From contig NZ_FQUP01000005.1 in the NCBI RefSeq assembly GCF_900129325.1, positions 164,953 to 228,952 of the forward strand: a DNA stretch of 64,000 nt, written 5' to 3'. Of the stretch, positions 1 to 64,000 are shown piece after piece (the stretch's first letter is position 1; each line of letters opens with the position of its first letter). The DNA comes from Kaistia soli DSM 19436 (GTDB lineage Bacteria; Pseudomonadota; Alphaproteobacteria; Rhizobiales; Kaistiaceae). Made by a program: the position numbers and the translations under genes. Below the pieces are notes generated by a model. The model worked only from the letters and a program-made list of their open reading frames with translations, was not told the origin of the DNA and did not search any database.

Positions 1-16
1 TCTGAAGCGAGGCAGG

Positions 17-1027
17 ATGCGTGCAATAGTCGTCAAGGAACCCGGATCGATTGCTCTGGTCGATCGGCCTGATCCCGAGCAGCCACCGACCGGCTGGGTT
101 GCCGTCGACATCAGCCATGTCGGGATTTGCGGCACCGACTACCACATCTACGAAGGCAAGCATCCCTTCCTGCAGTATCCCCGCGTCATCGGCCATGAGC
201 TGAGCGGTGTCGTTGCAGCCGATGCAGCCGGCTGGAACAAGGGCGCGCGCGTCGTCATCAACCCCTACATCGCCTGCGGCGAGTGCCATGCCTGTCTGCG
301 CGGCAAACCGAATTGCTGCATGCGGATCGGCGTCCTCGGCGTGCATCGCGACGGCGGCCTCTGTGAACGGATCAATATCCCGGCCGGCAATCTCATCGCC
401 GCGGACGGGTTGGATCAGGCAGAGGCGGCGACCGTCGAATTCCTGGCCATCGGCGCCCATGCGGTGCGCCGGTCGGCGATGACATCGGCGGACCGCGTGC
501 TCGTCGTCGGTGCGGGCCCGATCGGGCTCGGCGCCGCCCTCTTCGCCCGCCTCCGGGGCGCAGAGGTCGACCTTCTCGACGCTAGCGCCGACCGGCTGGC
601 GCTGATTTCCGAACGGTTCGGCTTTGCCGCGACCCATGTCGTTGCCGACGGCGCCGCGGCCCTGCTGGCGGTCACCGGCGGCAACGGCTTCGATGTCGTG
701 TTTGATGCCACCGGAAGCGCCGGTGCGATGCAGACGAGCTTCGGCTATGTCGCGCATGGCGGAACCCTTGTCCTCGTTGGGGTTACGCCGGCGGATGTCA
801 CCTTCAACGATGCGGAATTTCACAAGCGGGAAATGAGCCTTCTCGGCAGCCGCAACGCGACCGCGGAGGATTTCCAGACGGTTGTGGCGGCGCTGAAGAG
901 CGGCGCGATCGACTATCGCAAGCTGATCACGCACAAGACCAGCCTTGAGGGTCTGCCGGAGAGCATCGCCGCGTGGGCGGCCGATCGCAGCCAGGTGATC
1001 AAGGCCATGGTTGACGTCGCGCCATGA
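17..1027 (+). CDS. Zinc-dependent alcohol dehydrogenase, L-galactonate 5-dehydrogenase-like
   Basis: Medium-chain Zn-dependent dehydrogenase of 336 residues. The N-terminal GroES-like half shows the catalytic zinc site (GICGTDYH, then GHE near residue 60) and a structural-zinc cysteine cluster (CGECHAC...NCC). A Rossmann fold follows with VVGAGPIGLGAA near residue 165. The overall wording (GICGTD, YPRVIGHE, PYIACGEC, GVHRDGG, HAVRR, EFHK, GSRNAT) closely recalls E. coli LgoD/YjjN, which oxidises L-galactonate to D-tagaturonate with NAD+. The ATG at 17 follows a GAGG sequence. The stop overlaps the next gene by 4 nt, and that gene is a tagaturonate-reductase-like enzyme, which supports the substrate guess. 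Other polyol or aldonate dehydrogenase roles remain possible. The family call is firm; the substrate is inference. Confidence 0.85.
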   Translation: MRAIVVKEPGSIALVDRPDPEQPPTGWVAVDISHVGICGTDYHIYEGKHPFLQYPRVIGHELSGVVAADAAGWNKGARVVINPYIACGECHACLRGKPNCCMRIGVLGVHRDGGLCERINIPAGNLIAADGLDQAEAATVEFLAIGAHAVRRSAMTSADRVLVVGAGPIGLGAALFARLRGAEVDLLDASADRLALISERFGFAATHVVADGAAALLAVTGGNGFDVVFDATGSAGAMQTSFGYVAHGGTLVLVGVTPADVTFNDAEFHKREMSLLGSRNATAEDFQTVVAALKSGAIDYRKLITHKTSLEGLPESIAAWAADRSQVIKAMVDVAP

Positions 1028-2139
1028 CGAACGGCACGATCATCCAGTTCGGCACCAGCCGCTTTCTGCAGGCCCACGCCGATCTCATGCTGTCGGAAGC
1101 CCGCGAGGCCGGTCAGCCCGTCGGCGCAGTCCATGTGGTCGAGACGACGGGATCCCCGGCCTCGCGCGCCCGGATCGAGGCGTTCAAGGCGGGCCAGCCC
1201 TACCCGGTGCGCATTCGTGGCCTCGTCGACGGACGGCCAGTGGATGTCGAGCGCCGTGTATCCGGTGTCGTTGATGGCCTTTCGGCGCGCGCCGACATTG
1301 CGCGGCTGCGCGATCTCTTCGTCGGCGAGGCGACATTCGTCCTCAGCAATACCGGCGACCGGGGCTTCGATTGTCCCGAAAACCCGGTCCCGTCGCTGGA
1401 GGCATGGACGAGCTTTCCGGAACTGCTGACCGCCCTTCTGCATGCCCGTTTCAGCGCCGGAGCCGGCGGCCTGACGATCCTGCCATGCGAACTCGTGGAG
1501 AAGAACGGCGCCCGCCTGCAGGCGGTTGTGGACCAGCTTGCGCGACAAGGCGGGCTTGGCGAAGATTTCATCGCCTGGCTGGCGCGCGACTGCATCTGGG
1601 TCAACTCGCTGGTCGACCGGATCGTCTCCGCCCCGATCGAGCCAATCGGCGCCATTGCCGAGCCCTATGCGCTGTGGGCAATCGAACAGCGTTCGGGTTT
1701 GATCCCGCCGGCCATCCACCCCGACATCCAGATCGTCGACGACCTTGGCTTCATCGAGCGGCGCAAGCTGTTCCTGCTCAATCTCGGCCATACCCTCCTG
1801 GCCGAGCAATGGCGGAGCCTTGGCCGCCCGGCCGGCGAGACCGTGGGCGAGATCATCGCGGATCCCGCCATTCGGGCCGCGCTCGAGAGCATCATGGTCG
1901 AAGAGGTCATCCCGGCCTTTGCAGATCATGGCGAGGACGTTTCCGGCTATTGGCGGACCTGTCTCGACCGCTTTGGCAATCCATTCCTCGATCATCGCAT
2001 CGCCGACATTGCGCAGAACCACGCTGCCAAGATCGATCGGCGCGCCGGCGGCTTCGTGCGCTGGGCGCGGCAAGCGCAGCCCGGTCGCGCTTTCCCGAAG
2101 CTGGAGGCCGTGTTCCCGGAACTCGCATGCGCCAGCTGA
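1024..2139 (+). CDS. Mannitol dehydrogenase/UxaB-family oxidoreductase, probable tagaturonate reductase
   Basis: This 371-residue protein belongs to the long-chain polyol dehydrogenase family that includes altronate (UxaB), mannonate (UxuB) and mannitol dehydrogenases. Seen: the N-terminal Rossmann entry IIQFGTSRFLQAH, a CELVEKNG segment, WVNSLVDRIVS, and the RKLFLLNLGHTLLA segment, equivalent to the family's K...LN..H active-site region. It is shorter than E. coli UxaB (about 480 residues), like many alphaproteobacterial members. ATGA overlap with the upstream LgoD-like gene implies translational coupling. Together the two would oxidise L-galactonate to D-tagaturonate and reduce that to D-altronate, recycling NAD(H). 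The substrate is inferred from the pairing. Confidence 0.8.
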   Translation: MTNGTIIQFGTSRFLQAHADLMLSEAREAGQPVGAVHVVETTGSPASRARIEAFKAGQPYPVRIRGLVDGRPVDVERRVSGVVDGLSARADIARLRDLFVGEATFVLSNTGDRGFDCPENPVPSLEAWTSFPELLTALLHARFSAGAGGLTILPCELVEKNGARLQAVVDQLARQGGLGEDFIAWLARDCIWVNSLVDRIVSAPIEPIGAIAEPYALWAIEQRSGLIPPAIHPDIQIVDDLGFIERRKLFLLNLGHTLLAEQWRSLGRPAGETVGEIIADPAIRAALESIMVEEVIPAFADHGEDVSGYWRTCLDRFGNPFLDHRIADIAQNHAAKIDRRAGGFVRWARQAQPGRAFPKLEAVFPELACAS

Positions 2140-2209
2140 TCGACCAGCACCAGCTTTCGGTCCGACCGCACGGCATCTGTCGAGCGACATCAATGGCGGT
2201 AGGTCCGGC

Positions 2210-3274
2210 TCAGGCAGACGCCGGCCGCCGACGGGTGGAACCGCGCAGGATGATGTCGCAACTGAGCGTGATCGTGCGCGGCGGCGCATCCCGGTCGTCG
2301 CCGAGTCGGGCCTCGATGAGGCTGGTGATGGCCTGTGCGATCCCGGAAATGGGCTGAGCGATCGAGGTTATGCCCGGCTCGTAGAGGCGGAACAGCGCCA
2401 CATCGTCGAAGCTGACCAGCGACAGATCGTCGGGGAGACGAAGGCCTTGCTCCTTCAGCCAGCTGAGCACGCCGATCGTCATGCCATAGTTGGAGACGTA
2501 CATCGCGGTGGGCGGTTTGTTGAGCTGCATCAGCCGGCGTGCCAATTCGTAGCCACTGTTGGTTCGCCATGTGCCGTGGGCGATGTAGCGACGGTCTACG
2601 GCCAATCCGGCCTCCGCCATCGCCGCCTCAAAGCCTTCGAAGCGCTGACGGCCGGAGGAATCATGGAGTTCGCCGGTCAGGACGGCGATGCGCTCGTGCC
2701 TGAGGTCGATGAGGTGGTTGACGGCGCGATAGCTGGCGTTGCGGTTTTCCACCAACACGCAGTCGGCCGCGAGCCCGGGAATTTCGTTGTTGTAGAAGAC
2801 GATGGGAACGCCCTCGCGGATCAACTGCTCGACCCGCTGCCGCGCCTGCGTAACGCCGTCCATGATCAGCGCATCGACGCGCTGTGCAGCGAAGAAGTCG
2901 AGCGCGCCATGGATGACGTCGGCATCATGGCTGTGGCAGTAGATCACCAACGCGCGCCCCGACGCCCGCAGCAGCGTCGCAAGCTGCTCGACCATTTCGG
3001 AGTGGAATTCGTCGAAGGTCGGGATCAGCAGACCGATCATATGTGTCGTATCGGTCTTCATCGCCGCGGCGACCGCATTGCGACGATAAGAGAGCTTCTC
3101 GATCGCCGCCTCGATCTGGTGCCGGTTCGCCTCGCGGATCTCGCGCCCGTTCAGGAAGCGGGAGACGGTCCCGATGGCCACTCCCGCCGTCGCGGCAACG
3201 TCAGCGATGGTCGCCAAGCGGCGCCTTCCCCGGGCAGGCGGCAGCGTGTCGTCCGGCGGATCTTGGTCTGACAT
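2210..3274 (-). CDS. LacI-family transcriptional regulator
   Basis: A 354-residue LacI/GalR repressor. The N-terminal helix-turn-helix is clear (TIADVAATAGVAIGTVSRFLNG, about residues 21-43) followed by a hinge and a periplasmic-binding-protein-like effector domain (HMIGLLIPTFDEFHSEMVEQL onward, ending FDDVALFRLYEPGITSIAQP). The residues before the HTH are basic and proline-rich. It faces the dehydrogenase pair convergently with 70 bp between the stops, so it is a candidate controller of that operon with a sugar-acid effector; this is inferred from position only. I saw no convincing LacI operator inside the window, and the operon's promoter lies before base 1. Confidence 0.88.
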   Translation of the reverse strand: MSDQDPPDDTLPPARGRRRLATIADVAATAGVAIGTVSRFLNGREIREANRHQIEAAIEKLSYRRNAVAAAMKTDTTHMIGLLIPTFDEFHSEMVEQLATLLRASGRALVIYCHSHDADVIHGALDFFAAQRVDALIMDGVTQARQRVEQLIREGVPIVFYNNEIPGLAADCVLVENRNASYRAVNHLIDLRHERIAVLTGELHDSSGRQRFEGFEAAMAEAGLAVDRRYIAHGTWRTNSGYELARRLMQLNKPPTAMYVSNYGMTIGVLSWLKEQGLRLPDDLSLVSFDDVALFRLYEPGITSIAQPISGIAQAITSLIEARLGDDRDAPPRTITLSCDIILRGSTRRRPASA

Positions 3275-3500
3275 TGCGCATCATGCTCTCGTCGCAGCGG
3301 ATGCCGGACGTCCCTTGCTACCTATCCGATCGCACCGCTCGATCCAAGTCGCGGGGAGCGCGGGCGTATCTTCGTCGGAGTGGGCACGGAGGGAAGGTCG
3401 TTCTATGGAGATGCCGGCGTCCGAAATGCAGCGAGGAGGTACGCCCGCCAGATCCAACGATTGTCCACGCTCAGGAGTGCGCCGCTTCGGCGGAGCGGCC

Positions 3501-4715
3501 TCATTGATTACAGCTTGGGATCTTTAGGACCATCGCAAGCCCGCCGGTGCTGGCCGGCGTGGCGGTGATGCTTCCGCCGTGGCTCTCGATCGCCTGCTTG
3601 GCAATAGCCAGACCAAGTCCGAAGCCACCATCCGGCTCAGCATTCTGGGATCGCGAGAAAGGTTGGAAAATCCAATCTAACTCGGATTCGTGAAGCCCTG
3701 GTCCCTGGTCGACCACGGACAGCACCAGAACTTGGTCTTCGATCTCCGCTTCGACCGAAACGCGTGAGCCGACGGCCGTATACTTGACGGCGTTGCGGAT
3801 GACGTTTTCGAAGGCCCGGTAGATAAGCTCGCCATTGACCTTGGCGATGAAATGCTCAGGCCCGCGGAAATCGACCTTGATGGATCGCGTTTGCGCTTCG
3901 AAGGCCGCATCGACCACAATTTCCTGCAGCAGATCGATGAGATCGACCGTTTGGCGCTCGATCGGCAGATCGGAGCGATCGGACAAACGGGCCAAGGTCA
4001 GAATTTCGCCGATCAAGCCGTCCATGCGTTCAATCTCACGCGATATCCGTTCGATCATCGCGCTCAGCCTGGCGGGGTTCTGCTCGATCACGCCAAGCGA
4101 TGCTTGAAGACGTGACAGGGGCGACCGCAATTCATGCGACACGTCGCTGAACAAACGACGCTGCGAAAGACGCAAGTCTTCCAAGCGCGTGGCGGTGGTA
4201 TCGAAATCCGCCGCGAGTTCGGCGAGTTCGTCGCGCCGGCCCGCCATTTCGTCCGAAATGCGGACGTCGAACCGGCCATGCGCAAGGGCGCTCAGTCCGT
4301 TGCGGATGTGGGTGATCGGCCGGACGAGATTGCGGGCCAGCCAGTAGGCGGCGATCGCGGCCGCCAGCACGATCGACACCCACGGAAAAAGCCTCGGCCA
4401 GACATAGTCGATAAGGCCTGGTTCCACGATGGCGACGTCGATCTTGGACCCGTTCGCGGACGGATCGGAGATGACCATTATCCCGTTGACGGCCAGTTCC
4501 TTTTCGGCGGCCCTCGCGACCGTCGTTGCTGAGCCGACATTCTTTTCGGCGAGCAGCCGGTTGATGATGGCGGTAGCGAAGTCGCGCTTTGCGACCTCCA
4601 CTTCGCGAGGAAACGGTTCGATCTGCAAGGCTTTGGTGATCGTGAACAGCGCGACAACCGAAACGGCCATAGTCAGCCAGATGGTCAGGAAGAATTTCCA
4701 GAACAGGCGCCGCAT
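3501..4715 (-). CDS. Sensor histidine kinase, CpxA/EnvZ type
   Basis: Membrane histidine kinase of 404 residues. Order: TM1 (about 9-29), a periplasmic loop of about 75 residues, TM2 (about 112-130), HAMP (NLVRPITHIRNGLSALAHG), HisKA with FSDVSHELRSPLSRLQ (phospho-acceptor His194), and HATPase_c with the N box (NVIRNAVKYT) and G boxes (DQGPGL, GGFGLGLAIAKQ). I start at the ATG whose A is the last base of the response-regulator stop (TGATG); an in-frame upstream extension lies inside the regulator gene and looks non-coding. H-box wording resembles CpxA. It forms an operon with the regulator, which is divergent from an RND efflux operon, so envelope or antimicrobial stress is the likely signal. 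Confidence 0.92.
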   Translation of the reverse strand: MRRLFWKFFLTIWLTMAVSVVALFTITKALQIEPFPREVEVAKRDFATAIINRLLAEKNVGSATTVARAAEKELAVNGIMVISDPSANGSKIDVAIVEPGLIDYVWPRLFPWVSIVLAAAIAAYWLARNLVRPITHIRNGLSALAHGRFDVRISDEMAGRRDELAELAADFDTTATRLEDLRLSQRRLFSDVSHELRSPLSRLQASLGVIEQNPARLSAMIERISREIERMDGLIGEILTLARLSDRSDLPIERQTVDLIDLLQEIVVDAAFEAQTRSIKVDFRGPEHFIAKVNGELIYRAFENVIRNAVKYTAVGSRVSVEAEIEDQVLVLSVVDQGPGLHESELDWIFQPFSRSQNAEPDGGFGLGLAIAKQAIESHGGSITATPASTGGLAMVLKIPSCNQ

Positions 4716-5419
4716 CACCGATCCCGAAGCAGTTGATAGCCCAGCCCCCGGACGGACTGGATCCATGATTGTCCGTCCGGCCGACTGCCGAGCTTCTGGC
4801 GAACGCTGCTGATGTGAACGTCGATGCGGCGGTCGAAGGGCGTCAGGGCCCTGCCAAGCGCGCGCTGGGACAATTCCTGCTTCGACACGAGTTGGCCGGC
4901 ATGGCGGGCCAGCACTTCGAGGATGCTGAATTCGGTACCGGTCAGTTCGAGCGGCGAACCACGCCAGTCCACCTTACGGCTCGCCGGATGCATCACGAGG
5001 TCGCCGGCGAACACCGTCTCGGGAGCAGCACCGGTCGTCCGGCCAGCACGCCGCAGCACGGCGGTCAGGCGCGCTGCGAGTTCGCCGGGCGAACTCGGCT
5101 TGGGAACATAGTCGTCGGCACCGAGGTTCAGTCCGGCAATCCTATCGGCATCATCCCCCTTAGCCGTCAGCATGATCACGGGAATGTCACGCAGTCGCCG
5201 GATGCGCTGCAGCGTCTCGATGCCGTTCATTCTCGGCATCATGATGTCGAGCACGACGATATCGATCGTCCCGGTCTCGATGAGCATCAGAGCGGCACGA
5301 CCATCCTGGGCCGTGAGGACATCGAAGCCCTCATCGACCAGATACTCCTTCAGCAGGGTTCCCAGCTCGATATCGTCGTCGACGAGAAGGACCCTGGCGG
5401 GATGGCGTGGTTCGCTCAT
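4715..5419 (-). CDS. OmpR/PhoB-family response regulator
   Basis: A 234-residue regulator with an N-terminal receiver domain (acidic triad DDD at 14-16, phospho-acceptor Asp58 in VVLDIMMP, conserved Lys in MLTAKGDD) and a C-terminal winged helix (LTGTEFSILEVLARHAGQLVSKQELSQ; RRIDVHISSVRQKLG; IQSVRGLGYQL). It is the first gene of a two-gene operon; its stop shares one base with the kinase start. The layout resembles CpxR. The 126-156 bp divergent region to the efflux genes is the natural target; a repeated CTTAAC element lies there. Confidence 0.93.
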   Translation of the reverse strand: MSEPRHPARVLLVDDDIELGTLLKEYLVDEGFDVLTAQDGRAALMLIETGTIDIVVLDIMMPRMNGIETLQRIRRLRDIPVIMLTAKGDDADRIAGLNLGADDYVPKPSSPGELAARLTAVLRRAGRTTGAAPETVFAGDLVMHPASRKVDWRGSPLELTGTEFSILEVLARHAGQLVSKQELSQRALGRALTPFDRRIDVHISSVRQKLGSRPDGQSWIQSVRGLGYQLLRDR

Positions 5420-5468
5420 GGGTGAGGTCTAGACCAGGAGTCGGCAGCGAGCACCGACTTTTACCGAA

Positions 5469-5495
5469 CTTAACACACCGCCTACAGCGCTTAAC
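5469..5495. promoter_or_regulatory. CTTAAC direct repeat between the two-component system and the RND operon
   Basis: CTTAAC occurs at 5469-5474 and again at 5490-5495, 21 bp apart (two helical turns), with CCTACA in between at 5481. OmpR/PhoB-family regulators bind tandem direct half-sites, so this is a candidate site for the adjacent regulator. The repeat is directly visible; the function is inference. Confidence 0.35.
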
Positions 5496-5575
5496 GCAGC
5501 GGCTGGTACTGACCCGGTGGGGAAGGGCAACGGACGCCATTCCCGATGCAGCAGTCCAGTCTTGAAAGCAGATGC

Positions 5576-6661
5576 ATGAGGCGCTTCCCCCTCGCCATTT
5601 TTCCGGCCGCCTTCGGCCTAGCCCTTATGACAATGGCGCCCGCCATGTCCGCGGAGGAGGCGCAACAGCAGGAGGCTGCAGCCCTCACGGTGGAAGTCGT
5701 CAAGCCGACGCAGCAGCAATGGCCGGAGACCGTGCCGGCGAGCGGTTGGCTGAAACCCTGGCAAGAGGCGATCATCGCGGCCGAGATTGGCGGGCTTAGG
5801 ATCACCGACATCCTCGTCGACGTCGGCAGCGTCGTCACGAAGGGGGAGCCGGTCGCGAAGCTCCTGCAGGACACCGTCGAAGCCGACCTGCGCAAGCAGC
5901 AGGCCGCAGTGGAGACCGCGAAGGCTAACCTCGCAAAGGCCAAGGCCGATGCCGACAGAACGCGCAAACTGCAGAACACTGGCGCGCTGTCGCAGGAGGA
6001 TATCACCACCAAACTCGTTTCCGAGCAGACGGCCCAGGCGGATCTCGATTCGGCCAATGCAGCTCTCGACAGCATCAAGATCCAGCTCAGCCAGACCACG
6101 ATCTTGGCCCCGGACGACGGGCTCATCTCGTCGCGCTCAGCGCAGCTGGGCAATGTCGTGTCGTCCGGCGCCGAGCTGTTCCGCATGATCCGGCAGCAGC
6201 GCGTCGAATGGCAGGCCGAGGTGTCCGCGCGCTATCTTTCCCGCATCAGCGTCGGGATGACGGCCGAGATCGCCGGCCCGGCCGGCAAGATCATCAAGGG
6301 CACGGTACGCCTGATCGGTCCGACCGTCGACAGCAACACCGGCCGCGCGATCGTCTATATCGCCCTTCCTCCGGACGACCGCCCGCCCGAGGGCATCTAT
6401 GTGTCCGGGGAAATAGAGCTTGCATCGACAAGCGCGCTGACCGTGCCGGATACGGCGCTCGTGTTCCGCGACGGCTTGAACTACGTCTTCACCGTCGATG
6501 CGGACCATCGTGTCAAGCGCGTCCGCGTCGATACCGGACGCCGCCGGGACGGCGCCGTCGAGATCCTTTCCGGAATTGTCAGCAGCGATGACGTGGTGAA
6601 GTCCGGCGGGGCGTTCCTTGCCGACAATGCACTGGTCACGGTCAGCGGAGCGTCGAAATGA
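5576..6661 (+). CDS. RND efflux periplasmic adaptor (membrane fusion protein)
   Basis: HlyD/AcrA-type adaptor, 361 residues from the chosen ATG, which gives a normal signal peptide (MRRFPLAIFPAAFGLALMT... cleaved near AMSAEEA); an in-frame ATG 30 nt upstream would only lengthen the n-region. Seen: split lipoyl/barrel-sandwich segments (AEIGGLRITDILVDVGSVV early, TTILAPDDGLISSRSAQLGNVV late), an alpha-hairpin between them (about 105-160, rich in A, K, Q), then a beta-barrel and membrane-proximal domain. The stop overlaps the RND pump start by 4 nt. It bridges the inner-membrane pump to the outer-membrane channel encoded downstream. Confidence 0.92.
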   Translation: MRRFPLAIFPAAFGLALMTMAPAMSAEEAQQQEAAALTVEVVKPTQQQWPETVPASGWLKPWQEAIIAAEIGGLRITDILVDVGSVVTKGEPVAKLLQDTVEADLRKQQAAVETAKANLAKAKADADRTRKLQNTGALSQEDITTKLVSEQTAQADLDSANAALDSIKIQLSQTTILAPDDGLISSRSAQLGNVVSSGAELFRMIRQQRVEWQAEVSARYLSRISVGMTAEIAGPAGKIIKGTVRLIGPTVDSNTGRAIVYIALPPDDRPPEGIYVSGEIELASTSALTVPDTALVFRDGLNYVFTVDADHRVKRVRVDTGRRRDGAVEILSGIVSSDDVVKSGGAFLADNALVTVSGASK

Positions 6662-9600
6662 ATTTCTCCGCCTGGTCCATCCGCAGCCCCGTCCCCTCCA
6701 TCCTGCTGTTCTTCCTGCTGACCTTCTGCGGTCTGCTGGCATTCGAGAAGCTCGCCGTCCAGAACTTCCCGGACATGGATCTGCCGACGATTACGATCTC
6801 CGCTTCGCTGGAAGGCGCGGCGCCGTCACAGCTCGAGACCGAAGTGGCGCGCAAGATCGAGGACAGCCTCGCGTCGCTCAGCCTGCTCGATCACATCACA
6901 ACGACCATCACCGACGGATCGGTGTCGATTAGCGTCTCCTTCAAGCTGGAGAAGAACAGCGAAACCGCGCTCAACGAGGTCCGCAACGCCGTCGACAGCG
7001 TCAAGGCCGACCTGCCATCGGAAATGGCGTCGCCCAGCGTCACCAAGGTAACGACGCAGAGTTCGCCGCTCGTGACATTCGCGGTCCAGTCCAGCCGCCT
7101 CGGCGAGACCGAGCTCTCCTGGTTCGCCGACAATGAGATGACCAAGGCCTTGCTCGCCGTTCCCGGCGTCGGCGATGTCAGCCGGCTCGGCGGCGTCGAC
7201 CGCGAAGTTCATGTCGACCTCAATCCCGATCTCCTCACCTCGGTCGGGATCACCGCTGCTTCGGTGTCGTCACAACTGGTGGCGGTCCAGGCCGATCGCT
7301 CCGGCGGCAAGGGTGAAATCGGCGGCAGCCAGCAGACGATCCGCACGCGCGGCGCCATGGATTCGGTCGAGGCGCTGTCGGCCCTCAGCATTCCGCTTTC
7401 CAACGGCAAGTCGGTTCGTCTCGATCAGGTTGCCGATGTCAGCGACAGCTTTGCCGACCGTTCCTCGCTAGCCTATCTCGACGGCAAGCCGGTCATTGCC
7501 GTGCAGGTCAAGCGGAGCAACGGGTTTTCCGATACGGGCGTCTATTCCGCTCTCCAGGCTGCGATGAAGCAGTTCGCGGCCGACAATCCCGATGTCCAGA
7601 TCACTGAAGCCTACAGCACCGTCACCCCGATCATCGAAAACTACGACGGCTCCATGCACATGCTCTACGAGGGCGCGGTGCTGGCGGTGATCGTGGTGTT
7701 CCTGTTCCTGCGCGATTGGCGAGCGACGATGCTCGCGGCCGTCGCCCTGCCGCTCTCCGTCATACCGACCTTTCTCGGGATGTACTTCTTCGGGTTCAGC
7801 CTCAACACAGTGACACTGCTGGCTCTGTCGCTCGTCGTCGGCATTCTCGTTGACGATGCGATCGTCGAGATCGAGAACATCTCCCGCCATCTCCATATGG
7901 GGAAATCGCCGTTCGAGGCTGCGCTGGAAGCCGCCGACGAGATCGGTCTCGCCGTGATCGCGACAACGTTCACCCTCGTCGCCGTCTTCCTGCCAACCGC
8001 TTTCATGAGCGGCATTCCGGGTCTGATTTTCCGCCAGTTCGGCGTCACTGCGGCCATGGCCGTACTCGCCTCGCTCCTGGTGGCGCGGCTGCTCACGCCG
8101 ATGATGGCCGCCTATCTGATGAAGGCCAAGCCAGTGGAAAAGGAAAAAGAGGACGGCCGCCTCATGCGGTTCTACCTCTCGGTCGTCCGCGGCTGTCTTC
8201 ACCATCGCGGACTGACCATGCTGGCGGTCCTTGTCTTTGTCGGCCTGTCGCTCTCGACCATACCGCTGCTCAAATCCGGCTTCCTCCCGGCGTCGGACAA
8301 TTCTCAGACGAAGGTGACCCTGACGCTCCAGCCGGGCAGCACGATCGAGCAGACCGATGCGATCGCGAAGCGTGTCTCGGAAATCTTGCTGACGGTCCCT
8401 CACGTCACGCATGTGTTCAACGCTGTCGGCACCGCGTCGAGCGGTAGCGGTCTGACCTCAAGCACCACTTCCGACACAAAGACCGCGACGCTCGTCGTCG
8501 ACCTCACGCCGATCGGCGATCGCAGCGAGAAGCAGTCCGAAATCGAGGGCGAGATGCGCAAGGCGCTGGCGGTGGTGCCGGGCGTCCGCATCGAAGTGGG
8601 CAGTGGCGGTAACGGCACCCAGCTGCAGATCACGCTCGCCAGCGACGATTCCGCCACCCTCGATCAGGCGGCCACCAAGCTTGAGGAGCAGCTTCGTACG
8701 CTGCACGGCCTTGGCGCCGTGACATCGAGCGCATCGATGGAAGCGCCCGAGATTCAGATCACGCCGAATTTCGCCCGTGCCGCTGCGGTCGGCGTCACGT
8801 CCGACGCGATTGCTGAGGCGGTGCGCGTCGCGACCGGCGGCGACTACTCCGCATCCATGTCGAAGCTAAATCTTTCGCAGCGCCAGCTTCCGATCCGTGT
8901 TCGGTTCGACCCCGCCACGCGATCTGATCTCGACCGGATCGCCAATCTTCAGGTGAAAGGGACCAATGGCAATGTCGACCTCGGCTCGATCGCCGACATC
9001 CGCATCGGCGGCAGCCCCTCCGAGATCGATCGTATCGATCGCTCGCGGAACGTCACCCTCACTGTCGAGCTGAACGGCCGCATCCTCAACGACGTCTACA
9101 AGGAAGCGCAGGCTCTGGACGCCCTGAAGAATCTGCCTAAAGGCGTGCACTTGGTTCAGCAGGGCGAGTTGCAGCGCAGTTCAGAGCTGTTTTCGAGCTT
9201 CGGGCTCGCCATGGGCATCGGCGTGTTCTGCATCTACGCGGTTCTCGTGCTGCTGTTCCACGACTTCCTGCAGCCCTTCACCATCCTGATGGCGCTGCCG
9301 TTGTCGCTCGGCGGAGCTCTTGTTCCGCTGGTCGTCACCGACACCAGCTTCTCCATGTCGGCGGTCATCGGGTTGCTGATGCTGATGGGCGTCGTGACCA
9401 AGAACTCCATCCTGCTGGTCGAATACGCGATCATGGCGCGGCGCGAGGGCATGACGCGGTTCGATGCGCTGATCGACGCCTGCCATAAGCGCTCGCGCCC
9501 GATCATCATGACGACGATCGCGATGGGCTTCGGCATGTTGCCGGTGGCGCTGAGCCTGACCGGCGGGGATTCAAGCTTCCGTCGCCCGATGGCCATCGTC

Positions 9601-9765
9601 GTCATCGGTGGCCTGCTGGTGTCGACCTTCCTCAGCCTGCTGGTGATCCCGGTCATCTTCACTTTTATCGATGACCTCGAGCACTGGCTGGGACGGCTGT
9701 TCCGTCGCAGCCCGTCCGCGCATTCGGAGCCGGCGGCCCCGGCGGCCCCGGCGGCCGGTCACTAG
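6658..9765 (+). CDS. RND efflux pump, inner-membrane permease
   Basis: A full-length 1035-residue RND transporter. Seen: TM1 near residues 10-30, a first periplasmic porter domain, TM2-6 including LVVGILVDDAIVEIENI with the proton-relay Asp pair, a second porter domain (from about 545), and TM7-12 (FGLAMGIGVFCIYAVLVLLF to VVIGGLLVSTFLSLLVIPVIF). It resembles the HAE1/MexF-type multidrug exporters more than CzcA metal pumps, although I see no proof of substrate. The C-terminal tail ends in an Ala-Pro repeat (PAAPAAPAAGH). Translationally coupled to the adaptor. Confidence 0.93.
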   Translation: MNFSAWSIRSPVPSILLFFLLTFCGLLAFEKLAVQNFPDMDLPTITISASLEGAAPSQLETEVARKIEDSLASLSLLDHITTTITDGSVSISVSFKLEKNSETALNEVRNAVDSVKADLPSEMASPSVTKVTTQSSPLVTFAVQSSRLGETELSWFADNEMTKALLAVPGVGDVSRLGGVDREVHVDLNPDLLTSVGITAASVSSQLVAVQADRSGGKGEIGGSQQTIRTRGAMDSVEALSALSIPLSNGKSVRLDQVADVSDSFADRSSLAYLDGKPVIAVQVKRSNGFSDTGVYSALQAAMKQFAADNPDVQITEAYSTVTPIIENYDGSMHMLYEGAVLAVIVVFLFLRDWRATMLAAVALPLSVIPTFLGMYFFGFSLNTVTLLALSLVVGILVDDAIVEIENISRHLHMGKSPFEAALEAADEIGLAVIATTFTLVAVFLPTAFMSGIPGLIFRQFGVTAAMAVLASLLVARLLTPMMAAYLMKAKPVEKEKEDGRLMRFYLSVVRGCLHHRGLTMLAVLVFVGLSLSTIPLLKSGFLPASDNSQTKVTLTLQPGSTIEQTDAIAKRVSEILLTVPHVTHVFNAVGTASSGSGLTSSTTSDTKTATLVVDLTPIGDRSEKQSEIEGEMRKALAVVPGVRIEVGSGGNGTQLQITLASDDSATLDQAATKLEEQLRTLHGLGAVTSSASMEAPEIQITPNFARAAAVGVTSDAIAEAVRVATGGDYSASMSKLNLSQRQLPIRVRFDPATRSDLDRIANLQVKGTNGNVDLGSIADIRIGGSPSEIDRIDRSRNVTLTVELNGRILNDVYKEAQALDALKNLPKGVHLVQQGELQRSSELFSSFGLAMGIGVFCIYAVLVLLFHDFLQPFTILMALPLSLGGALVPLVVTDTSFSMSAVIGLLMLMGVVTKNSILLVEYAIMARREGMTRFDALIDACHKRSRPIIMTTIAMGFGMLPVALSLTGGDSSFRRPMAIVVIGGLLVSTFLSLLVIPVIFTFIDDLEHWLGRLFRRSPSAHSEPAAPAAPAAGH

Positions 9766-9798
9766 TGGGCAATCCCTTTTTCGGGTGGATATGAAGAA

Positions 9799-11301
9799 AT
9801 GACTGCTGGACAGCCGGACTGCCGCATGCCTGAGAGGCGCATTCGACACCTGAGACAGGCCATGAGGGTGGTCGGGATCGCCACATCGGTGAGCCTTCTC
9901 GGAGGCTGCCTCGTGGTCGGACCCGACTACAAGGCTCCCCAGCTTAACCTCCCGTCGAAATGGGGTAGCAATCCGCGCAAGGCTGAGGTTCGGGCGCCTG
10001 AACTGTCGCGCTGGTGGGAGCGCTTGAACGATCCCTTGCTTAACAAGCTGATGGCCGAGGCCGTCGCCGGCAATCTCGATGTGGCAACTGCTAAGGCAAA
10101 GATCCGGGAAGCCCGCGCCACCCATAAGCAGGCGTTCGGGAGCTTGTTTCCTTCCGTGGAAGGCACCGCATCGGCGAACCGCGGCCGGGCCGACGAAGTG
10201 GTAGCCAACGACTTCAAGGCCGGGTTCGACTCCAGCTGGGAGTTGGATCTGTTCGGCGCGAACAAACGTTCGGCGGAAGCGGCGCGGTTCGGCATCGATG
10301 CAGCTGAGTGGGAATTGCGGTCGACGCTGCTAACGCTCGTTGGCGACGTCGCCACCTATTATACAGAGGCCAGGGGCTATCAGGCGCGCATTGCTCTTGC
10401 CAAGCAGACCGCGTCGTCGCAGGCCAATACTGCGAAGTTGACCCGTACCAAATTCGACGCCGGCACCGCCTCGGCCGTCGACGTCGCCAATGCGGAGGGC
10501 CAGGCGGCCAGCACGGCTGCGGATATTCCGACGCTGGAAAGCGCCTATACCGAGGACGTGCATCGTCTGGCCGTCCTGACCGGGCGGGAACCGAGCGCGT
10601 TAACTGACCAGATGGCAAAAGGCGGCCCCATCCCCGTGCCGCGGCTGCCGATCCCGACCGGCGTGCCCGCGGACGTCCTGCTGTCGCGACCGGATGTGCG
10701 CGCGGCCGAGCGGCAATATGCGCAATACACGGCGAAGGTCGGACAGGCGCAGGCGGCGCTGTATCCGAGCGTCAGTCTGTCGGGCAACATCGATACGGAA
10801 GGCGTCAAGATCGGCGATCTCGCGAAAGGCTCAGCGATCAGCTGGTCCTTCGGCCCCTCGCTCACCGTACCGATCTTCCAGGGCGGCCAGCTTCGCGCCG
10901 CGGTGGAAGTGGCTCAGGCTCAGCGCGATCAATATTTCATCGCTTACAAGTCTGCCGTACTGACGGCGCTTGAGGATGTCGAAAACGCCATCGTCTCGCT
11001 GAATAATCAGCGTATCGCCTATCGCAGGCGAAGCGTCTCGGCGAAGGCTTATATCGAGGCGTCACGGCTCTCGAATGCACTCTACCAATCCGGTGCCTCC
11101 AGCTTCCTGGACGTGCTGACGGCCGCGCGATCGGCCTATTCCGCCGAGGACGCCCAGATTCAGGGCCGCGTCGCGATCACGACGGACTATGTCGCGCTGA
11201 ACAAGGCGCTGGGCGGCGGCTGGGACGGCCAGGTGGACAGCTCGAAGCCTGAGATCGTCGACACTCATACCGGACCGCATCTCGCGAAGATTCAGGAATA
11301 G
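9799..11301 (+). CDS. Outer-membrane efflux lipoprotein (NodT/OprM family)
   Basis: TolC-type channel of 500 residues with two OEP repeats. The lipobox SLLGGC puts the lipidated Cys at residue 37 of the longest form; starts at 9826 or 9862 would give a shorter, more typical signal peptide, while the ATG at 9799 has the best-looking purine-rich site (GGTGGA, 9 nt upstream), so the start is unsettled. Typical NodT wording follows: VVGPDYKAP, WWERLNDPLL, SVSLSGNI, SWSFGPSLTVPIFQGGQLRAAVE, YQSGASSFLDVLTAARS. It lies 33 nt after the RND gene and completes a tripartite pump. Confidence 0.9.
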   Translation: MTAGQPDCRMPERRIRHLRQAMRVVGIATSVSLLGGCLVVGPDYKAPQLNLPSKWGSNPRKAEVRAPELSRWWERLNDPLLNKLMAEAVAGNLDVATAKAKIREARATHKQAFGSLFPSVEGTASANRGRADEVVANDFKAGFDSSWELDLFGANKRSAEAARFGIDAAEWELRSTLLTLVGDVATYYTEARGYQARIALAKQTASSQANTAKLTRTKFDAGTASAVDVANAEGQAASTAADIPTLESAYTEDVHRLAVLTGREPSALTDQMAKGGPIPVPRLPIPTGVPADVLLSRPDVRAAERQYAQYTAKVGQAQAALYPSVSLSGNIDTEGVKIGDLAKGSAISWSFGPSLTVPIFQGGQLRAAVEVAQAQRDQYFIAYKSAVLTALEDVENAIVSLNNQRIAYRRRSVSAKAYIEASRLSNALYQSGASSFLDVLTAARSAYSAEDAQIQGRVAITTDYVALNKALGGGWDGQVDSSKPEIVDTHTGPHLAKIQE

Positions 11302-11776
11302 CGCAATTGAGTCCGATGAACGACGGCGGCGGCGGCATGGACAGCGCCGCCCCTCGGCGTCGCTCTTTGCCAGAGCTTTTCGCTTCGCTCCGGTCGGTCG
11401 GATGGCCGCCATCCGATTGAAGCCGACATGCCCGCCTCCGCCCGTCGAGTAGAGCGGCTACCGAGCTTTCGCAGATTTTGTGCGACGTTTTGTTGACGGC
11501 GAAAAGAGGAACCGATGGTTCCTGAATCCATCATCTTTGGTCGCGCGTCGAGACCCTGCTGCACGCCAAAGAAACCCCCGACCTTTCATAATAATCGTCG
11601 CGCCCACCGGGAGATCTTGAGGCGAGGTTTTCCGCCTTTGTTACGATATTCCCGCGAGCACTGAGCTCGCGCCGACCGTCTCACAACTGATCCCATAAAA
11701 AAGCGGTCCGCCATAGGCGGACCGCGAAGTGCCCCCTGGGGTGTCGGGGGAGGAGGTCAGGATATTTTATTGTTGG
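11302..11776. other. Intergenic region between efflux and porin genes
   Basis: A 475-bp convergent gap between the efflux lipoprotein and the porin. The only element I can support is the porin terminator near its right end. The short frames here (for example on the minus strand at 11292-11564) lack recognisable protein character. Confidence 0.6.
11697..11725 (-). terminator. Rho-independent terminator of the porin gene
   Basis: A perfect 10-bp stem (GCGGTCCGCC at 11703-11712 and GGCGGACCGC at 11716-11725) with a 3-nt loop. Read on the minus strand it is followed by six T residues (the A-run at 11697-11702). It sits 51 nt after the porin stop. Confidence 0.9.
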
Positions 11777-13054
11777 TTACCAGGAGCGCTTCATCCAGAG
11801 ATTGACCGCCCACGCGTCACCATCGTCTTCGTTCTTGACGGCGGTGCGTCCGTCGGAGACGTCGACATGAGAGTACTGGGCGTCGAGCATCAGATCGAGG
11901 CCCGTAACTGGGGTCCAGCCCGTCGAGAACACGCCGCGATAGGCATCGACCGTGTAGTTATCGAAATAGCCATCGCCATCATATGATGCATATCCGCCGG
12001 TGACAGCCGACCAGACCGCTGGCGTCCAGACATGCTTGTAGGAGGCGAGAGCAGACCAGCTCGAGCCCGGGGCAGCCGACGCGATGAAGCTCTCATCGAG
12101 TGAAGAGGTCAGGTTGGCGACCGACGTGCCGCCGGAGATGCCGGTATAAGAATTGGCGTTGTCGCCATAGTTACCCGTGATGAAGAACTTGTCGCCGGGC
12201 GAGAAGGCGTCGAGAGCAAATTCGACACTGCCGCCGACCGCAAAACCGGTCTTCGCCGTGTAGATGTAGGGATTGAGCTCACTTCCCGCGCCAGTACGAT
12301 CTTCGGCATTGTTCACATAGGCTGCGGCGATCTTGGTCGAGAAGATGCCGGAAGCATATGTCAGCGCAGCGACGATGTCCGGAATGTTGTCCTGTCCGCC
12401 GGAATAGTACGTCCCGTCGGATTCCTCGACGCCGTCCGTCGCGCCGGCGGAACCACGGTCACGTTGATCTTCGACCGAGAGCGCCAGTCCGAAGCCGTTC
12501 ACGGCATACGTGACCTGGATGTGGTCAGTGGTCTGGTCCGAACCGAATGAGCCGGTATCCGTGTAGCCACGCCCGAAATCATAAAGCGAGGTGAATCGGC
12601 CGGCCTTGACCGGACCGATCGACAGCCAGGCGCTGTCCACATAGGCCGAGTTTGTCGAGGAATTGACGATCTGCGACGCCGATTCCGTGAACGAGCCGCT
12701 ATTGCCCGACTGAGCGCGGTAGTCCAGGAAGCCGGTGAGATTGCCGTATTCAGTGACCGAAGAAGCGGTCAACTGAACCGATGCCTCGGTGTAGAAGTTC
12801 GACCACTGGCTCTTCGGATAGGTTGAGTTGTAGGTTCCAAAGTCAGTGTCGCCAAAAGACGTGCCGAACTTCACGTAGCCGCCGACCTTGATGCAGGTGT
12901 CAGTGCCGGGCGAATAGAAGAAGCCTGCACCGAACGCATCACACACTTTAACATAGTCGACCGGCTCGGCGACAGTAAGGTCCGCTGCCTGAGCGCTCCC
13001 TGCGATCATCAGTGTGGCAGCAGAACAGAGTAGCTTGGTCTTCCAGTGCATCAT
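11777..13054 (-). CDS. Alphaproteobacterial porin (Omp2-like, Porin_2 family)
   Basis: Outer-membrane 16-strand-type porin, 425 residues. The start chosen is the first of two adjacent ATGs at 13054/13051, preceded by GGGAAACG and giving a clean signal peptide (MMHWKTKLLCSAATLMIAGSAQA). Family hallmarks: ADLTVAEPVDYVKVCDAFGAGFFYSPGTDTCIKVGGYVKF-like opening with two cysteines bracketing the first strand, many alternating aromatic strands, and a C-terminal WAVNLWMKRSW ending in aromatic residues. Monocistronic, with its own terminator and an AT-rich upstream region. It admits small hydrophilic solutes; a specific substrate cannot be read. Confidence 0.92.
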   Translation of the reverse strand: MMHWKTKLLCSAATLMIAGSAQAADLTVAEPVDYVKVCDAFGAGFFYSPGTDTCIKVGGYVKFGTSFGDTDFGTYNSTYPKSQWSNFYTEASVQLTASSVTEYGNLTGFLDYRAQSGNSGSFTESASQIVNSSTNSAYVDSAWLSIGPVKAGRFTSLYDFGRGYTDTGSFGSDQTTDHIQVTYAVNGFGLALSVEDQRDRGSAGATDGVEESDGTYYSGGQDNIPDIVAALTYASGIFSTKIAAAYVNNAEDRTGAGSELNPYIYTAKTGFAVGGSVEFALDAFSPGDKFFITGNYGDNANSYTGISGGTSVANLTSSLDESFIASAAPGSSWSALASYKHVWTPAVWSAVTGGYASYDGDGYFDNYTVDAYRGVFSTGWTPVTGLDLMLDAQYSHVDVSDGRTAVKNEDDGDAWAVNLWMKRSW

Positions 13055-14057
13055 CGTTTCCCGTTCAAAAAGGGCTGTGGCCGGGTCGCACAGATTATCC
13101 GTGTCGCCAATCGCCCGGCCGGGGCTGGCGACGTGCGATAAAGCTACCATCGATTTTTTCGCCTAACAGTAGTTTTGGCGTGGAATTGAGAGAAGTGGGG
13201 TGGAATCGTGACGGTTAGTTGCCCAATAGACACGATCTATTTTATACGATAATACAATAGGCAATGCAGTCTCATGTATAGAAACTGGATATATTATATT
13301 TATACGTTCTGCATTAAATGATCACGCAATGTGCCCGAACAAGTTTGTATGTGGCGCTGCATTGCTGGGATTGCCGACTCGTCGTCGCCGGCCTCAATCC
13401 CGTTCTGATTGAACGAAAAGGCGCTGGGGAACCGCTTCAACTGACGGGCGAGGAGGGCTGCCGAGGGTGGTATCGTTCCGCCGAAGCAGGCGACGACCAG
13501 CGCCATCGGCCATCAGGCGCCGGATCACGATAGGGTCTGCTTTGCGCTCCTGATTTGGCCGATTACAGGCGGCAGTTTGCTACCTGCTTCCCGTCAGATG
13601 GCGACCGCGCGAGGTCGGGGTCGCGGCTGGGCACCTTCGTTCCGAAGCCGGCTAGGGATTCGGTTGTCTTGGCCCATGAGAAGCGGCGGCGTCGGGCCTG
13701 CTCTTACGCGGCGGCCAGCGAGCGGCAACCGGGGCTGTAGTGGTGAGGGCAGGATCACGCGCGCCCGACGGTGACGGCAATGCCGCCGGGACGTCGCCCA
13801 GATTGAACCAAGCGGGGAGGCGCAACGAAGAGGGGGACTGCGGCAGACCTTGAACGCCGCAAGCGATTTGGCGCGGCATGAGATCAAGGCGCCCCTGCAG
13901 CACGACAAGCTTCAGATGCACGGTATTCTTCGGAATCCCGATGCATCCAGTAGACGGGGCCAAGAGGCGCTTGATGTCCGCTCAAGGAAATCGCGGCGAA
14001 TGCAAACCGCTGTTGTCGCCGCGACGAGGCGCGCTCTTTGACGAATTCGTCGGCGCG
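13055..14057. other. About 1 kb without a supportable gene
   Basis: The part nearest the porin (about 13205-13325) is strongly AT-rich for this genome (runs of TATATTATATTTATAC type) and probably holds the porin promoter. The rest (13330-14057) is GC-rich with several short overlapping frames on both strands (60-105 codons), none with domain character, a good start site or a match to a family I know. It may be decayed coding DNA downstream of the aldehyde dehydrogenase. I see no tRNA, inverted-repeat ends or terminator. Confidence 0.5.
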
Positions 14058-15533
14058 CTAATTCTGAACGGTGATCAGATGATCGGTGGTGAATTCGTCG
14101 ATCGCCCATTTCCCGTTGAAGCGGCCGAGACCTGAATTCTTTTCGCCTCCGAACATGACATGCGGATAATCGTGGATGGTTATGTCGTTGATATGTGTCA
14201 TGCCGGCCTCGATCTGGCGCGCGAAGGCGAGGCCGCGGGCCTCGTTCTCCGTGAAGACCGCGCTCGACAGCCCGAACTCCGTATCGTTGGCGAAGGCGAG
14301 GGCTTGGGCCTCGTCCTCTGCACGGATCAGCGGTGCGACCGGTCCGAAGATCTCCTGCTGGGCGAATTGTGACGCGTTGGTGACCTCCGAGAAGACATGT
14401 GGCGGCACGACGCGGTGCTGGACATCGCCGGCCAGACATTCGCGGAAGCCCGCTGTCCGGGCCTCAGCGATGCTGTTCAGCACATTGCGGACCTGATTGT
14501 CGTTGCAAAGCGGTCCGACGATCGTGTCGGGCTCGTTGGGGTCGCCATATTTCAAGGTTTTCGCTGCTTCGGTGTAGGCGTCGACGAAGCGGTCATAGAG
14601 CTTGTTGTCGATGATGATGCGGTTGGTGCTCATGCAGATCTGACCCTGATGGATGAAGCGTCCGATCAGAGCCGCATGCACCGCCTTACCGAGATCGGCG
14701 TCATCGAGCACGACCATGGGCGCGTTACCGCCGAGCTCCAGGCCGAGGCGCTTCAAAAGCGGGGATTCGCCGGCGACGCGGGCGATGTGACGTCCGACGG
14801 GTGTAGAGCCTGTGAAGGTCAGGACGCGCGGCACAGGATGGCGCGAAAAGGCATCGCCGATCGTCGACGAGGCGCCGATGACGACATTCAGCACGCCGGG
14901 CGGCAGGCCCGCTTCCTCATAGATCTTGGCGAGCAGAAGGCCGCCGGTGATCGGGGTGTCGCTGGACGGTTTCAGCACGACGGCGTTGCCAAGCGCGATC
15001 GCCGGGGCAACCGAACGATTGGACAGGTGGAACGGGAAGTTCCACGGGCTGATCACGCCGACCACGCCGACCGGCGTCTTGTAGACGCGGGCTTCCTTGC
15101 CGGGTTTGTCGACGGCGATGATGTGTCCCTGTGCCAAGGCCGGCATCGTCGCCGCCTCGAACATGCCGGCGCGGACGGCGCCCCATTCGATGTTCGCCTT
15201 GATGCGGGTGCTGCCGGATTCCTGGACGATCCAGTCGATGACTTCATCCTTGCGGGCGTCGAGGATCGCCATCGCCCGGAGGAAGAGGTTGGCGCGCTCG
15301 GACGGTGTCGTCCGGGCCCAATCGCGCTGCGCCGACTTCGCGGCGGCGAATGCCGCATCGAGATCGGCAAGGCTGGCCATCGATATCTCGGCCAGCACGG
15401 CATCGTCGAACGGGTTGCGGTCAGTGACGGCTTGGCCGTCGCGGCCGACACTCCATTTTCCGTCGATATACTGGCCGGAGAAGTCGCCATAGGTCGCTAC
15501 GCCGAAATCGGCGGCGGGTAAATGTTGCTGCAT
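14058..15533 (-). CDS. NAD(P)+-dependent aldehyde dehydrogenase (benzaldehyde/vanillin-type)
   Basis: Full-length ALDH of 491 residues. Seen: ISPWNFPFHL, VVLKPSSDTP (cofactor Lys), TFTGSTPVGRHIA, ELGGNAP with general base Glu266, and catalytic Cys300 in HQGQICM. The HQGQICMS context is typical of aromatic aldehyde dehydrogenases. It is the last gene of the 12-gene leftward run, 56 nt after livM, so it probably oxidises an aldehyde made by that pathway, perhaps the product of the thiamine-diphosphate enzyme. The exact aldehyde is unknown. Confidence 0.9.
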   Translation of the reverse strand: MQQHLPAADFGVATYGDFSGQYIDGKWSVGRDGQAVTDRNPFDDAVLAEISMASLADLDAAFAAAKSAQRDWARTTPSERANLFLRAMAILDARKDEVIDWIVQESGSTRIKANIEWGAVRAGMFEAATMPALAQGHIIAVDKPGKEARVYKTPVGVVGVISPWNFPFHLSNRSVAPAIALGNAVVLKPSSDTPITGGLLLAKIYEEAGLPPGVLNVVIGASSTIGDAFSRHPVPRVLTFTGSTPVGRHIARVAGESPLLKRLGLELGGNAPMVVLDDADLGKAVHAALIGRFIHQGQICMSTNRIIIDNKLYDRFVDAYTEAAKTLKYGDPNEPDTIVGPLCNDNQVRNVLNSIAEARTAGFRECLAGDVQHRVVPPHVFSEVTNASQFAQQEIFGPVAPLIRAEDEAQALAFANDTEFGLSSAVFTENEARGLAFARQIEAGMTHINDITIHDYPHVMFGGEKNSGLGRFNGKWAIDEFTTDHLITVQN

Positions 15534-15589
15534 CGTCGTTTCTCCCTGTTTCGTCTTGGCCTGCCGAGCCGCAGCTCGGCTGCGCCGGA

Positions 15590-16606
15590 TCAGATGCCGA
15601 ACGTCTTGTCGGATGGAGGCTCTCGCCGAATGGGGATCAACGAGATCCCATAGCGGGCGTGAAGGGTTCCCCAGAGTCCCTTCCTGGCGACCAGCATGAC
15701 GACCACTGCGACCGAGCCCATCAGGATGAGGTACCAGTTACCGCTGGTGGCGAATGCCTGCCGCAAGCCGAAATAGACAATCGTTCCGACGATCGGTCCC
15801 TCGATCGTACCGAGGCCGCCCACGACACAGATGAAGAGCATGATCACCACCCAGTTCGGGTCGAAGCCGGCCGCGGGCAGGATATGGGCCGGTCCGAGAA
15901 AATAGATCGCCCCGCAAAGTCCGGTTCCGGCCGCCGAGATGACGAAGGCGATGAAGCGGCTGCGCCAGACGTCGATGCCGAGGCTCGAGGCGGCGACATC
16001 ATTGTCTCGGACGGCGAGAAGGGCGAGGCCAAGCCGTGACCGCATCAGCCCGGCAAGCAGGACCAGGCTTCCGATAGCCGCGAAGGCCGCCCACCAGAAG
16101 CTGATGGGAGAGATCCAGTCAGGATCCATGTCCCTGAGCGCCGAAAGCGTCAGTCCGTTCTGTCCCCCCAGCCAGTTCGACTTGCCGACCAGGATGGTGA
16201 CGATCTCGGAAAAGACCCACATGCCGATCGTGAAATAGGCGTCGCGCAGGCGGAAAAGGATCGGCGCGACGAGAGCGGCGAGGAGACCAGAAACGAATGG
16301 CGCGAACGCGATAGCCACATAGGGATTGACGCCCGCGTGGATCGAGAGCGCGAACATGCCATAGGCGCCCGCGCCGACGAAAACCTGGTGGCCGATCGAT
16401 AGCAGCCCGGCATAGCCGGACAAGAGATTCCACATCTGCGCCATCGCGAAGATCAGCAGGATCTCGCTCGAGAGCCGCAACAGTCCTTCACCGACGACGA
16501 ACGGAGCCGCGACCGCACAAAGCGCCAGCACCAGAAGTACAGCAGGCATCAGCAGCAGGTGGTGTCGTCCGGGCGAGCGGGAGAGCATGGTTGTTACTGC
16601 CGCCAT
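15590..16606 (-). CDS. livM: Branched-chain-type ABC transporter permease LivM
   Basis: HAAT-family permease of 338 residues. I start at the ATG at 16606 (MAAVTTMLSRS), which has AGGGG 9 nt upstream; the longer open frame upstream is arginine- and histidine-rich and lies inside livH. Eight or more hydrophobic segments, with LivM hallmarks: MWNLLSGYAGLLSIGHQVFVGAGAYGMF, LALLAVRDNDVAASSLGID, and GGLGTIEGPIVGTIVYF. It overlaps livH by 13 nt. Context (aromatic hydroxylase, ALDH) suggests the cargo is an aromatic or organic acid rather than an amino acid. Confidence 0.9.
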   Translation of the reverse strand: MAAVTTMLSRSPGRHHLLLMPAVLLVLALCAVAAPFVVGEGLLRLSSEILLIFAMAQMWNLLSGYAGLLSIGHQVFVGAGAYGMFALSIHAGVNPYVAIAFAPFVSGLLAALVAPILFRLRDAYFTIGMWVFSEIVTILVGKSNWLGGQNGLTLSALRDMDPDWISPISFWWAAFAAIGSLVLLAGLMRSRLGLALLAVRDNDVAASSLGIDVWRSRFIAFVISAAGTGLCGAIYFLGPAHILPAAGFDPNWVVIMLFICVVGGLGTIEGPIVGTIVYFGLRQAFATSGNWYLILMGSVAVVVMLVARKGLWGTLHARYGISLIPIRREPPSDKTFGI

Positions 16607-17454
16607 CCGGAAATTCCCCTCGGCATGATCGTGAGAATGATGAAGAAGACGATGTCGGGGTAGAGAAGCCCGCTGTTTGGATCGATCCTCAGCCCGACCA
16701 GATGGGTGACGCCCAGGATCAGGCCGCCGATCAGCGCGCCCCACATCGAGCCGAGTCCGCCGATGATCACGACTTCAAAGGCGATCAACAGACGGTCGCC
16801 TCCGGTGAAGGGCGTGATGGTCGAGCGCATAGCGAGCATCATGCCGGCCGCCGCCGACATCGAGAGGGCGAGCGCTGTCGCGACGCCGAACGCGCGTCGA
16901 TAGTTAACGCCGAACAACTGGACGAACTGCGCCTCGTCGCCCGTGGCGCGGAGAGTCCGCCCGACCCGGGTGTATTTCAGGAAGAAATGAAGCGCCACGA
17001 ACAGGCTGACCGAGATGACGAAGATGATCACCGGCAGGACGCCCAGCGTCATGCCGAACACCTCCATGCCCTTGAAGCGGAGGCCGCCCATGTTGATCGA
17101 GCGCGGCGTGGCACCGAACACCTCGACCATCGCGTTCTTGAGGACGATGGAAAGGCCGAAGGTGAGCAGCATGGGCGGGATCGGGTCCTTGCCGACCACC
17201 CGGTTAAGCAGCGTCATCTGCAGGATGAAGCCGATCGCGAAGACGATCACGATGACCAGCGGAACCAGCAGCAGCGGATGGATGGGAATGATGCCGACCA
17301 GCATGATACCGATGAAACCGGACAGCACGATGAACTCGCCATGGGCGACGTTGACGATCTTGGCGACGCCAAATGTCAGAGCGGCGCCGAGGCCGAACAG
17401 GGCATAAAGACTGCCGACCAGCAGGCCGTTTACGATCGTTTCAAGCCAGGCCAT
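16594..17454 (-). CDS. livH: Branched-chain-type ABC transporter permease LivH
   Basis: HAAT permease of 286 residues with LivH signatures: NGLLVGSLYALFGLGAALTFGVAKIVNVAHGEF at the start, LRATGDEAQFVQLFGVN (coupling loop), and VIIGGLGSMWGALIGGLILG near the C-terminus. Overlaps livF by 14 nt upstream and livM by 13 nt downstream. It forms a heterodimeric channel with LivM. Confidence 0.92.
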   Translation of the reverse strand: MAWLETIVNGLLVGSLYALFGLGAALTFGVAKIVNVAHGEFIVLSGFIGIMLVGIIPIHPLLLVPLVIVIVFAIGFILQMTLLNRVVGKDPIPPMLLTFGLSIVLKNAMVEVFGATPRSINMGGLRFKGMEVFGMTLGVLPVIIFVISVSLFVALHFFLKYTRVGRTLRATGDEAQFVQLFGVNYRRAFGVATALALSMSAAAGMMLAMRSTITPFTGGDRLLIAFEVVIIGGLGSMWGALIGGLILGVTHLVGLRIDPNSGLLYPDIVFFIILTIMPRGISGWRQ

Positions 17455-18163
17455 GGTGATCTCCGGTGCCGAAATAAGATCGGGAAATGACCTCGATGCC
17501 GAAATCGGCGGGTCGGCCGGTCAGGCTGATCCGTCCCTCCAGCAGGCAGTAGAAACGGTCGGCGGCCTGGCAGGCGCGGACGATGTCCTGCTCGACGAGC
17601 ATGATGGCCGTGCCGCTGGCCTTGATCTCCGAGAAGCAGGCGTAGATGTCGTTGGTGATCTTCGGCGCGAGCCCGAGCGAGATCTCGTCGCAGAGCAGCA
17701 GGCGGGGATTGGTGAGCAGCGCCCGGCCGATCGCCACCATCTGCTGCTGACCACCGGAGATGCGGACCGATGAGCTATGGCGAATGCTCGTGAGGGCAGG
17801 GAAGAGCTCATAGACCTTCTTGAGCGTCCAGGCGCCAGCGCGGTCCGTGCCGAGGCCCATCAGCAGGTTTTCCTCGACCGTGAGGCTCGGGAACATCACG
17901 CGTCCCTCGGGCACGAGAGCGATTCCTCGCCTGGATATGAGATCGGCCCGGAGGCGCGTGATGTCCTCGCCCGCGAACCGGATCGTGCCCTTCTTCTGGG
18001 TATTGAGACCGGCGATCGAACGCAGGAAGGTGCTCTTGCCGGCGCCATTGGCGCCGATCATCGCGACCGTCTCGCCTTCCGCGATCGAGAAGTCGAGACC
18101 GAACAGCGCCTGGAAGTCGCCGTAGAAGGTCTGCAGATCGGACGTTTCAAGCAGCGGCGTCAT
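17441..18163 (-). CDS. livF: Branched-chain-type ABC transporter ATPase LivF
   Basis: ABC ATPase of 240 residues: Walker A GANGAGKST, Q-loop region, LivF-typical RRGIALVPEGRVMFPSLTVEENL, signature ISGGQQQMVAIGRAL, Walker B LLLCDEISLGLAP and the H-loop equivalent (MLVEQDI). Overlaps livG by 17 nt and livH by 14 nt. It pairs with LivG to power the importer. Confidence 0.93.
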   Translation of the reverse strand: MTPLLETSDLQTFYGDFQALFGLDFSIAEGETVAMIGANGAGKSTFLRSIAGLNTQKKGTIRFAGEDITRLRADLISRRGIALVPEGRVMFPSLTVEENLLMGLGTDRAGAWTLKKVYELFPALTSIRHSSSVRISGGQQQMVAIGRALLTNPRLLLCDEISLGLAPKITNDIYACFSEIKASGTAIMLVEQDIVRACQAADRFYCLLEGRISLTGRPADFGIEVISRSYFGTGDHHGLA

Positions 18164-18878
18164 CGACGATCCCCAGATAGATCTCCCGCACTTCCCGGCT
18201 GCCGAGAACGGCGTCCGGCGTGCCTTCGATGAGCTTGCGGCCGAAGTGCAAGGCCATCAGCCGATCGGCCGTGGCTGCCAGCGCATGCGCGACATGCTCG
18301 ATCCAGATGATGCCGAAATCCGGCTTGAGCGATTTCACGAGATCGACCAGCACGTTGACTTCCGCTTCGGTGAGCCCCCCCGCGACCTCGTCGAGGAGAA
18401 GAAGCTGCGGCCGGGCCGCCAGGGCCTTGGCCACTTCCAGCCGCTTCCGGTCCAGGAGCCTCAGCCCGCCAGCCAGATCGCGTATCCGCTCCTGGAGACC
18501 GACGCGATGGATCACCTCCCAGGCCGCGCTCTCGGCCGCATGGCCGTGAAGCCGCCCCGCAAAGGAAGCCGCCACCAGGACGTTCTCGAACACCGTCAGA
18601 TCCGGGAAAGGCTGGGGAACCTGATAGGCGCGCGCGATGCCCTTGTGCGACCGCTTGTGCCGCGGCAGATGCGTCACGTCCTCGCCGTTCAGGATGATCT
18701 TGCCGCGATCGGCGCGAACGCCGCCGTCGAGCACGTTGAACAGGGACGTCTTGCCGGCTCCGTTCGGGCCGATCACGCCGAGGCACTCACCCCGGGCCAC
18801 CTCGAAGGACAGATCGTCGACGACGACGATCCGCCCATAGCTCTTCGCCAGCCCTTCGGCCTGCAGCACAATCGTCAT
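18147..18878 (-). CDS. livG: Branched-chain-type ABC transporter ATPase LivG
   Basis: ABC ATPase of 243 residues: Walker A GPNGAGKTS, LivG-type ARAYQVPQPFPDLTVFENVLVAA, Walker B LLLLDEVAGGL and the terminal switch WIEHVAHAL. The signature loop is divergent (GGLRLLDRKRLEVAKAL rather than LSGGQ-like), and the LivG of the second cluster in this window has a similar form, so this may be a subfamily trait. It lies 77 nt after the binding-protein gene. Confidence 0.92.
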   Translation of the reverse strand: MTIVLQAEGLAKSYGRIVVVDDLSFEVARGECLGVIGPNGAGKTSLFNVLDGGVRADRGKIILNGEDVTHLPRHKRSHKGIARAYQVPQPFPDLTVFENVLVAASFAGRLHGHAAESAAWEVIHRVGLQERIRDLAGGLRLLDRKRLEVAKALAARPQLLLLDEVAGGLTEAEVNVLVDLVKSLKPDFGIIWIEHVAHALAATADRLMALHFGRKLIEGTPDAVLGSREVREIYLGIVDDAAA

Positions 18879-18955
18879 GCGACCTTCCTTGTCGGATCCT
18901 CGTTCCGGCCCGCAGAGGGCTGCGAGCCGGAGGTCTTCGGCGATGGCCGCCGGTC

Positions 18956-20269
18956 TCAGCTCTGGCCGAGCAGACGCATCTTGGCGTTCGGCTTGAGGTT
19001 GGGCGCGATCTGCGGATCGGCGTAGACGATGCCGAGTTCATAGGGGAATTTCGAACCCTCGGGCGTCTTGCTCCACTGGCCCATCGCGACTTCCGTCACC
19101 GCGACGCTCTTGATCTTGGAGTCGCGGAAATTGACGGGGCCGACGACGGTATCGAGAGCCATCTGGCGGATGCCCTCGCGGATGCCTTCCTTGTCGCGCG
19201 GATCCTTGGCGTGTTTGAGAGCGGCCAAGCCCACTTCGTAGAGCGCATGCATGTAGCCGAGAGGCTGGGTCCACTGCGCGCCGGTCGCGGTCTCCCAAGC
19301 CGTCGCGACCTCGCGCGCGGTCTGACCGGTGAGGCTCGACTTGAACGGCACGTCGGGCGTCCACCATACCTCGCCGGACATGCCGTCACCCATGTCGCCG
19401 AGAGCCGCCAGGCTGGTGGGGAACAGGAACGGACCGGCGAAGGTCACGGCCTTCGGCGAAAGTCCCGCCTGGAGGCTCTGGCCCCAGAATGTCTGGAAAT
19501 GCGGATCCAGCAGGAAGCCGGCGATGATGTCGCACTTCGCTTCCTTGAACATGGCGATCTGGCTGGAGAAGTCATCGCTGTCGAAGCGGACAAACCCGCC
19601 GTCGACGACATCGAAGCCCTTCTGCTTGAGGAAGAACGGGATGCCGCGCTGTTGATCGCCGAAGGCGTGACCGGGCGGGATATCGAGAAACAGCACGCCA
19701 ACCTTCTTGTTGGTAGGCAGCGTCTCCCAGAGACCGACATAGGTCTTCGCGATGTCGGTCGCGCCGAATGTGAACATAAACGACCATGGATAGCCCTTCT
19801 CCGGCGTCGAATTGCGCGCCTCGATGAACGGCTCCCACTGGTTGATGGTGGAGACGAAGGGGACGCCCTTCTGGTCGGCGATCTCGCCGGCGGCGAAATG
19901 GGAGTCGCCATCGTCCGCCAGCAAAATATCGACCTGATCCTGCAGGATAAGGTCACGTCCGACTTCACCGGCGCGGGTCGGGCTCGATTGCTGATCGCGC
20001 ATCAGAATTTCAACGGGGTATTTCGTGCCGCCGATCTCCAGCCCGTCGCGCAGCAGGGCCTTCATCGTATCAACCGTATACTGCGCGGGCTCGCTGAAGG
20101 TCGCTCGGGGACCGGACAGGGATGTGATGTAGCCGATCTTGATCGTGGTCTCGGCCGCTCTCACGATATTGGGAGCGAACAGGTTGAGAGCCGCCGAGCC
20201 GCCGACGAGCGCCGAACTCTGGATCAACTGCCGGCGGCTCAGGCCGCGCTTTTGCGTATCGTCTGTCAA
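18956..20269 (-). CDS. livK: Liv-type substrate-binding protein, Tat-exported
   Basis: Periplasmic binding protein of 437 residues (type I fold, Peripla_BP_6). I choose a TTG start at 20269, with GGAGGAG 7 nt upstream; this gives LTDDTQKRGLSRRQLIQSS, a twin-arginine signal followed by a hydrophobic stretch and cleavage near IVRAAETTIKIGY. The longer frame upstream has no signal-peptide logic. Mature part shows TSLSGPRATFSEPAQYTVD, DDGDSHFAAGEIADQKGVP and GFLLDPHFQTFWGQ. It heads the five transporter genes; the Tat route and the catabolic setting fit importers for aromatic or carboxylic acids. Confidence 0.88.
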   Translation of the reverse strand: MTDDTQKRGLSRRQLIQSSALVGGSAALNLFAPNIVRAAETTIKIGYITSLSGPRATFSEPAQYTVDTMKALLRDGLEIGGTKYPVEILMRDQQSSPTRAGEVGRDLILQDQVDILLADDGDSHFAAGEIADQKGVPFVSTINQWEPFIEARNSTPEKGYPWSFMFTFGATDIAKTYVGLWETLPTNKKVGVLFLDIPPGHAFGDQQRGIPFFLKQKGFDVVDGGFVRFDSDDFSSQIAMFKEAKCDIIAGFLLDPHFQTFWGQSLQAGLSPKAVTFAGPFLFPTSLAALGDMGDGMSGEVWWTPDVPFKSSLTGQTAREVATAWETATGAQWTQPLGYMHALYEVGLAALKHAKDPRDKEGIREGIRQMALDTVVGPVNFRDSKIKSVAVTEVAMGQWSKTPEGSKFPYELGIVYADPQIAPNLKPNAKMRLLGQS

Positions 20270-20360
20270 TTGAGGTCTCCTCCTCGTGTGACACTTCGAA
20301 ATCGCCTGTCTCGCAGGCCCTGGTCGTTTCCCGGGCTCCTCCCGCCCGGCATTCGTCTCG

Positions 20361-21134
20361 TCAGAGGATCGCCGTGGTGCCTCCATCGACCGGGAGCGAT
20401 GCGCCGGTGACATAGGACGCGGCGTCGGACAGCAGCCAGACGACGGCTGCGGCGACTTCCTCGGGCCTGCCTATCCGCTTCAGCGCCGAACGCCCGGCCA
20501 TGGCCTTGATCTGGTCGGACTGGGCGGCCGCCTGGGTGAGCTGCGTATCGATGACCCCGGGGCAGACCGCATTTACCCGGATCCCGCGCGGGCCGAGTGC
20601 GTCCGCCATGGATGCAGCCATCAGCCGAACGGCGCCCTTCGTTGACGAATAGACGGTGGTAATCGCCGAGCCCCGCAGTCCGCCCATGCTGGACGTGACG
20701 ACGATGGAACCGGCACGACCGCGCTGGACCATGTCCTGGGCCGCCGCCTGTGCGGTGAAGAAGGCTCCGTCCAGATTGACGGCGGTGATGCGGCGATAGT
20801 CTTCCTCGCTGACGGTCAGAACATCCTCTGAAAGCGCGATGCCGGCATTGCACACCATGCCGTCGACGCCGCCGAACGGCGCCGCGGCGGCGATGATCGC
20901 CTGCGCATCAGCCTTCTGGCTGACATCGGATGCGATGAAGCTGCATTCGACGCCGAGCGTCGTGATCCGCTCGCACGTCGTCGGCCCGCCCTCGCGCGGT
21001 GTCTCGCGAATGTCCGCAACGATCACGGCGCGAGCCCCGGCCTCCGCCGAGGCGATGGCGATGGCGCGGCCGATGCCGCTCGACGCGCCGGTGACGACGA
21101 TCACCTTGCCGCTCAGGAGCTGGGGGATTGTCAT
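20361..21134 (-). CDS. SDR-family oxidoreductase
   Basis: Classical short-chain dehydrogenase of 257 residues: cofactor motif TGASSGIG, NNAG-equivalent CNAG, catalytic Ser in VVTSSMGG, catalytic YSSTK, and PVDGG at the C-terminus. VADIRE after the second strand (Asp) suggests NAD(H) preference. The stop of the upstream VOC gene is 5 nt before its start, so it is in the aromatic operon. Substrate unknown; an alcohol or dihydrodiol intermediate of the pathway is plausible. Confidence 0.88.
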   Translation of the reverse strand: MTIPQLLSGKVIVVTGASSGIGRAIAIASAEAGARAVIVADIRETPREGGPTTCERITTLGVECSFIASDVSQKADAQAIIAAAAPFGGVDGMVCNAGIALSEDVLTVSEEDYRRITAVNLDGAFFTAQAAAQDMVQRGRAGSIVVTSSMGGLRGSAITTVYSSTKGAVRLMAASMADALGPRGIRVNAVCPGVIDTQLTQAAAQSDQIKAMAGRSALKRIGRPEEVAAAVVWLLSDAASYVTGASLPVDGGTTAIL

Positions 21135-21139
21135 CGGCC

Positions 21140-21541
21140 CTAGAGCTCCAACCCGGCGAGCAATTCGACGAGATGTCCGTCTGGATCGCGGATAAAGCAG
21201 ATGGTCGCGCCGTCCTTGACCGGACGGAAAGGGGGGCCTTCCGGTGAGATGCCATGGCGAGCGAGTTGAGCGAGCGCCTCGTCCATGTCATCGACGGTGA
21301 GTCCGATATGCGACCGCGCCGTGCCCGCATTCGGTGCGGGATTGGCAAAGAGCTGCTGCAGCTCGACACGCGGCCCGTCGCCCGGCAGCGCCATGAACGC
21401 CACTTCGCCAATCTTCTTCTGCTCAGCGTCGCCCATCGGCATGCGCACATGTACGGCAAAGCCGAGCTTCTCGTAGAACGCCACCGAACGATCGATGTCG
21501 CTGACGTGATAGCCCGTGTGAACTGCGTTCCTGGCGACCAT
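21140..21541 (-). CDS. Small VOC (glyoxalase/bleomycin-resistance fold) protein
   Basis: Single VOC module pair of 133 residues from the ATG at 21541 (MVARNAVHTGYHVSDIDRSV); an in-frame extension upstream is low-complexity arginine-serine sequence and is not credible. Metal-ligand-like positions are present: His in TGYHVSD, Glu in VELQQL, His in SHIGLTVDD, Glu in LVELLAG, as in lactoylglutathione lyase. It could be an isomerase or lyase of the pathway. It is too short to be a two-domain extradiol dioxygenase. Next to two SDR genes in one operon. Confidence 0.82.
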   Translation of the reverse strand: MVARNAVHTGYHVSDIDRSVAFYEKLGFAVHVRMPMGDAEQKKIGEVAFMALPGDGPRVELQQLFANPAPNAGTARSHIGLTVDDMDEALAQLARHGISPEGPPFRPVKDGATICFIRDPDGHLVELLAGLEL

Positions 21542-21566
21542 TTCCGCCGTCCTCCCCTTTGTCCCG

Positions 21567-22334
21567 CTAAAAGACGTCGACCATCGAGCCGCCGCCATCG
21601 ACGACGACCGCTTCGCCGGTGACGAAAGACGCCCATTCGCTCGACAGGAACGCGATGACCCGGGCGATCTCATCCGGCTGTCCGGGACGGCGAAGGGGAT
21701 AGCCGGACGTCGCCCGGTCATACATCGCCGCACGGGTCAGCCCATGTTCTCCCGCGAAATGGTCCATGACCTGATCCGCCATCTCGGTCTGGACGAGTCC
21801 TGGACAGACGGCATTGACGCGCACGCCCTTCGGCCCGTAGTCGGCGGCCATTGCCTTCATCAAACCGAGCAGGGCGTGCTTGGCGGCGATATAGCCGGTG
21901 GCGCCGCTCACGGCGCGCAGGCCCGCCAGCGACGCCACGAGCACGATCGCGCCCTTGCCCTCGATCAGATCCGGCATCAGGCATCGGCTGGCGATGCGGG
22001 CCGTCTCGAGATTGGTGGTGAGCGCCTTGCCCCAGTCTTCGTCGGACAGATCGAGAAGAGCTGCATTGCCGCCGCCGCCCGCGGCATTGACCAAAATGTC
22101 AGCCTTGCCGTGATGCGTGTGCAGCAGGGCGAGCGCAGCCTCCATATCGGGGGCACGCGATGCATCGCCACAAGAGATCGGCGACTTGGTGCGCTCGCCA
22201 ACCTGCTGGAGCGGTTCGAGTACCGGGCCCATCAAGACGCATCGCGCGCCGAGCTCTATGAAAAGCCTGGCTGTGGCCGCACCGATCCCCGATCCAGCCC
22301 CGACAATCAGCGCGTTTTTTCCATCCAGGCGCAT
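21567..22334 (-). CDS. SDR-family oxidoreductase
   Basis: Short-chain dehydrogenase of 255 residues: VGAGSGIG cofactor loop, NAAG, LVASLAG with the catalytic Ser, YIAAK catalytic pair, and VVVDGGGSM. It starts 2 nt after the stop of the thiamine-diphosphate enzyme gene, so the two are almost certainly co-translated. Paralogous in kind to the SDR at 20361 but clearly different in sequence, so the pathway probably has two separate dehydrogenation steps. Confidence 0.88.
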   Translation of the reverse strand: MRLDGKNALIVGAGSGIGAATARLFIELGARCVLMGPVLEPLQQVGERTKSPISCGDASRAPDMEAALALLHTHHGKADILVNAAGGGGNAALLDLSDEDWGKALTTNLETARIASRCLMPDLIEGKGAIVLVASLAGLRAVSGATGYIAAKHALLGLMKAMAADYGPKGVRVNAVCPGLVQTEMADQVMDHFAGEHGLTRAAMYDRATSGYPLRRPGQPDEIARVIAFLSSEWASFVTGEAVVVDGGGSMVDVF

Positions 22335-22336
22335 AG

Positions 22337-24100
22337 TCAGTGTCCGCCGTTGTTTCGGCGCGGCTGCGCAAGGCCGATGCGGCCAAAGGCCGGCATTTGC
22401 GGATGAGGAACAAAGCCGACGCGGACATCGAGCACCGCCGGCACATTCGACGCGATGGCGCGGGCGAAGGCGGCATCGAAATCGTCAAGATCGGTCACGA
22501 CCTCGCCGTAACAGCCGAAGCCACGCGCGATGGCAGCATAGTCGGTGCCATCAAGTGATCCGCCGAGCTCGAAGCCGCCGAGCTTCTGGCCGAAGGCGAT
22601 GATGCCCCAGGCGGCGTTGTTGTGAATGATGTTGATGACGGGGAGGCCGTAGCGGCGCGCGGTATCAAGTTCAGCCAGGGTGAAGCCGAAGGAGCCGTCG
22701 CCCGTGATGTTCACGACCGTCTCGTTCGGATGAAGGTGCTTGAGGCCGATCGCGAAAGGTGTGCCGAAGCCAAGCTGCGCCATGCAGGCATCGTTGAAGC
22801 GCGTCCGCGGGCGCTCGGCCGGCGTCAGCGCGTTGCTCCAGAACGTCGTGTGCCCGCCGTCGAAGACCACGAGCCCCTTGTCGCCAAGCAGCGTTCCGAT
22901 GCGGCGGGCGAGGGCGGCGGGATGAATTAAGCCGTCGATCGTTTCCGGCAGGTCTTCAAGCGCCCGGGAGTAGCTGGCGAATTCGGCGGTGAGTTCGGTC
23001 GTCCAGCGGTTGGGCAGCAGCGGCGCGCTGATTGCCGCGAGCGCGCCTGACAGTTGGCCGAGCACGGCTCGGGCATCGCCGAGCAGCCCCACGGCGAGCG
23101 GCGCCGCATTGCCGAGCCGTGTCGGGTCGATATCGATCTGGATCAGTTGCTGTTCGGGCCAGCCGCGGACCGCCGGGCGGTCGACGTCCCACATATAGGA
23201 CGAGAATTTGCAGCCGACGGCGAGGATGACATCGGCCTCGTGCATGGCGCGATGGATCACCGGTCCTCCGATGACGCCCGAACTGCCGATGAAACCCTCA
23301 TAGCTGGACGGTACCGCGCCGACGCCGGTCATGGTGGAGGTGGCGGCTGCGCCGAGCCGGCTTATGACGGTCATCAACTCGGCCTGCGCATCGGCATGGC
23401 AGACGCCAGTGCCGCCGATGATTAGCGGCCGCTCGGCCCGCGCCAGGATCTCGGCGGCACGCTGCACCGCCGCGGTTTCGGCTGGCTGCCTGCCGGAAGG
23501 CAGGAAGTGTGAAAGTGGGGCATCGAGTTCGTCGAGGCCGAAATCGTCGCTCTCGACCAGCACGTCCATTGGAATGTCTAGGTGCACGGGGCCAGGGCAG
23601 CCGGTCAAGGCATGGCGCAGGGCTCGTCGGACAAGAGCCGGCAGGCGGGAGACATCGTTGATCGTCGCGTTCCAGGAAGTCAGCCCCTCGAACAGCCGCT
23701 TGTGGTCGGCGTCCATCAGCTTGCCTTCATGCGGATAGGCGCTGATCAGCGGCACGTTGGTGGTGATGGCTAGGAGAGCGAGATTGTTGTTGTGCGCGAC
23801 GCCCAGTCCGGACAGCAGGTTCAGGCCGCCGGGACCCTGCTCGCCGAGACAGACGGCGATCCTGCCCGTCGAATAGAACTCCGCCGCCGCCATGAAGGCG
23901 CCAGCTGCCTCGTGGCGCGCGCCGACATATTTGATCGCATTGCCCTTGCTGATCGAGGCAAGAAACGGCCCGAAGGCCCCGCCGACGACGCCGTAGACGT
24001 TCTGAATGCCGCTTGCCTTCAGCACGCGTTCGAGTGCCTGGCCGCCAGTCAGTCGGATCTTGTCTTCGGACGCTGTCGCCCGGTTGCTGATGTCGTGCAT
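22337..24100 (-). CDS. Thiamine-diphosphate-dependent enzyme, acetolactate synthase/benzoylformate decarboxylase-like
   Basis: Three-domain ThDP enzyme of 587 residues. I start at 24100 (AGGGAGGAAACC just before the ATG). Seen: PYR domain with ThDP-activating Glu64 (ARHEAAGAFMAAAEF), central domain (ERPLIIGGTGV), and PP domain with GDGSFGF (467-473) to NN (494-495), the GDG...NN Mg-ThDP motif. Unlike true anabolic AHAS it has no regulatory subunit nearby and sits in a catabolic operon, so a 2-keto-acid decarboxylase, benzaldehyde-lyase-like or other C-C lyase role is more likely; its aldehyde product could feed the ALDH at 14058. Substrate unknown. Confidence 0.87.
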   Translation of the reverse strand: MHDISNRATASEDKIRLTGGQALERVLKASGIQNVYGVVGGAFGPFLASISKGNAIKYVGARHEAAGAFMAAAEFYSTGRIAVCLGEQGPGGLNLLSGLGVAHNNNLALLAITTNVPLISAYPHEGKLMDADHKRLFEGLTSWNATINDVSRLPALVRRALRHALTGCPGPVHLDIPMDVLVESDDFGLDELDAPLSHFLPSGRQPAETAAVQRAAEILARAERPLIIGGTGVCHADAQAELMTVISRLGAAATSTMTGVGAVPSSYEGFIGSSGVIGGPVIHRAMHEADVILAVGCKFSSYMWDVDRPAVRGWPEQQLIQIDIDPTRLGNAAPLAVGLLGDARAVLGQLSGALAAISAPLLPNRWTTELTAEFASYSRALEDLPETIDGLIHPAALARRIGTLLGDKGLVVFDGGHTTFWSNALTPAERPRTRFNDACMAQLGFGTPFAIGLKHLHPNETVVNITGDGSFGFTLAELDTARRYGLPVINIIHNNAAWGIIAFGQKLGGFELGGSLDGTDYAAIARGFGCYGEVVTDLDDFDAAFARAIASNVPAVLDVRVGFVPHPQMPAFGRIGLAQPRRNNGGH

Positions 24101-24135
24101 GGTTTCCTCCCTGCCGATCCAAGTGAGCTCCCTCT

Positions 24136-25776
24136 TCACAAGGCGGCAACAAGCTCCCGGTTGTTGCTGACGCCCTTGCGGGGCGCCGTGATGCTGGCGA
24201 TCTTGGGCAGAAGCCCGTCGATCTGATCAATCGGCGTGGCGGCGGCAATGAACCGGTCGCGGCGGACCAGAAGGGCGTGGCCGAGATAGGGGCGCATCGC
24301 CGGGGCGCTGAAGAGCGCGGTCGCGTCGCGATAGATCGGAATCGGGGCTTCCACGGGATTCATCCATTCGGGCGTCAGCCCGATGACAGCCGCTCCGGCG
24401 GCTTCGAGGCGGGCAACTGTCTCGGCCGAGATCGCACGATCGGGATAGTCCTCGAAGAGGAGGACGACCGGCCTGTCCGGCAGGACCGCGTCCAGCAGGT
24501 GTCGGCGGCGGCGCACATCCTCGACGATCGGCTGCGGTATGAGCCGCCCCACCATCGTCTGTCGTTCGGAGCGTCCGTCGGCCCACATCAGGCCGGCGCG
24601 AAAGCGAGCCTTGGGCTTGTATCGCATCTGCGCGAAGTAATCCCGCGCCGGCGGGTAGAGTCCAAGGCCGCGAAACGCTGCCCGCGTCAACGCCGCCTTG
24701 GTGGCATTCTCCGGCATCATCACCCGGCCCATCCTGAGCGCCAGCGTGATCATCTCCCAGGCGTGCGGCTTTCTCTCGGTCTCATAGCTGTCGAGGACTG
24801 CATCATCGACCGGCCCCCGCAGCGCCTCGGCCAGCTTCCAGCCCAGATTGTGCGCGTCCCGAAGTCCGCTGTTCATTCCCTGCCCGGCGAAGGGAGGGGT
24901 CAGATGGGCGGCGTCCCCGGCGAGGAAGATGTTGCCGTCACGCCAGCGCGTCGCCATCCGGGCATGGAATGTGTAGACCCGCACGCGCTTGAACACAGCG
25001 TCCCGGTCAGGGCCGACACGTGAAAGCAGGTCGCGAACGAAGGCTTCGTCGGTGGCCGCCTTCTCGTCCTCGTCCTGATGCAGCATGAACTCGTAGCGCC
25101 GAATATTGTCCGGCCCCGGCAACGAGATGCACGGGCGTGCCGGATCGCAATAGACCTCGGTGTGGCGAAAGCGATTGTTGGTGCGGACGAGATCGACGAT
25201 CAGCCAGCGCTCGGCAAAGGTCGAGCCCTCAAGCTTGATTCCAAGCTGGCTCCGCGTCGGGGAGCGACCACCATCGCAGGCGACCATATAGCGGCCAGAA
25301 ACCGCTCTGGTCGCTCCGGCGGCATCGATGATCTCCACGGTTGCGCCGGTGTCGGTTTGGCTGAAGGCGTTCATTTCCCAGCCAAACCATTGACGCACAT
25401 GCGGATATCGATCGAGGCCAGCGCGCAGGACGCCTTCGAGCTCCGGCTGCTGGAAGCCGTTGCGCTTGTCGAAGCCATACTCGCGCGACGTCGGCTCAAC
25501 GGTCAGAAACAACTCATGCTTCGGCGACAGATATCGCGATCCATAGCCGCGAGCGACGATCGCCTCGACGGCCTGCGAGAGGCCGATCGCCTGCATCGTG
25601 CGCATCGATTCATCGTCGATCGATACCGCGCGCGGTTCTTGAACGGTCGTCAGGTTTCGCTCGATCAGGGCCACCGAGACGCCCATGCCGCCGAGAAGGT
25701 TGGCGAGCGTGAGCCCCGTGGGCCCGGCGCCGACGATCACGATGTCGGCGCTTGATGCGTCATCCTTCGACTTCAT
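24136..25776 (-). CDS. FAD-dependent aromatic monooxygenase, MhpA-like
   Basis: Class A flavoprotein hydroxylase of 546 residues. Seen: GAGPTG (16-21) for the ADP moiety, the DG motif near 168-169 (VACDGGRSPTR), and GDAAHLTPPFAGQGMNSG (from 287) for FAD/substrate. A C-terminal thioredoxin-like domain follows, as in 3-(3-hydroxyphenyl)propionate hydroxylase (MhpA), resorcinol and phenol hydroxylases. It would ortho-hydroxylate a phenol using NAD(P)H and O2. No ring-cleavage gene is in the same operon, so the fate of its catechol or quinol product is unclear. Confidence 0.88.
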   Translation of the reverse strand: MKSKDDASSADIVIVGAGPTGLTLANLLGGMGVSVALIERNLTTVQEPRAVSIDDESMRTMQAIGLSQAVEAIVARGYGSRYLSPKHELFLTVEPTSREYGFDKRNGFQQPELEGVLRAGLDRYPHVRQWFGWEMNAFSQTDTGATVEIIDAAGATRAVSGRYMVACDGGRSPTRSQLGIKLEGSTFAERWLIVDLVRTNNRFRHTEVYCDPARPCISLPGPDNIRRYEFMLHQDEDEKAATDEAFVRDLLSRVGPDRDAVFKRVRVYTFHARMATRWRDGNIFLAGDAAHLTPPFAGQGMNSGLRDAHNLGWKLAEALRGPVDDAVLDSYETERKPHAWEMITLALRMGRVMMPENATKAALTRAAFRGLGLYPPARDYFAQMRYKPKARFRAGLMWADGRSERQTMVGRLIPQPIVEDVRRRRHLLDAVLPDRPVVLLFEDYPDRAISAETVARLEAAGAAVIGLTPEWMNPVEAPIPIYRDATALFSAPAMRPYLGHALLVRRDRFIAAATPIDQIDGLLPKIASITAPRKGVSNNRELVAAL

Positions 25777-25840
25777 GACTGTTCCTCACCGGGTGCCATT
25801 TGCGCGCCGTCCAGGGACGGGCCTTCTGCGACAGACCGTT

Positions 25841-26692
25841 TCAAGGCTCCACGGCGATGGGGTTGACGAGCAGTCCGACGCCCGGAATTTCCACCTCGAA
25901 GACGTCGCCGGACTTCATGAACACCGGCGGCTCGCGTCGGTCGCCGACGCCGCCCGGTGTACCCGTGAGGATCACGTCGCCGGGCCGCAGGGGCGTGAAG
26001 GACGAACAGTAGGAGATCAGCGTTTCGATCGGGAAGATCAGGTCGGCCAGCGTGGCTTCCTGCATCACCTGGCCGTTCAGCCGACCAACGATCTTCAGAG
26101 TGCGGTAGTCGCCGACCTCATCGGGTGTCACGAGCTGAGGTCCGAAGGGGCCGGTGGACGGGAAATTTTTGCCCGGCGTGAACTGGAAGGTATGACGCTG
26201 CCAATCGCGGATCGTGGCGTCGTTGTAGCAGGCATAGCCCGCGACATGCTCCAGCGCGCGGTCCTCGGGGATGTAGCGGCCACCCCGGCCGATCACCACC
26301 GCGAGCTCGGCCTCATAGTCGAGATGATCCGATACGCGGGGCTTCAGGATCGGCTGACGGTGGGCGATTTGCGTGTCGGCGAAGCGCGTGAAGATGGTGG
26401 GATGCTTGGCATCCGGGCGCTTGGTTTCGGCCCTGTGCGTTTCGTAGTTGAGGCCGACGCACAGAATCTTGCCAGGATCGGGAACTACCGGCAGGAGCGC
26501 GACATCCGCCTCGGTGAATTCTGCGGGGCGGCCGACAACAAGGGGGGCAGCCTCGCCGAGAAGATCGGCCGCAATTGCCTGCCGAAGCGACGTGATGCCG
26601 GGACGAATCCGGCCTGTCAGATCGACAATGCCGCCGTCGACACGGGCGCCAAATCCAGGCAGGCCGAGGCGTGTGTAGCTGACGAATTGCAT
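25841..26692 (-). CDS. Fumarylacetoacetate hydrolase-family protein
   Basis: FAH-superfamily enzyme of 283 residues. The N-terminal cap domain is followed by the catalytic fold with ILCVGLNYETHRAET, the metal-binding acidic cluster in DYEAELAVVIG and later Asp, GKNFPSTGPFGP, LISYCSSFTPLRPGDVILTGTPGGVG and FEVEIPGVG. Members hydrolyse or decarboxylate acylpyruvates, maleylpyruvate-type or oxalocrotonate-type ring-cleavage products. It is the first gene of the 12-gene leftward operon. Confidence 0.9.
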   Translation of the reverse strand: MQFVSYTRLGLPGFGARVDGGIVDLTGRIRPGITSLRQAIAADLLGEAAPLVVGRPAEFTEADVALLPVVPDPGKILCVGLNYETHRAETKRPDAKHPTIFTRFADTQIAHRQPILKPRVSDHLDYEAELAVVIGRGGRYIPEDRALEHVAGYACYNDATIRDWQRHTFQFTPGKNFPSTGPFGPQLVTPDEVGDYRTLKIVGRLNGQVMQEATLADLIFPIETLISYCSSFTPLRPGDVILTGTPGGVGDRREPPVFMKSGDVFEVEIPGVGLLVNPIAVEP

Positions 26693-27123
26693 TATCGCGT
26701 CTCCAATCTGCAGGCCGGTTCAAAGCACAAGGCGTCCAGATCTTTCCGGATTTCGTGCGGGACTGGCTTTGTGGGTCTTGTCCGGTGCTCGGCCGAGAAG
26801 GACGGAGGCACAGCTGACGCGCGTCACCGTGTGTTGGCTGTCACTGGCAACGCAAGCTGTATGGAGGAGCGACCGGATGGCCCCAGGCATCGGGGCGAAA
26901 AGCCGTCAAGCACATTGGATCCTCCCGCAACTTATTGACGTGAGGATTATCACATAACGGTAATTCGTCAATCGTTGTTCGACTTAATTTCCGATTATGA
27001 GATTTTGGCGACTGATCAGTGCCTTGTGGTGCGGGACGGCGACTGGGAAAAACCGACAGGGCGAGGCAGATGGAGCCGGGGCGGGCGATCAAGGATCGGT
27101 GCGAGACCCGGCTCGACGTTTGC
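26693..27123. other. Promoter region of the 12-gene aromatic operon
   Basis: A 431-bp gap. About 26930-27000 is AT-rich and carries two overlapping dyads; the rest shows no gene or terminator I can support. Only the FAH operon reads away from this gap, so its promoter is most likely here. Confidence 0.55.
26934..26972. promoter_or_regulatory. Overlapping dyads: CRP/FNR-like palindrome and ATTGACG/CGTCAAT
   Basis: CGTGA-N6-TCACA lies at 26939-26954, nine of ten positions of the CRP-type TGTGA-N6-TCACA pattern. It overlaps a wider inverted repeat, ATTGACG (26934-26940) and CGTCAAT (26966-26972), with a 25-bp centre. It lies about 245 bp before the FAH gene start. The symmetry is directly visible; which regulator binds is unknown. 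Confidence 0.45.
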
Positions 27124-28581
27124 CTAGTGCTCGGCCGGCGCCCAACTGCCATGGAGCGACATGCGCAGGCGGAAGGGCAGCTTGACCGTCGCGATCGGGC
27201 CTTCGTCGAGGTGCTGGGCGTCGAGCACCACCAGGTCGGTCACCCGGTCGCGAAGCCGGTTGGCGAGCGCCATGACATAGCCTTCACCCTCTGCCGCGTT
27301 CTCGGACTTCGGAACAAAGATGGGCTCCTGGAAGCAGGTCTGGTCGTCCGAAAACCAGGTCTTGGTCTTCTGCGTCGCGACATCGACATGCGCCAGCATG
27401 TTGAAAAACTGGAATGGCGGCGGCCCGAGCCTCTCGCCGTCATAGGGCTTGGCCGGATCGAAGGCGATGACGAAACCGTGCCGATAGGGGCGGCCCATAT
27501 AGCGGTCGTCGCTCTTGGGAAACTCGCATGGGAACTGGGTCAGCGGCGTCGATTCGAGGTTGTTGCCGGGCCGGCCCATATCGAAGGTCCAGCGCGTGAG
27601 CTGTGACTTCAGCGTCTCGGGCGGCGGAACGCGACCATCGGACTGCGGAAAGAAATAGAAGATGTTGCCGGACGTCACGGGCATGTCGACATAGACGCGG
27701 CCCTTGCCATCGTCGAAGGCATTCAGGGTGTGCCCTTGAAAGCCGTTCGGCGCCGTGAACCAGCGGACATCCTTCGCCTCGCCGTTCCGCGGCAGGACGC
27801 CGAACAACTGTTCCAGGCCTGGCTGCCACTGAAAGTGCCGACCGCCCTGCTTGATCCGATCGAGATCAGCGGTGAGCGGCATCAGTGGGAAGATCACGTA
27901 GTTCTCGGTAACGGCGAAGTCGTGAATCATCGCGGCATAGGGACCGCGCAACCATGTCTCCCGCTTCTTCCGGCCCGTTCGGTCGATCTCATAATAGACG
28001 ATGTCAGGCGTCGCCTCTCCCTTCGCCTCGTAGCCGAAGCAGAGCAGGTCTCCCGTTTCTGGATCGATCTTGGGATGTGCGGTGAAGGTCGCGCTGGTCA
28101 ATTGGCCGTTGAAATCCCAAAGGCCACGTGTCTCCAAGGTGACGGGATCAAGCGCGTAAGGCGGGCTGTCTTCTTTGAGTGCCAGCAGAAGGCCGCCATG
28201 CCGCACGACATTGGTGTTGGCCGTGCTGTTGGAGATACCGGCCACCGACGGGTCGTTGGTAAAGGTATTGCGGTAAACGCCATGCAGCGACCGGCGCTCT
28301 GCCCGCTGGGCGAGCAGCCGCTCCGTCATCACATAGCGACGCCGGAAGTCGACATGGCCGTTCTGGAACGTGAAGCTATGGATGCAGCCGTCGCCATTGA
28401 AGAAGATGTCCTGGCCCAGCATCGGCGGGAACTGGGGGTCCGGAGCGACCTGGTAGAACACGCCATCAATCGTGGCCGGCAGATTGCCCTCGACAATCAG
28501 GTCGAAGACGTCGCCCTCAAATCGGGCAGGTTCGTAGAGGGCGCCCGAAAACTCAGGCTCCGCAGGGAATGGCACGGTCAT
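27124..28581 (-). CDS. Carotenoid cleavage oxygenase family, lignostilbene-alpha,beta-dioxygenase-like
   Basis: Fe(II) dioxygenase of 485 residues from the ATG at 28581, which has GGAGG 5-9 nt upstream; the open frame runs further upstream through the TetR gene on the other strand but is not credible. Four iron-binding histidines are visible: His169 (TAHPK), His220 (MIHDF), His284 (QGHTL) and His477 (LHGSW). Phe61, Tyr103 and Lys136 keep the spacing I recall for Phe59, Tyr101 and Lys134 of LsdA, which bind the 4-hydroxystilbene substrate. It would cleave the central double bond of a hydroxystilbene (or similar phenylpropenoid) to two aromatic aldehydes. Divergent from a TetR gene. Confidence 0.88.
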   Translation of the reverse strand: MTVPFPAEPEFSGALYEPARFEGDVFDLIVEGNLPATIDGVFYQVAPDPQFPPMLGQDIFFNGDGCIHSFTFQNGHVDFRRRYVMTERLLAQRAERRSLHGVYRNTFTNDPSVAGISNSTANTNVVRHGGLLLALKEDSPPYALDPVTLETRGLWDFNGQLTSATFTAHPKIDPETGDLLCFGYEAKGEATPDIVYYEIDRTGRKKRETWLRGPYAAMIHDFAVTENYVIFPLMPLTADLDRIKQGGRHFQWQPGLEQLFGVLPRNGEAKDVRWFTAPNGFQGHTLNAFDDGKGRVYVDMPVTSGNIFYFFPQSDGRVPPPETLKSQLTRWTFDMGRPGNNLESTPLTQFPCEFPKSDDRYMGRPYRHGFVIAFDPAKPYDGERLGPPPFQFFNMLAHVDVATQKTKTWFSDDQTCFQEPIFVPKSENAAEGEGYVMALANRLRDRVTDLVVLDAQHLDEGPIATVKLPFRLRMSLHGSWAPAEH

Positions 28582-28596
28582 CGGTTCCTCCAAACT

Positions 28597-28610
28597 GTAC
28601 AACTTTGTAC
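28597..28610. promoter_or_regulatory. Candidate TetR operator O1 (GTAC-N6-GTAC)
   Basis: GTAC at 28597-28600 and 28607-28610, centres 10 bp apart, 16 bp before the oxygenase start codon. The same element recurs 59 bp away beside the TetR gene. Two copies of an identical-geometry dyad in a 102-bp divergent region are strong evidence for an operator pair. Confidence 0.65.
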
Positions 28611-28655
28611 GGTTATTTGGCTTACATCTGCCGGCGATATCCGTCAATAATAGGC

Positions 28656-28669
28656 GTACGGATGTGTAC
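28656..28669. promoter_or_regulatory. Candidate TetR operator O2 (GTAC-N6-GTAC)
   Basis: GTAC at 28656-28659 and 28666-28669, each followed by G, immediately before the GGAG ribosome-binding site of the TetR gene. Same geometry as O1. It would give autoregulation. Confidence 0.65.
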
Positions 28670-28683
28670 GGAGAGGAGCTGCC

Positions 28684-29295
28684 TTGCGGCCTAAAAGTGA
28701 GACGAAGCGCCGTCAGTTCATCGCGACGGCGGGTGGCCTTTTTCGCGAGCACGGCTTCGGCGCCGTGAACATGGCCCGCATCGCCGCCGAGGCAGGGGGA
28801 TCGAAGTCGACTCTCTACAATCACTTCCCGACCAAAGAGGCTCTGTTCGAAGCCTATGTCGTCGAGGCCGGGCGTGAGCCGTTCGCATCGCTGGCCGATG
28901 CCGACGATCCCGTCGAGAATGTCGAGGCGGCGCTTGCCGCACTGGCTCGCGCCTATCTGCAACTGGTGCTGTCGCCCGACGTCGTGGCCATCAATCGGCT
29001 TGTGATTGCCGAAGCCCCCCGCTTCCCGGAGCTCGGGCGGATCTTCTACGAGAACGGCCCCCGGCTCACATTGGATCGGTTGGAAGCGAGGCTGGCGCAG
29101 ATCGCGAGTTCCGGCGCGCTGCAGATCGCCGACATTCCAGCGGCGGCGCTGCGCCTCAAGGCGATTGCCGAGACCGATCTCTATGAAAAGCGCCTTTGGG
29201 CTCTTGGTCCGGAGCCCAGCACAGCAGACATCGAGAAAGCGGCGACAGACGCTGCCAAGGCGATAGCGATCCTCTATCGCGCGCGGACGCCATAG
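28684..29295 (+). CDS. TetR-family transcriptional regulator
   Basis: A 203-residue TetR regulator. The HTH is clear (FREHGFGAVNMARIAAEAGGSKSTLYNHFPTKEALF, about residues 19-55); the C-terminal ligand domain is of the TetR_C type with VLSPDVVAINRLVIAEAPRFPELGRIFYENG. The start is a TTG at 28684 with GGAG 7 nt before it. Divergent from the carotenoid-oxygenase-like gene with two matching dyads between, so it probably represses that gene and itself in response to a stilbene or aldehyde (inference). Confidence 0.9.
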   Translation: MRPKSETKRRQFIATAGGLFREHGFGAVNMARIAAEAGGSKSTLYNHFPTKEALFEAYVVEAGREPFASLADADDPVENVEAALAALARAYLQLVLSPDVVAINRLVIAEAPRFPELGRIFYENGPRLTLDRLEARLAQIASSGALQIADIPAAALRLKAIAETDLYEKRLWALGPEPSTADIEKAATDAAKAIAILYRARTP

Positions 29296-29337
29296 AGATT
29301 TGGCTTTCCGCCGGCTCTCCATCGCGCGTTCGGCGGC

Positions 29338-30513
<1,176 letters not shown>

Positions 30514-30542
30514 TTATCCTCCCCTTGCGACGACAGGCGAGG

Positions 30543-30569
30543 CCGACATCGCAGTTGGTGCAGTGTCGG
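30543..30569. promoter_or_regulatory. Inverted repeat between pobA and pobR
   Basis: CCGACA at 30543-30548 and TGTCGG at 30564-30569 form a 6-bp inverted repeat with a 15-bp centre, in the 126-bp divergent region. A candidate PobR site; AraC proteins more often use direct repeats, so this is weak. Confidence 0.3.
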
Positions 30570-30636
30570 TCGATCCCGACTTGACGGGAATGGAGCATTC
30601 GCGCAGCCTCTTGGACAAATCGAGCATGGATGCGCT

Positions 30637-31512
30637 ATGTCGTCGACATCAGTTCCGGCCTATTGGCTCTATGGCGAACGGCGTGAGGACCGCTTTCCCG
30701 ATGCGCTGCATATCGAGACGATCGATGCTCGCAGCGCCATCAACAACTGGCGCATCCAGCCACATCGGCATCAGGACATGCACCAGTTCTTTCTCATCGT
30801 TGGCGGTGGCGGCAGGGCGCGGATCGATGGCGAGGCGCTCACGCTCGGCCCCGGCACGGCGATGCTCATCCCGCCCTTCGTCATTCACGAGTTCTGGTTC
30901 GAGACAGGAACGGAAGGCTATGTCGCCAGTGTCGCGGAGGCGACGCTCCGCCGGTCGCTGGAGGCGGATCCAGGGGCTGCGTCAGCACTCGCGCGGCCGC
31001 GTGCGTTCGATAACCCTGAGGAATCGGACGCTTTTGGCGCCTTGCATGGCATAATGCGGGCGGGACTTGCAGAGTTCGCCCGCAATGCGCGCAGCCGAGA
31101 CATCGGACTGCAGGCCTATGCGATGCTGCTGGCAACCTGGTTCGCCCGGGCGGCGCTCGAAGCCTCGGTCTCGCTCGAGCCTTCAGCCGACAGTCGCTCG
31201 GTCCTTGTTCGGCGTTTTGTCGAGTGCATCGAGGCGGAATTTCGCAATCATCTGCCGCTGGAAGCCTATGCGCGCCAGCTCGGCGTCTCAGTGCCACACC
31301 TGACGCGCTGTTGCCGGGAAACGCTTGGCCGGTCCGCGATCCGCGTCATTCATGACAGGCTGATGCTCGAGGCGAGGCGACATCTCGTCTATACCTCGAT
31401 GAGCGTTTCGCAGATCGCTTTCGGGCTTGGATTTTCCGATCCGGCCTATTTTTCGCGCTTCTTTGCCGCACGCGCCGGTCGGTCGCCGTCGGACTATCGA
31501 TCCGACGGCTGA
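30637..31512 (+). CDS. pobR: AraC-family regulator of pobA
   Basis: A 291-residue AraC/XylS regulator: N-terminal cupin-type sensing domain (PHRHQDMHQFFLIVGGGGRARIDGE, then IPPFVIHEFWF) and a C-terminal double HTH (LEAYARQLGVSVPHLTRCCRETLG; MSVSQIAFGLGFSDPAYFSRFF). It is divergent from pobA and so is the likely 4-hydroxybenzoate-responsive activator. Its last 19 nt overlap the 3' end of pcaB, which runs the opposite way. Confidence 0.88.
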   Translation: MSSTSVPAYWLYGERREDRFPDALHIETIDARSAINNWRIQPHRHQDMHQFFLIVGGGGRARIDGEALTLGPGTAMLIPPFVIHEFWFETGTEGYVASVAEATLRRSLEADPGAASALARPRAFDNPEESDAFGALHGIMRAGLAEFARNARSRDIGLQAYAMLLATWFARAALEASVSLEPSADSRSVLVRRFVECIEAEFRNHLPLEAYARQLGVSVPHLTRCCRETLGRSAIRVIHDRLMLEARRHLVYTSMSVSQIAFGLGFSDPAYFSRFFAARAGRSPSDYRSDG

Positions 31513-32561
31513 TCGGGTTCGGCGTCAGGCAGGAATTGCATCGCTGCGATCAATTGCGCGGCGTGTCGCAGCGCCGCTCCCGTCGTGATGGCCATCGTCG
31601 GCAGGACCAGCCATTCCAGCGTCCATGCCGCGCCGGAGCGTTCGTTCTCATGGACCAGCGCCTGGTGCAGCGTGCCGGCAAGGCCGGCATTGAAGCGGGC
31701 GAGGGCGGTCAGGACCTCCGCGTCGACGGGGTTTGATTTGTGTGGCATGGCGGACGAACCGCCGCCGCCGGCGATCTGGACGGCGGCGACTTCGTTCTGC
31801 GCCATCAGTGCGATATCGGCGCCGATCTTGCCGAGTGTCCCCGACACGAGCGAAAGCCAGCCGCCCCATTCGATGATGCTGTCGCGCGCCGTATGCCAGG
31901 CCGGAGCCGCGGAAAGACCGAGACGTTCCGCCAGCTTCTCCGCGATTAAATCGCCCTTGCCGTCGAGGCCGGAGCGGGTGCCGACCGGCCCTCCAAATTG
32001 CACGACGAGCAGTCGCGGCGTGATTTCGGCGAGTCGCGCCTCATCGCGCTCCAGCGGCCGCAGCCACGTATCGATCTTGTCAGCGGCCGTGAACGGCAGC
32101 GCCCGCTGCATGCGCGTCTGAGCCATGAGGGCGACACCGCCATTGATCTCCTGCAGGTGTCGAAGCGCGCTGATCAAGGCCGCAAGACGAGCGCTGAGTT
32201 CGGCAATGATCGGCTTCAGCCTCAGGATGAGCGCGGTATCGACGAGATCCTGGCTGGTCGCCCCGAAATGCAGCCATTTGCCGTGCGGCTCACCTACTGC
32301 CGTCCGCAGCAGTGCGACAAAGGAAGGCCCGACGACGCCATCCTTCGCCATGCCGGCCCGAAGCGCGTCGAGCGGCGGCCGGAACGCATGACAGGTCGCC
32401 GCGATGGCAGCGGCAGACTCGGATGGGATGATCCCAGCGTCAGCTTCGGCACCGGCCAACGCCGTCTCGAAGGCCAGCATGGCCTCGATCTCGCTGCCTT
32501 CGGAAAAGAAGGCCTCGATCGCCGCGTCGCCGGCGAGTGCGCTGAGCAGGCTGGTCGTCAT
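31494..32561 (-). CDS. pcaB: 3-carboxy-cis,cis-muconate cycloisomerase
   Basis: Fumarase/aspartase-superfamily enzyme of 355 residues. The superfamily signature loop GGSSAMPHKSNPV is present, with HFGATSQDLVDTAL and MQRALPFT regions typical of PcaB. It lactonises 3-carboxymuconate, the product of PcaHG, to 4-carboxymuconolactone. At 355 residues it is on the short side; the family often has a C-terminal extension to about 450, and the frame ends cleanly where it meets pobR. Last gene of pcaDCHGB, 65 nt after pcaG. Confidence 0.95.
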   Translation of the reverse strand: MTTSLLSALAGDAAIEAFFSEGSEIEAMLAFETALAGAEADAGIIPSESAAAIAATCHAFRPPLDALRAGMAKDGVVGPSFVALLRTAVGEPHGKWLHFGATSQDLVDTALILRLKPIIAELSARLAALISALRHLQEINGGVALMAQTRMQRALPFTAADKIDTWLRPLERDEARLAEITPRLLVVQFGGPVGTRSGLDGKGDLIAEKLAERLGLSAAPAWHTARDSIIEWGGWLSLVSGTLGKIGADIALMAQNEVAAVQIAGGGGSSAMPHKSNPVDAEVLTALARFNAGLAGTLHQALVHENERSGAAWTLEWLVLPTMAITTGAALRHAAQLIAAMQFLPDAEPDQPSDR

Positions 32562-32626
32562 GGTTTCCGTTCGGATCGGGGTGAGCGGTGCGACGGGCGG
32601 TGGACCTCATGCCCACGCGCTGCCCG

Positions 32627-33253
32627 CTATATGTCGAAGAACACTGTTTCCTTGTCACCCTGAAGATGAATGTCGAAGGTGTAGGTGGGCTGGCCGCTGT
32701 CGTCGGATCGCGCTGCGATCAGCGTCGGGACGCGGCCGCGATGCTCGATCCGGGTCAGCACCGGATCTGTCGCATTGGCCTCTTCCTCGTCACCGAAATA
32801 GAGCCGTGTGTGCAGGCCGATATTGATGCCGCGCGCCACGATCCAGAACGTGATGTGCGGCGCCATCGGCCGGCCGTCGAAATAGGGGGCTGAACCGGGC
32901 TTGATCGTTTCGAAGCGGAAATCGCCAGTCACGCCGTCTACTGGCTGGCGGGCCCAGCCGGTGAACGCAGGATCAGCAGCGCCGCGATGCTCGCCACGTC
33001 CGGGATAGAGGCCATCGGCGTCTGCCTGCCAGATTTCGATCAGCGCGTCCTTCAGGATGTTGCCGCCGCCATCGAAGACACGGCCAGTCACCACAATCCG
33101 TTCGCCCCTGACGGCCTCGGGAACAGTTTCGGAACCGAGATCGGCGGCATAGAGGCCGTGGATTCCGATGAAGTTCGGGTTGGTGCCGATATGAACATAG
33201 GGGCCGGCGGTCTGCGACGGGCTCTCCTTGAGCCTTCCGAGCTTCTGGACCAT
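32627..33253 (-). CDS. pcaG: Protocatechuate 3,4-dioxygenase, alpha subunit
   Basis: Intradiol dioxygenase alpha chain of 208 residues from the ATG at 33253, whose A is the last base of the pcaH stop; GGAGGG lies 6 nt upstream, inside pcaH. Seen: ESPSQTAGPYVHIG, the ALIEIWQADADG strand and FFDI C-terminus. As expected for PcaG it lacks the full iron-ligand set of the beta chain. With PcaH it opens the protocatechuate ring between the hydroxyls. Confidence 0.96.
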   Translation of the reverse strand: MVQKLGRLKESPSQTAGPYVHIGTNPNFIGIHGLYAADLGSETVPEAVRGERIVVTGRVFDGGGNILKDALIEIWQADADGLYPGRGEHRGAADPAFTGWARQPVDGVTGDFRFETIKPGSAPYFDGRPMAPHITFWIVARGINIGLHTRLYFGDEEEANATDPVLTRIEHRGRVPTLIAARSDDSGQPTYTFDIHLQGDKETVFFDI

Positions 33254-33996
33254 CAATTGCCCTCCTTGCGGTTCTCGAACATCGTCGCGCGGCTTCCGCG
33301 CAGCACGATGTCGAACTTGTAGGCGAGGGTGTCCATCGGCAGCGATGCCGCGCGGTCGAGCGCTGCCACCAGCGTCTCCACCGCTTCGCGGCTCGGGATG
33401 CTCATGACGATCGGGCATTGCCAGATCATCGGATCCCCCTCGAAATACATCTGCGTGATCAACCGCTGGGCGAAAGCGTGGCCGAAGACCGAGAAGTGGA
33501 TATGGGCCGGCCGCCAGTCGTTGACCCCGTTCGGCCAGGGATAGGCGCCCGGCTTGATGGTCCTGAACCAGTAGCGCCCCTCCTCGTCGGTGATGGTGCG
33601 TCCGCAGCCGCCAAAGTTTGGATCGATCGCCGCCAGATAGGTTTCCTTCTTGTGGCGATAGCGGCCGCCTGCATTGGCCTGCCAGAACTCGACGAGCGCG
33701 CCCGGCACCGGTCGTGCATTCTCGTCCAGAACACGGCCATACACGATGATGCGAGGACCGATCGGATCGCCCGTCGTCGCGTAGTTGCGGATGAGGTCGT
33801 TGTCGAGCGGGCCTAGCATGTCATGGCCGAAGACCGGGCCCGTCATCTCCGAGATCGTGTTGCCGAGCGAAAGCAGCGCCTTCTGCGGAGAGCGCAACAC
33901 GGAAGTCTTGTATTCGGGGGTGAACGCTGGGGGATGCCAGGCGCGGTCGCGCTGAAAGAACGCGCCGTCCTGATAGGATGCATTGTCGTTTCGCAT
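33253..33996 (-). CDS. pcaH: Protocatechuate 3,4-dioxygenase, beta subunit
   Basis: Intradiol dioxygenase beta chain of 247 residues, start at 33996 with GGAGGAGG upstream; an open frame beyond it is not credible. Iron ligands are all present: Tyr113 (GRYRHK), Tyr152 (GAYPW), His165 and His167 (PAHIHFS). Also [11 protein letters not shown] and [10 protein letters not shown], characteristic of PcaH. One base overlap with pcaG. Confidence 0.97.
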
Positions 33997-34024
33997 GAGT
34001 GGACCTCCTCCCGATCCTCCGCCG

Positions 34025-34426
34025 TCAGCCTGTGGTCTTCGCTTCGGCGTCCATTTCCGCGTATGTCTTCGCGGCAATCTTGAAGGCGTGGTTCGCCGCG
34101 GGCACGCCGGCATAGATCGCGACATGCAGGAGCGCTTCCTTGATGTCGTCCATGCTGGCGCCGGTGTTCCGGGTCGCGCGGATATGCATCGCGACTTCGT
34201 CATGATGGCCGAGCGCTGCCAGAAGCGCGATGGTCAGCATTGAACGTTCGCGTCTTGAGATCGTATCGCGCGACCAAACCGAGCCCCAGGCGCTCTCGGT
34301 GATCAGGGTCTGGAAGTCGGCGTTGAACGCGGTGGTCGACGCCACGGCCGCGTCGACATAGGAGGCGCCCAGAACCGTGCGGCGCGTCTCCATGCCGGTC
34401 TTGTAGCGCTCGGTCGGCTCAGACAT
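34025..34426 (-). CDS. pcaC: 4-carboxymuconolactone decarboxylase
   Basis: Carboxymuconolactone-decarboxylase-family protein of 133 residues: opening [13 protein letters not shown], then [27 protein letters not shown] and the helical [31 protein letters not shown] stretch. It converts 4-carboxymuconolactone to 3-oxoadipate enol-lactone. Its start overlaps the pcaD stop by 8 nt. Confidence 0.96.
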
Positions 34427-35213
34427 GTCCGTTCTCCTCGAGATGGCGGGCGATGAGGGCCGCGAGAGCAGCGGGCTGCTCGACCGGCGGGATATGGCCG
34501 CACGATGCGATGGTCTCGAACCGGGCGCCGGCTATGCGATCTGCGGTGGCCCGGACGAGATCGGGGGGCGTCGAGAGATCCTGGTCGCCGGCGGCGACGA
34601 GCGTCGGCACGGCGATGGCACCGATCCGCTCGGTCAAGTCGGCGTCGCGGATTGCCGCGCAGCTGCCGACATAGCCCTTTGGCGGGGTGCGGAGCAGCAG
34701 ATTGCGCCAGCCGGCGAGCTGCACGGGATTCGTTTCGCGGAAGGCTGGCGTGAACCAGCGCTCCATGACCGCGTCGGCGATCGGCTCAAGTCCGCCATGC
34801 CTGACGGCGTCGATCCGGGCATTCCAGCTCTCGGTAGTGCCGATCCTGCACGCCGTATCGGCCAGAACCAGCGCCGCAAGGCGTTCCGGTGCGCGGAGCG
34901 CCAGATTTTGCGCGATCAAACCGCCGATCGAAAGCCCGACCAGTGCAAAGCGATCCAGTTTCAGGTGATCGGCGAGGGCGAGCAAATCGTTGGTGTGATC
35001 GTCGATGGAATAGAGACCGGCAGGCGCGTCGGAAAGTCCGTGGCCGCGCTTGTCGTGCAGGACCATGCGCCAACGCTGGCCGAGCCGGGCGACGACTTCG
35101 TCCCAGATCCGGAAATCCGTGCCGAGAGAGTTGACGAACAGGATTGCCGGGCCACCGACCCGCCCGGTCTCGGTCCAATGGATCACCTGATGGTTCAGCA
35201 GCGAAAACGCCAT
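34419..35213 (-). CDS. pcaD: 3-oxoadipate enol-lactonase
   Basis: Alpha/beta-hydrolase of 264 residues from the ATG at 35213 (a GTG 30 nt upstream is an alternative). Nucleophile Ser95 in GLSIGG, Asp in AAGDQD (210/212) and His240 in SCGHIPP make the triad; DKRGHGLSDAP is a typical enol-lactonase segment. It hydrolyses the enol-lactone to 3-oxoadipate. First gene of pcaDCHGB; the transferase and thiolase genes for the next steps are not in this window. Confidence 0.94.
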   Translation of the reverse strand: MAFSLLNHQVIHWTETGRVGGPAILFVNSLGTDFRIWDEVVARLGQRWRMVLHDKRGHGLSDAPAGLYSIDDHTNDLLALADHLKLDRFALVGLSIGGLIAQNLALRAPERLAALVLADTACRIGTTESWNARIDAVRHGGLEPIADAVMERWFTPAFRETNPVQLAGWRNLLLRTPPKGYVGSCAAIRDADLTERIGAIAVPTLVAAGDQDLSTPPDLVRATADRIAGARFETIASCGHIPPVEQPAALAALIARHLEENGHV

Positions 35214-35297
35214 GGCAGATCGAGGTCCGAAGCAAAGTGACACAGCAGGCTTAGCCCCTGCGGATATTCATGTAAAATGAGATATTGGCTGATCCAT

Positions 35298-35313
35298 ATA
35301 ACTCAGGAGTTAT
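35298..35313. promoter_or_regulatory. PcaQ operator palindrome
   Basis: ATAACT-CAGG-AGTTAT at 35298-35313 is a perfect 6-bp inverted repeat with a 4-bp centre. PcaQ sites in Agrobacterium and Sinorhizobium are described as ATAACC-N4-GGTTAA with the same spacing. It lies between pcaD and pcaQ and overlaps the pcaQ ribosome-binding site. Confidence 0.75.
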
Positions 35314-35314
35314 G

Positions 35315-36262
35315 ATGATTGACAGCATGCGCGGCGAGCTTGTCGATGCGCGGATCAAGCTGCGCCATCTTGTGTGCTTCCTGGAAGTCGCGCGGCTGAA
35401 GAGCGTCGTCCAGGCGGCGTCCGTGCTCGGCCTCAGCCAGCCCGCCGCCTCCAAGACGATCCAGGAACTGGAAACGATCCTGGGGGTCGAACTCTTCGAT
35501 CGCAGCCGCCGCAATCTGATCCTCACGGCCTATGGCGACGTGTTTCAGCGCTATGTCGGCGCGAGCCTGACATCGCTCAAGCAGGGTGTGCGTTCGGTGG
35601 TTCAACCGGACAGCACCGTCGCCTTCACAATCGGAGCGCTGCCCACCGTTTCGGCGAGCATCCTGCCGTCCGCCGTGCTGCATTTCAGCGCCCAGCGTCT
35701 CGGCATGAAGCCGCGCATCATCACCGGGCCCAATGCTTTCCTGATGTCGCAGCTGCGCGTCGGCGATGTCGATCTCGTCATCGGCCGCATGGCCGAACCG
35801 GAGACCATGCGCGGCTTTGCCTTCGAGCATCTCTATTCGGAAGCAATCGCTCTGATTGTCCGGCCCGGTCATCCGCTGCTGGGGGGCCCCGGCTTCGATA
35901 TCGGCGCGATCAGCGGCTTCCAGATGCTGATGCCGCCGCCAGGGTCGATCATCCGGCCGATCGTCGACCGCTTTCTCGTCGCCCATGCGGTCGGACCTCT
36001 CGTCGCGGGGGAGATCGAGACCGTGTCGGACGCCTTCGCGCGCAGCTATGTCCGCGCATCCGATGCGGTCTGGATCATCTCGAAGGGCGTGGTCATCGAG
36101 GATGTGACGCATGGCTTTCTCGCGATGCTGCCGGCAGACACATCGGACACGCAGGGTCCCGTCGGCCTTACGACGCGCGCCGACGTGCCGCCAACGCTGC
36201 CGGTCCAGCTCTTTGTCCAATCGGTTCGCGCGGTCTTGGCGGGTCGCGCCGGCTCCGTGTGA
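35315..36262 (+). CDS. pcaQ: LysR-family activator of the pca operon
   Basis: LysR regulator, 315 residues from the ATG at 35315, which has AGGAG 5 nt upstream; an ATG at 35312 and an in-frame TTG at 35285 are alternatives, but the latter would place the operator inside the gene. HTH: HLVCFLEVARLKSVVQAASVLGLSQPAASKTIQELE, then a type 2 periplasmic-binding effector domain with PPPGSIIRPIVDRFLV. Divergent from pcaD, as in other Rhizobiales, where PcaQ activates pcaDCHGB with carboxymuconate-type coinducers. Confidence 0.92.
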   Translation: MIDSMRGELVDARIKLRHLVCFLEVARLKSVVQAASVLGLSQPAASKTIQELETILGVELFDRSRRNLILTAYGDVFQRYVGASLTSLKQGVRSVVQPDSTVAFTIGALPTVSASILPSAVLHFSAQRLGMKPRIITGPNAFLMSQLRVGDVDLVIGRMAEPETMRGFAFEHLYSEAIALIVRPGHPLLGGPGFDIGAISGFQMLMPPPGSIIRPIVDRFLVAHAVGPLVAGEIETVSDAFARSYVRASDAVWIISKGVVIEDVTHGFLAMLPADTSDTQGPVGLTTRADVPPTLPVQLFVQSVRAVLAGRAGSV

Positions 36263-36283
36263 GCCGGCGCTGTTGGCGCTTGG

Positions 36284-37726
36284 TCAGAACGGATATTGCT
36301 GCGACCCTTCGATCGTGACCCACCGCAACTCCGTGAACTCGGAGATCACGGCCTTGCTGCCGAAACGGCCATAACCGGACGACTTCACACCGCCAAAAGG
36401 CATTTGCGGTTCATCGGCGACGGTCGGTCCGTTGATGTGGCAGATGCCACTCTCGATCCGTTTTGCGACTGCGAGCGCGCGCTTGATGTCCTGTCCGAAC
36501 ACGGCGGAGGAGAGGCCGTATTCGGTGTCGTTAGCGACCCGCACGGCCTCGTCGACACCGTTGACGCGAACGATCGGCTTCACCGGACCGAAGGCCTCTT
36601 CCGAATAGACGCGCATGTTCGGAGTCACGCGGTCGATCACGGTGGCCTCGACGACCGTGCCAGTGCGTTTCCCGCCAGCGACGAGGATGCCGCCCTTGGA
36701 AACAGCGTCCGCGATCAATTCGTCCATCCGCTCGGCAGCCTTGAGGTCGATGAGCGATCCGAGAACCACATGGCCACGCGGATCACCGGCGGGCAACGAA
36801 GCCGCCTTCGCCGCGAATTTCGCGACAAACGCGTCGGCGACCTTTTCGTCGACAATGATGCGTTCCGTCGACATGCAGATCTGGCCCTGGTGCAGGAAGG
36901 CGCCGAACGCGGCCGCCGAAACGGCCTGATCGATATCGGCATCGTCGAGCACGAGAAACGGTGCCTTGCCGCCGAGTTCCAGCAGCACGGGCTTCAGGTG
37001 TTCGGCCGCGAGCTTGGCGATGATCCTTCCAACCTTGGACGATCCTGTGAAGTTGACCCGTCGGATCGCGGGATGCGCGATCAGCGCCTCGATAACGGTC
37101 GGTGCGTCGGCTGGAGCGTGTGAAATCACATTCACCACGCCCTTCGGGAAGCCGGCATCGTTCATCACCTGGCCGATCAGATGGTGCGTGCCGGGGCAGG
37201 CCTCTGACGACCGCAGGATGACCGTGTTGCCGCAGGCAAGCGGAGCGGCAATTGCTCGCGCACCGAGGATGATCGGCGCGTTCCAGGGCGCGATGCCGAG
37301 CACGACGCCGGCCGGCTGGCGAATGGCGAGCGAGAGGATGCCGGGCTTGTCGGCAGGGATGATTTCACCGGTAATCTGGGTCGTGAGAGCCGCAGCCTCG
37401 CGCAGGTGGCCGGCGGCGAGATGCACGTTGAACCCCGCCCAAGGAGCTGTGGCGCCGGTCTCTTCCAGCATGAGTTTGACGAAATCGGCCGCGCGGCTCT
37501 CCAGCAGGTCCGCCGCCTTCATGAGCAGTGCGCGCCGTTCACTGGGGCCGGTCTCGGACCAGCTTTCGAACGCCTTGGCGGCCGACGCGACGACCGCATC
37601 GACATCGGCGAGGCCCGCCGCTGCGGCGCTGGTTGCCACCGCGCCGGTCACCGGGTCCTTGCGGTCGAAGGTGGCGCCGGAGGCGGCATCTGCTGCTTCG
37701 CCATCGATGATGAAACCGATCTTCAT
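36284..37726 (-). CDS. Aromatic aldehyde dehydrogenase (vanillin/salicylaldehyde type)
   Basis: ALDH of 480 residues with general base Glu250 (LELGGKAP) and catalytic Cys284 (HQGQICMS), the same numbers I recall for the salicylaldehyde dehydrogenase NahF. As in that subfamily, the usual cofactor lysine is replaced by Arg172 (VILRSSEA). The C-terminus is EFTELRWVTIEGSQQYPF. It ends the livKGFHM-calA-like operon, 60 nt after the SDR, so vanillin, 4-hydroxybenzaldehyde or coniferyl aldehyde are candidate substrates. Twenty-one bp separate its stop from that of pcaQ. Confidence 0.9.
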   Translation of the reverse strand: MKIGFIIDGEAADAASGATFDRKDPVTGAVATSAAAAGLADVDAVVASAAKAFESWSETGPSERRALLMKAADLLESRAADFVKLMLEETGATAPWAGFNVHLAAGHLREAAALTTQITGEIIPADKPGILSLAIRQPAGVVLGIAPWNAPIILGARAIAAPLACGNTVILRSSEACPGTHHLIGQVMNDAGFPKGVVNVISHAPADAPTVIEALIAHPAIRRVNFTGSSKVGRIIAKLAAEHLKPVLLELGGKAPFLVLDDADIDQAVSAAAFGAFLHQGQICMSTERIIVDEKVADAFVAKFAAKAASLPAGDPRGHVVLGSLIDLKAAERMDELIADAVSKGGILVAGGKRTGTVVEATVIDRVTPNMRVYSEEAFGPVKPIVRVNGVDEAVRVANDTEYGLSSAVFGQDIKRALAVAKRIESGICHINGPTVADEPQMPFGGVKSSGYGRFGSKAVISEFTELRWVTIEGSQQYPF

Positions 37727-37786
37727 GGTTCTCTCCTGCTTCAGGATGTCAGCCGCGTATGGCTGGGCATGGATAGGGCCGACGGC

Positions 37787-38572
37787 TCAGAAGCCGAGGA
37801 CATCCGCATTGATGGAGGCTTCGAGGCCGCCATCGACCGGGAGGTTGGCTCCGTTGATCCAACGGGCGCCGTCGGAGGCGAGGAAGAGGATCGCGGGTGC
37901 GATGTCTGGCGCGCTGCCAGCCCGGCCGACGCGCGTGATATCGCTGTCGACCCGTGCATCGCCGAATACCTTGCGGAACTCGTTGAGGATCGGCGTCGTG
38001 ACCGGGCCGGGGCTGACGGCGTTGACGCGAATGCCGCGGTCGCGGAACAGGGCTTGATGTGCAGCGCGCTGCGTCCAGAGCAGCAGCGCCTCCTTTGAGA
38101 TGGGATAGCCTTCGCCTTCCGCGATCGCGAATTCCTTGACGATCTGGTCGGGATCCGGGAAGCCCTGCACGCCGACGAGACCCTTCGCCCGCTCGAGATT
38201 GGCGCGCCAGCCATAGCCGGCGACAGAGGCCACATTGACGACGGCGCCACCCTCGCGGATATGCGGCGCGACGGCCTCGGACAGCGCCCGAAGACCATAG
38301 AAATTGATCGCGATCGTTTTGGCGTCGCCGAGTGTCCCGGAAACGCCGGCAACATTGGCCAGTGCATCGATGCGTTGCGGCAAACGGGAGACCAGTTCTG
38401 CGATCGATTCCGGCGACGAGATATCGGCCTTGATGAATGACTGCAGCGGTGCAGCCGGAACGTTCCTGTCGACGCCAATAACATCCGCGCCGAAGGCTAG
38501 CGCGAGCTCTGCCGTGCGGGCGCCGATACCGGAGGCGACGCCGGTGATGAGAATGGTCTTGCCGAACAGCAT
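37787..38572 (-). CDS. SDR, coniferyl-alcohol dehydrogenase-like
   Basis: Short-chain dehydrogenase of 261 residues. Its wording matches what I know of CalA: ITGVASGIGA, GADVIGVDRN, NVAGVSGT, catalytic YPISKEAL, PGPVTTPILNEF and ARWINGANLPVDGGL. CalA oxidises coniferyl alcohol to coniferyl aldehyde with NAD+. The adjacent aldehyde dehydrogenase could take the product to ferulate. The assignment beyond SDR rests on recalled similarity, not on a search. Confidence 0.85.
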   Translation of the reverse strand: MLFGKTILITGVASGIGARTAELALAFGADVIGVDRNVPAAPLQSFIKADISSPESIAELVSRLPQRIDALANVAGVSGTLGDAKTIAINFYGLRALSEAVAPHIREGGAVVNVASVAGYGWRANLERAKGLVGVQGFPDPDQIVKEFAIAEGEGYPISKEALLLWTQRAAHQALFRDRGIRVNAVSPGPVTTPILNEFRKVFGDARVDSDITRVGRAGSAPDIAPAILFLASDGARWINGANLPVDGGLEASINADVLGF

Positions 38573-38608
38573 GGTTCTGTCTTTCGTTTCCGTTGTCTTG
38601 AAATGCGG

Positions 38609-39673
38609 CTAGGGCGTGCCGACCGAGGGCGCTGCGCCGATCCCGCCGTCATCCGGTGTTTGCATGCGGGTGGCCGACGGGACGCCGAGAATGCGATAGC
38701 CGAGCGGCAGCAGGCCGAGGCCGAAGCGGCGCTCCAGCCAGCCCCAGATGCCGCGCGGCACGAACAGCGAGAAGACGAGGGCGGTGGCGCCGAGCCCGAT
38801 CAGGTACCAGACGCCGCTGCCACCGAACCACGTCTCGATCAGGAAGAAGATCAGCGCGCCCAGGATCGCGCCTTCGAAGGTTCCGAGGCCGCCGACCAGC
38901 ACCATGAAGATCATGTAGGCGGTCCACTGGACGCCGAAATAGGTCTTGGGCTGGAAGGTGATCGCGGTGGAGAGCCAGAGAGCCCCAGCCAGCGCCGCGC
39001 CGAAGGCGGCGAAGACATAGATGATGCGCTTCGTTCCCATCACGCGGACGCCGAGAGACGCTGCTGCCTCCTCATTGTCGCGGATCGCCTGGATCGCCGA
39101 GCCGATGCGGCTGCGGAGCAGGACGAACAGGATGACAAGGATGGCCGTCATCGAGCCGAGCGCTACCCAGTAGTTGAGCGCGTGCCGCGTGTCGGCGTCG
39201 TAGGCGTTGAGCGCGATCAATGAGGTGCCCGTCTCGCCCTGCACCAGACTGTCGAGATTAACCAGAAGGTGGCAGAGTTCGGCCACAACCCACATGCCGA
39301 TCGCGAATTCGCCGCCCCTCAGCCGCAGCATGAAGCTGGAGATCGGCAGCGATACGGCCGCGATGATGACGGCCGCGAGCACAAGCGACACATAGACGTT
39401 GAGGCCGGCATCGGCGAGCCGCACGGCGGCATAGGCGCCGAGCCCGAAAAAGGCCTGCTGTCCGACGGAGACGAGACCGCCATAGCCGGCGAGTGCGTTC
39501 CATGTCACCGCGAGGATGACGTAGATGAACAGCGTCGTCAGCTTGTCGATCGCGTTGTTGCCGAAGAAGAACGGCCCTGTTGCGAGGATGGCGAGGATGA
39601 TCGCTGCGGCAAGGATGGAGATGCGCGACTGCAGCGTCCATCGCTCGACCCGGACGGTGGGATCCTGGCTCAT
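38609..39673 (-). CDS. livM: Liv-type ABC transporter permease LivM (second system)
   Basis: HAAT permease of 354 residues: TWNALAGYGGLVSVGQQAFFGLGAYAAV, IQAIRDNEEAAASLGVRV and GGLGTFEGAILGALIFF, with about eight membrane segments. It overlaps livH by ATGA (4 nt) and lies 36 nt before the CalA-like SDR gene, placing transporter and phenylpropanoid enzymes in one operon. Confidence 0.92.
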   Translation of the reverse strand: MSQDPTVRVERWTLQSRISILAAAIILAILATGPFFFGNNAIDKLTTLFIYVILAVTWNALAGYGGLVSVGQQAFFGLGAYAAVRLADAGLNVYVSLVLAAVIIAAVSLPISSFMLRLRGGEFAIGMWVVAELCHLLVNLDSLVQGETGTSLIALNAYDADTRHALNYWVALGSMTAILVILFVLLRSRIGSAIQAIRDNEEAAASLGVRVMGTKRIIYVFAAFGAALAGALWLSTAITFQPKTYFGVQWTAYMIFMVLVGGLGTFEGAILGALIFFLIETWFGGSGVWYLIGLGATALVFSLFVPRGIWGWLERRFGLGLLPLGYRILGVPSATRMQTPDDGGIGAAPSVGTP

Positions 39674-40569
39674 GCGGAACGCCTCACGGTCTTGCGGAAC
39701 TTAGTGCCGATCGTGTCGAGATGGAGACGGCCGAACAGCACGGCGAGGAAGACGATGTGACCGGTGATCAGGAAGCCCTGTGGGCTGATCTGGGCACCGA
39801 GGCTCTGCGCCACGCCGAGCACGATGCCGCCGATGAGCGTGCCCCAGAGCGAACCAGCGCCGCCGATGACGGCCGCCTCGAAGGCGAAGATTAATTGCGG
39901 TCCGCCGGCATAGGCATCGAAGGTAGCGCGCATGCCGAGGAAGGCGCCGGCAATGCCTACCGTCACCAGCGCGATGGCCGCAGCTGCAGCATTGACGCGC
40001 TTGGCATTGATGCCGATGAGGCCGACCGTATCCGGATCCTCGGCCGTGGCGCGGATCGAACGCCCGAGCTGCGTCCGGGTCAGGAAAAGTTGCAGCCCGC
40101 CGAGAATGACGACCGCGGCGACGAAGGTCAGCGCCGCCAGCTTGCCGATGTAGAGGTCGTCAGTGATCGTCCAGCTGTCATAGGAAAGCTCGTCGATGAA
40201 CGGGGCGAGCGAACGGGTGTCCGCGCCGAACTGCTCGAACAGGAGGTTGTCGAGCACGATCGAGAGGCCGAAGGTCGAGAGGATCGGTACCAGCATCCCG
40301 CCGCGCTGGCTCCGCTCCAGGATCGTCCGCTGCAGGACCCAGCCGAGAACCGCCATGGCAGGCAGCACGAGGATCAGCGCACTGAAGGGATTGAAGCCGT
40401 ATTGGTCGGCGAGCACGTAGAGTGCGAAAGCGGCGACGATGGCGAGGCTGCCATGCGCCAAATTGATCATGCGCATCACGCTGAACATGAAGGAGAGACC
40501 GCAGGCGATCACGGCGTAATAACCGCCGAGCAGGATGCCCTGCACGATCTGGTTGACCCAAATCATCAT
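39670..40569 (-). CDS. livH: Liv-type ABC transporter permease LivH (second system)
   Basis: HAAT permease of 299 residues: GILLGGYYAVIACGLSFMFSVMRMINLAHGSL, IRATAEDPDTVGLIGINAKRVN and VIGGAGSLWGTLIGGIVLGVAQ. Four-nt ATGA overlaps with both livF and livM indicate translational coupling throughout. Confidence 0.93.
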   Translation of the reverse strand: MMIWVNQIVQGILLGGYYAVIACGLSFMFSVMRMINLAHGSLAIVAAFALYVLADQYGFNPFSALILVLPAMAVLGWVLQRTILERSQRGGMLVPILSTFGLSIVLDNLLFEQFGADTRSLAPFIDELSYDSWTITDDLYIGKLAALTFVAAVVILGGLQLFLTRTQLGRSIRATAEDPDTVGLIGINAKRVNAAAAAIALVTVGIAGAFLGMRATFDAYAGGPQLIFAFEAAVIGGAGSLWGTLIGGIVLGVAQSLGAQISPQGFLITGHIVFLAVLFGRLHLDTIGTKFRKTVRRSA

Positions 40570-41291
40570 GCGCTGAGCCTCCCCTTGGCGATGCCGAGGC
40601 CAAAATAGGCTTCGGATACCTGCTCGCGCGTGATCTCGCCGCGCTTGCCTTCCAGCACGATCTTCCCCTCCAGCATGCAGACGATCCTGTCCGCCACCCG
40701 CATGGCACGGCGCAGATCCTGCTCGACCAGCACGATTGTCGTGCCGCCATGGATGAGCGTATCGAGCGATGCGTAGACGCGGTCGACGGCAAGCGGCGAC
40801 AGGCCGAGCGAGACCTCGTCGAGCAGCAGGATTTCCGGATTGGTCATCAGTGCGCGGCCGATCGCCGTCGCCTGCTGCTCGCCGCCCGAAAGATTGCCCG
40901 CCTTTGCCTTGCGCCGCGGTACGAGATTGGGAAAGGCCTCGAAGACCCGGTCGAGCGTCCAGGGCCCCTTGCGGCCGGCAGAGCGCGCCAGGATCAGGTT
41001 TTCCTCGACGGTCATCTGGCTGAACAGGCGCCGGCCTTCCGGGACCAGCGCGATACCGAGCCCAACGCGGCTGTGGGAGGGAACGAGCGTGATATCCGTT
41101 CCGCCAAAACGCACGTTGCCGCCCGCCGGAAGATGGGCGCCGGCGATCGCGCGGAGTAGCGTCGTCTTGCCTGCACCGTTGGCGCCGACGAGCGCGATCG
41201 TCTCGCCCTTTTCAACGGAAAGGTCGACGCCGCGCACCGCCTGCAGCAGGCCATGGCGGACGTCGAGGTTCCTGATCTCGAGGAGGCTCAT
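40566..41291 (-). CDS. livF: Liv-type ABC transporter ATPase LivF (second system)
   Basis: ABC ATPase of 241 residues: GANGAGKTTLLRAIAG Walker A, GIALVPEGRRLFSQMTVEENL, LSGGEQQATAIGRAL signature, ILLLDEVSLGLSP Walker B. Four-nt overlaps on both sides. Confidence 0.94.
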   Translation of the reverse strand: MSLLEIRNLDVRHGLLQAVRGVDLSVEKGETIALVGANGAGKTTLLRAIAGAHLPAGGNVRFGGTDITLVPSHSRVGLGIALVPEGRRLFSQMTVEENLILARSAGRKGPWTLDRVFEAFPNLVPRRKAKAGNLSGGEQQATAIGRALMTNPEILLLDEVSLGLSPLAVDRVYASLDTLIHGGTTIVLVEQDLRRAMRVADRIVCMLEGKIVLEGKRGEITREQVSEAYFGLGIAKGRLSA

Positions 41292-42058
41292 TCCGCGCTT
41301 CCTCCAAGATAGGCTTCGACCACGGCAGGCGTCTTCATCACCGTCGCGGGATCACCGTCGGCGATGATGCGGCCCTGGTCCATGCAAACAAGGCGATCAG
41401 CCACTTCGAGCAGGATATGGACGATGTGCTCGATCCAGACGATCGCGATGTCGCGCCGGCGCAGTTCGCGGATCGTGGCGACGAGTTCATTCGCCTCGCC
41501 ATCCGTCAGTCCGCCGCCGATCTCGTCGAGCAGAAGCAATTTGGGATTAGTCGCCAGCGCGCGCGCCAGCTCGAGCCGCTTGCGGTCAAGCAGGCCAAGC
41601 GTCTCGGCGCGGCGGTTGCAGAGATGGAACATGCCGCAGAGGCGCAGCGAATCCAGCGCCCGTTCATAACCCTCGTCACGCGGAAACCCGCCGCCATTCG
41701 CGGCTGCCACGAAGACGTTCTCGAACACCGTCATTCCGCCGAAGGGCCGCGGAATCTGGTGCGTTCGGACGATGCCGCGCCGGCAACGCTCCGAAGCCGA
41801 GACATGGGTGACGTCCTCGCCGAGGAGGTCGATCGTGCCGCTGGTCGGAGGATGCGCACCCACGAGCACGCTCAGGAACGTCGTCTTGCCGGCGCCGTTA
41901 GGGCCGACAATTCCGACCGCCTCGTCGGCGCGCATCGAAAAGTCGATCCCGTCCAGAACGACCAGCGCACGGAAGCGCTTGTGCAATCCAGAGACCGTTA
42001 TGATCGGCTTGCCTTTTGCCTCGCTCACGCTTTGATCCATTCGGGTCTGTTCTGTCAT
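41288..42058 (-). CDS. livG: Liv-type ABC transporter ATPase LivG (second system)
   Basis: ABC ATPase of 256 residues: GPNGAGKTTFLSVLVG Walker A, IVRTHQIPRPFGGMTVFENVFVAA, divergent signature TLGLLDRKRLELARAL, LLLLDEIGGGL Walker B, WIEHIVHIL. The signature divergence is shared with the other LivG here. Fifty-six nt after the binding-protein gene. Confidence 0.93.
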   Translation of the reverse strand: MTEQTRMDQSVSEAKGKPIITVSGLHKRFRALVVLDGIDFSMRADEAVGIVGPNGAGKTTFLSVLVGAHPPTSGTIDLLGEDVTHVSASERCRRGIVRTHQIPRPFGGMTVFENVFVAAANGGGFPRDEGYERALDSLRLCGMFHLCNRRAETLGLLDRKRLELARALATNPKLLLLDEIGGGLTDGEANELVATIRELRRRDIAIVWIEHIVHILLEVADRLVCMDQGRIIADGDPATVMKTPAVVEAYLGGSAE

Positions 42059-42114
42059 CGCGACAGGAAGGGGAGGGTGGACCTCCCGCGCATCGACGCG
42101 GAAGGTCCGTCCTG

Positions 42115-43428
42115 TCAGCCGTTGAGCGGCAGCAGCTTGGCCGCGATCGGGACCTTCGAGTCCGTCGCATTGTCAGTGACGACGAAGTCGAGCTTGAACT
42201 TCGAGCCCGGGGCTGCCTTGACCCATTGCGTGCCGACGATCGGACCCGGCGAAACGTTCGGCACCGGGCCGCTCGTGAAGTCGACCTTGCCGGAGATGGT
42301 GACCGTGTTCAGCGTGCTGATCGCCTTGGCGATGTCCGCCTTGCTCTTGGGATCGGTGCTTGCTTTGAGCGCGGTAAATCCGGCGTCGAGAAGCGAGAGA
42401 GTGGCGCCAAGCTGCTGCGTCCACTGCTTGCCGGAGCTTTCTTCATAGCCATTGGCAAGCGCCTCGCCGCCAATGCCCGTGAGCGATGAGGTGTAGGGGA
42501 AGGTCTTGTGCCAATAGGCGTTGTTGCCGAGATTGTAGCCCAGCGAGCCGAGCGCCTCGACGCCGTCCGGAAACAGGCCTGTCTTGGCGAGCTGCGCGAT
42601 CTTCAATTGCTTGCGGAGGCCCTGCTGCGCCGCCTGGCGCCAGAAAGCAGCGAAATCCGGCGGGATGGGGAAGGAGTTGAAGATCTCGACCTTCTCCTTC
42701 TTGAACAGCGATATCTGGGAGGAATAGTCGGTTGTTCCATCCTCGTAAGCGCCCGGATCTATGATAGTAAACCCGGACTTCTCGAGCAGCGGGACAAGAT
42801 TGGCGCGGATCGCATTGCCGTCCGCGTCGTTCGGATAGAGCACGCCGACCTTCTTGTTCGTCTCGATAAGGCCGAACTGCGAGACGTACATCTTGTAGAA
42901 TTCGCCGACGCCGAAACCGAAATGATACGTCCATTTGAACGGCGAGGGCGCGCCCGGCTTGGCGCCGCGGCCGAAATACCAGGCCTCCCAAGGCATGACT
43001 GTCGATAGGCACGGAACGCCCGCCGCCTCGGCGGCATCGGCAACGGGATTGATGGTCTCCGGCGTCGATATCGCGAGGATCAGATCGACCTGATCGCTGT
43101 TGATCAGCGATTTGGCGAGTTGGCTGGCGCGCGAGGGATCCGACTGCGTATCGACATCGATGATCTGGACCTCGTAGGTCTTGCCGCCGATCGCTAGACC
43201 CTTGGCTAGAGACTTGCGCGCCAGATCGAGAACATAGCCGTCGGTCTGGCCGAAGCCGGACAAGGCACCGGTGCGCGGACTGACGAAGCCGACCTTGATG
43301 ATATTGTCCGCCCCGGCGGCGAACGCGCGCCCCTGTGTTGCGAGCATCAATCCGCCAGCACCTATCCCGGCCATCAATTGGCGGCGGTTGGGGCGCAGGC
43401 ATGCCTCATGGTTCGAATGACTAGACAT
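42115..43428 (-). CDS. livK: Liv-type substrate-binding protein, Tat-exported (second system)
   Basis: Binding protein of 437 residues, start at 43428 with AGGGAGGAAACA before the ATG. The signal is twin-arginine (RPNRRQLMAGIGAGGLMLA, cleavage near AFAAGADN). Mature part: GFVSPRTGALSGFGQTDGYVLD, DVDTQSDPSRASQLAKSLI, FKWTYHFGFGVGEFYKMYV. The frame stays open upstream into an aldehyde dehydrogenase relic, which must not be taken as part of this protein. First gene of livKGFHM-calA-aldh. Confidence 0.92.
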   Translation of the reverse strand: MSSHSNHEACLRPNRRQLMAGIGAGGLMLATQGRAFAAGADNIIKVGFVSPRTGALSGFGQTDGYVLDLARKSLAKGLAIGGKTYEVQIIDVDTQSDPSRASQLAKSLINSDQVDLILAISTPETINPVADAAEAAGVPCLSTVMPWEAWYFGRGAKPGAPSPFKWTYHFGFGVGEFYKMYVSQFGLIETNKKVGVLYPNDADGNAIRANLVPLLEKSGFTIIDPGAYEDGTTDYSSQISLFKKEKVEIFNSFPIPPDFAAFWRQAAQQGLRKQLKIAQLAKTGLFPDGVEALGSLGYNLGNNAYWHKTFPYTSSLTGIGGEALANGYEESSGKQWTQQLGATLSLLDAGFTALKASTDPKSKADIAKAISTLNTVTISGKVDFTSGPVPNVSPGPIVGTQWVKAAPGSKFKLDFVVTDNATDSKVPIAAKLLPLNG

Positions 43429-43472
43429 TGTTTCCTCCCTGTTCGTTCCCCATGTGCCGAGAGCCGGCGCTG

Positions 43473-43689
43473 GATCGGGTAGTCTCCCGGCTGGCTCGAA
43501 ACCGTGATCCAGCGCAGCTCGGTGAATTCGGAATGGCTGCGACGCAAAGCCCGCCGCAGTCGCATCTGCGAGCGTTGCCGCAGCGGCGCGGCTTGCAATC
43601 TCACGCGTGACGGGATTCAGCCGATCAAACGTACCGCCATCCGAGGCCGGCATGTCGTGATCGCGCAGAAGCAACGGAACATCGAGCAC
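43473..43689 (-). pseudogene. Internally deleted aldehyde dehydrogenase relic
   Basis: Minus-strand 43689 to about 43553 encodes a typical ALDH N-terminus (VPLLLRDHDMPASDGGTF, then DRLNPVTREIASRAAAATLADA), comparable to residues 4-45 of the ALDH at 36284. Straight after it, in another frame, 43535-43473 encodes a typical ALDH C-terminus (EFTELRWITVSSQPGDYPI), comparable to the last 18 residues of the same gene. About 430 codons between them, including Glu and Cys catalytic sites, are missing. The C-terminal stop is also lost. This is a collapsed paralogue at the head of the Liv operon. Confidence 0.8.
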
Positions 43690-44015
43690 AGCGTCCTCCT
43701 CCGACGACAGGCCGCAGAAATCCGGCGCCGGAAACAGTCGCTTCCGGTCTCAATGAAGTCATCAAATTGCCCGTCTCCGTCGCCGGGACGTTTACGGAAA
43801 AATCTGCTGCACTCTGAAGGGAACGTTTGCTTCGCCTTGCTCCTCGAAAGGCAAAAGTCCGTTCGCTGTTCGCTTCCTCCGACCATCCAGTTCTTTGGCT
43901 GGATTGACGATGATCAGTAAGCCTCAGCGCGGCAGATAGAGGAATGCATTATTCTCGACATAAATAGCACTTTCCTGGATAGTTCGAGTGGTTTCCGTCG
44001 AGGTTCCCGCCCGTC
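43690..44015. other. Divergent promoter region, Liv operon versus AraC gene
   Basis: About 325 bp between the ALDH relic and the AraC gene. AT-rich patches near 43755-43800 and 43940-43985 are likely promoter DNA. I see no gene and no convincing operator. Confidence 0.45.
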
Positions 44016-44945
44016 ATGGTCAGCGCCCGCATCGCATCATCAGCCCCCTTGAGAGCCGACCGGCTTCAGCGTGCTGGCGCTGCCGTGGTTGCGTCGAAGA
44101 TAGAGACGGGACTTGCCGAGCGCAGTTGGTCAATCTCGGATCGGGAAAAGCGTCATCATTGCCAGCTGTTCTGCGTTCTGCACGGCCGGGCCGTGTTCAT
44201 CGGGGTCGACCGCCACCGGATGGACCTGCTGGCGCCGGTCATGCTGTGGCTGCCGCTCCCGGTTGCCGGAGAGTTTCGCCTGGAGGCCGGCGGCGATGGC
44301 ATCACAGCGATGATCGCAGAGGACTTTGTCTGGCGGATCATCGGCGACAGCCCTGTCGCGACCCATCTGCGGCCGATGCTCGAGCGAGTGGTGGTTGCGC
44401 CCAGCGACCGGATCGCGCTGCAGCTCGCCGAAATTGGGGTGTCGCTCAATGCGCTCATCCGGGAATCGCGCGAACCGCAAGCGGGAGGCGCAGCGATGAT
44501 GGCGCTGCACCTCGGCGTCGTCATGCTCCACCTGTGGCGCGCCTCTGGCGGAGGGGCTGCGACGGCCCAACGCGGGAGCGGGGTGACGACGGTTCAGCGT
44601 TTCCGCCAGCTCATCGAGCTCCACTACCGCGAAAATCTCGGCGTTGACGACTATGCCGATCGGCTCGGCGTAACCCGCGCTCATTTACACGATGCCTGCC
44701 TGCGCGCCACGCGGGAGACGCCTTTGGCGCTGATCCATGTCCGCCTGCTCGAGGAGGCGCAATCCCGCCTCGAGCAAACCGACTTGTCGGTCGAGCAGAT
44801 CGGCTACAGCCTTGGTTTTCGTGATCCGAGCTATTTCAACCGCTTCTTCAAGCGGCTGACCGGTGTGACGCCGGGTGCCTACCGTCAAAGCGGTCCCGTG
44901 GCGCGCACTACACGGGAGCCGCTTTCCTTCGCGGCATGGCCATGA
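44016..44945 (+). CDS. AraC/XylS-family regulator
   Basis: A 309-residue regulator with an AraC-binding-like N-terminal domain (CQLFCVLHGRAVFIGVDRHRMDLLAPVMLWLP) and a C-terminal double HTH (LGVDDYADRLGVTRAHLHDACLRATRETPLALIHVRLLEEA; LSVEQIGYSLGFRDPSYFNRFFKRLTGVTPGAYR). Divergent from the second Liv/phenylpropanoid operon, so it is the best candidate for its control. Overlapping frames in this stretch are shadows. Effector unknown. Confidence 0.88.
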   Translation: MVSARIASSAPLRADRLQRAGAAVVASKIETGLAERSWSISDREKRHHCQLFCVLHGRAVFIGVDRHRMDLLAPVMLWLPLPVAGEFRLEAGGDGITAMIAEDFVWRIIGDSPVATHLRPMLERVVVAPSDRIALQLAEIGVSLNALIRESREPQAGGAAMMALHLGVVMLHLWRASGGGAATAQRGSGVTTVQRFRQLIELHYRENLGVDDYADRLGVTRAHLHDACLRATRETPLALIHVRLLEEAQSRLEQTDLSVEQIGYSLGFRDPSYFNRFFKRLTGVTPGAYRQSGPVARTTREPLSFAAWP

Positions 44946-44969
44946 AGTGGTATCGGGAGAGCTGCGCGT

Positions 44970-45731
44970 TCAGCCAAGCTGCTCGGCCATGAACCCCTCG
45001 ATCATTCGTGCCGTCGCCGTTACGGCCGTATATATCTGGGGCTGCGTTTCCGTCGTCAGCGAGCGCGCCTCTATAATTACCGAGACAGACGCATTGATGC
45101 CAAGTTCGGCATTGCGCAGCGGAGCCGCGATGCCGATCAAGTCGCGGTCAACCTCGCTGCGCGTCTCGCAAAATCCAAACTTGCGGATGGCTGCGAACGA
45201 AGCGGCAAGCGCTTCACGCGTCTCCTCGCTCGCCTTATCGGCCAGAAGCGCCGTGATGTTGCGTTTCGGCAGCGAGGACAGCACCGCTTTGGACGTCGCG
45301 CCCCGAAGAAGCGGCATCGGGCGCCCCAATTCGTAACTCGTCTTGAAGGTCGCGGCAGGCATGCGGTGCTCGGCCACGCACATGACGGTCTTGCCATAGA
45401 GGCGGGCCAGAATGGCCGTACAAGCGACGCCAGCCTGCGTCGCCAATGGCTCCAGGAATTTTGTGCCCGATCGGATGAGGGGATCGGTCAGCACGATCCT
45501 GCGGTAATATTCGACAAATAGTGGCCCAAGCCGATAGTGCGATTCGACGGTGCTCTCGAGCATCTCGACGGCGACCATTTCGCGGACCAGCCGATAGAGC
45601 GTGCTGGCCGATGTCTCGAGTGCCTCCGACATCTCGGCTACGGTCAGAGACGGCCTGTTCTCGTCGAACAGCGCCAATATGCGCGTATATCGCGTGATCC
45701 CCATCATCGAGTCATCGCCCCGTAGCTGCAC
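44970..45731 (-). CDS. IclR-family transcriptional regulator
   Basis: A 253-residue IclR regulator: winged HTH near 12-60 (RILALFDENRPSLTVAEMSEALETSASTLYRLVREMV) and an IclR effector domain (GVACTAILARLYGKTVMCVAEHR, GRPMPLLRGATSKAVLSSLP, KFGFCETRSEVDRDLIGIAAPL). It is divergent from the extradiol dioxygenase gene, with a long dyad in the 259-bp region between, so a local aromatic-responsive regulator is likely. Confidence 0.9.
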   Translation of the reverse strand: MQLRGDDSMMGITRYTRILALFDENRPSLTVAEMSEALETSASTLYRLVREMVAVEMLESTVESHYRLGPLFVEYYRRIVLTDPLIRSGTKFLEPLATQAGVACTAILARLYGKTVMCVAEHRMPAATFKTSYELGRPMPLLRGATSKAVLSSLPKRNITALLADKASEETREALAASFAAIRKFGFCETRSEVDRDLIGIAAPLRNAELGINASVSVIIEARSLTTETQPQIYTAVTATARMIEGFMAEQLG

Positions 45732-45905
45732 CGCTCATCAATTTGTCGAATGACGGTATCCCATCCTCACACGATCTCGACAATTCCCGACAGGCGGCCG
45801 CGATGCCCCTGACGGGCGGGTAGAATTGCACGCCGCAGCTGCAAGGCCCCTGTCATCCCCAAAGCGTGAGGGCTCGGTACTCTATCCTCGTAGCTCTATG
45901 GACTT

Positions 45906-45926
45906 AATTACCGAATATCGATAATT
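45906..45926. promoter_or_regulatory. 21-bp dyad, candidate IclR operator
   Basis: AATTA-C-CGA-A-T-A-TCG-A-TAATT at 45906-45926: eight of ten base pairs across the centre are symmetric. It lies 64 bp before the dioxygenase start and 175 bp before the IclR gene. IclR proteins bind AT-rich palindromes of about this size. Confidence 0.55.
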
Positions 45927-45990
45927 ATGGCCATACAGTATGCAAATTTCTCTCATTAAGATAACTAGAATGGACGCGAAGAGGGCTCCC

Positions 45991-46842
45991 ATGTCGCACA
46001 ATCCCGTTCAGGCCGGTGCCTATCTGCATCACGTCGCGTTCGAGAGTTCGAACCCGAGGCGGCTCGCAGAATTCTATGCCGCCAATATGGACATGACATT
46101 GATCGAAGTCGGGCCCGCCGAATTCCGCTGCGAGGGACCCTTGCGCCGATTCGTTGCCGTGCAGGGCGAGGACAAGAAGCTCGCCTATGCAGGATTGGCC
46201 TGCCGGGACGCGGCGGTCCTCGCCGCTCTAAGGGCCCGAGCGGAGACGAACGGCATCGAGATTCTTCCCAGCATCTCGCCCTATTTTGGAGATGATGCCT
46301 TTGCGGTTCGCGACTATGACGGTCATCTTCTGTGTATCGGCGTGGCCATCGAGCGCACGGTTGCTTACAAGCCCGGGCATGAAGGACTGCACGCGCCGAC
46401 GCAGCATCTGACCTTCGCTACCCAGAACCTGCCGGGTTTCAAGGAGTTCTACGTCGATCGCATGGGCTTCTTCCTGTCGGATCGCGTTCTGCATGCTAAT
46501 GGCGATCTGGCGACCGTCTTCACGACTACTAACCATGAGCATCATACCATCGCCTGCTTCAAATCGAACCGGACCGGTGTCGATCATCACTCCTATGAGG
46601 CGGGCAGCTTCGAGACGATCAAGAAGTTCTGCGACCGGTTCGCCGCGAACGGTCAGCTGTTGAACTGGGGGCCGGGCCGTCATGGACCGGGAAATAATCT
46701 CTTCGTCTTCTACACGGACCCCGACGGAAACTGGATCGAAATCTCCGGAGAGCTCGAGACGATCTACGATCGCGAGGTGATCGACTGGCCGCAGGATCCG
46801 CGGACGCTGAACAAATGGGGGCCAGCCATCCTGAGGTCCTGA
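45991..46842 (+). CDS. Type I extradiol dioxygenase (catechol 2,3-dioxygenase-like)
   Basis: Two-domain VOC protein of 283 residues from the ATG at 45991 (GAGGG 6 nt upstream; in-frame ATGs at 45970 and 45940 are alternatives). The iron triad of type I extradiol enzymes is in place: His139 (TQHLTF), His199 or His200 (VDHHSYEA) and Glu250 (WIEISGE). The N-terminal module begins LHHVAFESSN. It would meta-cleave a catechol. It stands alone with an IclR gene, away from hydrolases and isomerases, so its pathway is not obvious; the FAH-family hydrolase at 25841 could act on such a product. Confidence 0.87.
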   Translation: MSHNPVQAGAYLHHVAFESSNPRRLAEFYAANMDMTLIEVGPAEFRCEGPLRRFVAVQGEDKKLAYAGLACRDAAVLAALRARAETNGIEILPSISPYFGDDAFAVRDYDGHLLCIGVAIERTVAYKPGHEGLHAPTQHLTFATQNLPGFKEFYVDRMGFFLSDRVLHANGDLATVFTTTNHEHHTIACFKSNRTGVDHHSYEAGSFETIKKFCDRFAANGQLLNWGPGRHGPGNNLFVFYTDPDGNWIEISGELETIYDREVIDWPQDPRTLNKWGPAILRS

Positions 46843-46973
46843 GCGACCGCAGCGATTCTGGCCCCATCGAGCGGCTCGACGACGGAAGTCTGAAGTCGGG
46901 CCGCGCTCTGCGCCGGTGAGGCGGTTTCCAGCTAGGGGGAGCGCGCCTGATCGGTCGTGCCTGCCACATGCCG

Positions 46974-47765
46974 CTATGGCTTGACCCAGGTCGCGCCAGA
47001 AAGGACGCCGCCGTCGACGACGATGGCCTGTCCGGTGATGTAGGACGAGGCAGCCGAACTCAGTAGCAGTGTGGCGCCGATCAACTCATCTGGATGAGCG
47101 AGCCGGCCCGCGGGGATGAAGCGGGCGAACCATTCGGCACGATATTCGTCGTCCCAGAGCGGGCGCGTGAACTCCGTCTTCACAAAGCCCGGCTCGATCG
47201 CATTGACCTGGATATTGTCGCCGACCCATTCGCGCGCCATCGCCTTGGTCAGCTGGCTGACGCCGGCCTTGGACGCGGCATAGACCGAGATCGTGTTGAA
47301 CGCATGTTTAGCGCTCAACGAACTGATATTGATGATCTTGCCGCCGCCCTGTGCGGCCATATGCGGCTGCGCGGCCTGGCTCAGGAAATAGATGCTGCGC
47401 AGATTGACGTCGATGATCGCGTCGAAATCTTCCGGCGTCACGTCGACGATCGGCTTGCGACGGTTCGTTCCAGCGCTATTCAAAAGGATGTCGAGCCGGC
47501 CGAGCTCGGCGTGGGCCTCGTCGACGAGCGTCCGGCAGGCTTTGGCGTCGGTCAAATCGGCCTTGAAGGTCAAGACCTTGCCGCCGGCGGCCTCGACTTC
47601 CTTGCGGGCCGATTCAAGCCGCGCGTCGTCGAAATCATGCAGGGCGACCGTTGCGCCGCTATCGGCCAGCGCCTTGGCGAGCACGCGCCCGATCGCGCCG
47701 CCGGCGCCGGTGACGAGTGCCGTCTTACCTTCAAGTGAAAAGAGCGTATCGACGATACGAGCCAT
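46974..47765 (-). CDS. SDR, gluconate 5-dehydrogenase-like
   Basis: Short-chain dehydrogenase of 263 residues: TGAGGAIG cofactor loop, DFDDARL (Asp, NAD preference), NSAGTNRRKP, ISSLSA, catalytic YAASK, and VVVDGGVLSG. The NRRKP and NPF/IEPGF features are those of aldonate dehydrogenases such as gluconate 5-dehydrogenase or 2-keto-3-deoxygluconate 5-dehydrogenase. It lies 85 nt after the aldo/keto reductase gene at the end of the apiose-type operon, so it may oxidise the aldonate made there. Confidence 0.87.
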   Translation of the reverse strand: MARIVDTLFSLEGKTALVTGAGGAIGRVLAKALADSGATVALHDFDDARLESARKEVEAAGGKVLTFKADLTDAKACRTLVDEAHAELGRLDILLNSAGTNRRKPIVDVTPEDFDAIIDVNLRSIYFLSQAAQPHMAAQGGGKIINISSLSAKHAFNTISVYAASKAGVSQLTKAMAREWVGDNIQVNAIEPGFVKTEFTRPLWDDEYRAEWFARFIPAGRLAHPDELIGATLLLSSAASSYITGQAIVVDGGVLSGATWVKP

Positions 47766-47850
47766 GAGTTTTGCTCCGACGAGGACGATTCAAGATGTTT
47801 GGGGGACCGAGAAACGGTCTGGCGAAAGTTCGGATTTCGTGCTGGGCGGC

Positions 47851-48897
47851 TCAGACCGCTGCGTGGGCGGGCGCCGCGGGTAGCGGGATGTCTTCCGCGA
47901 TGAGGTTCTCGGCGCGCAGTTCCTGCCAGAAGTCGTCCGGGATCAGATGCCGGACGTGCTGGACATTCTCGATGATCTCGCGTGTGCTCGAAGGGCCATT
48001 CAGTACGCTCGCCACCGCCTTGAAACCGAATGGAAACTGGAGAGCCGCAGCCGCGAGCGGCACGCCATGGCGGCTGGCCACCGCCTCGAGCCGGGTTACG
48101 CGCTCGATCACGGAGGCAGGGGCTGCCGCATATTCGTAGCGCGCAGCGCCGGAGACGCCGGTCGCCAGAATGCCGGAGTTGAACGCCCCGCCAATGACGA
48201 TGCCGGCGCCCTCACGCTCGGCCCGCAGCAATTCGTCGGCATAGATTGTCTGTTCCAGCAGCGTATAGCGCGAGGCAACCAGGAAGGCGTCGAGCGGGTA
48301 GCGGTCGAGCAAGCGGTTGATCATGCCGCGTTCGTTGATGCCGGCGCCGATGGCGCCGATCTCGCCGGAAGCCTTCAACTCGTCGAGTGCGCGGAAGCCG
48401 CCCTTTTCGAGTTCTCCGAGCCGGGCCAACAGGTCGGTCTCGTCAGGGAAATAGCCGGTGTCGAGATCGTGGATATAGAGGATGTCGACCTTGTTGATCC
48501 CGAGCCGCTGCAGGCTGTCCTCATAGGACCGCAGGATTCCGTCGTAGCTGTAGTCATGCACATGATCGAAGGCGAGGCCGCCCTTCCACTTCGAACCGTC
48601 GAAGCTTGCGCGGTCACGTGGGCGGAAGAGCCGGCGTCCGACCTTTGTCGAAAGCACGAAGTCTTCGCGCGGCCGGCGATAGAGCGCTCGTCCGGTGCGA
48701 TGCTCGCCTTGGCCAAGGCCGTACCAGGGTGCGGTGTCGTAAAAGCGGATGCCGTTCTCCCACGCGGCTTCCAGGGTGGCGCTGGCATCCGCTTCCGGAA
48801 TGGCTTCGAAGAGATCGCCGAGCGGGCAGGTGCCGACACCGAAGACGGGCAGGCGGAGGTTGGTCGAGCCAAGCTGGCGGGTTGGGAAAAGGGTCAT
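47851..48897 (-). CDS. Aldo/keto reductase, L-fucose/D-threo-aldose dehydrogenase-like
   Basis: AKR of 348 residues from the ATG at 48897 (upstream frame is inside the neighbouring gene). Catalytic tetrad visible: Asp54 and Tyr59 (FYDTAPWYG), Lys85 (STKVGR), His143 (YIHDLD). The GTCPLG, LSTKVGRRLFRP and HDLDTGYFP segments recall D-threo-aldose 1-dehydrogenases, which oxidise aldoses to lactones. ATGA overlap with the Gfo/Idh/MocA gene. It could be a second sugar dehydrogenase feeding the lactonase. Confidence 0.87.
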   Translation of the reverse strand: MTLFPTRQLGSTNLRLPVFGVGTCPLGDLFEAIPEADASATLEAAWENGIRFYDTAPWYGLGQGEHRTGRALYRRPREDFVLSTKVGRRLFRPRDRASFDGSKWKGGLAFDHVHDYSYDGILRSYEDSLQRLGINKVDILYIHDLDTGYFPDETDLLARLGELEKGGFRALDELKASGEIGAIGAGINERGMINRLLDRYPLDAFLVASRYTLLEQTIYADELLRAEREGAGIVIGGAFNSGILATGVSGAARYEYAAAPASVIERVTRLEAVASRHGVPLAAAALQFPFGFKAVASVLNGPSSTREIIENVQHVRHLIPDDFWQELRAENLIAEDIPLPAAPAHAAV

Positions 48898-49940
48898 GCT
48901 GGCTCTCGCGGAAACCGGTCGGGATGAATAAGCGCGCCGCTGGCTGCCGAGAGATAGGCCGCCTCGAGCAGTGCATAGGTCGCAAGGCTGTCGCGACCGG
49001 AGGTCGCCGGCTCGATGCCGCGCCGTAGGCTGTCGATGAAATGGCGCTGGGTATGGACGACGCTGTCCTGGATCTGGGTCCAAGGCTCGCTGGTCCAGCC
49101 GCGACAGTCGTGAGGAACGGCGATGGTCCGGGTCGCGCCATTCGCATGCAGGGTCAGGGTTCCGCCGGCGCCGATGATCAGTGTGCCGTCGGTTCCCTCG
49201 ATCTCGCCGAGGGTCTGCGGGAACGGATCTGGATCGCGCTTGGTGGCGTAGCTGAAGTCGAGGATCGAGGTCGCGCCATTGTCGTGACCGAGCAGGACGA
49301 TGGCAGCGTCCTCGCCGGCGATGCCCGTCTTGATCTGTTGCGTCCGGCAGAAAACGCTGTTCGCCTCGCCGAACAGGAAACGCGCCAGATCGAGGAGATG
49401 GACACCAACATCCATGATGATGAAGCGTTTGACGTGAACCAGGTAGGGCTGGTTGGCATAGACGTTGATGCCGGTGCGCCAGGACAGGCGACCAAAGGTC
49501 AGTCGGCCAAGTTCGCCGCTGTCGACAATGTCGCGAACCTTGCGGAAGAGGTTCTGAAACCGAAAATCCTCATGGATCATCAACGTTACATTGGCGGCCT
49601 CGGCCGCGGCGACGATGCGCTTGCAGGCATCGAGATCCGGCGCGAAAGGCTTCTGCAGGATCACCGGCACACCATGTGCAAAGGCCAACCCGGCCAGCGG
49701 CTCATGCATTTCCATCGTCGTGGGGATGTCGACGAAGTCGAGTACCTCGGTCTCGAACAAGGCCTGGGCGCTGGTATAGACGCGTGCGATCCCGAATATT
49801 TCCGCCGCCGCCTTGGCCTTGGCGTCATCGAGATCACACACGGCGACGATCTCGACATCGTCGAACTCCGCCCAGCCATGCAGGTGGTTCTGCGCAAAGA
49901 AGCCGCAGCCGATGACGGCGCCTTTCAAGCGTGTCGTCAT
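48894..49940 (-). CDS. apsD: Gfo/Idh/MocA oxidoreductase, probable D-apiose dehydrogenase
   Basis: Gfo/Idh/MocA protein of 348 residues: N-terminal Rossmann start GAVIGCGFFAQNHLHGW, catalytic Lys97 in a QKP variant of the EKP motif, and DVGVHLLDLARFLFG with Asp177/His181. The GCGFFAQNHLHAW-type opening is what I recall of ApsD, which oxidises D-apiose to apionolactone. The next gene upstream in the operon has the size and three-part layout of D-apionate lactonase, which would open that lactone. Four-nt overlaps on both sides. Family certain; the apiose assignment is a recalled-similarity inference. Confidence 0.75.
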   Translation of the reverse strand: MTTRLKGAVIGCGFFAQNHLHGWAEFDDVEIVAVCDLDDAKAKAAAEIFGIARVYTSAQALFETEVLDFVDIPTTMEMHEPLAGLAFAHGVPVILQKPFAPDLDACKRIVAAAEAANVTLMIHEDFRFQNLFRKVRDIVDSGELGRLTFGRLSWRTGINVYANQPYLVHVKRFIIMDVGVHLLDLARFLFGEANSVFCRTQQIKTGIAGEDAAIVLLGHDNGATSILDFSYATKRDPDPFPQTLGEIEGTDGTLIIGAGGTLTLHANGATRTIAVPHDCRGWTSEPWTQIQDSVVHTQRHFIDSLRRGIEPATSGRDSLATYALLEAAYLSAASGALIHPDRFPREPA

Positions 49941-51904
49941 GGTGTCTCGCCCTCGAAAATCATGGCAACGGCGTAGGCGTCGAGCTCCAGTGTTCCACTT
50001 GCAGAAAGCGCGTTCGTGCCGCTGCGGAACGCCTCTGGTCGTGTCGCCGCGTTTTCGAAATGCGCGGCGTCGAGCGTGCGAACCCCAGCCGCGCCGAGGC
50101 CTGTCAGTCTCACCGTGACTGCACGCTCCGAGAGGTTCGCGAGCAGGAGTTGCCGATTGCCATTCAAGATCCAGCCGAGCGCCGCGATGGAGGGATGCGA
50201 GACGTCAACTGCCAGCCGCTCTTTGCCGGCGGCAGCGGCGAGATCGGCGACGACATGGAACAGCGGATAGACGCCCGTCTCCGCCGCACCGTCCCACCAT
50301 GGGCGGGCATAGGCTTGCGGGGTCGATACCAGTCCGAATGGGCCCACCGGCGCGCCGAGAGCGAGCGTATCGATGCCAAACGCTGCAACGGTAGCGGCGT
50401 AGCCGACATGCCAGGCGGCACCCAAGAGGGCGCGCTGGCGCGGATCGGCATCGGCAAGGCCGACGCGGCGATTCTGCGGATTGGGTGTCGGTCCGGGTCC
50501 ATATGGGTTGAGCCGTGCGCCGATGCCGATCGGGCCGATATGATGCGGCGCGTCGCCAGCGATCTGCCCTGCCGAACGGAGGATATGCGGCAGCGACTGC
50601 AGCGTTTCGATCACGGAGAGATCATCCGCAGCATGGACGGTCGGCGCCGTCGCATGCGTGATGAAATCGAACGTGCCCGGAGGTGGGCGCTTGCGATTGA
50701 GCTCCGTGAAGAAGGCCGGCGAGCCCCCGCCAGCCGGGATGCCCGGAAAGGACTCGCGAACTGCCTGATGGATCGCCGGCTCGTTTGGCGCGGGTGGGCG
50801 CGCCTCGCCGGGCTGAAACGACGCCTCGTCGACTTTCGGGAACACCGCGACCGACAGCGGGGTGATGCCAACTCCAGCGAGGAGCCGTGCTGCCGCGGCC
50901 ACCTCCGGGCGCGGATCGGCTTCGGCAGTGATGAGAAGCTCGAACGAGACAGGAAGGTCCGCCGCGCTAGCCAGTTTGCCCGCCGCCTCGATATCATCAG
51001 GTACGTCACCTGCCGCCGGGTCGTAGCGGAGCAGCAGGCGCGCGCCCGCAAGCAGCGCGAGTTGCGGGGCGGCGGCCAGCGATTCCGCAGCAAGACGGGC
51101 TGGCAGACCGACGGCGATGCGGGGCAGGGGCACGCCCGTTGGCGCGCCGACAGCGACTTCGGCGACTGCTGCGTCGTCCGCCGCGCCGGAAACCGCTGAG
51201 CGCTCGACATCATCCTTGATCGTGATCGTCACGGATTGCCGTGTCGGCGTACCCGCCTCGAGCCGGTAGGGATAGGGAAGGCCGATCGGACGGCTATAGG
51301 TCTTGAACGAGGCATCGGACCAGTTGCGCTGGTCTTCCATTTCGAAGACATCGCCCGCGAAACGGACTTCGACCGAGAGTCCAGGCTCCGGGGAATGCGT
51401 GATGGCGCGGATGTCGAGCAGCGGCTGGCCGGGGCTGATGGCTTCCGGCATGACAAATTCTTCCCGCCCGCCCGATGCATGCTCGACCGCAAGGCGCTGG
51501 CCGACGACGCCATCAAGGGGATGCAGCACGACGAATCCGGTGCGGTTCGTCTCGAAATCCGTCGCGGGCAGGATGGTTGCGGTGGCTTCGAGCGTTCCGT
51601 TGGTCGATGCCGCAAAGCGGATCCTGGCCGAGAGGACCGAACTGCCGTTGCGGTAATGTGCTGCGCATTCCAGCGCGAAGAAATCGTCGTCCTGCTCGAT
51701 CGTGAGGTCGGAGATTTCAGCGTCAGGCGTTCCCCATCCTGGCGTGCGGACCAGAAACGAAAGACCGCGCAGGATTTCACGGCTGTGCCAGCGAACCCAG
51801 CGCAGGGCGCCGCGATCATAGCTGGCCGAGAGCGGGCCGGCGGCGAGGGGCTGGACCGGCGGCTCAACGCTCGCCGTTCCGGTCAGAAAGATGGCGCGGC
51901 TCAT
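49937..51904 (-). CDS. apnL: Probable D-apionate lactonase
   Basis: A 655-residue cytosolic protein with no signal peptide or membrane segment. Apparent layout: N-terminal beta-rich domain (about 1-240, RWHSREILRGLSFLVR, FVVLHPLDGVVG), central TIM-barrel-like domain (about 255-560, PLRIAVGLPARLAAE... FFTELNRKRPP, FDFITHATAPTVHAADD), and C-terminal beta domain (about 575-655, LLLANLSERAVTVRLTG). This three-part form and size match the D-apionate lactonase (ApnL) family, not common lactonases. It lies between the ApsD-like gene and a ribose-type permease gene with 4-nt overlaps at both ends. Assignment is from memory of the family; a glycosidase-like function is the main alternative. Confidence 0.7.
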   Translation of the reverse strand: MSRAIFLTGTASVEPPVQPLAAGPLSASYDRGALRWVRWHSREILRGLSFLVRTPGWGTPDAEISDLTIEQDDDFFALECAAHYRNGSSVLSARIRFAASTNGTLEATATILPATDFETNRTGFVVLHPLDGVVGQRLAVEHASGGREEFVMPEAISPGQPLLDIRAITHSPEPGLSVEVRFAGDVFEMEDQRNWSDASFKTYSRPIGLPYPYRLEAGTPTRQSVTITIKDDVERSAVSGAADDAAVAEVAVGAPTGVPLPRIAVGLPARLAAESLAAAPQLALLAGARLLLRYDPAAGDVPDDIEAAGKLASAADLPVSFELLITAEADPRPEVAAAARLLAGVGITPLSVAVFPKVDEASFQPGEARPPAPNEPAIHQAVRESFPGIPAGGGSPAFFTELNRKRPPPGTFDFITHATAPTVHAADDLSVIETLQSLPHILRSAGQIAGDAPHHIGPIGIGARLNPYGPGPTPNPQNRRVGLADADPRQRALLGAAWHVGYAATVAAFGIDTLALGAPVGPFGLVSTPQAYARPWWDGAAETGVYPLFHVVADLAAAAGKERLAVDVSHPSIAALGWILNGNRQLLLANLSERAVTVRLTGLGAAGVRTLDAAHFENAATRPEAFRSGTNALSASGTLELDAYAVAMIFEGETP

Positions 51905-52920
51905 CGCTTGTACTTCTTGATGAGGATATCAAACGTGACCGCACCGATGATGATCGCGCCGATGAGCAACTGCTGCACATAGGGCGAGACATTGAGGATC
52001 ACGAGACCGTTCAGGAGGACACCGATCAGCAACGTGCCGATCACGGTGCCGGCAATGTTGCCGGTGCCGCCATAGAGGCTGGTGCCGCCGATGACGACAG
52101 CGGCGATCACGTTGAGTTCGTACTGGCTGCCAGCAACCGCCTCGGCTGAATTGAGCCGCGAGGCGAGGAGGAAGCCGCCGAGGCCGGAGCAGAGGCCGGT
52201 CAGCGCATAGACGCTGATCAGCGTGCGGTTGACGTTTAGGCCGCAGAGCCGGGCCGCCTCGGGGTTGGAGCCGATGGCGTAGACGGAGCGGCCATAGCGC
52301 GTGGAATGCAGCACCACCCCCGCGATGACGACGACCACGAGAAAGACGATGACGGGAACAGGGACCGCGCCAACCATGCCGCGTCCAAACCAGCCAAAGT
52401 TTTCGTCAAAGCCGCTGATCGGGCCGCCATTGCCAATGATCAGGGCGAGGCCGCGAAAGATCGTCATGCCGCCAAGCGTCACGACGAAGGCCGGAACGGT
52501 GAATTTGGCGACAAAGACACCTTGCAGCGCGCCGGCAATGCCGCCGACGAGGATCGCGGCCAATGCCGCCCAGTACCACGCGAGGCCAATGCCTCCCGAC
52601 GTCAGTTCGAAGCGGCCGGTGACCCCGCCCTTGGCCACCACCGCCGCGACGAGGCCGGTCAGTGCGATCAATGCGCCGATCGAAAGGTCAATGCCGCGCG
52701 TCAGGATGACGAAGGTCATCCCGACCGCGACGATGCCGAAGATGGAAACCTGGCGCAGGACGTTGAAGAGGTTGAGAGACGACAGGAACCGCGGTGCCAG
52801 GAAGGTGAACAGCGCCATCAGCAGCAGGAGAAAGATCAGCGGCGCAAAGCGCGCGAGAAACGCGAGTGCGTTTGTCGGCGGCCGGGGGCGCACCAGGGAG
52901 GTCGGGGAGGCGAGGGACAT
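51901..52920 (-). CDS. Ribose-type (CUT2) ABC transporter permease
   Basis: Permease of 339 residues in the RbsC family: about ten hydrophobic segments, NVLRQVSIFGIVAVGMTFVILTRGIDLSIGAL near the start, YAIGSNPEAARLCGLNV coupling loop, and VIGGTSLYGGTGNIAGTVIGTLLIGVL. Stop overlaps the apnL-like start by 4 nt. Imports a monosaccharide; apiose is the natural guess from context. Confidence 0.92.
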   Translation of the reverse strand: MSLASPTSLVRPRPPTNALAFLARFAPLIFLLLLMALFTFLAPRFLSSLNLFNVLRQVSIFGIVAVGMTFVILTRGIDLSIGALIALTGLVAAVVAKGGVTGRFELTSGGIGLAWYWAALAAILVGGIAGALQGVFVAKFTVPAFVVTLGGMTIFRGLALIIGNGGPISGFDENFGWFGRGMVGAVPVPVIVFLVVVVIAGVVLHSTRYGRSVYAIGSNPEAARLCGLNVNRTLISVYALTGLCSGLGGFLLASRLNSAEAVAGSQYELNVIAAVVIGGTSLYGGTGNIAGTVIGTLLIGVLLNGLVILNVSPYVQQLLIGAIIIGAVTFDILIKKYKR

Positions 52921-52940
52921 GGTTTCAACCGTTGTGGGTA

Positions 52941-54518
52941 TCAGGCGGCCGCCTTGGGGAGCGTCATCAGACGCATCAGGCTCTCTTCGTCGGCCTCGCG
53001 ACCGGCGAGTTCGCCTGTCAGACGGCCGCTGCGGATGGTCAGAATGCGGTCGCTGAGCGCGAGAATTTCCGGCAGGTCGGACGAGATCAGCAGGATGGCG
53101 ACGCCATCAGCGGCGAGCTCGCGCAAAAGGTGGTGCAAATCCAACTTTGCGCCAATGTCCACCCCGCGCGTCGGCTCGTCGACGATCAACAGACGGGGCT
53201 TCAGCACCAGCCAGCGCGCGAGAATGACCTTCTGCTGATTGCCGCCTGAGAGTGTAGCGATCGGCGCATCGGCGCCTGCCGCGCGCAACTTCAGCCGATC
53301 GCGAAACTGCTGGAGGGCCAGTCTCTCGGCCTTGCGGCGGAGGAAACCGAATGGGCCGGGACGAACGCTACCGACGGCGGCGAAGTTTTCGCTGATCGGT
53401 AGCGAGGGAAAGAGCGACTGATGCTTGCGGTCTTCTGGTACAAGCGCGACGCCCGCCGCGATGGCATCCCCCGGCCCGCTGGGCCGGAACGGATGGCCAT
53501 TCAAGCGAATTGAGCCGCTGCCGATCGGATCTGCCCCGAAGATCAGGCGCGCGATCTCGGTGCGGCCGGCGCCGACGAGGCCGGCCAGGCCGACAATCTC
53601 GCCGGAGCGGACCGCAAAGCTGATGCTCTCAACAAAGGCCGAACGGGCCGAGCGGGGCCTGCTCGACAGATTATCAACCTCGAGCACGATTGCTCCCGGC
53701 GTCGAGATCGCGTGATGCCGGCCCTCTTCAAGCAGGTCGCGGCCCACCATCCAGCGCACAAGATCGTCAATGGAGGCATCTGCGATCTCCCCTCGCGCTA
53801 CAACAGCGCCGTCACGCAGCACGGTGAAGCTATCGGAAAGCTCCTTGACCTCTTCAAGCCGGTGACTGACGAAGAGGATCGCGACGCCCTCGGCCGTCAG
53901 CGAGCGGATGACCGATTTGAGGCGGCCCACTTCCCGCGGCGTCAACGACGCAGTCGGTTCGTCCATGATGATCAGACGGGATTTCAGGGTCAGCGCGCGT
54001 CCGATCTCGACGAGCTGCTGCTCGGCAATGCTCAGATCCGCAACGCGTCGCCCCGGAGCGATATCGGCTCCGAGCTGCTGCATCACAGCCTCGGTCTTGG
54101 CAGCGATGCCGCGCCAGTCAACCAGGCCGATGCGGTTGACCGGCAAGCGGCCCGCGAAGAGTGTCTCAGCCACAGTCAGAGTCGGAAACAGACTGAATTC
54201 CTGGTGGATGGTCGAGATACCGCGCCGCTGTGCGTCGGTCGGTCCGGAGAACGCGACCACTTGTCCGTCGATGCGGAGCGTGCCGCCATCCGGCTGATGA
54301 ATGCCACTGAGGAGATTGATCAGCGTCGACTTGCCGGCGCCGTTCTCGCCAAGAAGCGCATGCACCTTGCCAGCTGTGAGCGACAGCGAAACTCCGTCGA
54401 GAACGGTCACTCCGAAAAAATTCTTCGTAAGATCGTGGACGCCCAGAAACGCCTCATCGGGTGGCGCAACGCCACCCGATGAAACCGCGCCTCTGGCATT
54501 GCTGCCGGATCCGATCAT
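52941..54518 (-). CDS. Ribose-type (CUT2) ABC transporter ATPase, two-domain
   Basis: RbsA/MglA-type ATPase of 525 residues with duplicated ABC domains. Domain 1: Walker A GENGAGKSTL, signature LSIAEQQLVEIGRAL, Walker B LIIMDEPTASL. Domain 2: degenerate Walker A (GLVGAGRTEIARL), signature LSGGNQQKVILARWL, Walker B LLIVDEPTRGVDIG, all usual for the family. Twenty nt before the permease gene; 4-nt overlap with the binding-protein gene. Confidence 0.94.
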   Translation of the reverse strand: MIGSGSNARGAVSSGGVAPPDEAFLGVHDLTKNFFGVTVLDGVSLSLTAGKVHALLGENGAGKSTLINLLSGIHQPDGGTLRIDGQVVAFSGPTDAQRRGISTIHQEFSLFPTLTVAETLFAGRLPVNRIGLVDWRGIAAKTEAVMQQLGADIAPGRRVADLSIAEQQLVEIGRALTLKSRLIIMDEPTASLTPREVGRLKSVIRSLTAEGVAILFVSHRLEEVKELSDSFTVLRDGAVVARGEIADASIDDLVRWMVGRDLLEEGRHHAISTPGAIVLEVDNLSSRPRSARSAFVESISFAVRSGEIVGLAGLVGAGRTEIARLIFGADPIGSGSIRLNGHPFRPSGPGDAIAAGVALVPEDRKHQSLFPSLPISENFAAVGSVRPGPFGFLRRKAERLALQQFRDRLKLRAAGADAPIATLSGGNQQKVILARWLVLKPRLLIVDEPTRGVDIGAKLDLHHLLRELAADGVAILLISSDLPEILALSDRILTIRSGRLTGELAGREADEESLMRLMTLPKAAA

Positions 54519-55489
54519 TGCGTAACGGTGCCGATGCGCTCAGCCTCGGAAAGATTGGCCTTGGTGACGGCAATCGGCTCGACGAGGATGTCGGCTGAAG
54601 CCGGCTTGGTGCCCTCGCGAATGAAGTCGACCAGCGTCTTGACGGCGACGCGTCCCTGCTTGCCGGGGAACTGATCAACGGTTGCCGCGAGCGAGCCGTC
54701 GCTGACGGCCTTGAGAGCGTCCGTCGAACCGTCATAGCCATAGATGGCAATCTTGCCGTTGAGCTTGCGGGCCTCGACGGCCTGTGCGGCGCCGAGAGCC
54801 ATGTCGTCATTGGCGGCGACGATCACCTGCGGCGCTTCAGGAAGGCCGGTCAGAATATTTTCGGTGACAGAGAGGCCCTGGTCGCGACTGAAGCGGGCGG
54901 TCTGCTCGGAGACGAACTTGTAGAGATCGGGCTGCTTGTCGAGGACCGTATGGAGGCCCTTGTTGCGGTCATTGGCGGTCTTGTCGCCGGGGATGCCCTG
55001 CAGGTTGATCAGCGTCGCACCCTTCGGGAACTGGGCGGCGATCGCCTCTCCCTGACGCTCGGCGCCCTTAACGTTATCGGCCGCCACATTGGCGAGAACC
55101 TCGGGAACGCCATTCACCGGACGATCGATGGTCACGACCGGCACGCCGGCATCGATTGCGGCTTTCACGGCCGGAGCGAGTGCGTCGGCATCGGCCGGGG
55201 CGATGATGATGCCATCGACGCCCTGCACGACGGCGGCTTCGATATCGGCAATCTGCTTCGGCGCACTCAGCTGCCCGTCCGCCCTGAGGATCTTCACCTT
55301 GCCGATCTTGGAGGCTTCATCTTCCAACTGCTCCTGCAGGAAAACGAAATGCGGGAAGGCGTAGGTGAGCGACGAAACGAGGATGGTGACCTCAGCGTCC
55401 TTACCCTTCGGCGCCGCCGAAGCGGGGAAAGCATGAGCAGCCGCAAGCGCCGCGAGAGCGATCGCGGCAATCGTTGTCTTCGTCGACAT
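54515..55489 (-). CDS. Ribose-type sugar-binding protein
   Basis: Periplasmic binding protein of 324 residues (Peripla_BP_4). Start chosen at 55489 (AAAGGA about 10 nt upstream) giving signal peptide MSTKTTIAAIALAALAAAHAFPASA; an ATG 33 nt upstream only adds a hydrophilic tail. Mature part: VTILVSSLTYAFPHFVFLQEQLEDEA, DGIIIAPADADALAPAVKAAIDAGVPVVTIDRPV, NDDMALGAAQAVEA. Heads the operon that carries the ApsD- and ApnL-like genes. Confidence 0.92.
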   Translation of the reverse strand: MSTKTTIAAIALAALAAAHAFPASAAPKGKDAEVTILVSSLTYAFPHFVFLQEQLEDEASKIGKVKILRADGQLSAPKQIADIEAAVVQGVDGIIIAPADADALAPAVKAAIDAGVPVVTIDRPVNGVPEVLANVAADNVKGAERQGEAIAAQFPKGATLINLQGIPGDKTANDRNKGLHTVLDKQPDLYKFVSEQTARFSRDQGLSVTENILTGLPEAPQVIVAANDDMALGAAQAVEARKLNGKIAIYGYDGSTDALKAVSDGSLAATVDQFPGKQGRVAVKTLVDFIREGTKPASADILVEPIAVTKANLSEAERIGTVTQ

Positions 55490-55970
55490 CGGTGGAAATT
55501 CCTTTGGGATTTCAGTGCCCAAGCGACCTGGGCAATCTTTACTCCACTATCTATATTGAATTTATCGTGTATGATTGAAGGTACGATTTTCTGTGCGGAT
55601 CGGACAGGGAGAAACACAATTTCCATGCTGCGCAGGGCCGGCTTCCCAACGGCGCACCGGTCTAGTCTGATTGCCGGGGGGGCTTTGAGGGCTCCGCAAT
55701 CGCTTCGCGTACTCGAAAAGTGGGGTGATCGCTGTCCGCGCGTGTGTGCGATATCCCCCCACTGCCGCCCAGGCGGCGGGAGATCGCGCAGCGGCGCGCT
55801 ACCGCACAGGGGAGTTCGGCCCGGCCGATGGGGGCTTCGGCGCTGGCGACCGGCGCATGCCGCTCCTTCGTCAGGCGCTGCCCGATTCTGGACAGCTGAT
55901 GCACATTGCGACCACGAACGACGGCGGCTACCCGCCTTAAGCGTCGTTCCATTTCTGCTGGAGAAAGACG
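55490..55970. other. Divergent intergenic region with a long hairpin
   Basis: A 481-bp gap between the sugar-binding-protein gene and sseA. About 55540-55585 is AT-rich and is the likely promoter of the sugar operon. A long imperfect hairpin lies at 55719-55763 and further GC-rich short repeats follow to 55860. I see no protein gene; the frame at 55725-55940 has no recognisable character. Confidence 0.5.
55719..55763. other. Imperfect long hairpin upstream of sseA
   Basis: AGTGGGG plus GATCGC on the left (55719-55732) pairs with GCGAT plus CCCCACT on the right (55748-55763) around a loop of about 15 nt, with small bulges. No T-run follows on either strand, so it is not a standard terminator. 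It could be part of a structured leader or RNA; function unknown. Confidence 0.35.
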
Positions 55971-56825
55971 ATGAGTGATTGGCTTGTAACGACGGATTGG
56001 CTCGCATCGCATCTTGGCGATGACAAACTGGCCGTGCTCGATTGTTCCTGGTACCTGCCGGATTCAGGCAAGCAGGCGATCGACGATTTCCGTCGCAGCC
56101 ACATCCCCACCGCTCGGTTCATCGATCTGAGCGCCGTGTCGGACCCCACCTCGCCCTATGTGAACATGCTGCCGTCAGCGGAACTTTGGGCAACCGAGAT
56201 CGGCCGTCTCGGCATCGATAACGAGACGACCGTGATCATCTACGACGGCGGTTATGTCTCGGCGCGCCTGTGGTGGATGTTCCGCGTCTTTGGGCACGAC
56301 AATGTGCGCATTCTTGACGGCGGTTTGCGTAAATGGGTCGCGGAAGGGCGGCCGGTCGAGGCGGGCGATGCCGGGCAGCCAACCCCTGCCGTCTTCGAAG
56401 CTGCTCTTCTGCCTGGCCGGGTCGCGGACATTGAGGATGTGCGATCCGCGCTGGGAAGCGGTGTGATCGTCGTCGATGCGCGCACGGCGGCTCGCTTCGA
56501 TGGAACGGAGGGCTCAGGCTATCCGGGCGTCGCGAGCGGCCACATGCCCAACGCCATCAACACGCCTTGGGCGAAGTTCTTCGACCCAGCGAATAATTTC
56601 GCCTTCGTCGACACTGAGGCCGCGGCCAAGGTGTTTGCCGATGCGGGTGTCGATGTCCGCGGCCGAGTGATCACCACCTGTGGGTCTGGCGTTACGGCCG
56701 CCATCCTCGGTTTCATGATCGAGCGGGCCGGCAACGGGAACTGGACGCTCTATGACGGCTCCTGGCACGAATGGGGCCAGCGCGACGACACGCCGAAACT
56801 GACGGCCGCCAAGCCGGACGCGTGA
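55971..56825 (+). CDS. sseA: 3-mercaptopyruvate/thiosulfate sulfurtransferase
   Basis: Two-domain rhodanese of 284 residues. The inactive N-terminal rhodanese domain (LVTTDWLASHLGDDKLAVLDCSWYLP, HIPTARFIDLSAVSDP) is followed by the catalytic one with Cys237 in the loop CGSGVTA, the form found in SseA/3-mercaptopyruvate sulfurtransferases rather than CRKGVTA of thiosulfate-specific rhodanese. Start has GGAGAAAG just upstream. Single gene, followed by a shared hairpin; unrelated to the sugar operon beside it. Confidence 0.93.
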   Translation: MSDWLVTTDWLASHLGDDKLAVLDCSWYLPDSGKQAIDDFRRSHIPTARFIDLSAVSDPTSPYVNMLPSAELWATEIGRLGIDNETTVIIYDGGYVSARLWWMFRVFGHDNVRILDGGLRKWVAEGRPVEAGDAGQPTPAVFEAALLPGRVADIEDVRSALGSGVIVVDARTAARFDGTEGSGYPGVASGHMPNAINTPWAKFFDPANNFAFVDTEAAAKVFADAGVDVRGRVITTCGSGVTAAILGFMIERAGNGNWTLYDGSWHEWGQRDDTPKLTAAKPDA

Positions 56826-56845
56826 TTTCGGGTTGGTCCGCTGGG

Positions 56846-56874
56846 GCCCCAGTGTTCTGCCGGGACACTGGGGC
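56846..56874. terminator. Hairpin between convergent sseA and SDR genes
   Basis: A perfect 10-bp stem (GCCCCAGTGT at 56846-56855 and ACACTGGGGC at 56865-56874) with a 9-nt loop, 20 nt after the sseA stop and 26 nt after the end of the opposing SDR gene. There is no T-run on either side, so it may be a bidirectional attenuating structure rather than a strict intrinsic terminator. Confidence 0.6.
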
Positions 56875-56900
56875 GTTGCAGCAGCAATGGTCGTCCCGCG

Positions 56901-57644
56901 CTATCGTTCGTAGAATTTGTTCAGCCTGGGGCTGATGACGACCTCGTTGAGGCAGACCGAAGCGGGCTGCGTCGCGATGAACAGCGCGAGCGCTGCAAGA
57001 TCAGCCGGCTGAAGCATCTCTGCACGCTCTTCTGATGACGGCGGCGTCGGACGCTTGTCGAGAATCGGCGTCGCGACCTCCGCCGGCAGGATGGCCGTCG
57101 AGCGGATGCCGTTGCGATATTCCTCCATGTTGATGCTTTGGCTCATTGCTACGACGGCATGCTTTGCAGCGGTATAGGCCGGTCCGCTCACGGGATGGAT
57201 GAACTTGCCGGCCCATGACGCGATATGGATCAGCTGGCCTTGCCCGGCCTTGCGCATCGGATGCATCGCGGCGGTGGCGCAGTAGAATGCGGCCGACAGA
57301 TTGCTGGCGATGAGCGTATCGATGCTGCTGCTAGTGAGGTCCTTCCAGGCACGGTCAACGATGTTGCCGCCGGCATTGTTGATGAGAATGTCGAGCCGCC
57401 CGAACCGCGCCTCGATTTCACCGACGATCAATTCTGCCGTTTCGGCATCGGTGAGGTCGCCGGCTCTGACAACGCTCTTTCCGCCGTCGCGGGTGATGGT
57501 CTGAGCCGTCTGCTCGAGCGCGTCCTGGCGCCGACCGGTGAGCACGACGGTACAGCCGGCGTCGGCCAGCGCGGTCGCCACCGCCTGTCCGATGCCGCTG
57601 CCTGCGCCCGTGATCCAAGCGACCTTTCCGACCAGGCTGTTCAT
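56901..57644 (-). CDS. SDR-family oxidoreductase
   Basis: Short-chain dehydrogenase of 247 residues from the ATG at 57644 (AGGGA 9 nt upstream): TGAGSGIG cofactor loop, LTGRRQD (Arg, suggesting NADP(H)), NNAGGNI, HIASWAGK with catalytic Ser, catalytic YTAAK, and EVVISPRLNKFYER C-terminus. The clan usually called general oxidoreductases of YdfG/serine dehydrogenase type. Its upstream end abuts a transposase scrap, so it could once have belonged to the sugar-importer group to its right. Substrate unknown. Confidence 0.88.
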   Translation of the reverse strand: MNSLVGKVAWITGAGSGIGQAVATALADAGCTVVLTGRRQDALEQTAQTITRDGGKSVVRAGDLTDAETAELIVGEIEARFGRLDILINNAGGNIVDRAWKDLTSSSIDTLIASNLSAAFYCATAAMHPMRKAGQGQLIHIASWAGKFIHPVSGPAYTAAKHAVVAMSQSINMEEYRNGIRSTAILPAEVATPILDKRPTPPSSEERAEMLQPADLAALALFIATQPASVCLNEVVISPRLNKFYER

Positions 57645-57682
57645 GTGTGTCGTTCCCTGCAAGAGGATGTTGCTGATAGCGA

Positions 57683-57976
57683 ATGGAGACGCGGAAGGGC
57701 AAGCGTGCCGGGCAAGTGCTGGCTGACCGCGCTTATGTCACCGATAGCCTCCAGGACATCATCCTCAATCAGGGTGGCCAGCCAGTCATTCCACCCCGCG
57801 GCCACCGCAGGAATCAGCGCTCCTATGACCGCATCGCCTACAAGCAGCGACGGGGTATCGTAAGTTCCTTCGCCAGACTCAAACAACGGCGCCGCATCGC
57901 AACCCGATACGACGATCTGGCCGCGAATTTCACAGGCTTGATCAAAATCGCAAGCGTCATGCTATGGCTCAACTAG
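57683..57976 (+). mobile_element. IS5-family transposase fragment (C-terminal part, inactive)
   Basis: Ninety-seven codons match the C-terminal third of IS5-type DDE transposases: GQVLADRAYVTDSL (second catalytic Asp region), QPVIPPRGHRRNQRSYDR, RRIATRYDDLAANFTGLIK and ASVMLWLN ending. The N-terminal two-thirds with the first catalytic Asp is absent, and the usual VER(F) catalytic Glu segment reads IVSSF, so the Glu is lost. I see no terminal inverted repeats. It marks an old insertion and deletion between the SDR and the CUT1 importer. Confidence 0.82.
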
Positions 57977-58016
57977 ATAATCGTCACCACAGCCTAAAGC
58001 CTTTTGAGTGGCGAGC

Positions 58017-58844
58017 TCAGCCCTTGATACCGCCGCTGACGAGTCCGTTTACGATGTGCTTCTGCATCGCGATGAAGAAGACAACAACTGGGAAGAGCAC
58101 GATAACCGTCAGCGTCATGAAGGCCGGCCAGTTGATCGCAAACTGCCCTACCGCGGAATAGACCTGCAGCACCAAAGTCTTGTTGACGGGAGAACTCAGG
58201 AACACGGTCGGCGTTATGAAATCGTTCCATACCCACATCGTCTGGAAGACACCGACCGTGATCAGGATCGGCCGGATCAGCGGCAGGACGATCCGCCAGT
58301 AGATGCCAAAGGTGCCGCACCCGTCGATGCGGGCCGCCTCGATGATCTCGAACGGCACCGTGCGCATATAGCCGAGAATGAGGAAGTAACAGAAGATCGA
58401 GCCGGCGCTGTACATCACGACGAGCCCGTTCAGGCTGTCGACGAGATGAACCCGCGCCAGCATCTGGTAGAGCGGAATGAGTGTCGACTGGAACGGCACC
58501 ATGAAGGCCAGCAGCAAGGCGGCTCCGAACAGCCTGTTGAGCGCGGTGCGCCGCGTGATCATGCCATAGGCCGCCATGGAGCCGATCAGCAGCATGAGGA
58601 ACACTGATGCGCCGGTAATGTAGAGCGTGTTCAGCGCACTCCGCAGAATCGGAACGGTCCGGAACACGGAAAGGTAGTTGTCGAGGAACAGCCGAGACGG
58701 CAGGCCGAAAGGTGAATTGCCGGCTACCTGCTGCGTTTTCAACGTGTTGACGATGATATAGTAGAAGGGCAAGCCCATGATGACCGCGAGCGCGATCATG
58801 GTGATGCTGAGCAGGGCCAACATCTTGCTGTTCTGGCGGTGCAT
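58017..58844 (-). CDS. CUT1 sugar ABC transporter permease (MalG/UgpE type)
   Basis: Permease of 275 residues with six hydrophobic segments, GLPFYYIIVNTLKT near the start, and the EAA loop EIIEAARIDGCGTFGIYWRIVLPLIRPIL. It starts immediately before the stop of the partner permease gene (no gap). In most CUT1 operons an ATPase gene follows here; instead there is the transposase scrap. Confidence 0.92.
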   Translation of the reverse strand: MHRQNSKMLALLSITMIALAVIMGLPFYYIIVNTLKTQQVAGNSPFGLPSRLFLDNYLSVFRTVPILRSALNTLYITGASVFLMLLIGSMAAYGMITRRTALNRLFGAALLLAFMVPFQSTLIPLYQMLARVHLVDSLNGLVVMYSAGSIFCYFLILGYMRTVPFEIIEAARIDGCGTFGIYWRIVLPLIRPILITVGVFQTMWVWNDFITPTVFLSSPVNKTLVLQVYSAVGQFAINWPAFMTLTVIVLFPVVVFFIAMQKHIVNGLVSGGIKG

Positions 58845-59792
58845 CTAAAGGCGCCTTTCAAGACGGCGTGAGATCGCGAACTGCGCGACGACCACGGCCA
58901 GCACCAGCAGCATGAAAACGACAGCGAGCGCCGAGGCCTCGCCGAACTTCGCTTCTCCCAGTCCCCGGCGGATGATCACTTGCGACAGCGTTGTCGTCGC
59001 ATAGCCAGGGCCGCCTTTGGTCAGCGTATAGGGCAGGTCGAACACCTTGAGCCCGCCGGTGAGCAGCAGCATCTGACTTACCGTGACGGCCGGCGCGAGG
59101 AGCGGCAGCGTCAGATGAAAAAAACGCTGCCGCGCATTGGCGCCATCGATCGCCGCCGCCTCGTAGAAATCGCTTGGGATCGATTGCAGATAGGCGAGAT
59201 AGAGGATCGCGTGCCAGCCGGTTTGCCCCCAGACGGAGACCAGCACCGTGGAAAGTCGCGCGAGCATCGGATCGGAGAGCCAGGGCACTGACCCAAGACC
59301 GACGAGCCCAATCACGGTGTTGACGGCGCCCGATGGCAGCGGCGACAGGATGAAGGACCAGACGAGGCCGAGCACGGCGATGCTGGGGATGGCGGGGAAG
59401 AAGAAAACCGCGCGGACGGCGTTACGTCCAAGGAAGTGCTGGTTCAGCGCGATGGCGAGCGGGATGGCAAGCGCCGTCACTACGATCGTCGTGGAGACGG
59501 CATAGAAGAAAGTGTAGCCGAGCGAGGCGATCATCGAGGGATCGGTGAATGCGCGGACGTAGTTTTTGATGCCGACGAAGCGCAGCGCACGCGAGTAGCC
59601 GTTGAAATCCGTAAGGCTGTACCAGAGCGTCTGGCCGAGCGGGATCAGGAAAAGTGCGAGGAAGACCACTGCGATCGGAAGCAGAAAGACCTGCCTCGCC
59701 ATGGCCTCGCGCCACCAGTGGCGAAGTGTCTGCATGCGTGGGACGGTTCCAGGCAGCGCGACGCCGACGATCACATTTCTGTCGATGTTCAC
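58845..59792 (-). CDS. CUT1 sugar ABC transporter permease (MalF/UgpA type)
   Basis: Permease of 315 residues; GTG start at 59792 chosen for GGAG 6 nt upstream (GTG at 59804 and ATG at 59735 are alternatives). Six membrane segments (FLLPIAVVFLALFLIPLGQTLWYSL first), EAA loop DFYEAAAIDGANARQRFFHLTLPLLAPAV, and the typical YTLTKGGPGYATTTLSQVIIRRGL stretch. Seventy-one nt after the binding-protein gene. Forms the channel with the next gene's product. Confidence 0.9.
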   Translation of the reverse strand: MNIDRNVIVGVALPGTVPRMQTLRHWWREAMARQVFLLPIAVVFLALFLIPLGQTLWYSLTDFNGYSRALRFVGIKNYVRAFTDPSMIASLGYTFFYAVSTTIVVTALAIPLAIALNQHFLGRNAVRAVFFFPAIPSIAVLGLVWSFILSPLPSGAVNTVIGLVGLGSVPWLSDPMLARLSTVLVSVWGQTGWHAILYLAYLQSIPSDFYEAAAIDGANARQRFFHLTLPLLAPAVTVSQMLLLTGGLKVFDLPYTLTKGGPGYATTTLSQVIIRRGLGEAKFGEASALAVVFMLLVLAVVVAQFAISRRLERRL

Positions 59793-59863
59793 TGTGAACT
59801 CCACTAAGGGCGGGGCGGCCGTGGGAGGAGTGGCGGCCGCCCCGCTTCAGCCCGTTCGCGCGT

Positions 59864-61126
59864 CTACTGACTGTCGGCCAGCTTTGCGTCGAGGGCCTTG
59901 CCTACGTCGGCCGGCTTTATGCCGCCGGCGACCATGTTCTGGATCTGCGCCACCATCTCGGTGTGGAGCGCGTCTTGCGCGCGTGGCCAGGATGTCATCG
60001 GCAGATAGATCCGGCTCGCCTCGATACCGGCATAAATCGCGGCGAGTGCGGGATCGAGGTCGGGCTTGTAGTCCGCGGTCGTGGTGATCGCGCCGGAGGA
60101 CTTGTGATAGAGTTTCACGGCCTCTGGCGAAGCCAAGAAGGTCAGGAAGGCTTCAGCCTGCTGCAAATGCTCGGTCGCCGAATTGATGGCATAGCCCGGC
60201 GATGGAGCGCCGGACAGGAAGCTCTCCCCGGACACCGGGCCAGGCACTGCCATGAAGTTCATCTCGATCTGCGGATTGATGCCGCGAATTGCTGGTAGAT
60301 TCCAAGGTCCCGCGCCCATCATCGCGACCTTACTAGTCGCAAATTCATTGACGATCTGATCGTCAGACAGACCAAGAACATCGCGACTGATCAGACCATC
60401 GTCATAAAGCTTCGCATAGAGGGACAGTGGCCCGGTCCATTCCTTCTCGAAGCTGGTCTGACCTGAGAAGATCTTCTGGTCAACATTGCCGCCTTCCTTG
60501 GAGAAGGCGAGGCCAATAAGGGCATAGAGCGGCATGAGGTTGCCGCTCTGCACACCGTCGTAATAGGGCGTGATGCCAGCGTCCTTCAGCTTTTTCGCAA
60601 GGGCGAGGAACTCGTCCCAGCTCTTCGGCGGTTCAGTCATGCCGACCTTGTCGGTCAGCGCCTTGTTGTAGAGAATTCCGCCGCCCCACGAGGCGAGCGA
60701 GAGGCCATAGGCCTTGCCGTCCGCGCCATAGGCGGCGCGGTTCTGCGGGTTCATCGTCTTGATGAAATCGTAGCCCGAGAGATCCTTGACGAAGCCGCCA
60801 TCAATCAGCGCGTTCTTGTTTTCGGCGGCGATGATGAAGACGTCCGCAGCCGTGTTGGAGAGGAGCCGCGTCTGAAGCGTCTGCACATATTCATTGACCG
60901 GCGGCGCGTTGGAGAAATCGATCCTGATGTCAGGATTGGCCTCCTCGAAGGCCGCGATCACCGGCTTCATCACCTGCTCGTTGTCCCACGAGAAGAAGCT
61001 GAGATGGGTTGGCTCCGCAACTGCCGGGACTGCAGCGAGCAGGCTGCCCGCGATCAGCATGGTCGCGGCCGCCATCCGCCGAAGACCGCGGCTGTGCCCT
61101 TGGTGTGTGCAATCTTTGCCGATCAT
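59864..61126 (-). CDS. CUT1 sugar-binding protein
   Basis: Extracellular solute-binding protein family 1, 420 residues from the ATG at 61126 (GGGGAGGA 8 nt upstream), with a Sec signal (GLRRMAAATMLIAGSLLAAVPAVA, cleavage before EPTH). Mature part: LSFFSWDNEQVMKPVIAAFEEANPDI, ADVFIIAAENKNALIDGGFVKDLS, YGLSLASWGGGILYNKAL, KSWDEFLALAKKLKDAG, APSPGYAINSATEHLQQAEAFLTFL. Probably binds an oligosaccharide or glycoside. Divergent from the GH43-GntR fusion gene, which is the obvious regulator and hydrolase candidate. Confidence 0.92.
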   Translation of the reverse strand: MIGKDCTHQGHSRGLRRMAAATMLIAGSLLAAVPAVAEPTHLSFFSWDNEQVMKPVIAAFEEANPDIRIDFSNAPPVNEYVQTLQTRLLSNTAADVFIIAAENKNALIDGGFVKDLSGYDFIKTMNPQNRAAYGADGKAYGLSLASWGGGILYNKALTDKVGMTEPPKSWDEFLALAKKLKDAGITPYYDGVQSGNLMPLYALIGLAFSKEGGNVDQKIFSGQTSFEKEWTGPLSLYAKLYDDGLISRDVLGLSDDQIVNEFATSKVAMMGAGPWNLPAIRGINPQIEMNFMAVPGPVSGESFLSGAPSPGYAINSATEHLQQAEAFLTFLASPEAVKLYHKSSGAITTTADYKPDLDPALAAIYAGIEASRIYLPMTSWPRAQDALHTEMVAQIQNMVAGGIKPADVGKALDAKLADSQ

Positions 61127-61209
61127 CGAATCATTCCTCCCCTTCATGGTCTTGATGCAGCGAACCCTCCAGTTCGCCACAGGAGGGGCCGCGAACGGTC
61201 CCGCCATTC

Positions 61210-61259
61210 ATCCGAATAAACAAAATAATGCTCCGTTGACAAGTCTCTATTTATCCGAA
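61210..61259. promoter_or_regulatory. ATCCGAA direct repeat in the importer/fusion divergent region
   Basis: ATCCGAA at 61210-61216 and 61253-61259, 43 bp (about four turns) apart, with a TTGACA at 61236-61241 on the plus strand and TTGTCA on the minus strand in between. The region is AT-rich and lies between two divergent start codons, so it is the shared promoter area. Candidate site for the fusion regulator; weak. Confidence 0.35.
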
Positions 61260-61336
61260 CATTTGGCTTGTGTCCGCGCCGCGGGGTCCAGTTTATGGAT
61301 CGTCGTCGGCGGTCTTGCCCGTGAGGAGATGCCCGA

Positions 61337-63073
61337 TTGTCCGCGCCGATTTTCGCCGACCCCGTTCTCGACGGAGCGGCCGACCCGACCGTTATCCGTC
61401 GCCGCGGCACGAACGAGTGGTGGATGTTCTACACAAACCGGCGTGCCACCTTCGAAGGGCCGGGCGTCGCCTGGGTGCATGGCAGTCCGATCGGCATCGC
61501 CGTATCGAGCGATGGCGGCCGCAGCTGGCACTATCGCGGTACGGTGCAGGGGCTCGACGATCCCGCCGACCCCGGCCTCAATACGCATTGGGCACCGGAA
61601 GTGATCTTCGCCGAAGGCGAATATCACATGTATCTCTCTTATATTTCCGGCACGCCCGACCGCTGGCCCGGCCACAAACGCCAGATTGTGCATTTCGTCA
61701 GCGATGATCTCATGAGCTGGCGGCGCATCGGCCCGATCGCGCTTAGTTCGGACTACGTGATTGACGCTGCCGTCGCGCGCTGCCCGGACGGGCTCTATCG
61801 CCTCTGGTACAAGGACGAGGGCAACGGCTCGGGCACGGGTGTCGCGGCGAGCCCCGATCTTTATGAATGGACGGTTGAGGGCGTCGCCATCCCGCCGGCA
61901 CCCGGTCACGAGGGACCGAATGTGTTCGCCCTCGGCGGTTGGTATTGGATGATCGTCGACGAATGGCGGGGCCTCGCCGCCTTCCGGTCATCCGATGCGC
62001 GCGCCTGGGACCGTCAGGGCCTCATCCTCGACCGGCCCGGCTCCGATCCGCTCGACCGCCAGATTGGACGCCATGCCGACGTTGTCCCGCTCGGTGACCG
62101 GGCCGCGATCTATTACTTCACGCACCCGCACTGGTCGGCGGCGCACACGGCAGAGGCAGTCACCTTCTCTGACCGGCGCACCGTGATCCATGCGGCGACG
62201 CTGACCGTCGAGAACGACCGGCTTGTCTGTCGCCGCGACCAGTCACCCGAGCCGCTCGGCGGCGGCGATGCCGGTGAAGATGACGCCATGGCCGCTACGG
62301 CTGTCGCGCCGTCATCGACGACCCGGGATGGGTCGTCCGGCGGCATGAAGGCTGCCCTCGGGCGGCCTCGTGTGCATGCCGGCATGCTCGAAACCCTGGT
62401 CGGGCGGATCCTCGGCGGTATCTACCGGGAGGGCGAGCCCTTGCCGGCGGAATCCGTACTCTGTACCGAGCTCGAGGTCAGCCACAGCGCATTGCGCGAA
62501 GCGCTGCGGGTGCTTTCTGGCAAAGGAATCGTAAAGGCGCGGCCGCGCCTCGGCACCATCGTGCAGCCGCGGCGCAACTGGTCTGTGGTCGACGCGCAGC
62601 TTATCGACTGGATGGTCGCAGCCGATCATGCCGACGCACTCCTCGCCGACCTCATTGCCGCCCGCCTCTGGCTGGAGCCGGCGGCGGCGGCGATGGCGGC
62701 TGGTGCCGCAACCGGCGCCGATCTCGCTGCGTTGGAGGCGGCGCTTGCGGAGATGTCGGCCGCCGCGCGGCTCGATGATATCAAGGCTTATGTGGCGGCG
62801 GATGCCGGTTTTCATCGTGCGTTGATGAAGGCGAGCGGCAACCGGATATTCGAGCAACTGGCCGCCGTCATCACGCCGACAGACGGTTATTGCCTCCGCG
62901 TCAATGCTCTGCGTGGAATTCGTCCGCGCGAGGCGGTGAAACTGCACGAGCGACTCGTCGACAGTATTCGTCTTCGTGATCCCGAAGCTGCCACGGCGAT
63001 TGCCGCTTCGCTTCTGGCCGATGTCAGCGCCTCGCGCGTCCGGCGGGCCGTGGGCGCTACTGTCGGTGCATGA
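61337..63073 (+). CDS. GH43-like glycosidase fused to a GntR/FCD regulator
   Basis: One open frame of 578 residues with two unlike halves. Residues 1-300 read as a five-bladed beta-propeller glycosidase of GH43 clan type: ADPTVI (Asp16), HWAPEVI, VIDAAV (Asp143) and EGPNVF (Glu192) match the DP, ID and EGP catalytic positions; there is no signal peptide. A linker of about 40 residues (Gly, Asp, Ala, Ser rich) leads to a GntR HTH (GRILGGIYREGEPLPAESVL, LEVSHSALREALRVLSGKGIV; about 350-412) and an FCD ligand domain with DAGFHRALMKASGN and LHERLVDSI. A possible internal start is Met318 (62288), preceded by GGTGAAG, so two proteins could also be made. Divergent from the CUT1 importer. Confidence 0.8.
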   Translation: MSAPIFADPVLDGAADPTVIRRRGTNEWWMFYTNRRATFEGPGVAWVHGSPIGIAVSSDGGRSWHYRGTVQGLDDPADPGLNTHWAPEVIFAEGEYHMYLSYISGTPDRWPGHKRQIVHFVSDDLMSWRRIGPIALSSDYVIDAAVARCPDGLYRLWYKDEGNGSGTGVAASPDLYEWTVEGVAIPPAPGHEGPNVFALGGWYWMIVDEWRGLAAFRSSDARAWDRQGLILDRPGSDPLDRQIGRHADVVPLGDRAAIYYFTHPHWSAAHTAEAVTFSDRRTVIHAATLTVENDRLVCRRDQSPEPLGGGDAGEDDAMAATAVAPSSTTRDGSSGGMKAALGRPRVHAGMLETLVGRILGGIYREGEPLPAESVLCTELEVSHSALREALRVLSGKGIVKARPRLGTIVQPRRNWSVVDAQLIDWMVAADHADALLADLIAARLWLEPAAAAMAAGAATGADLAALEAALAEMSAAARLDDIKAYVAADAGFHRALMKASGNRIFEQLAAVITPTDGYCLRVNALRGIRPREAVKLHERLVDSIRLRDPEAATAIAASLLADVSASRVRRAVGATVGA

Positions 63074-63456
63074 GCGAGATAAGGCGAATCTCCGTCTCCA
63101 CCGGACATGCCGAGCACCAGTGCAACCGCTTTGGCGAGGGCAGGTCCTGGGTCGGTTCTGCGCATCTCGGCGACCGAATGTGCGGCCTTCTCAACCTTGT
63201 AAATTCGCCGGGGGCGCGCGCTTACAAGACGATCCACCAAGATTTCCTTGGGTGTGCGGCCTAGCTTCTCGGACCAGGATCGCATTGGTGCCTTACGGTG
63301 ACAGACTGCCTCCGCGATCATTGGTCAAGGACGTGGATACCATGCGCTAACTTAATACGTCCGCCCAAGTCAGCTTAGTCACAGCCCGCTCTCGCGAGCG
63401 CCACGCTGGAAAGGACGGCTGTGAACAGGCGGCCTCAGGTGGCCACCTGTCGGTCG
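63074..63456. other. Gap between the fusion gene and the phosphohexomutase
   Basis: About 380 bp in a convergent gap. Visible: a small hairpin at 63387-63400 (CGCTC/GAGCG) and a perfect 14-bp palindrome CAGGTGGCCACCTG at 63436-63449, 7 nt beyond the phosphohexomutase stop; neither is followed by a T-run. A minus-strand frame (62887-63321) runs into the FCD coding region and I do not accept it as a gene. Confidence 0.45.
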
Positions 63457-64000
63457 TCAGATCGTCTGGTTGTAGGCGCCGACTTCCGGATTCTCGCGCA
63501 GCACGCCGTCGATGGCATGGAACATCTCGCGCATCCGCGCCTCCGAGACCGGGCTTTCCACCACGACAACCATTTCCGGCTTGTTGGACGAGGCCCGCAC
63601 GAGGCCCCAGGTCCCGTCCTCGTTGACGACGCGCACGCCATTGACCGTGACGAGGTCGACGATCGTCTGGCCGGCGACCGGCTCGCCCTTCGCCCTCATG
63701 TCCTCGAAGCGCTTCACCACCTTGTCGATGACGCCATATTTGGTCTCGTCGTCGCAATGCGGCGACATCGTCGGCGATCCCCAGGTCTTCGGCAGTGCGT
63801 TCTTCAGCTCCGACATTTTCTTGCCGGGGTTGCGATCGAGCATGTCGAGGATCGCGAGCGCCGAGACGAGACCATCGTCATAGCCGCGGCCGACCGGCTT
63901 GTTAAAGAAGTAGTGGCCCGACTTCTCGAAGCCGGCGAGCGCGTTCAGCGCGTTGACGCGGCGCTTGATATAGGAATGGCCGGTCTTCCAGTAGTCGGCC
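63457..64000 (-). CDS. Phosphomannomutase/phosphoglucomutase, C-terminal part
   Basis: The 3' end of a gene that runs past the end of the window; about 180 codons are visible. Seen from the window edge: DYWKTGHSYIKRRVNAL, AGFEKSGHYFFN (the sugar-binding EKSGH loop, equivalent to E-M-S-G-H of alpha-D-phosphohexomutases), DDGLVSALAILDML, then domain 4 with VNGVRVVNEDGTWGLVRASSNKPEMVVVVES, the phosphate-binding RASSNKPE loop. It ends GAYNQTI. It interconverts hexose 6- and 1-phosphates for envelope polysaccharide; a housekeeping gene. Confidence 0.93.
   Translation of the reverse strand, partial: ADYWKTGHSYIKRRVNALNALAGFEKSGHYFFNKPVGRGYDDGLVSALAILDMLDRNPGKKMSELKNALPKTWGSPTMSPHCDDETKYGVIDKVVKRFEDMRAKGEPVAGQTIVDLVTVNGVRVVNEDGTWGLVRASSNKPEMVVVVESPVSEARMREMFHAIDGVLRENPEVGAYNQTI

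Follow-up and report, generated by a model that had tools for sequence, protein, structure and literature searches.

A single open reading frame of Kaistia soli DSM 19436 encodes a glycosidase of the GH159 type followed, in the same chain, by a complete GntR/FCD transcription regulator, and we give about an even chance to the reading that this conserved chain is both a hydrolase and a FadR-type repressor of its own gene and of the divergently transcribed sugar importer beside it. The frame runs uninterrupted on the + strand from a TTG at 61337 to a TGA at 63073 (578 aa) of the window, by which we mean the whole stretch of 64,000 nucleotides that was analyzed (G000:C10:164953-228952 of a 5.23 Mb genome). 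The window lies at a contig end, and the known DNA 3' of the fusion gene amounts to 927 bases. An earlier note on this DNA had observed a glycosidase and a GntR/FCD regulator in one open frame, which the 578-aa frame and the same join in relatives confirm; of its wider interpretation, the single chain, the catalytic set, the GntR and FCD domains, the divergent importer and the rarity of the arrangement hold up, whereas the assignment to GH43 and a suggested frameshift do not. The frame, the conservation of the fusion, the catalytic residues, the domains, the metal site and the order of the genes are read from the sequence, and a propeller, a helical regulator module and a disordered linker are predicted. 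The features of the locus are:

61325..61339, + strand: ribosome-binding sequence GGAG (GAGGAG, 8 bases 5' of the TTG) and the TTG at which the fusion starts
61337..62239, + strand: residues 1-301, a GH159-type glycosidase domain with a predicted five-bladed propeller fold
62240..62380, + strand: linker, residues 302-348
62396..62563, + strand: GntR winged-helix DNA-binding domain, residues 354-409 (PF00392)
62648..63019, + strand: FCD ligand domain, residues 438-561, with a DgoR-type metal triad (D489, H493, H537)
61127..61336, no strand: intergenic stretch between the divergent units, given a binding-protein start at Met28; expected place of the operator
59864..61207, - strand: sugar-binding protein, presumably CUT1-type, of the divergent importer, probably starting at 61126
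58845..59804, - strand: importer permease A (BPD_transp_1)
58017..58844, - strand: importer permease B (BPD_transp_1)

The N-terminal half had been described as a GH43-like glycosidase. A glycosidase domain is indeed predicted there, and its family is GH159: the GH43 model of Pfam (PF04616) is borderline, with 30.8 bits on the whole chain and 32.6 bits on the half alone against a cut-off of 32.2, whereas the match to Ch_Gaf159A of Caldicellulosiruptor hydrothermalis (PDB 7ZEI, PMC9278983) is far better (phmmer E 6.6e-82 across residues 3-302, with 46-47% of some 305 residues identical), so that the GH43 assignment gives way to GH159. A comparison of the two proteins showed that: 1) D16, D143, E192 and H246 of the fusion align with D19, D142, E190 and H244 of Ch_Gaf159A, in which every alanine mutant of D19, D142 and E190 is inactive (PMC9278983); the catalytic set D16, D143 and E192 that the earlier note had picked out is real. 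2) The three catalytic residues, together with H246 of the metal site, are kept in all nine full-length fusions described below. 3) The model of the N-terminal half, as had been expected of it, is a five-bladed propeller and matches the fold of 7zei; this fold comparison mainly covered residues 1-344, and the regulator half was assessed by sequence. Ch_Gaf159A shares the fold, the catalytic residues and the metal-site histidine with the N-terminal half, and differs in being a free-standing chain of 318 residues without the regulator that the Kaistia soli protein carries. GH159 is a family marked by the hydrolysis of beta-D-galactofuranosides (and alpha-L-arabinofuranosides), and the N-terminal domain is likely to release a furanose, for instance beta-D-galactofuranose, from an oligosaccharide that has been imported.

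The C-terminal half contains a complete GntR HTH and FCD domain, as had been claimed, both far over the Pfam cut-offs (PF00392, 49.2 bits against 27; PF07729, 84.3 bits against 24.3) and in the order of an N-terminal winged helix and then FCD, which is the layout of the FadR subfamily of the GntR superfamily. The match of the PdxR model is confined to the HTH of the fusion and stays under the cut-off of that model. The best solved sequence relative of this half is 7c7e (E 2.8e-29), which the excerpted text of PMC7674646 describes as E. coli DgoR, the D-galactonate repressor, with a metal site formed by D146, H150 and H195 where the other FCD domains compared have three histidines, and with a DNA complex that is loosened by galactonate and metal. 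D489, H493 and H537, which match this DgoR triad, are present in 10/10 fusions, and the position of the fourth histidine is Leu559 here and Leu, Ile or Val throughout the ten. Since 20 of 31 aligned stand-alone regulators share the Asp-His-His triad, it marks a wider group. The mapping of galactonate contacts covered R102, Q173, R179, W181 and T191 of DgoR, with D184, S221 and R224 unmapped. R102, whose counterpart is R443, is the only one kept of these five, and it is conserved in 9/9 fusions in one alignment and in 9/10 in another, where P0008 aligns a glycine; Q173, R179, W181 and T191 are replaced by D516, V522, A524 and A533, respectively. Thus, the fusion and DgoR (PDB 7C7E, PMC7674646, as excerpted) have in common the domain order, the triad without a fourth histidine and R102, whereas DgoR is free-standing and its other four contacts are absent from the fusion. 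This loss of ligand contacts rules out identity with DgoR, and because only R102 of the five mapped contacts has a counterpart, the FCD domain probably binds a different sugar acid, or a sugar, and not galactonate itself.

With the whole chain as query, a protein search recovered 353 matches at E<=0.001, of which the best 120 were examined. The matches listed include nine full-length fusions, namely the Kaistia soli protein (P0001) and eight others (P0002-P0009), with lengths of 572-583 aa and 64-88% identity to P0001, so the check for the same fusion in other genomes that the earlier note had proposed gave a positive answer. A further protein of 450 aa, P0010, is a fusion without its N-terminus, and its longest contig has 2313 bases; P0016 (379 aa, longest contig 91 kb) appears to be frame-broken at several places. 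Among the best 120 of the 353 matches the GntR domain is confined to P0001-P0010 and P0016; in two long matches, P0036 (529 aa) and P0118 (525 aa), neither a GntR nor an FCD domain was found, and a profile search found no further full-length fusion among the best 120 of its 287 matches. It had been reasoned that homologues always split at about residue 317 would speak against a genuine fusion; the opposite is seen in the nearest relatives, and the remaining matches listed lack the GntR domain. Trees were built from 54 GH halves (44 of them chosen stand-alone rows) and 41 regulator halves (31 chosen stand-alone rows) taken from the matches listed; the frame-broken P0016 and P0036 were left out of the trees and their alignment, and midpoint rooting served for display only. 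The ten fusion rows fall on one side of a single branch in both trees (support 98/90 for the GH half and 100/100 for the regulator half), and the subgroups (1,2)+3, 4+8, 5+6 and 7+9 are recovered in both, whereas the deeper order of the subgroups differs between the trees and is weakly supported in that of the regulator. The regulator tree, with its long branches and unsettled bootstrap, backs the grouping of the fusions and not the choice of a nearest free regulator. The nearest non-fusion rows of the GH tree, P0011 and P0012, appear to be stand-alone, the former on a 1379-base contig and hence possibly cut. The simplest reading of these sequences is that one fusion event was followed by shared descent, vertical or horizontal.

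The earlier note had also held that such fusions are rare, and this is borne out in the genomes searched. At E<=1e-60 we found matches in 4 of 28 genomes of the family and in 16 of 397 genomes drawn from the order, and 3 of 385 genomes drawn from the class were matched; in each of these overlapping sets, the last two with at most three candidates scored per genome, the fusion itself was confined to the Kaistia soli genome, which is included in the counts. A set of 61 relatives gave matches in 51 at E<=0.001, most of which fall in the regulator half; among the matches listed no other spans both halves, and the one in G013, which extends to residue 343, does so only across two stops, the regulator half being absent from its short locus as searched. 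On named genome contigs, a set from which records close to the genome of the window may be absent, 24 loci match residues 1 to at most 338, and the regulator half has no match in any of them. Among plasmids, 305 records were matched and none covers more than 80% of the query.

Opposite the fusion lie genes for a sugar-binding protein and two permeases, so that the divergent sugar importer of the earlier note is present; we take it to be CUT1-type from the families of its proteins. The NCBIfam matches of the importer genes are all below cut-off, and no ATPase gene immediately adjoins them. The longest reading frame of the binding protein is probably overlong: Met28 (61126) has the better ribosome-binding sequence, GGGGAGGA upstream, and by eye opens a signal-peptide-like stretch, and with this start the gap between the divergent units is 210 bases. 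According to the excerpted text of PMC4494728, FadR-type regulators are frequently found in divergent pairs of this sort and the sites of DgoR are GT-N3-AC. No operator of the form TNGTN3ACNA was found in the shared intergenic stretch with one mismatch allowed; the nearest exact match (60981-60991) lies within the binding-protein gene, and the window contains 95 matches against a shuffle mean of 131, fewer than by chance. The best intergenic palindrome is unremarkable, being equalled in 41 of 300 shuffles, and no RNA family reached its gathering score. The importer binding protein, sought at E<=1e-80 in the 397 order genomes that had been searched for the fusion (E<=1e-60), occurs in that of Kaistia soli only. 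Both the fusion and the importer are thus accessory, and they co-occur, in a sample of one; the link between them comes from this one genome. A DDE transposase fragment (PF13586; 57683-57976, + strand) is situated between an importer permease and an SDR gene, and is hence a hint of a rearranged or acquired locus. Elsewhere in the window an ORF of 655 aa without a Pfam match (49937-51904, - strand) lies between sugar ABC genes, recognized by eye, and a GFO_IDH_MocA oxidoreductase.

If the chain is both hydrolase and repressor, a scheme in which the enzyme activity, the ligand, the operator and the control of the importer are what we infer, the divergent importer would bring an oligosaccharide into the cell and the N-terminal domain would free a furanosyl sugar from it in the cytosol. 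The freed sugar, or an acid derived from it (of the galactonate class, though probably not galactonate), would bind at the metal of the FCD domain, and the ligand-bound repressor would quit the shared promoter region, upon which importer and hydrolase-repressor would be made together. Because FadR-type regulators dimerise, an operator-bound dimer would carry two hydrolase domains, and the ratio of enzyme to repressor would be fixed at 1:1. Points that count against this scheme are the failure to find an operator in the intergenic stretch, the four replaced DgoR contacts, an importer link drawn from one genome, stand-alone GH159 genes of the same genus with no importer next to them, the lack of an adjoining ATPase gene and the model pTM of 0.60. 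Compared with trigger enzymes or autogenous enzyme-repressors, the protein has hydrolase and regulator domains that both appear complete. More tentatively, the glycosidase-repressor might gate itself: a hydrolase tethered to the repressor at its own operator would make the sugar that yields the FCD ligand, and the cutting of the first imported molecules would directly lift the repression of the importer.

Several other explanations of the fusion may be weighed against the same evidence. One that deserves a hearing, though we think it rather unlikely, is that the fusion couples expression only, with the two halves working independently at a kept ratio and no signal passing between them. It would agree with a linker that is poorly conserved (residues 302-344 are 17-51% identical to those of the other eight full-length fusions) and predicted to be disordered (model confidence <50 at residues 317-345), with a model pTM of 0.60, and with a regulator half that evolves faster than the hydrolase half (53% against 83% identity in P0004); yet nine full-length proteins, some as little as 64% identical, retain the join, though an operon would also fix the ratio. 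Another explanation is that the propeller is a glycoside sensor, binding at which, and not a product in the FCD domain, alters DNA binding. The presence of hydrolase and repressor within one chain and the absence of four of the five mapped DgoR contacts from the FCD domain lend it some appeal, but we regard it as improbable, in that a sensor of this kind accounts poorly for catalytic residues complete in 9/9 full-length fusions, for a disordered linker and for the FCD pocket, which seems to be under constraint because its metal triad is intact in 10/10 fusions.

We consider it doubtful, too, that the gene yields two products, a free regulator arising beside the fusion either from an internal start or by proteolysis of the linker. 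Met318, Met337 and a GTG at residue 346 are all in frame, and a disordered linker would be accessible to proteases. However, neither methionine is conserved and seven of the nine full-length fusions have no methionine in the linker, which rules out an internal ATG as the conserved start of the group and makes the start at Met318 that the earlier note had offered unlikely as a conserved feature, although GTG or TTG starts and processing may still occur; by eye, the sequence 5' of Met318 is merely GGTGAAG, and there is no clear ribosome-binding sequence 5' of Met337. The 8 further full-length fusions all begin at the same position of the chain as the Kaistia soli protein.

The earlier note had also pointed to stop codons of a neighbouring frame near 62270-62290 as the trace of a recent frameshift. 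Such stops exist, at 62275 and 62281, and are irrelevant to the coding frame, which over 61337-63073 contains a single stop, the terminal one, whereas each of the other two forward frames contains 11. The third-position G+C is 0.72-0.82 in five windows spanning residues 241-400, and with this steady composition there is no sign of a change of frame at the join. Across the full-length fusions the linker varies in length (45-48 residues over the counted span) with the frame kept. Although more distant relatives among the matches listed lack the GntR domain and P0016 appears frame-broken, the idea that two genes were joined by a mistake in sequencing or assembly, or by a recent frameshift, has next to no probability, being refuted by the eight further full-length fusions, which come from several sources and are all in frame with linkers of differing length. 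Since eight or more other proteins have the same arrangement, the join, to judge from these sequences, is no sequencing slip.

To our knowledge, enzymes doubling as transcription regulators are few. The experimentally characterised PutA unites in one chain a catabolic enzyme and an autogenous repressor of uptake and catabolic genes; its logic is the one proposed for the fusion, which has different domains and is known from sequence. In MocR/PdxR proteins a GntR-type winged helix is joined to an aminotransferase fold, so that the enzyme fold comes after the HTH and replaces the ligand domain, whereas the enzyme of the fusion comes first and is followed by a complete GntR/FCD regulator. The benzoate regulator BzdR, as excerpted in PMC3602430, consists of a DNA-binding domain, a linker and a shikimate-kinase-like domain in one chain, and resembles the fusion in having a DNA-binding domain linked to an enzyme-derived one; the enzyme domain of BzdR has lost its activity and is itself the ligand domain, whereas the fusion keeps its catalytic residues and has a separate FCD domain. 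Enzyme-regulator chains are thus already known, and what appears to be new here is a complete, apparently active glycosidase placed before a complete regulator that has a ligand domain of its own. No earlier case of a one-chain glycosidase-repressor or of a furanose catabolic switch was found in the open-licence literature searched, where galactofuranose, galactofuranosidase, ABC transporter and transcriptional regulator came together only in a review of the mycobacterial cell envelope, to go by its excerpted text. The joining of two complete and apparently working modules is unusual, and the group-wide join, the stand-alone forms of both halves and a solved and mutated enzyme relative are useful for comparison and make it testable whether regulation changes when an active catabolic enzyme is joined to a repressor. 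The fusion suggests that furanose sugars are taken up by a regulated route and, if the proposed scheme is true, one molecule would both use a sugar and govern its uptake.

Stand-alone GH159 genes without a regulator are found directly behind ABC importer genes in three of the seven loci read, namely L078, L038 (Devosia sp. Root685) and L046 (Aureimonas altamirensis), with oligo_HPY over cut-off at the first two and SBP_bac_5 at the third; in the translations of the other four, all from the genus of the window, no importer was seen by eye beside the GH159 gene. At three of the 24 named loci (L050, L052 and L060, all actinobacterial), relatives of both permeases, 24-32% identical, lie within 5 kb. 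Hence, a link between this enzyme and import exists outside the fusion, and it fits the cytosolic cutting of an imported glycoside. Given that the genome also encodes, outside the window, a 2-keto-3-deoxygalactonokinase domain (PF05035) and a UDP-galactopyranose mutase domain (PF03275; G000:C6:6055-6645), Kaistia soli may be able to use galactonate and also to make its own galactofuranose. The same genome has a stand-alone GH159 paralogue (G000:C14:162360-163289; L002, L075) that is 64% identical to the N-terminal half of the fusion. It begins 8 bases past the stop of a methyltransferase gene, and an ORF on the opposite strand nearby resembles, by eye, a site-specific recombinase.
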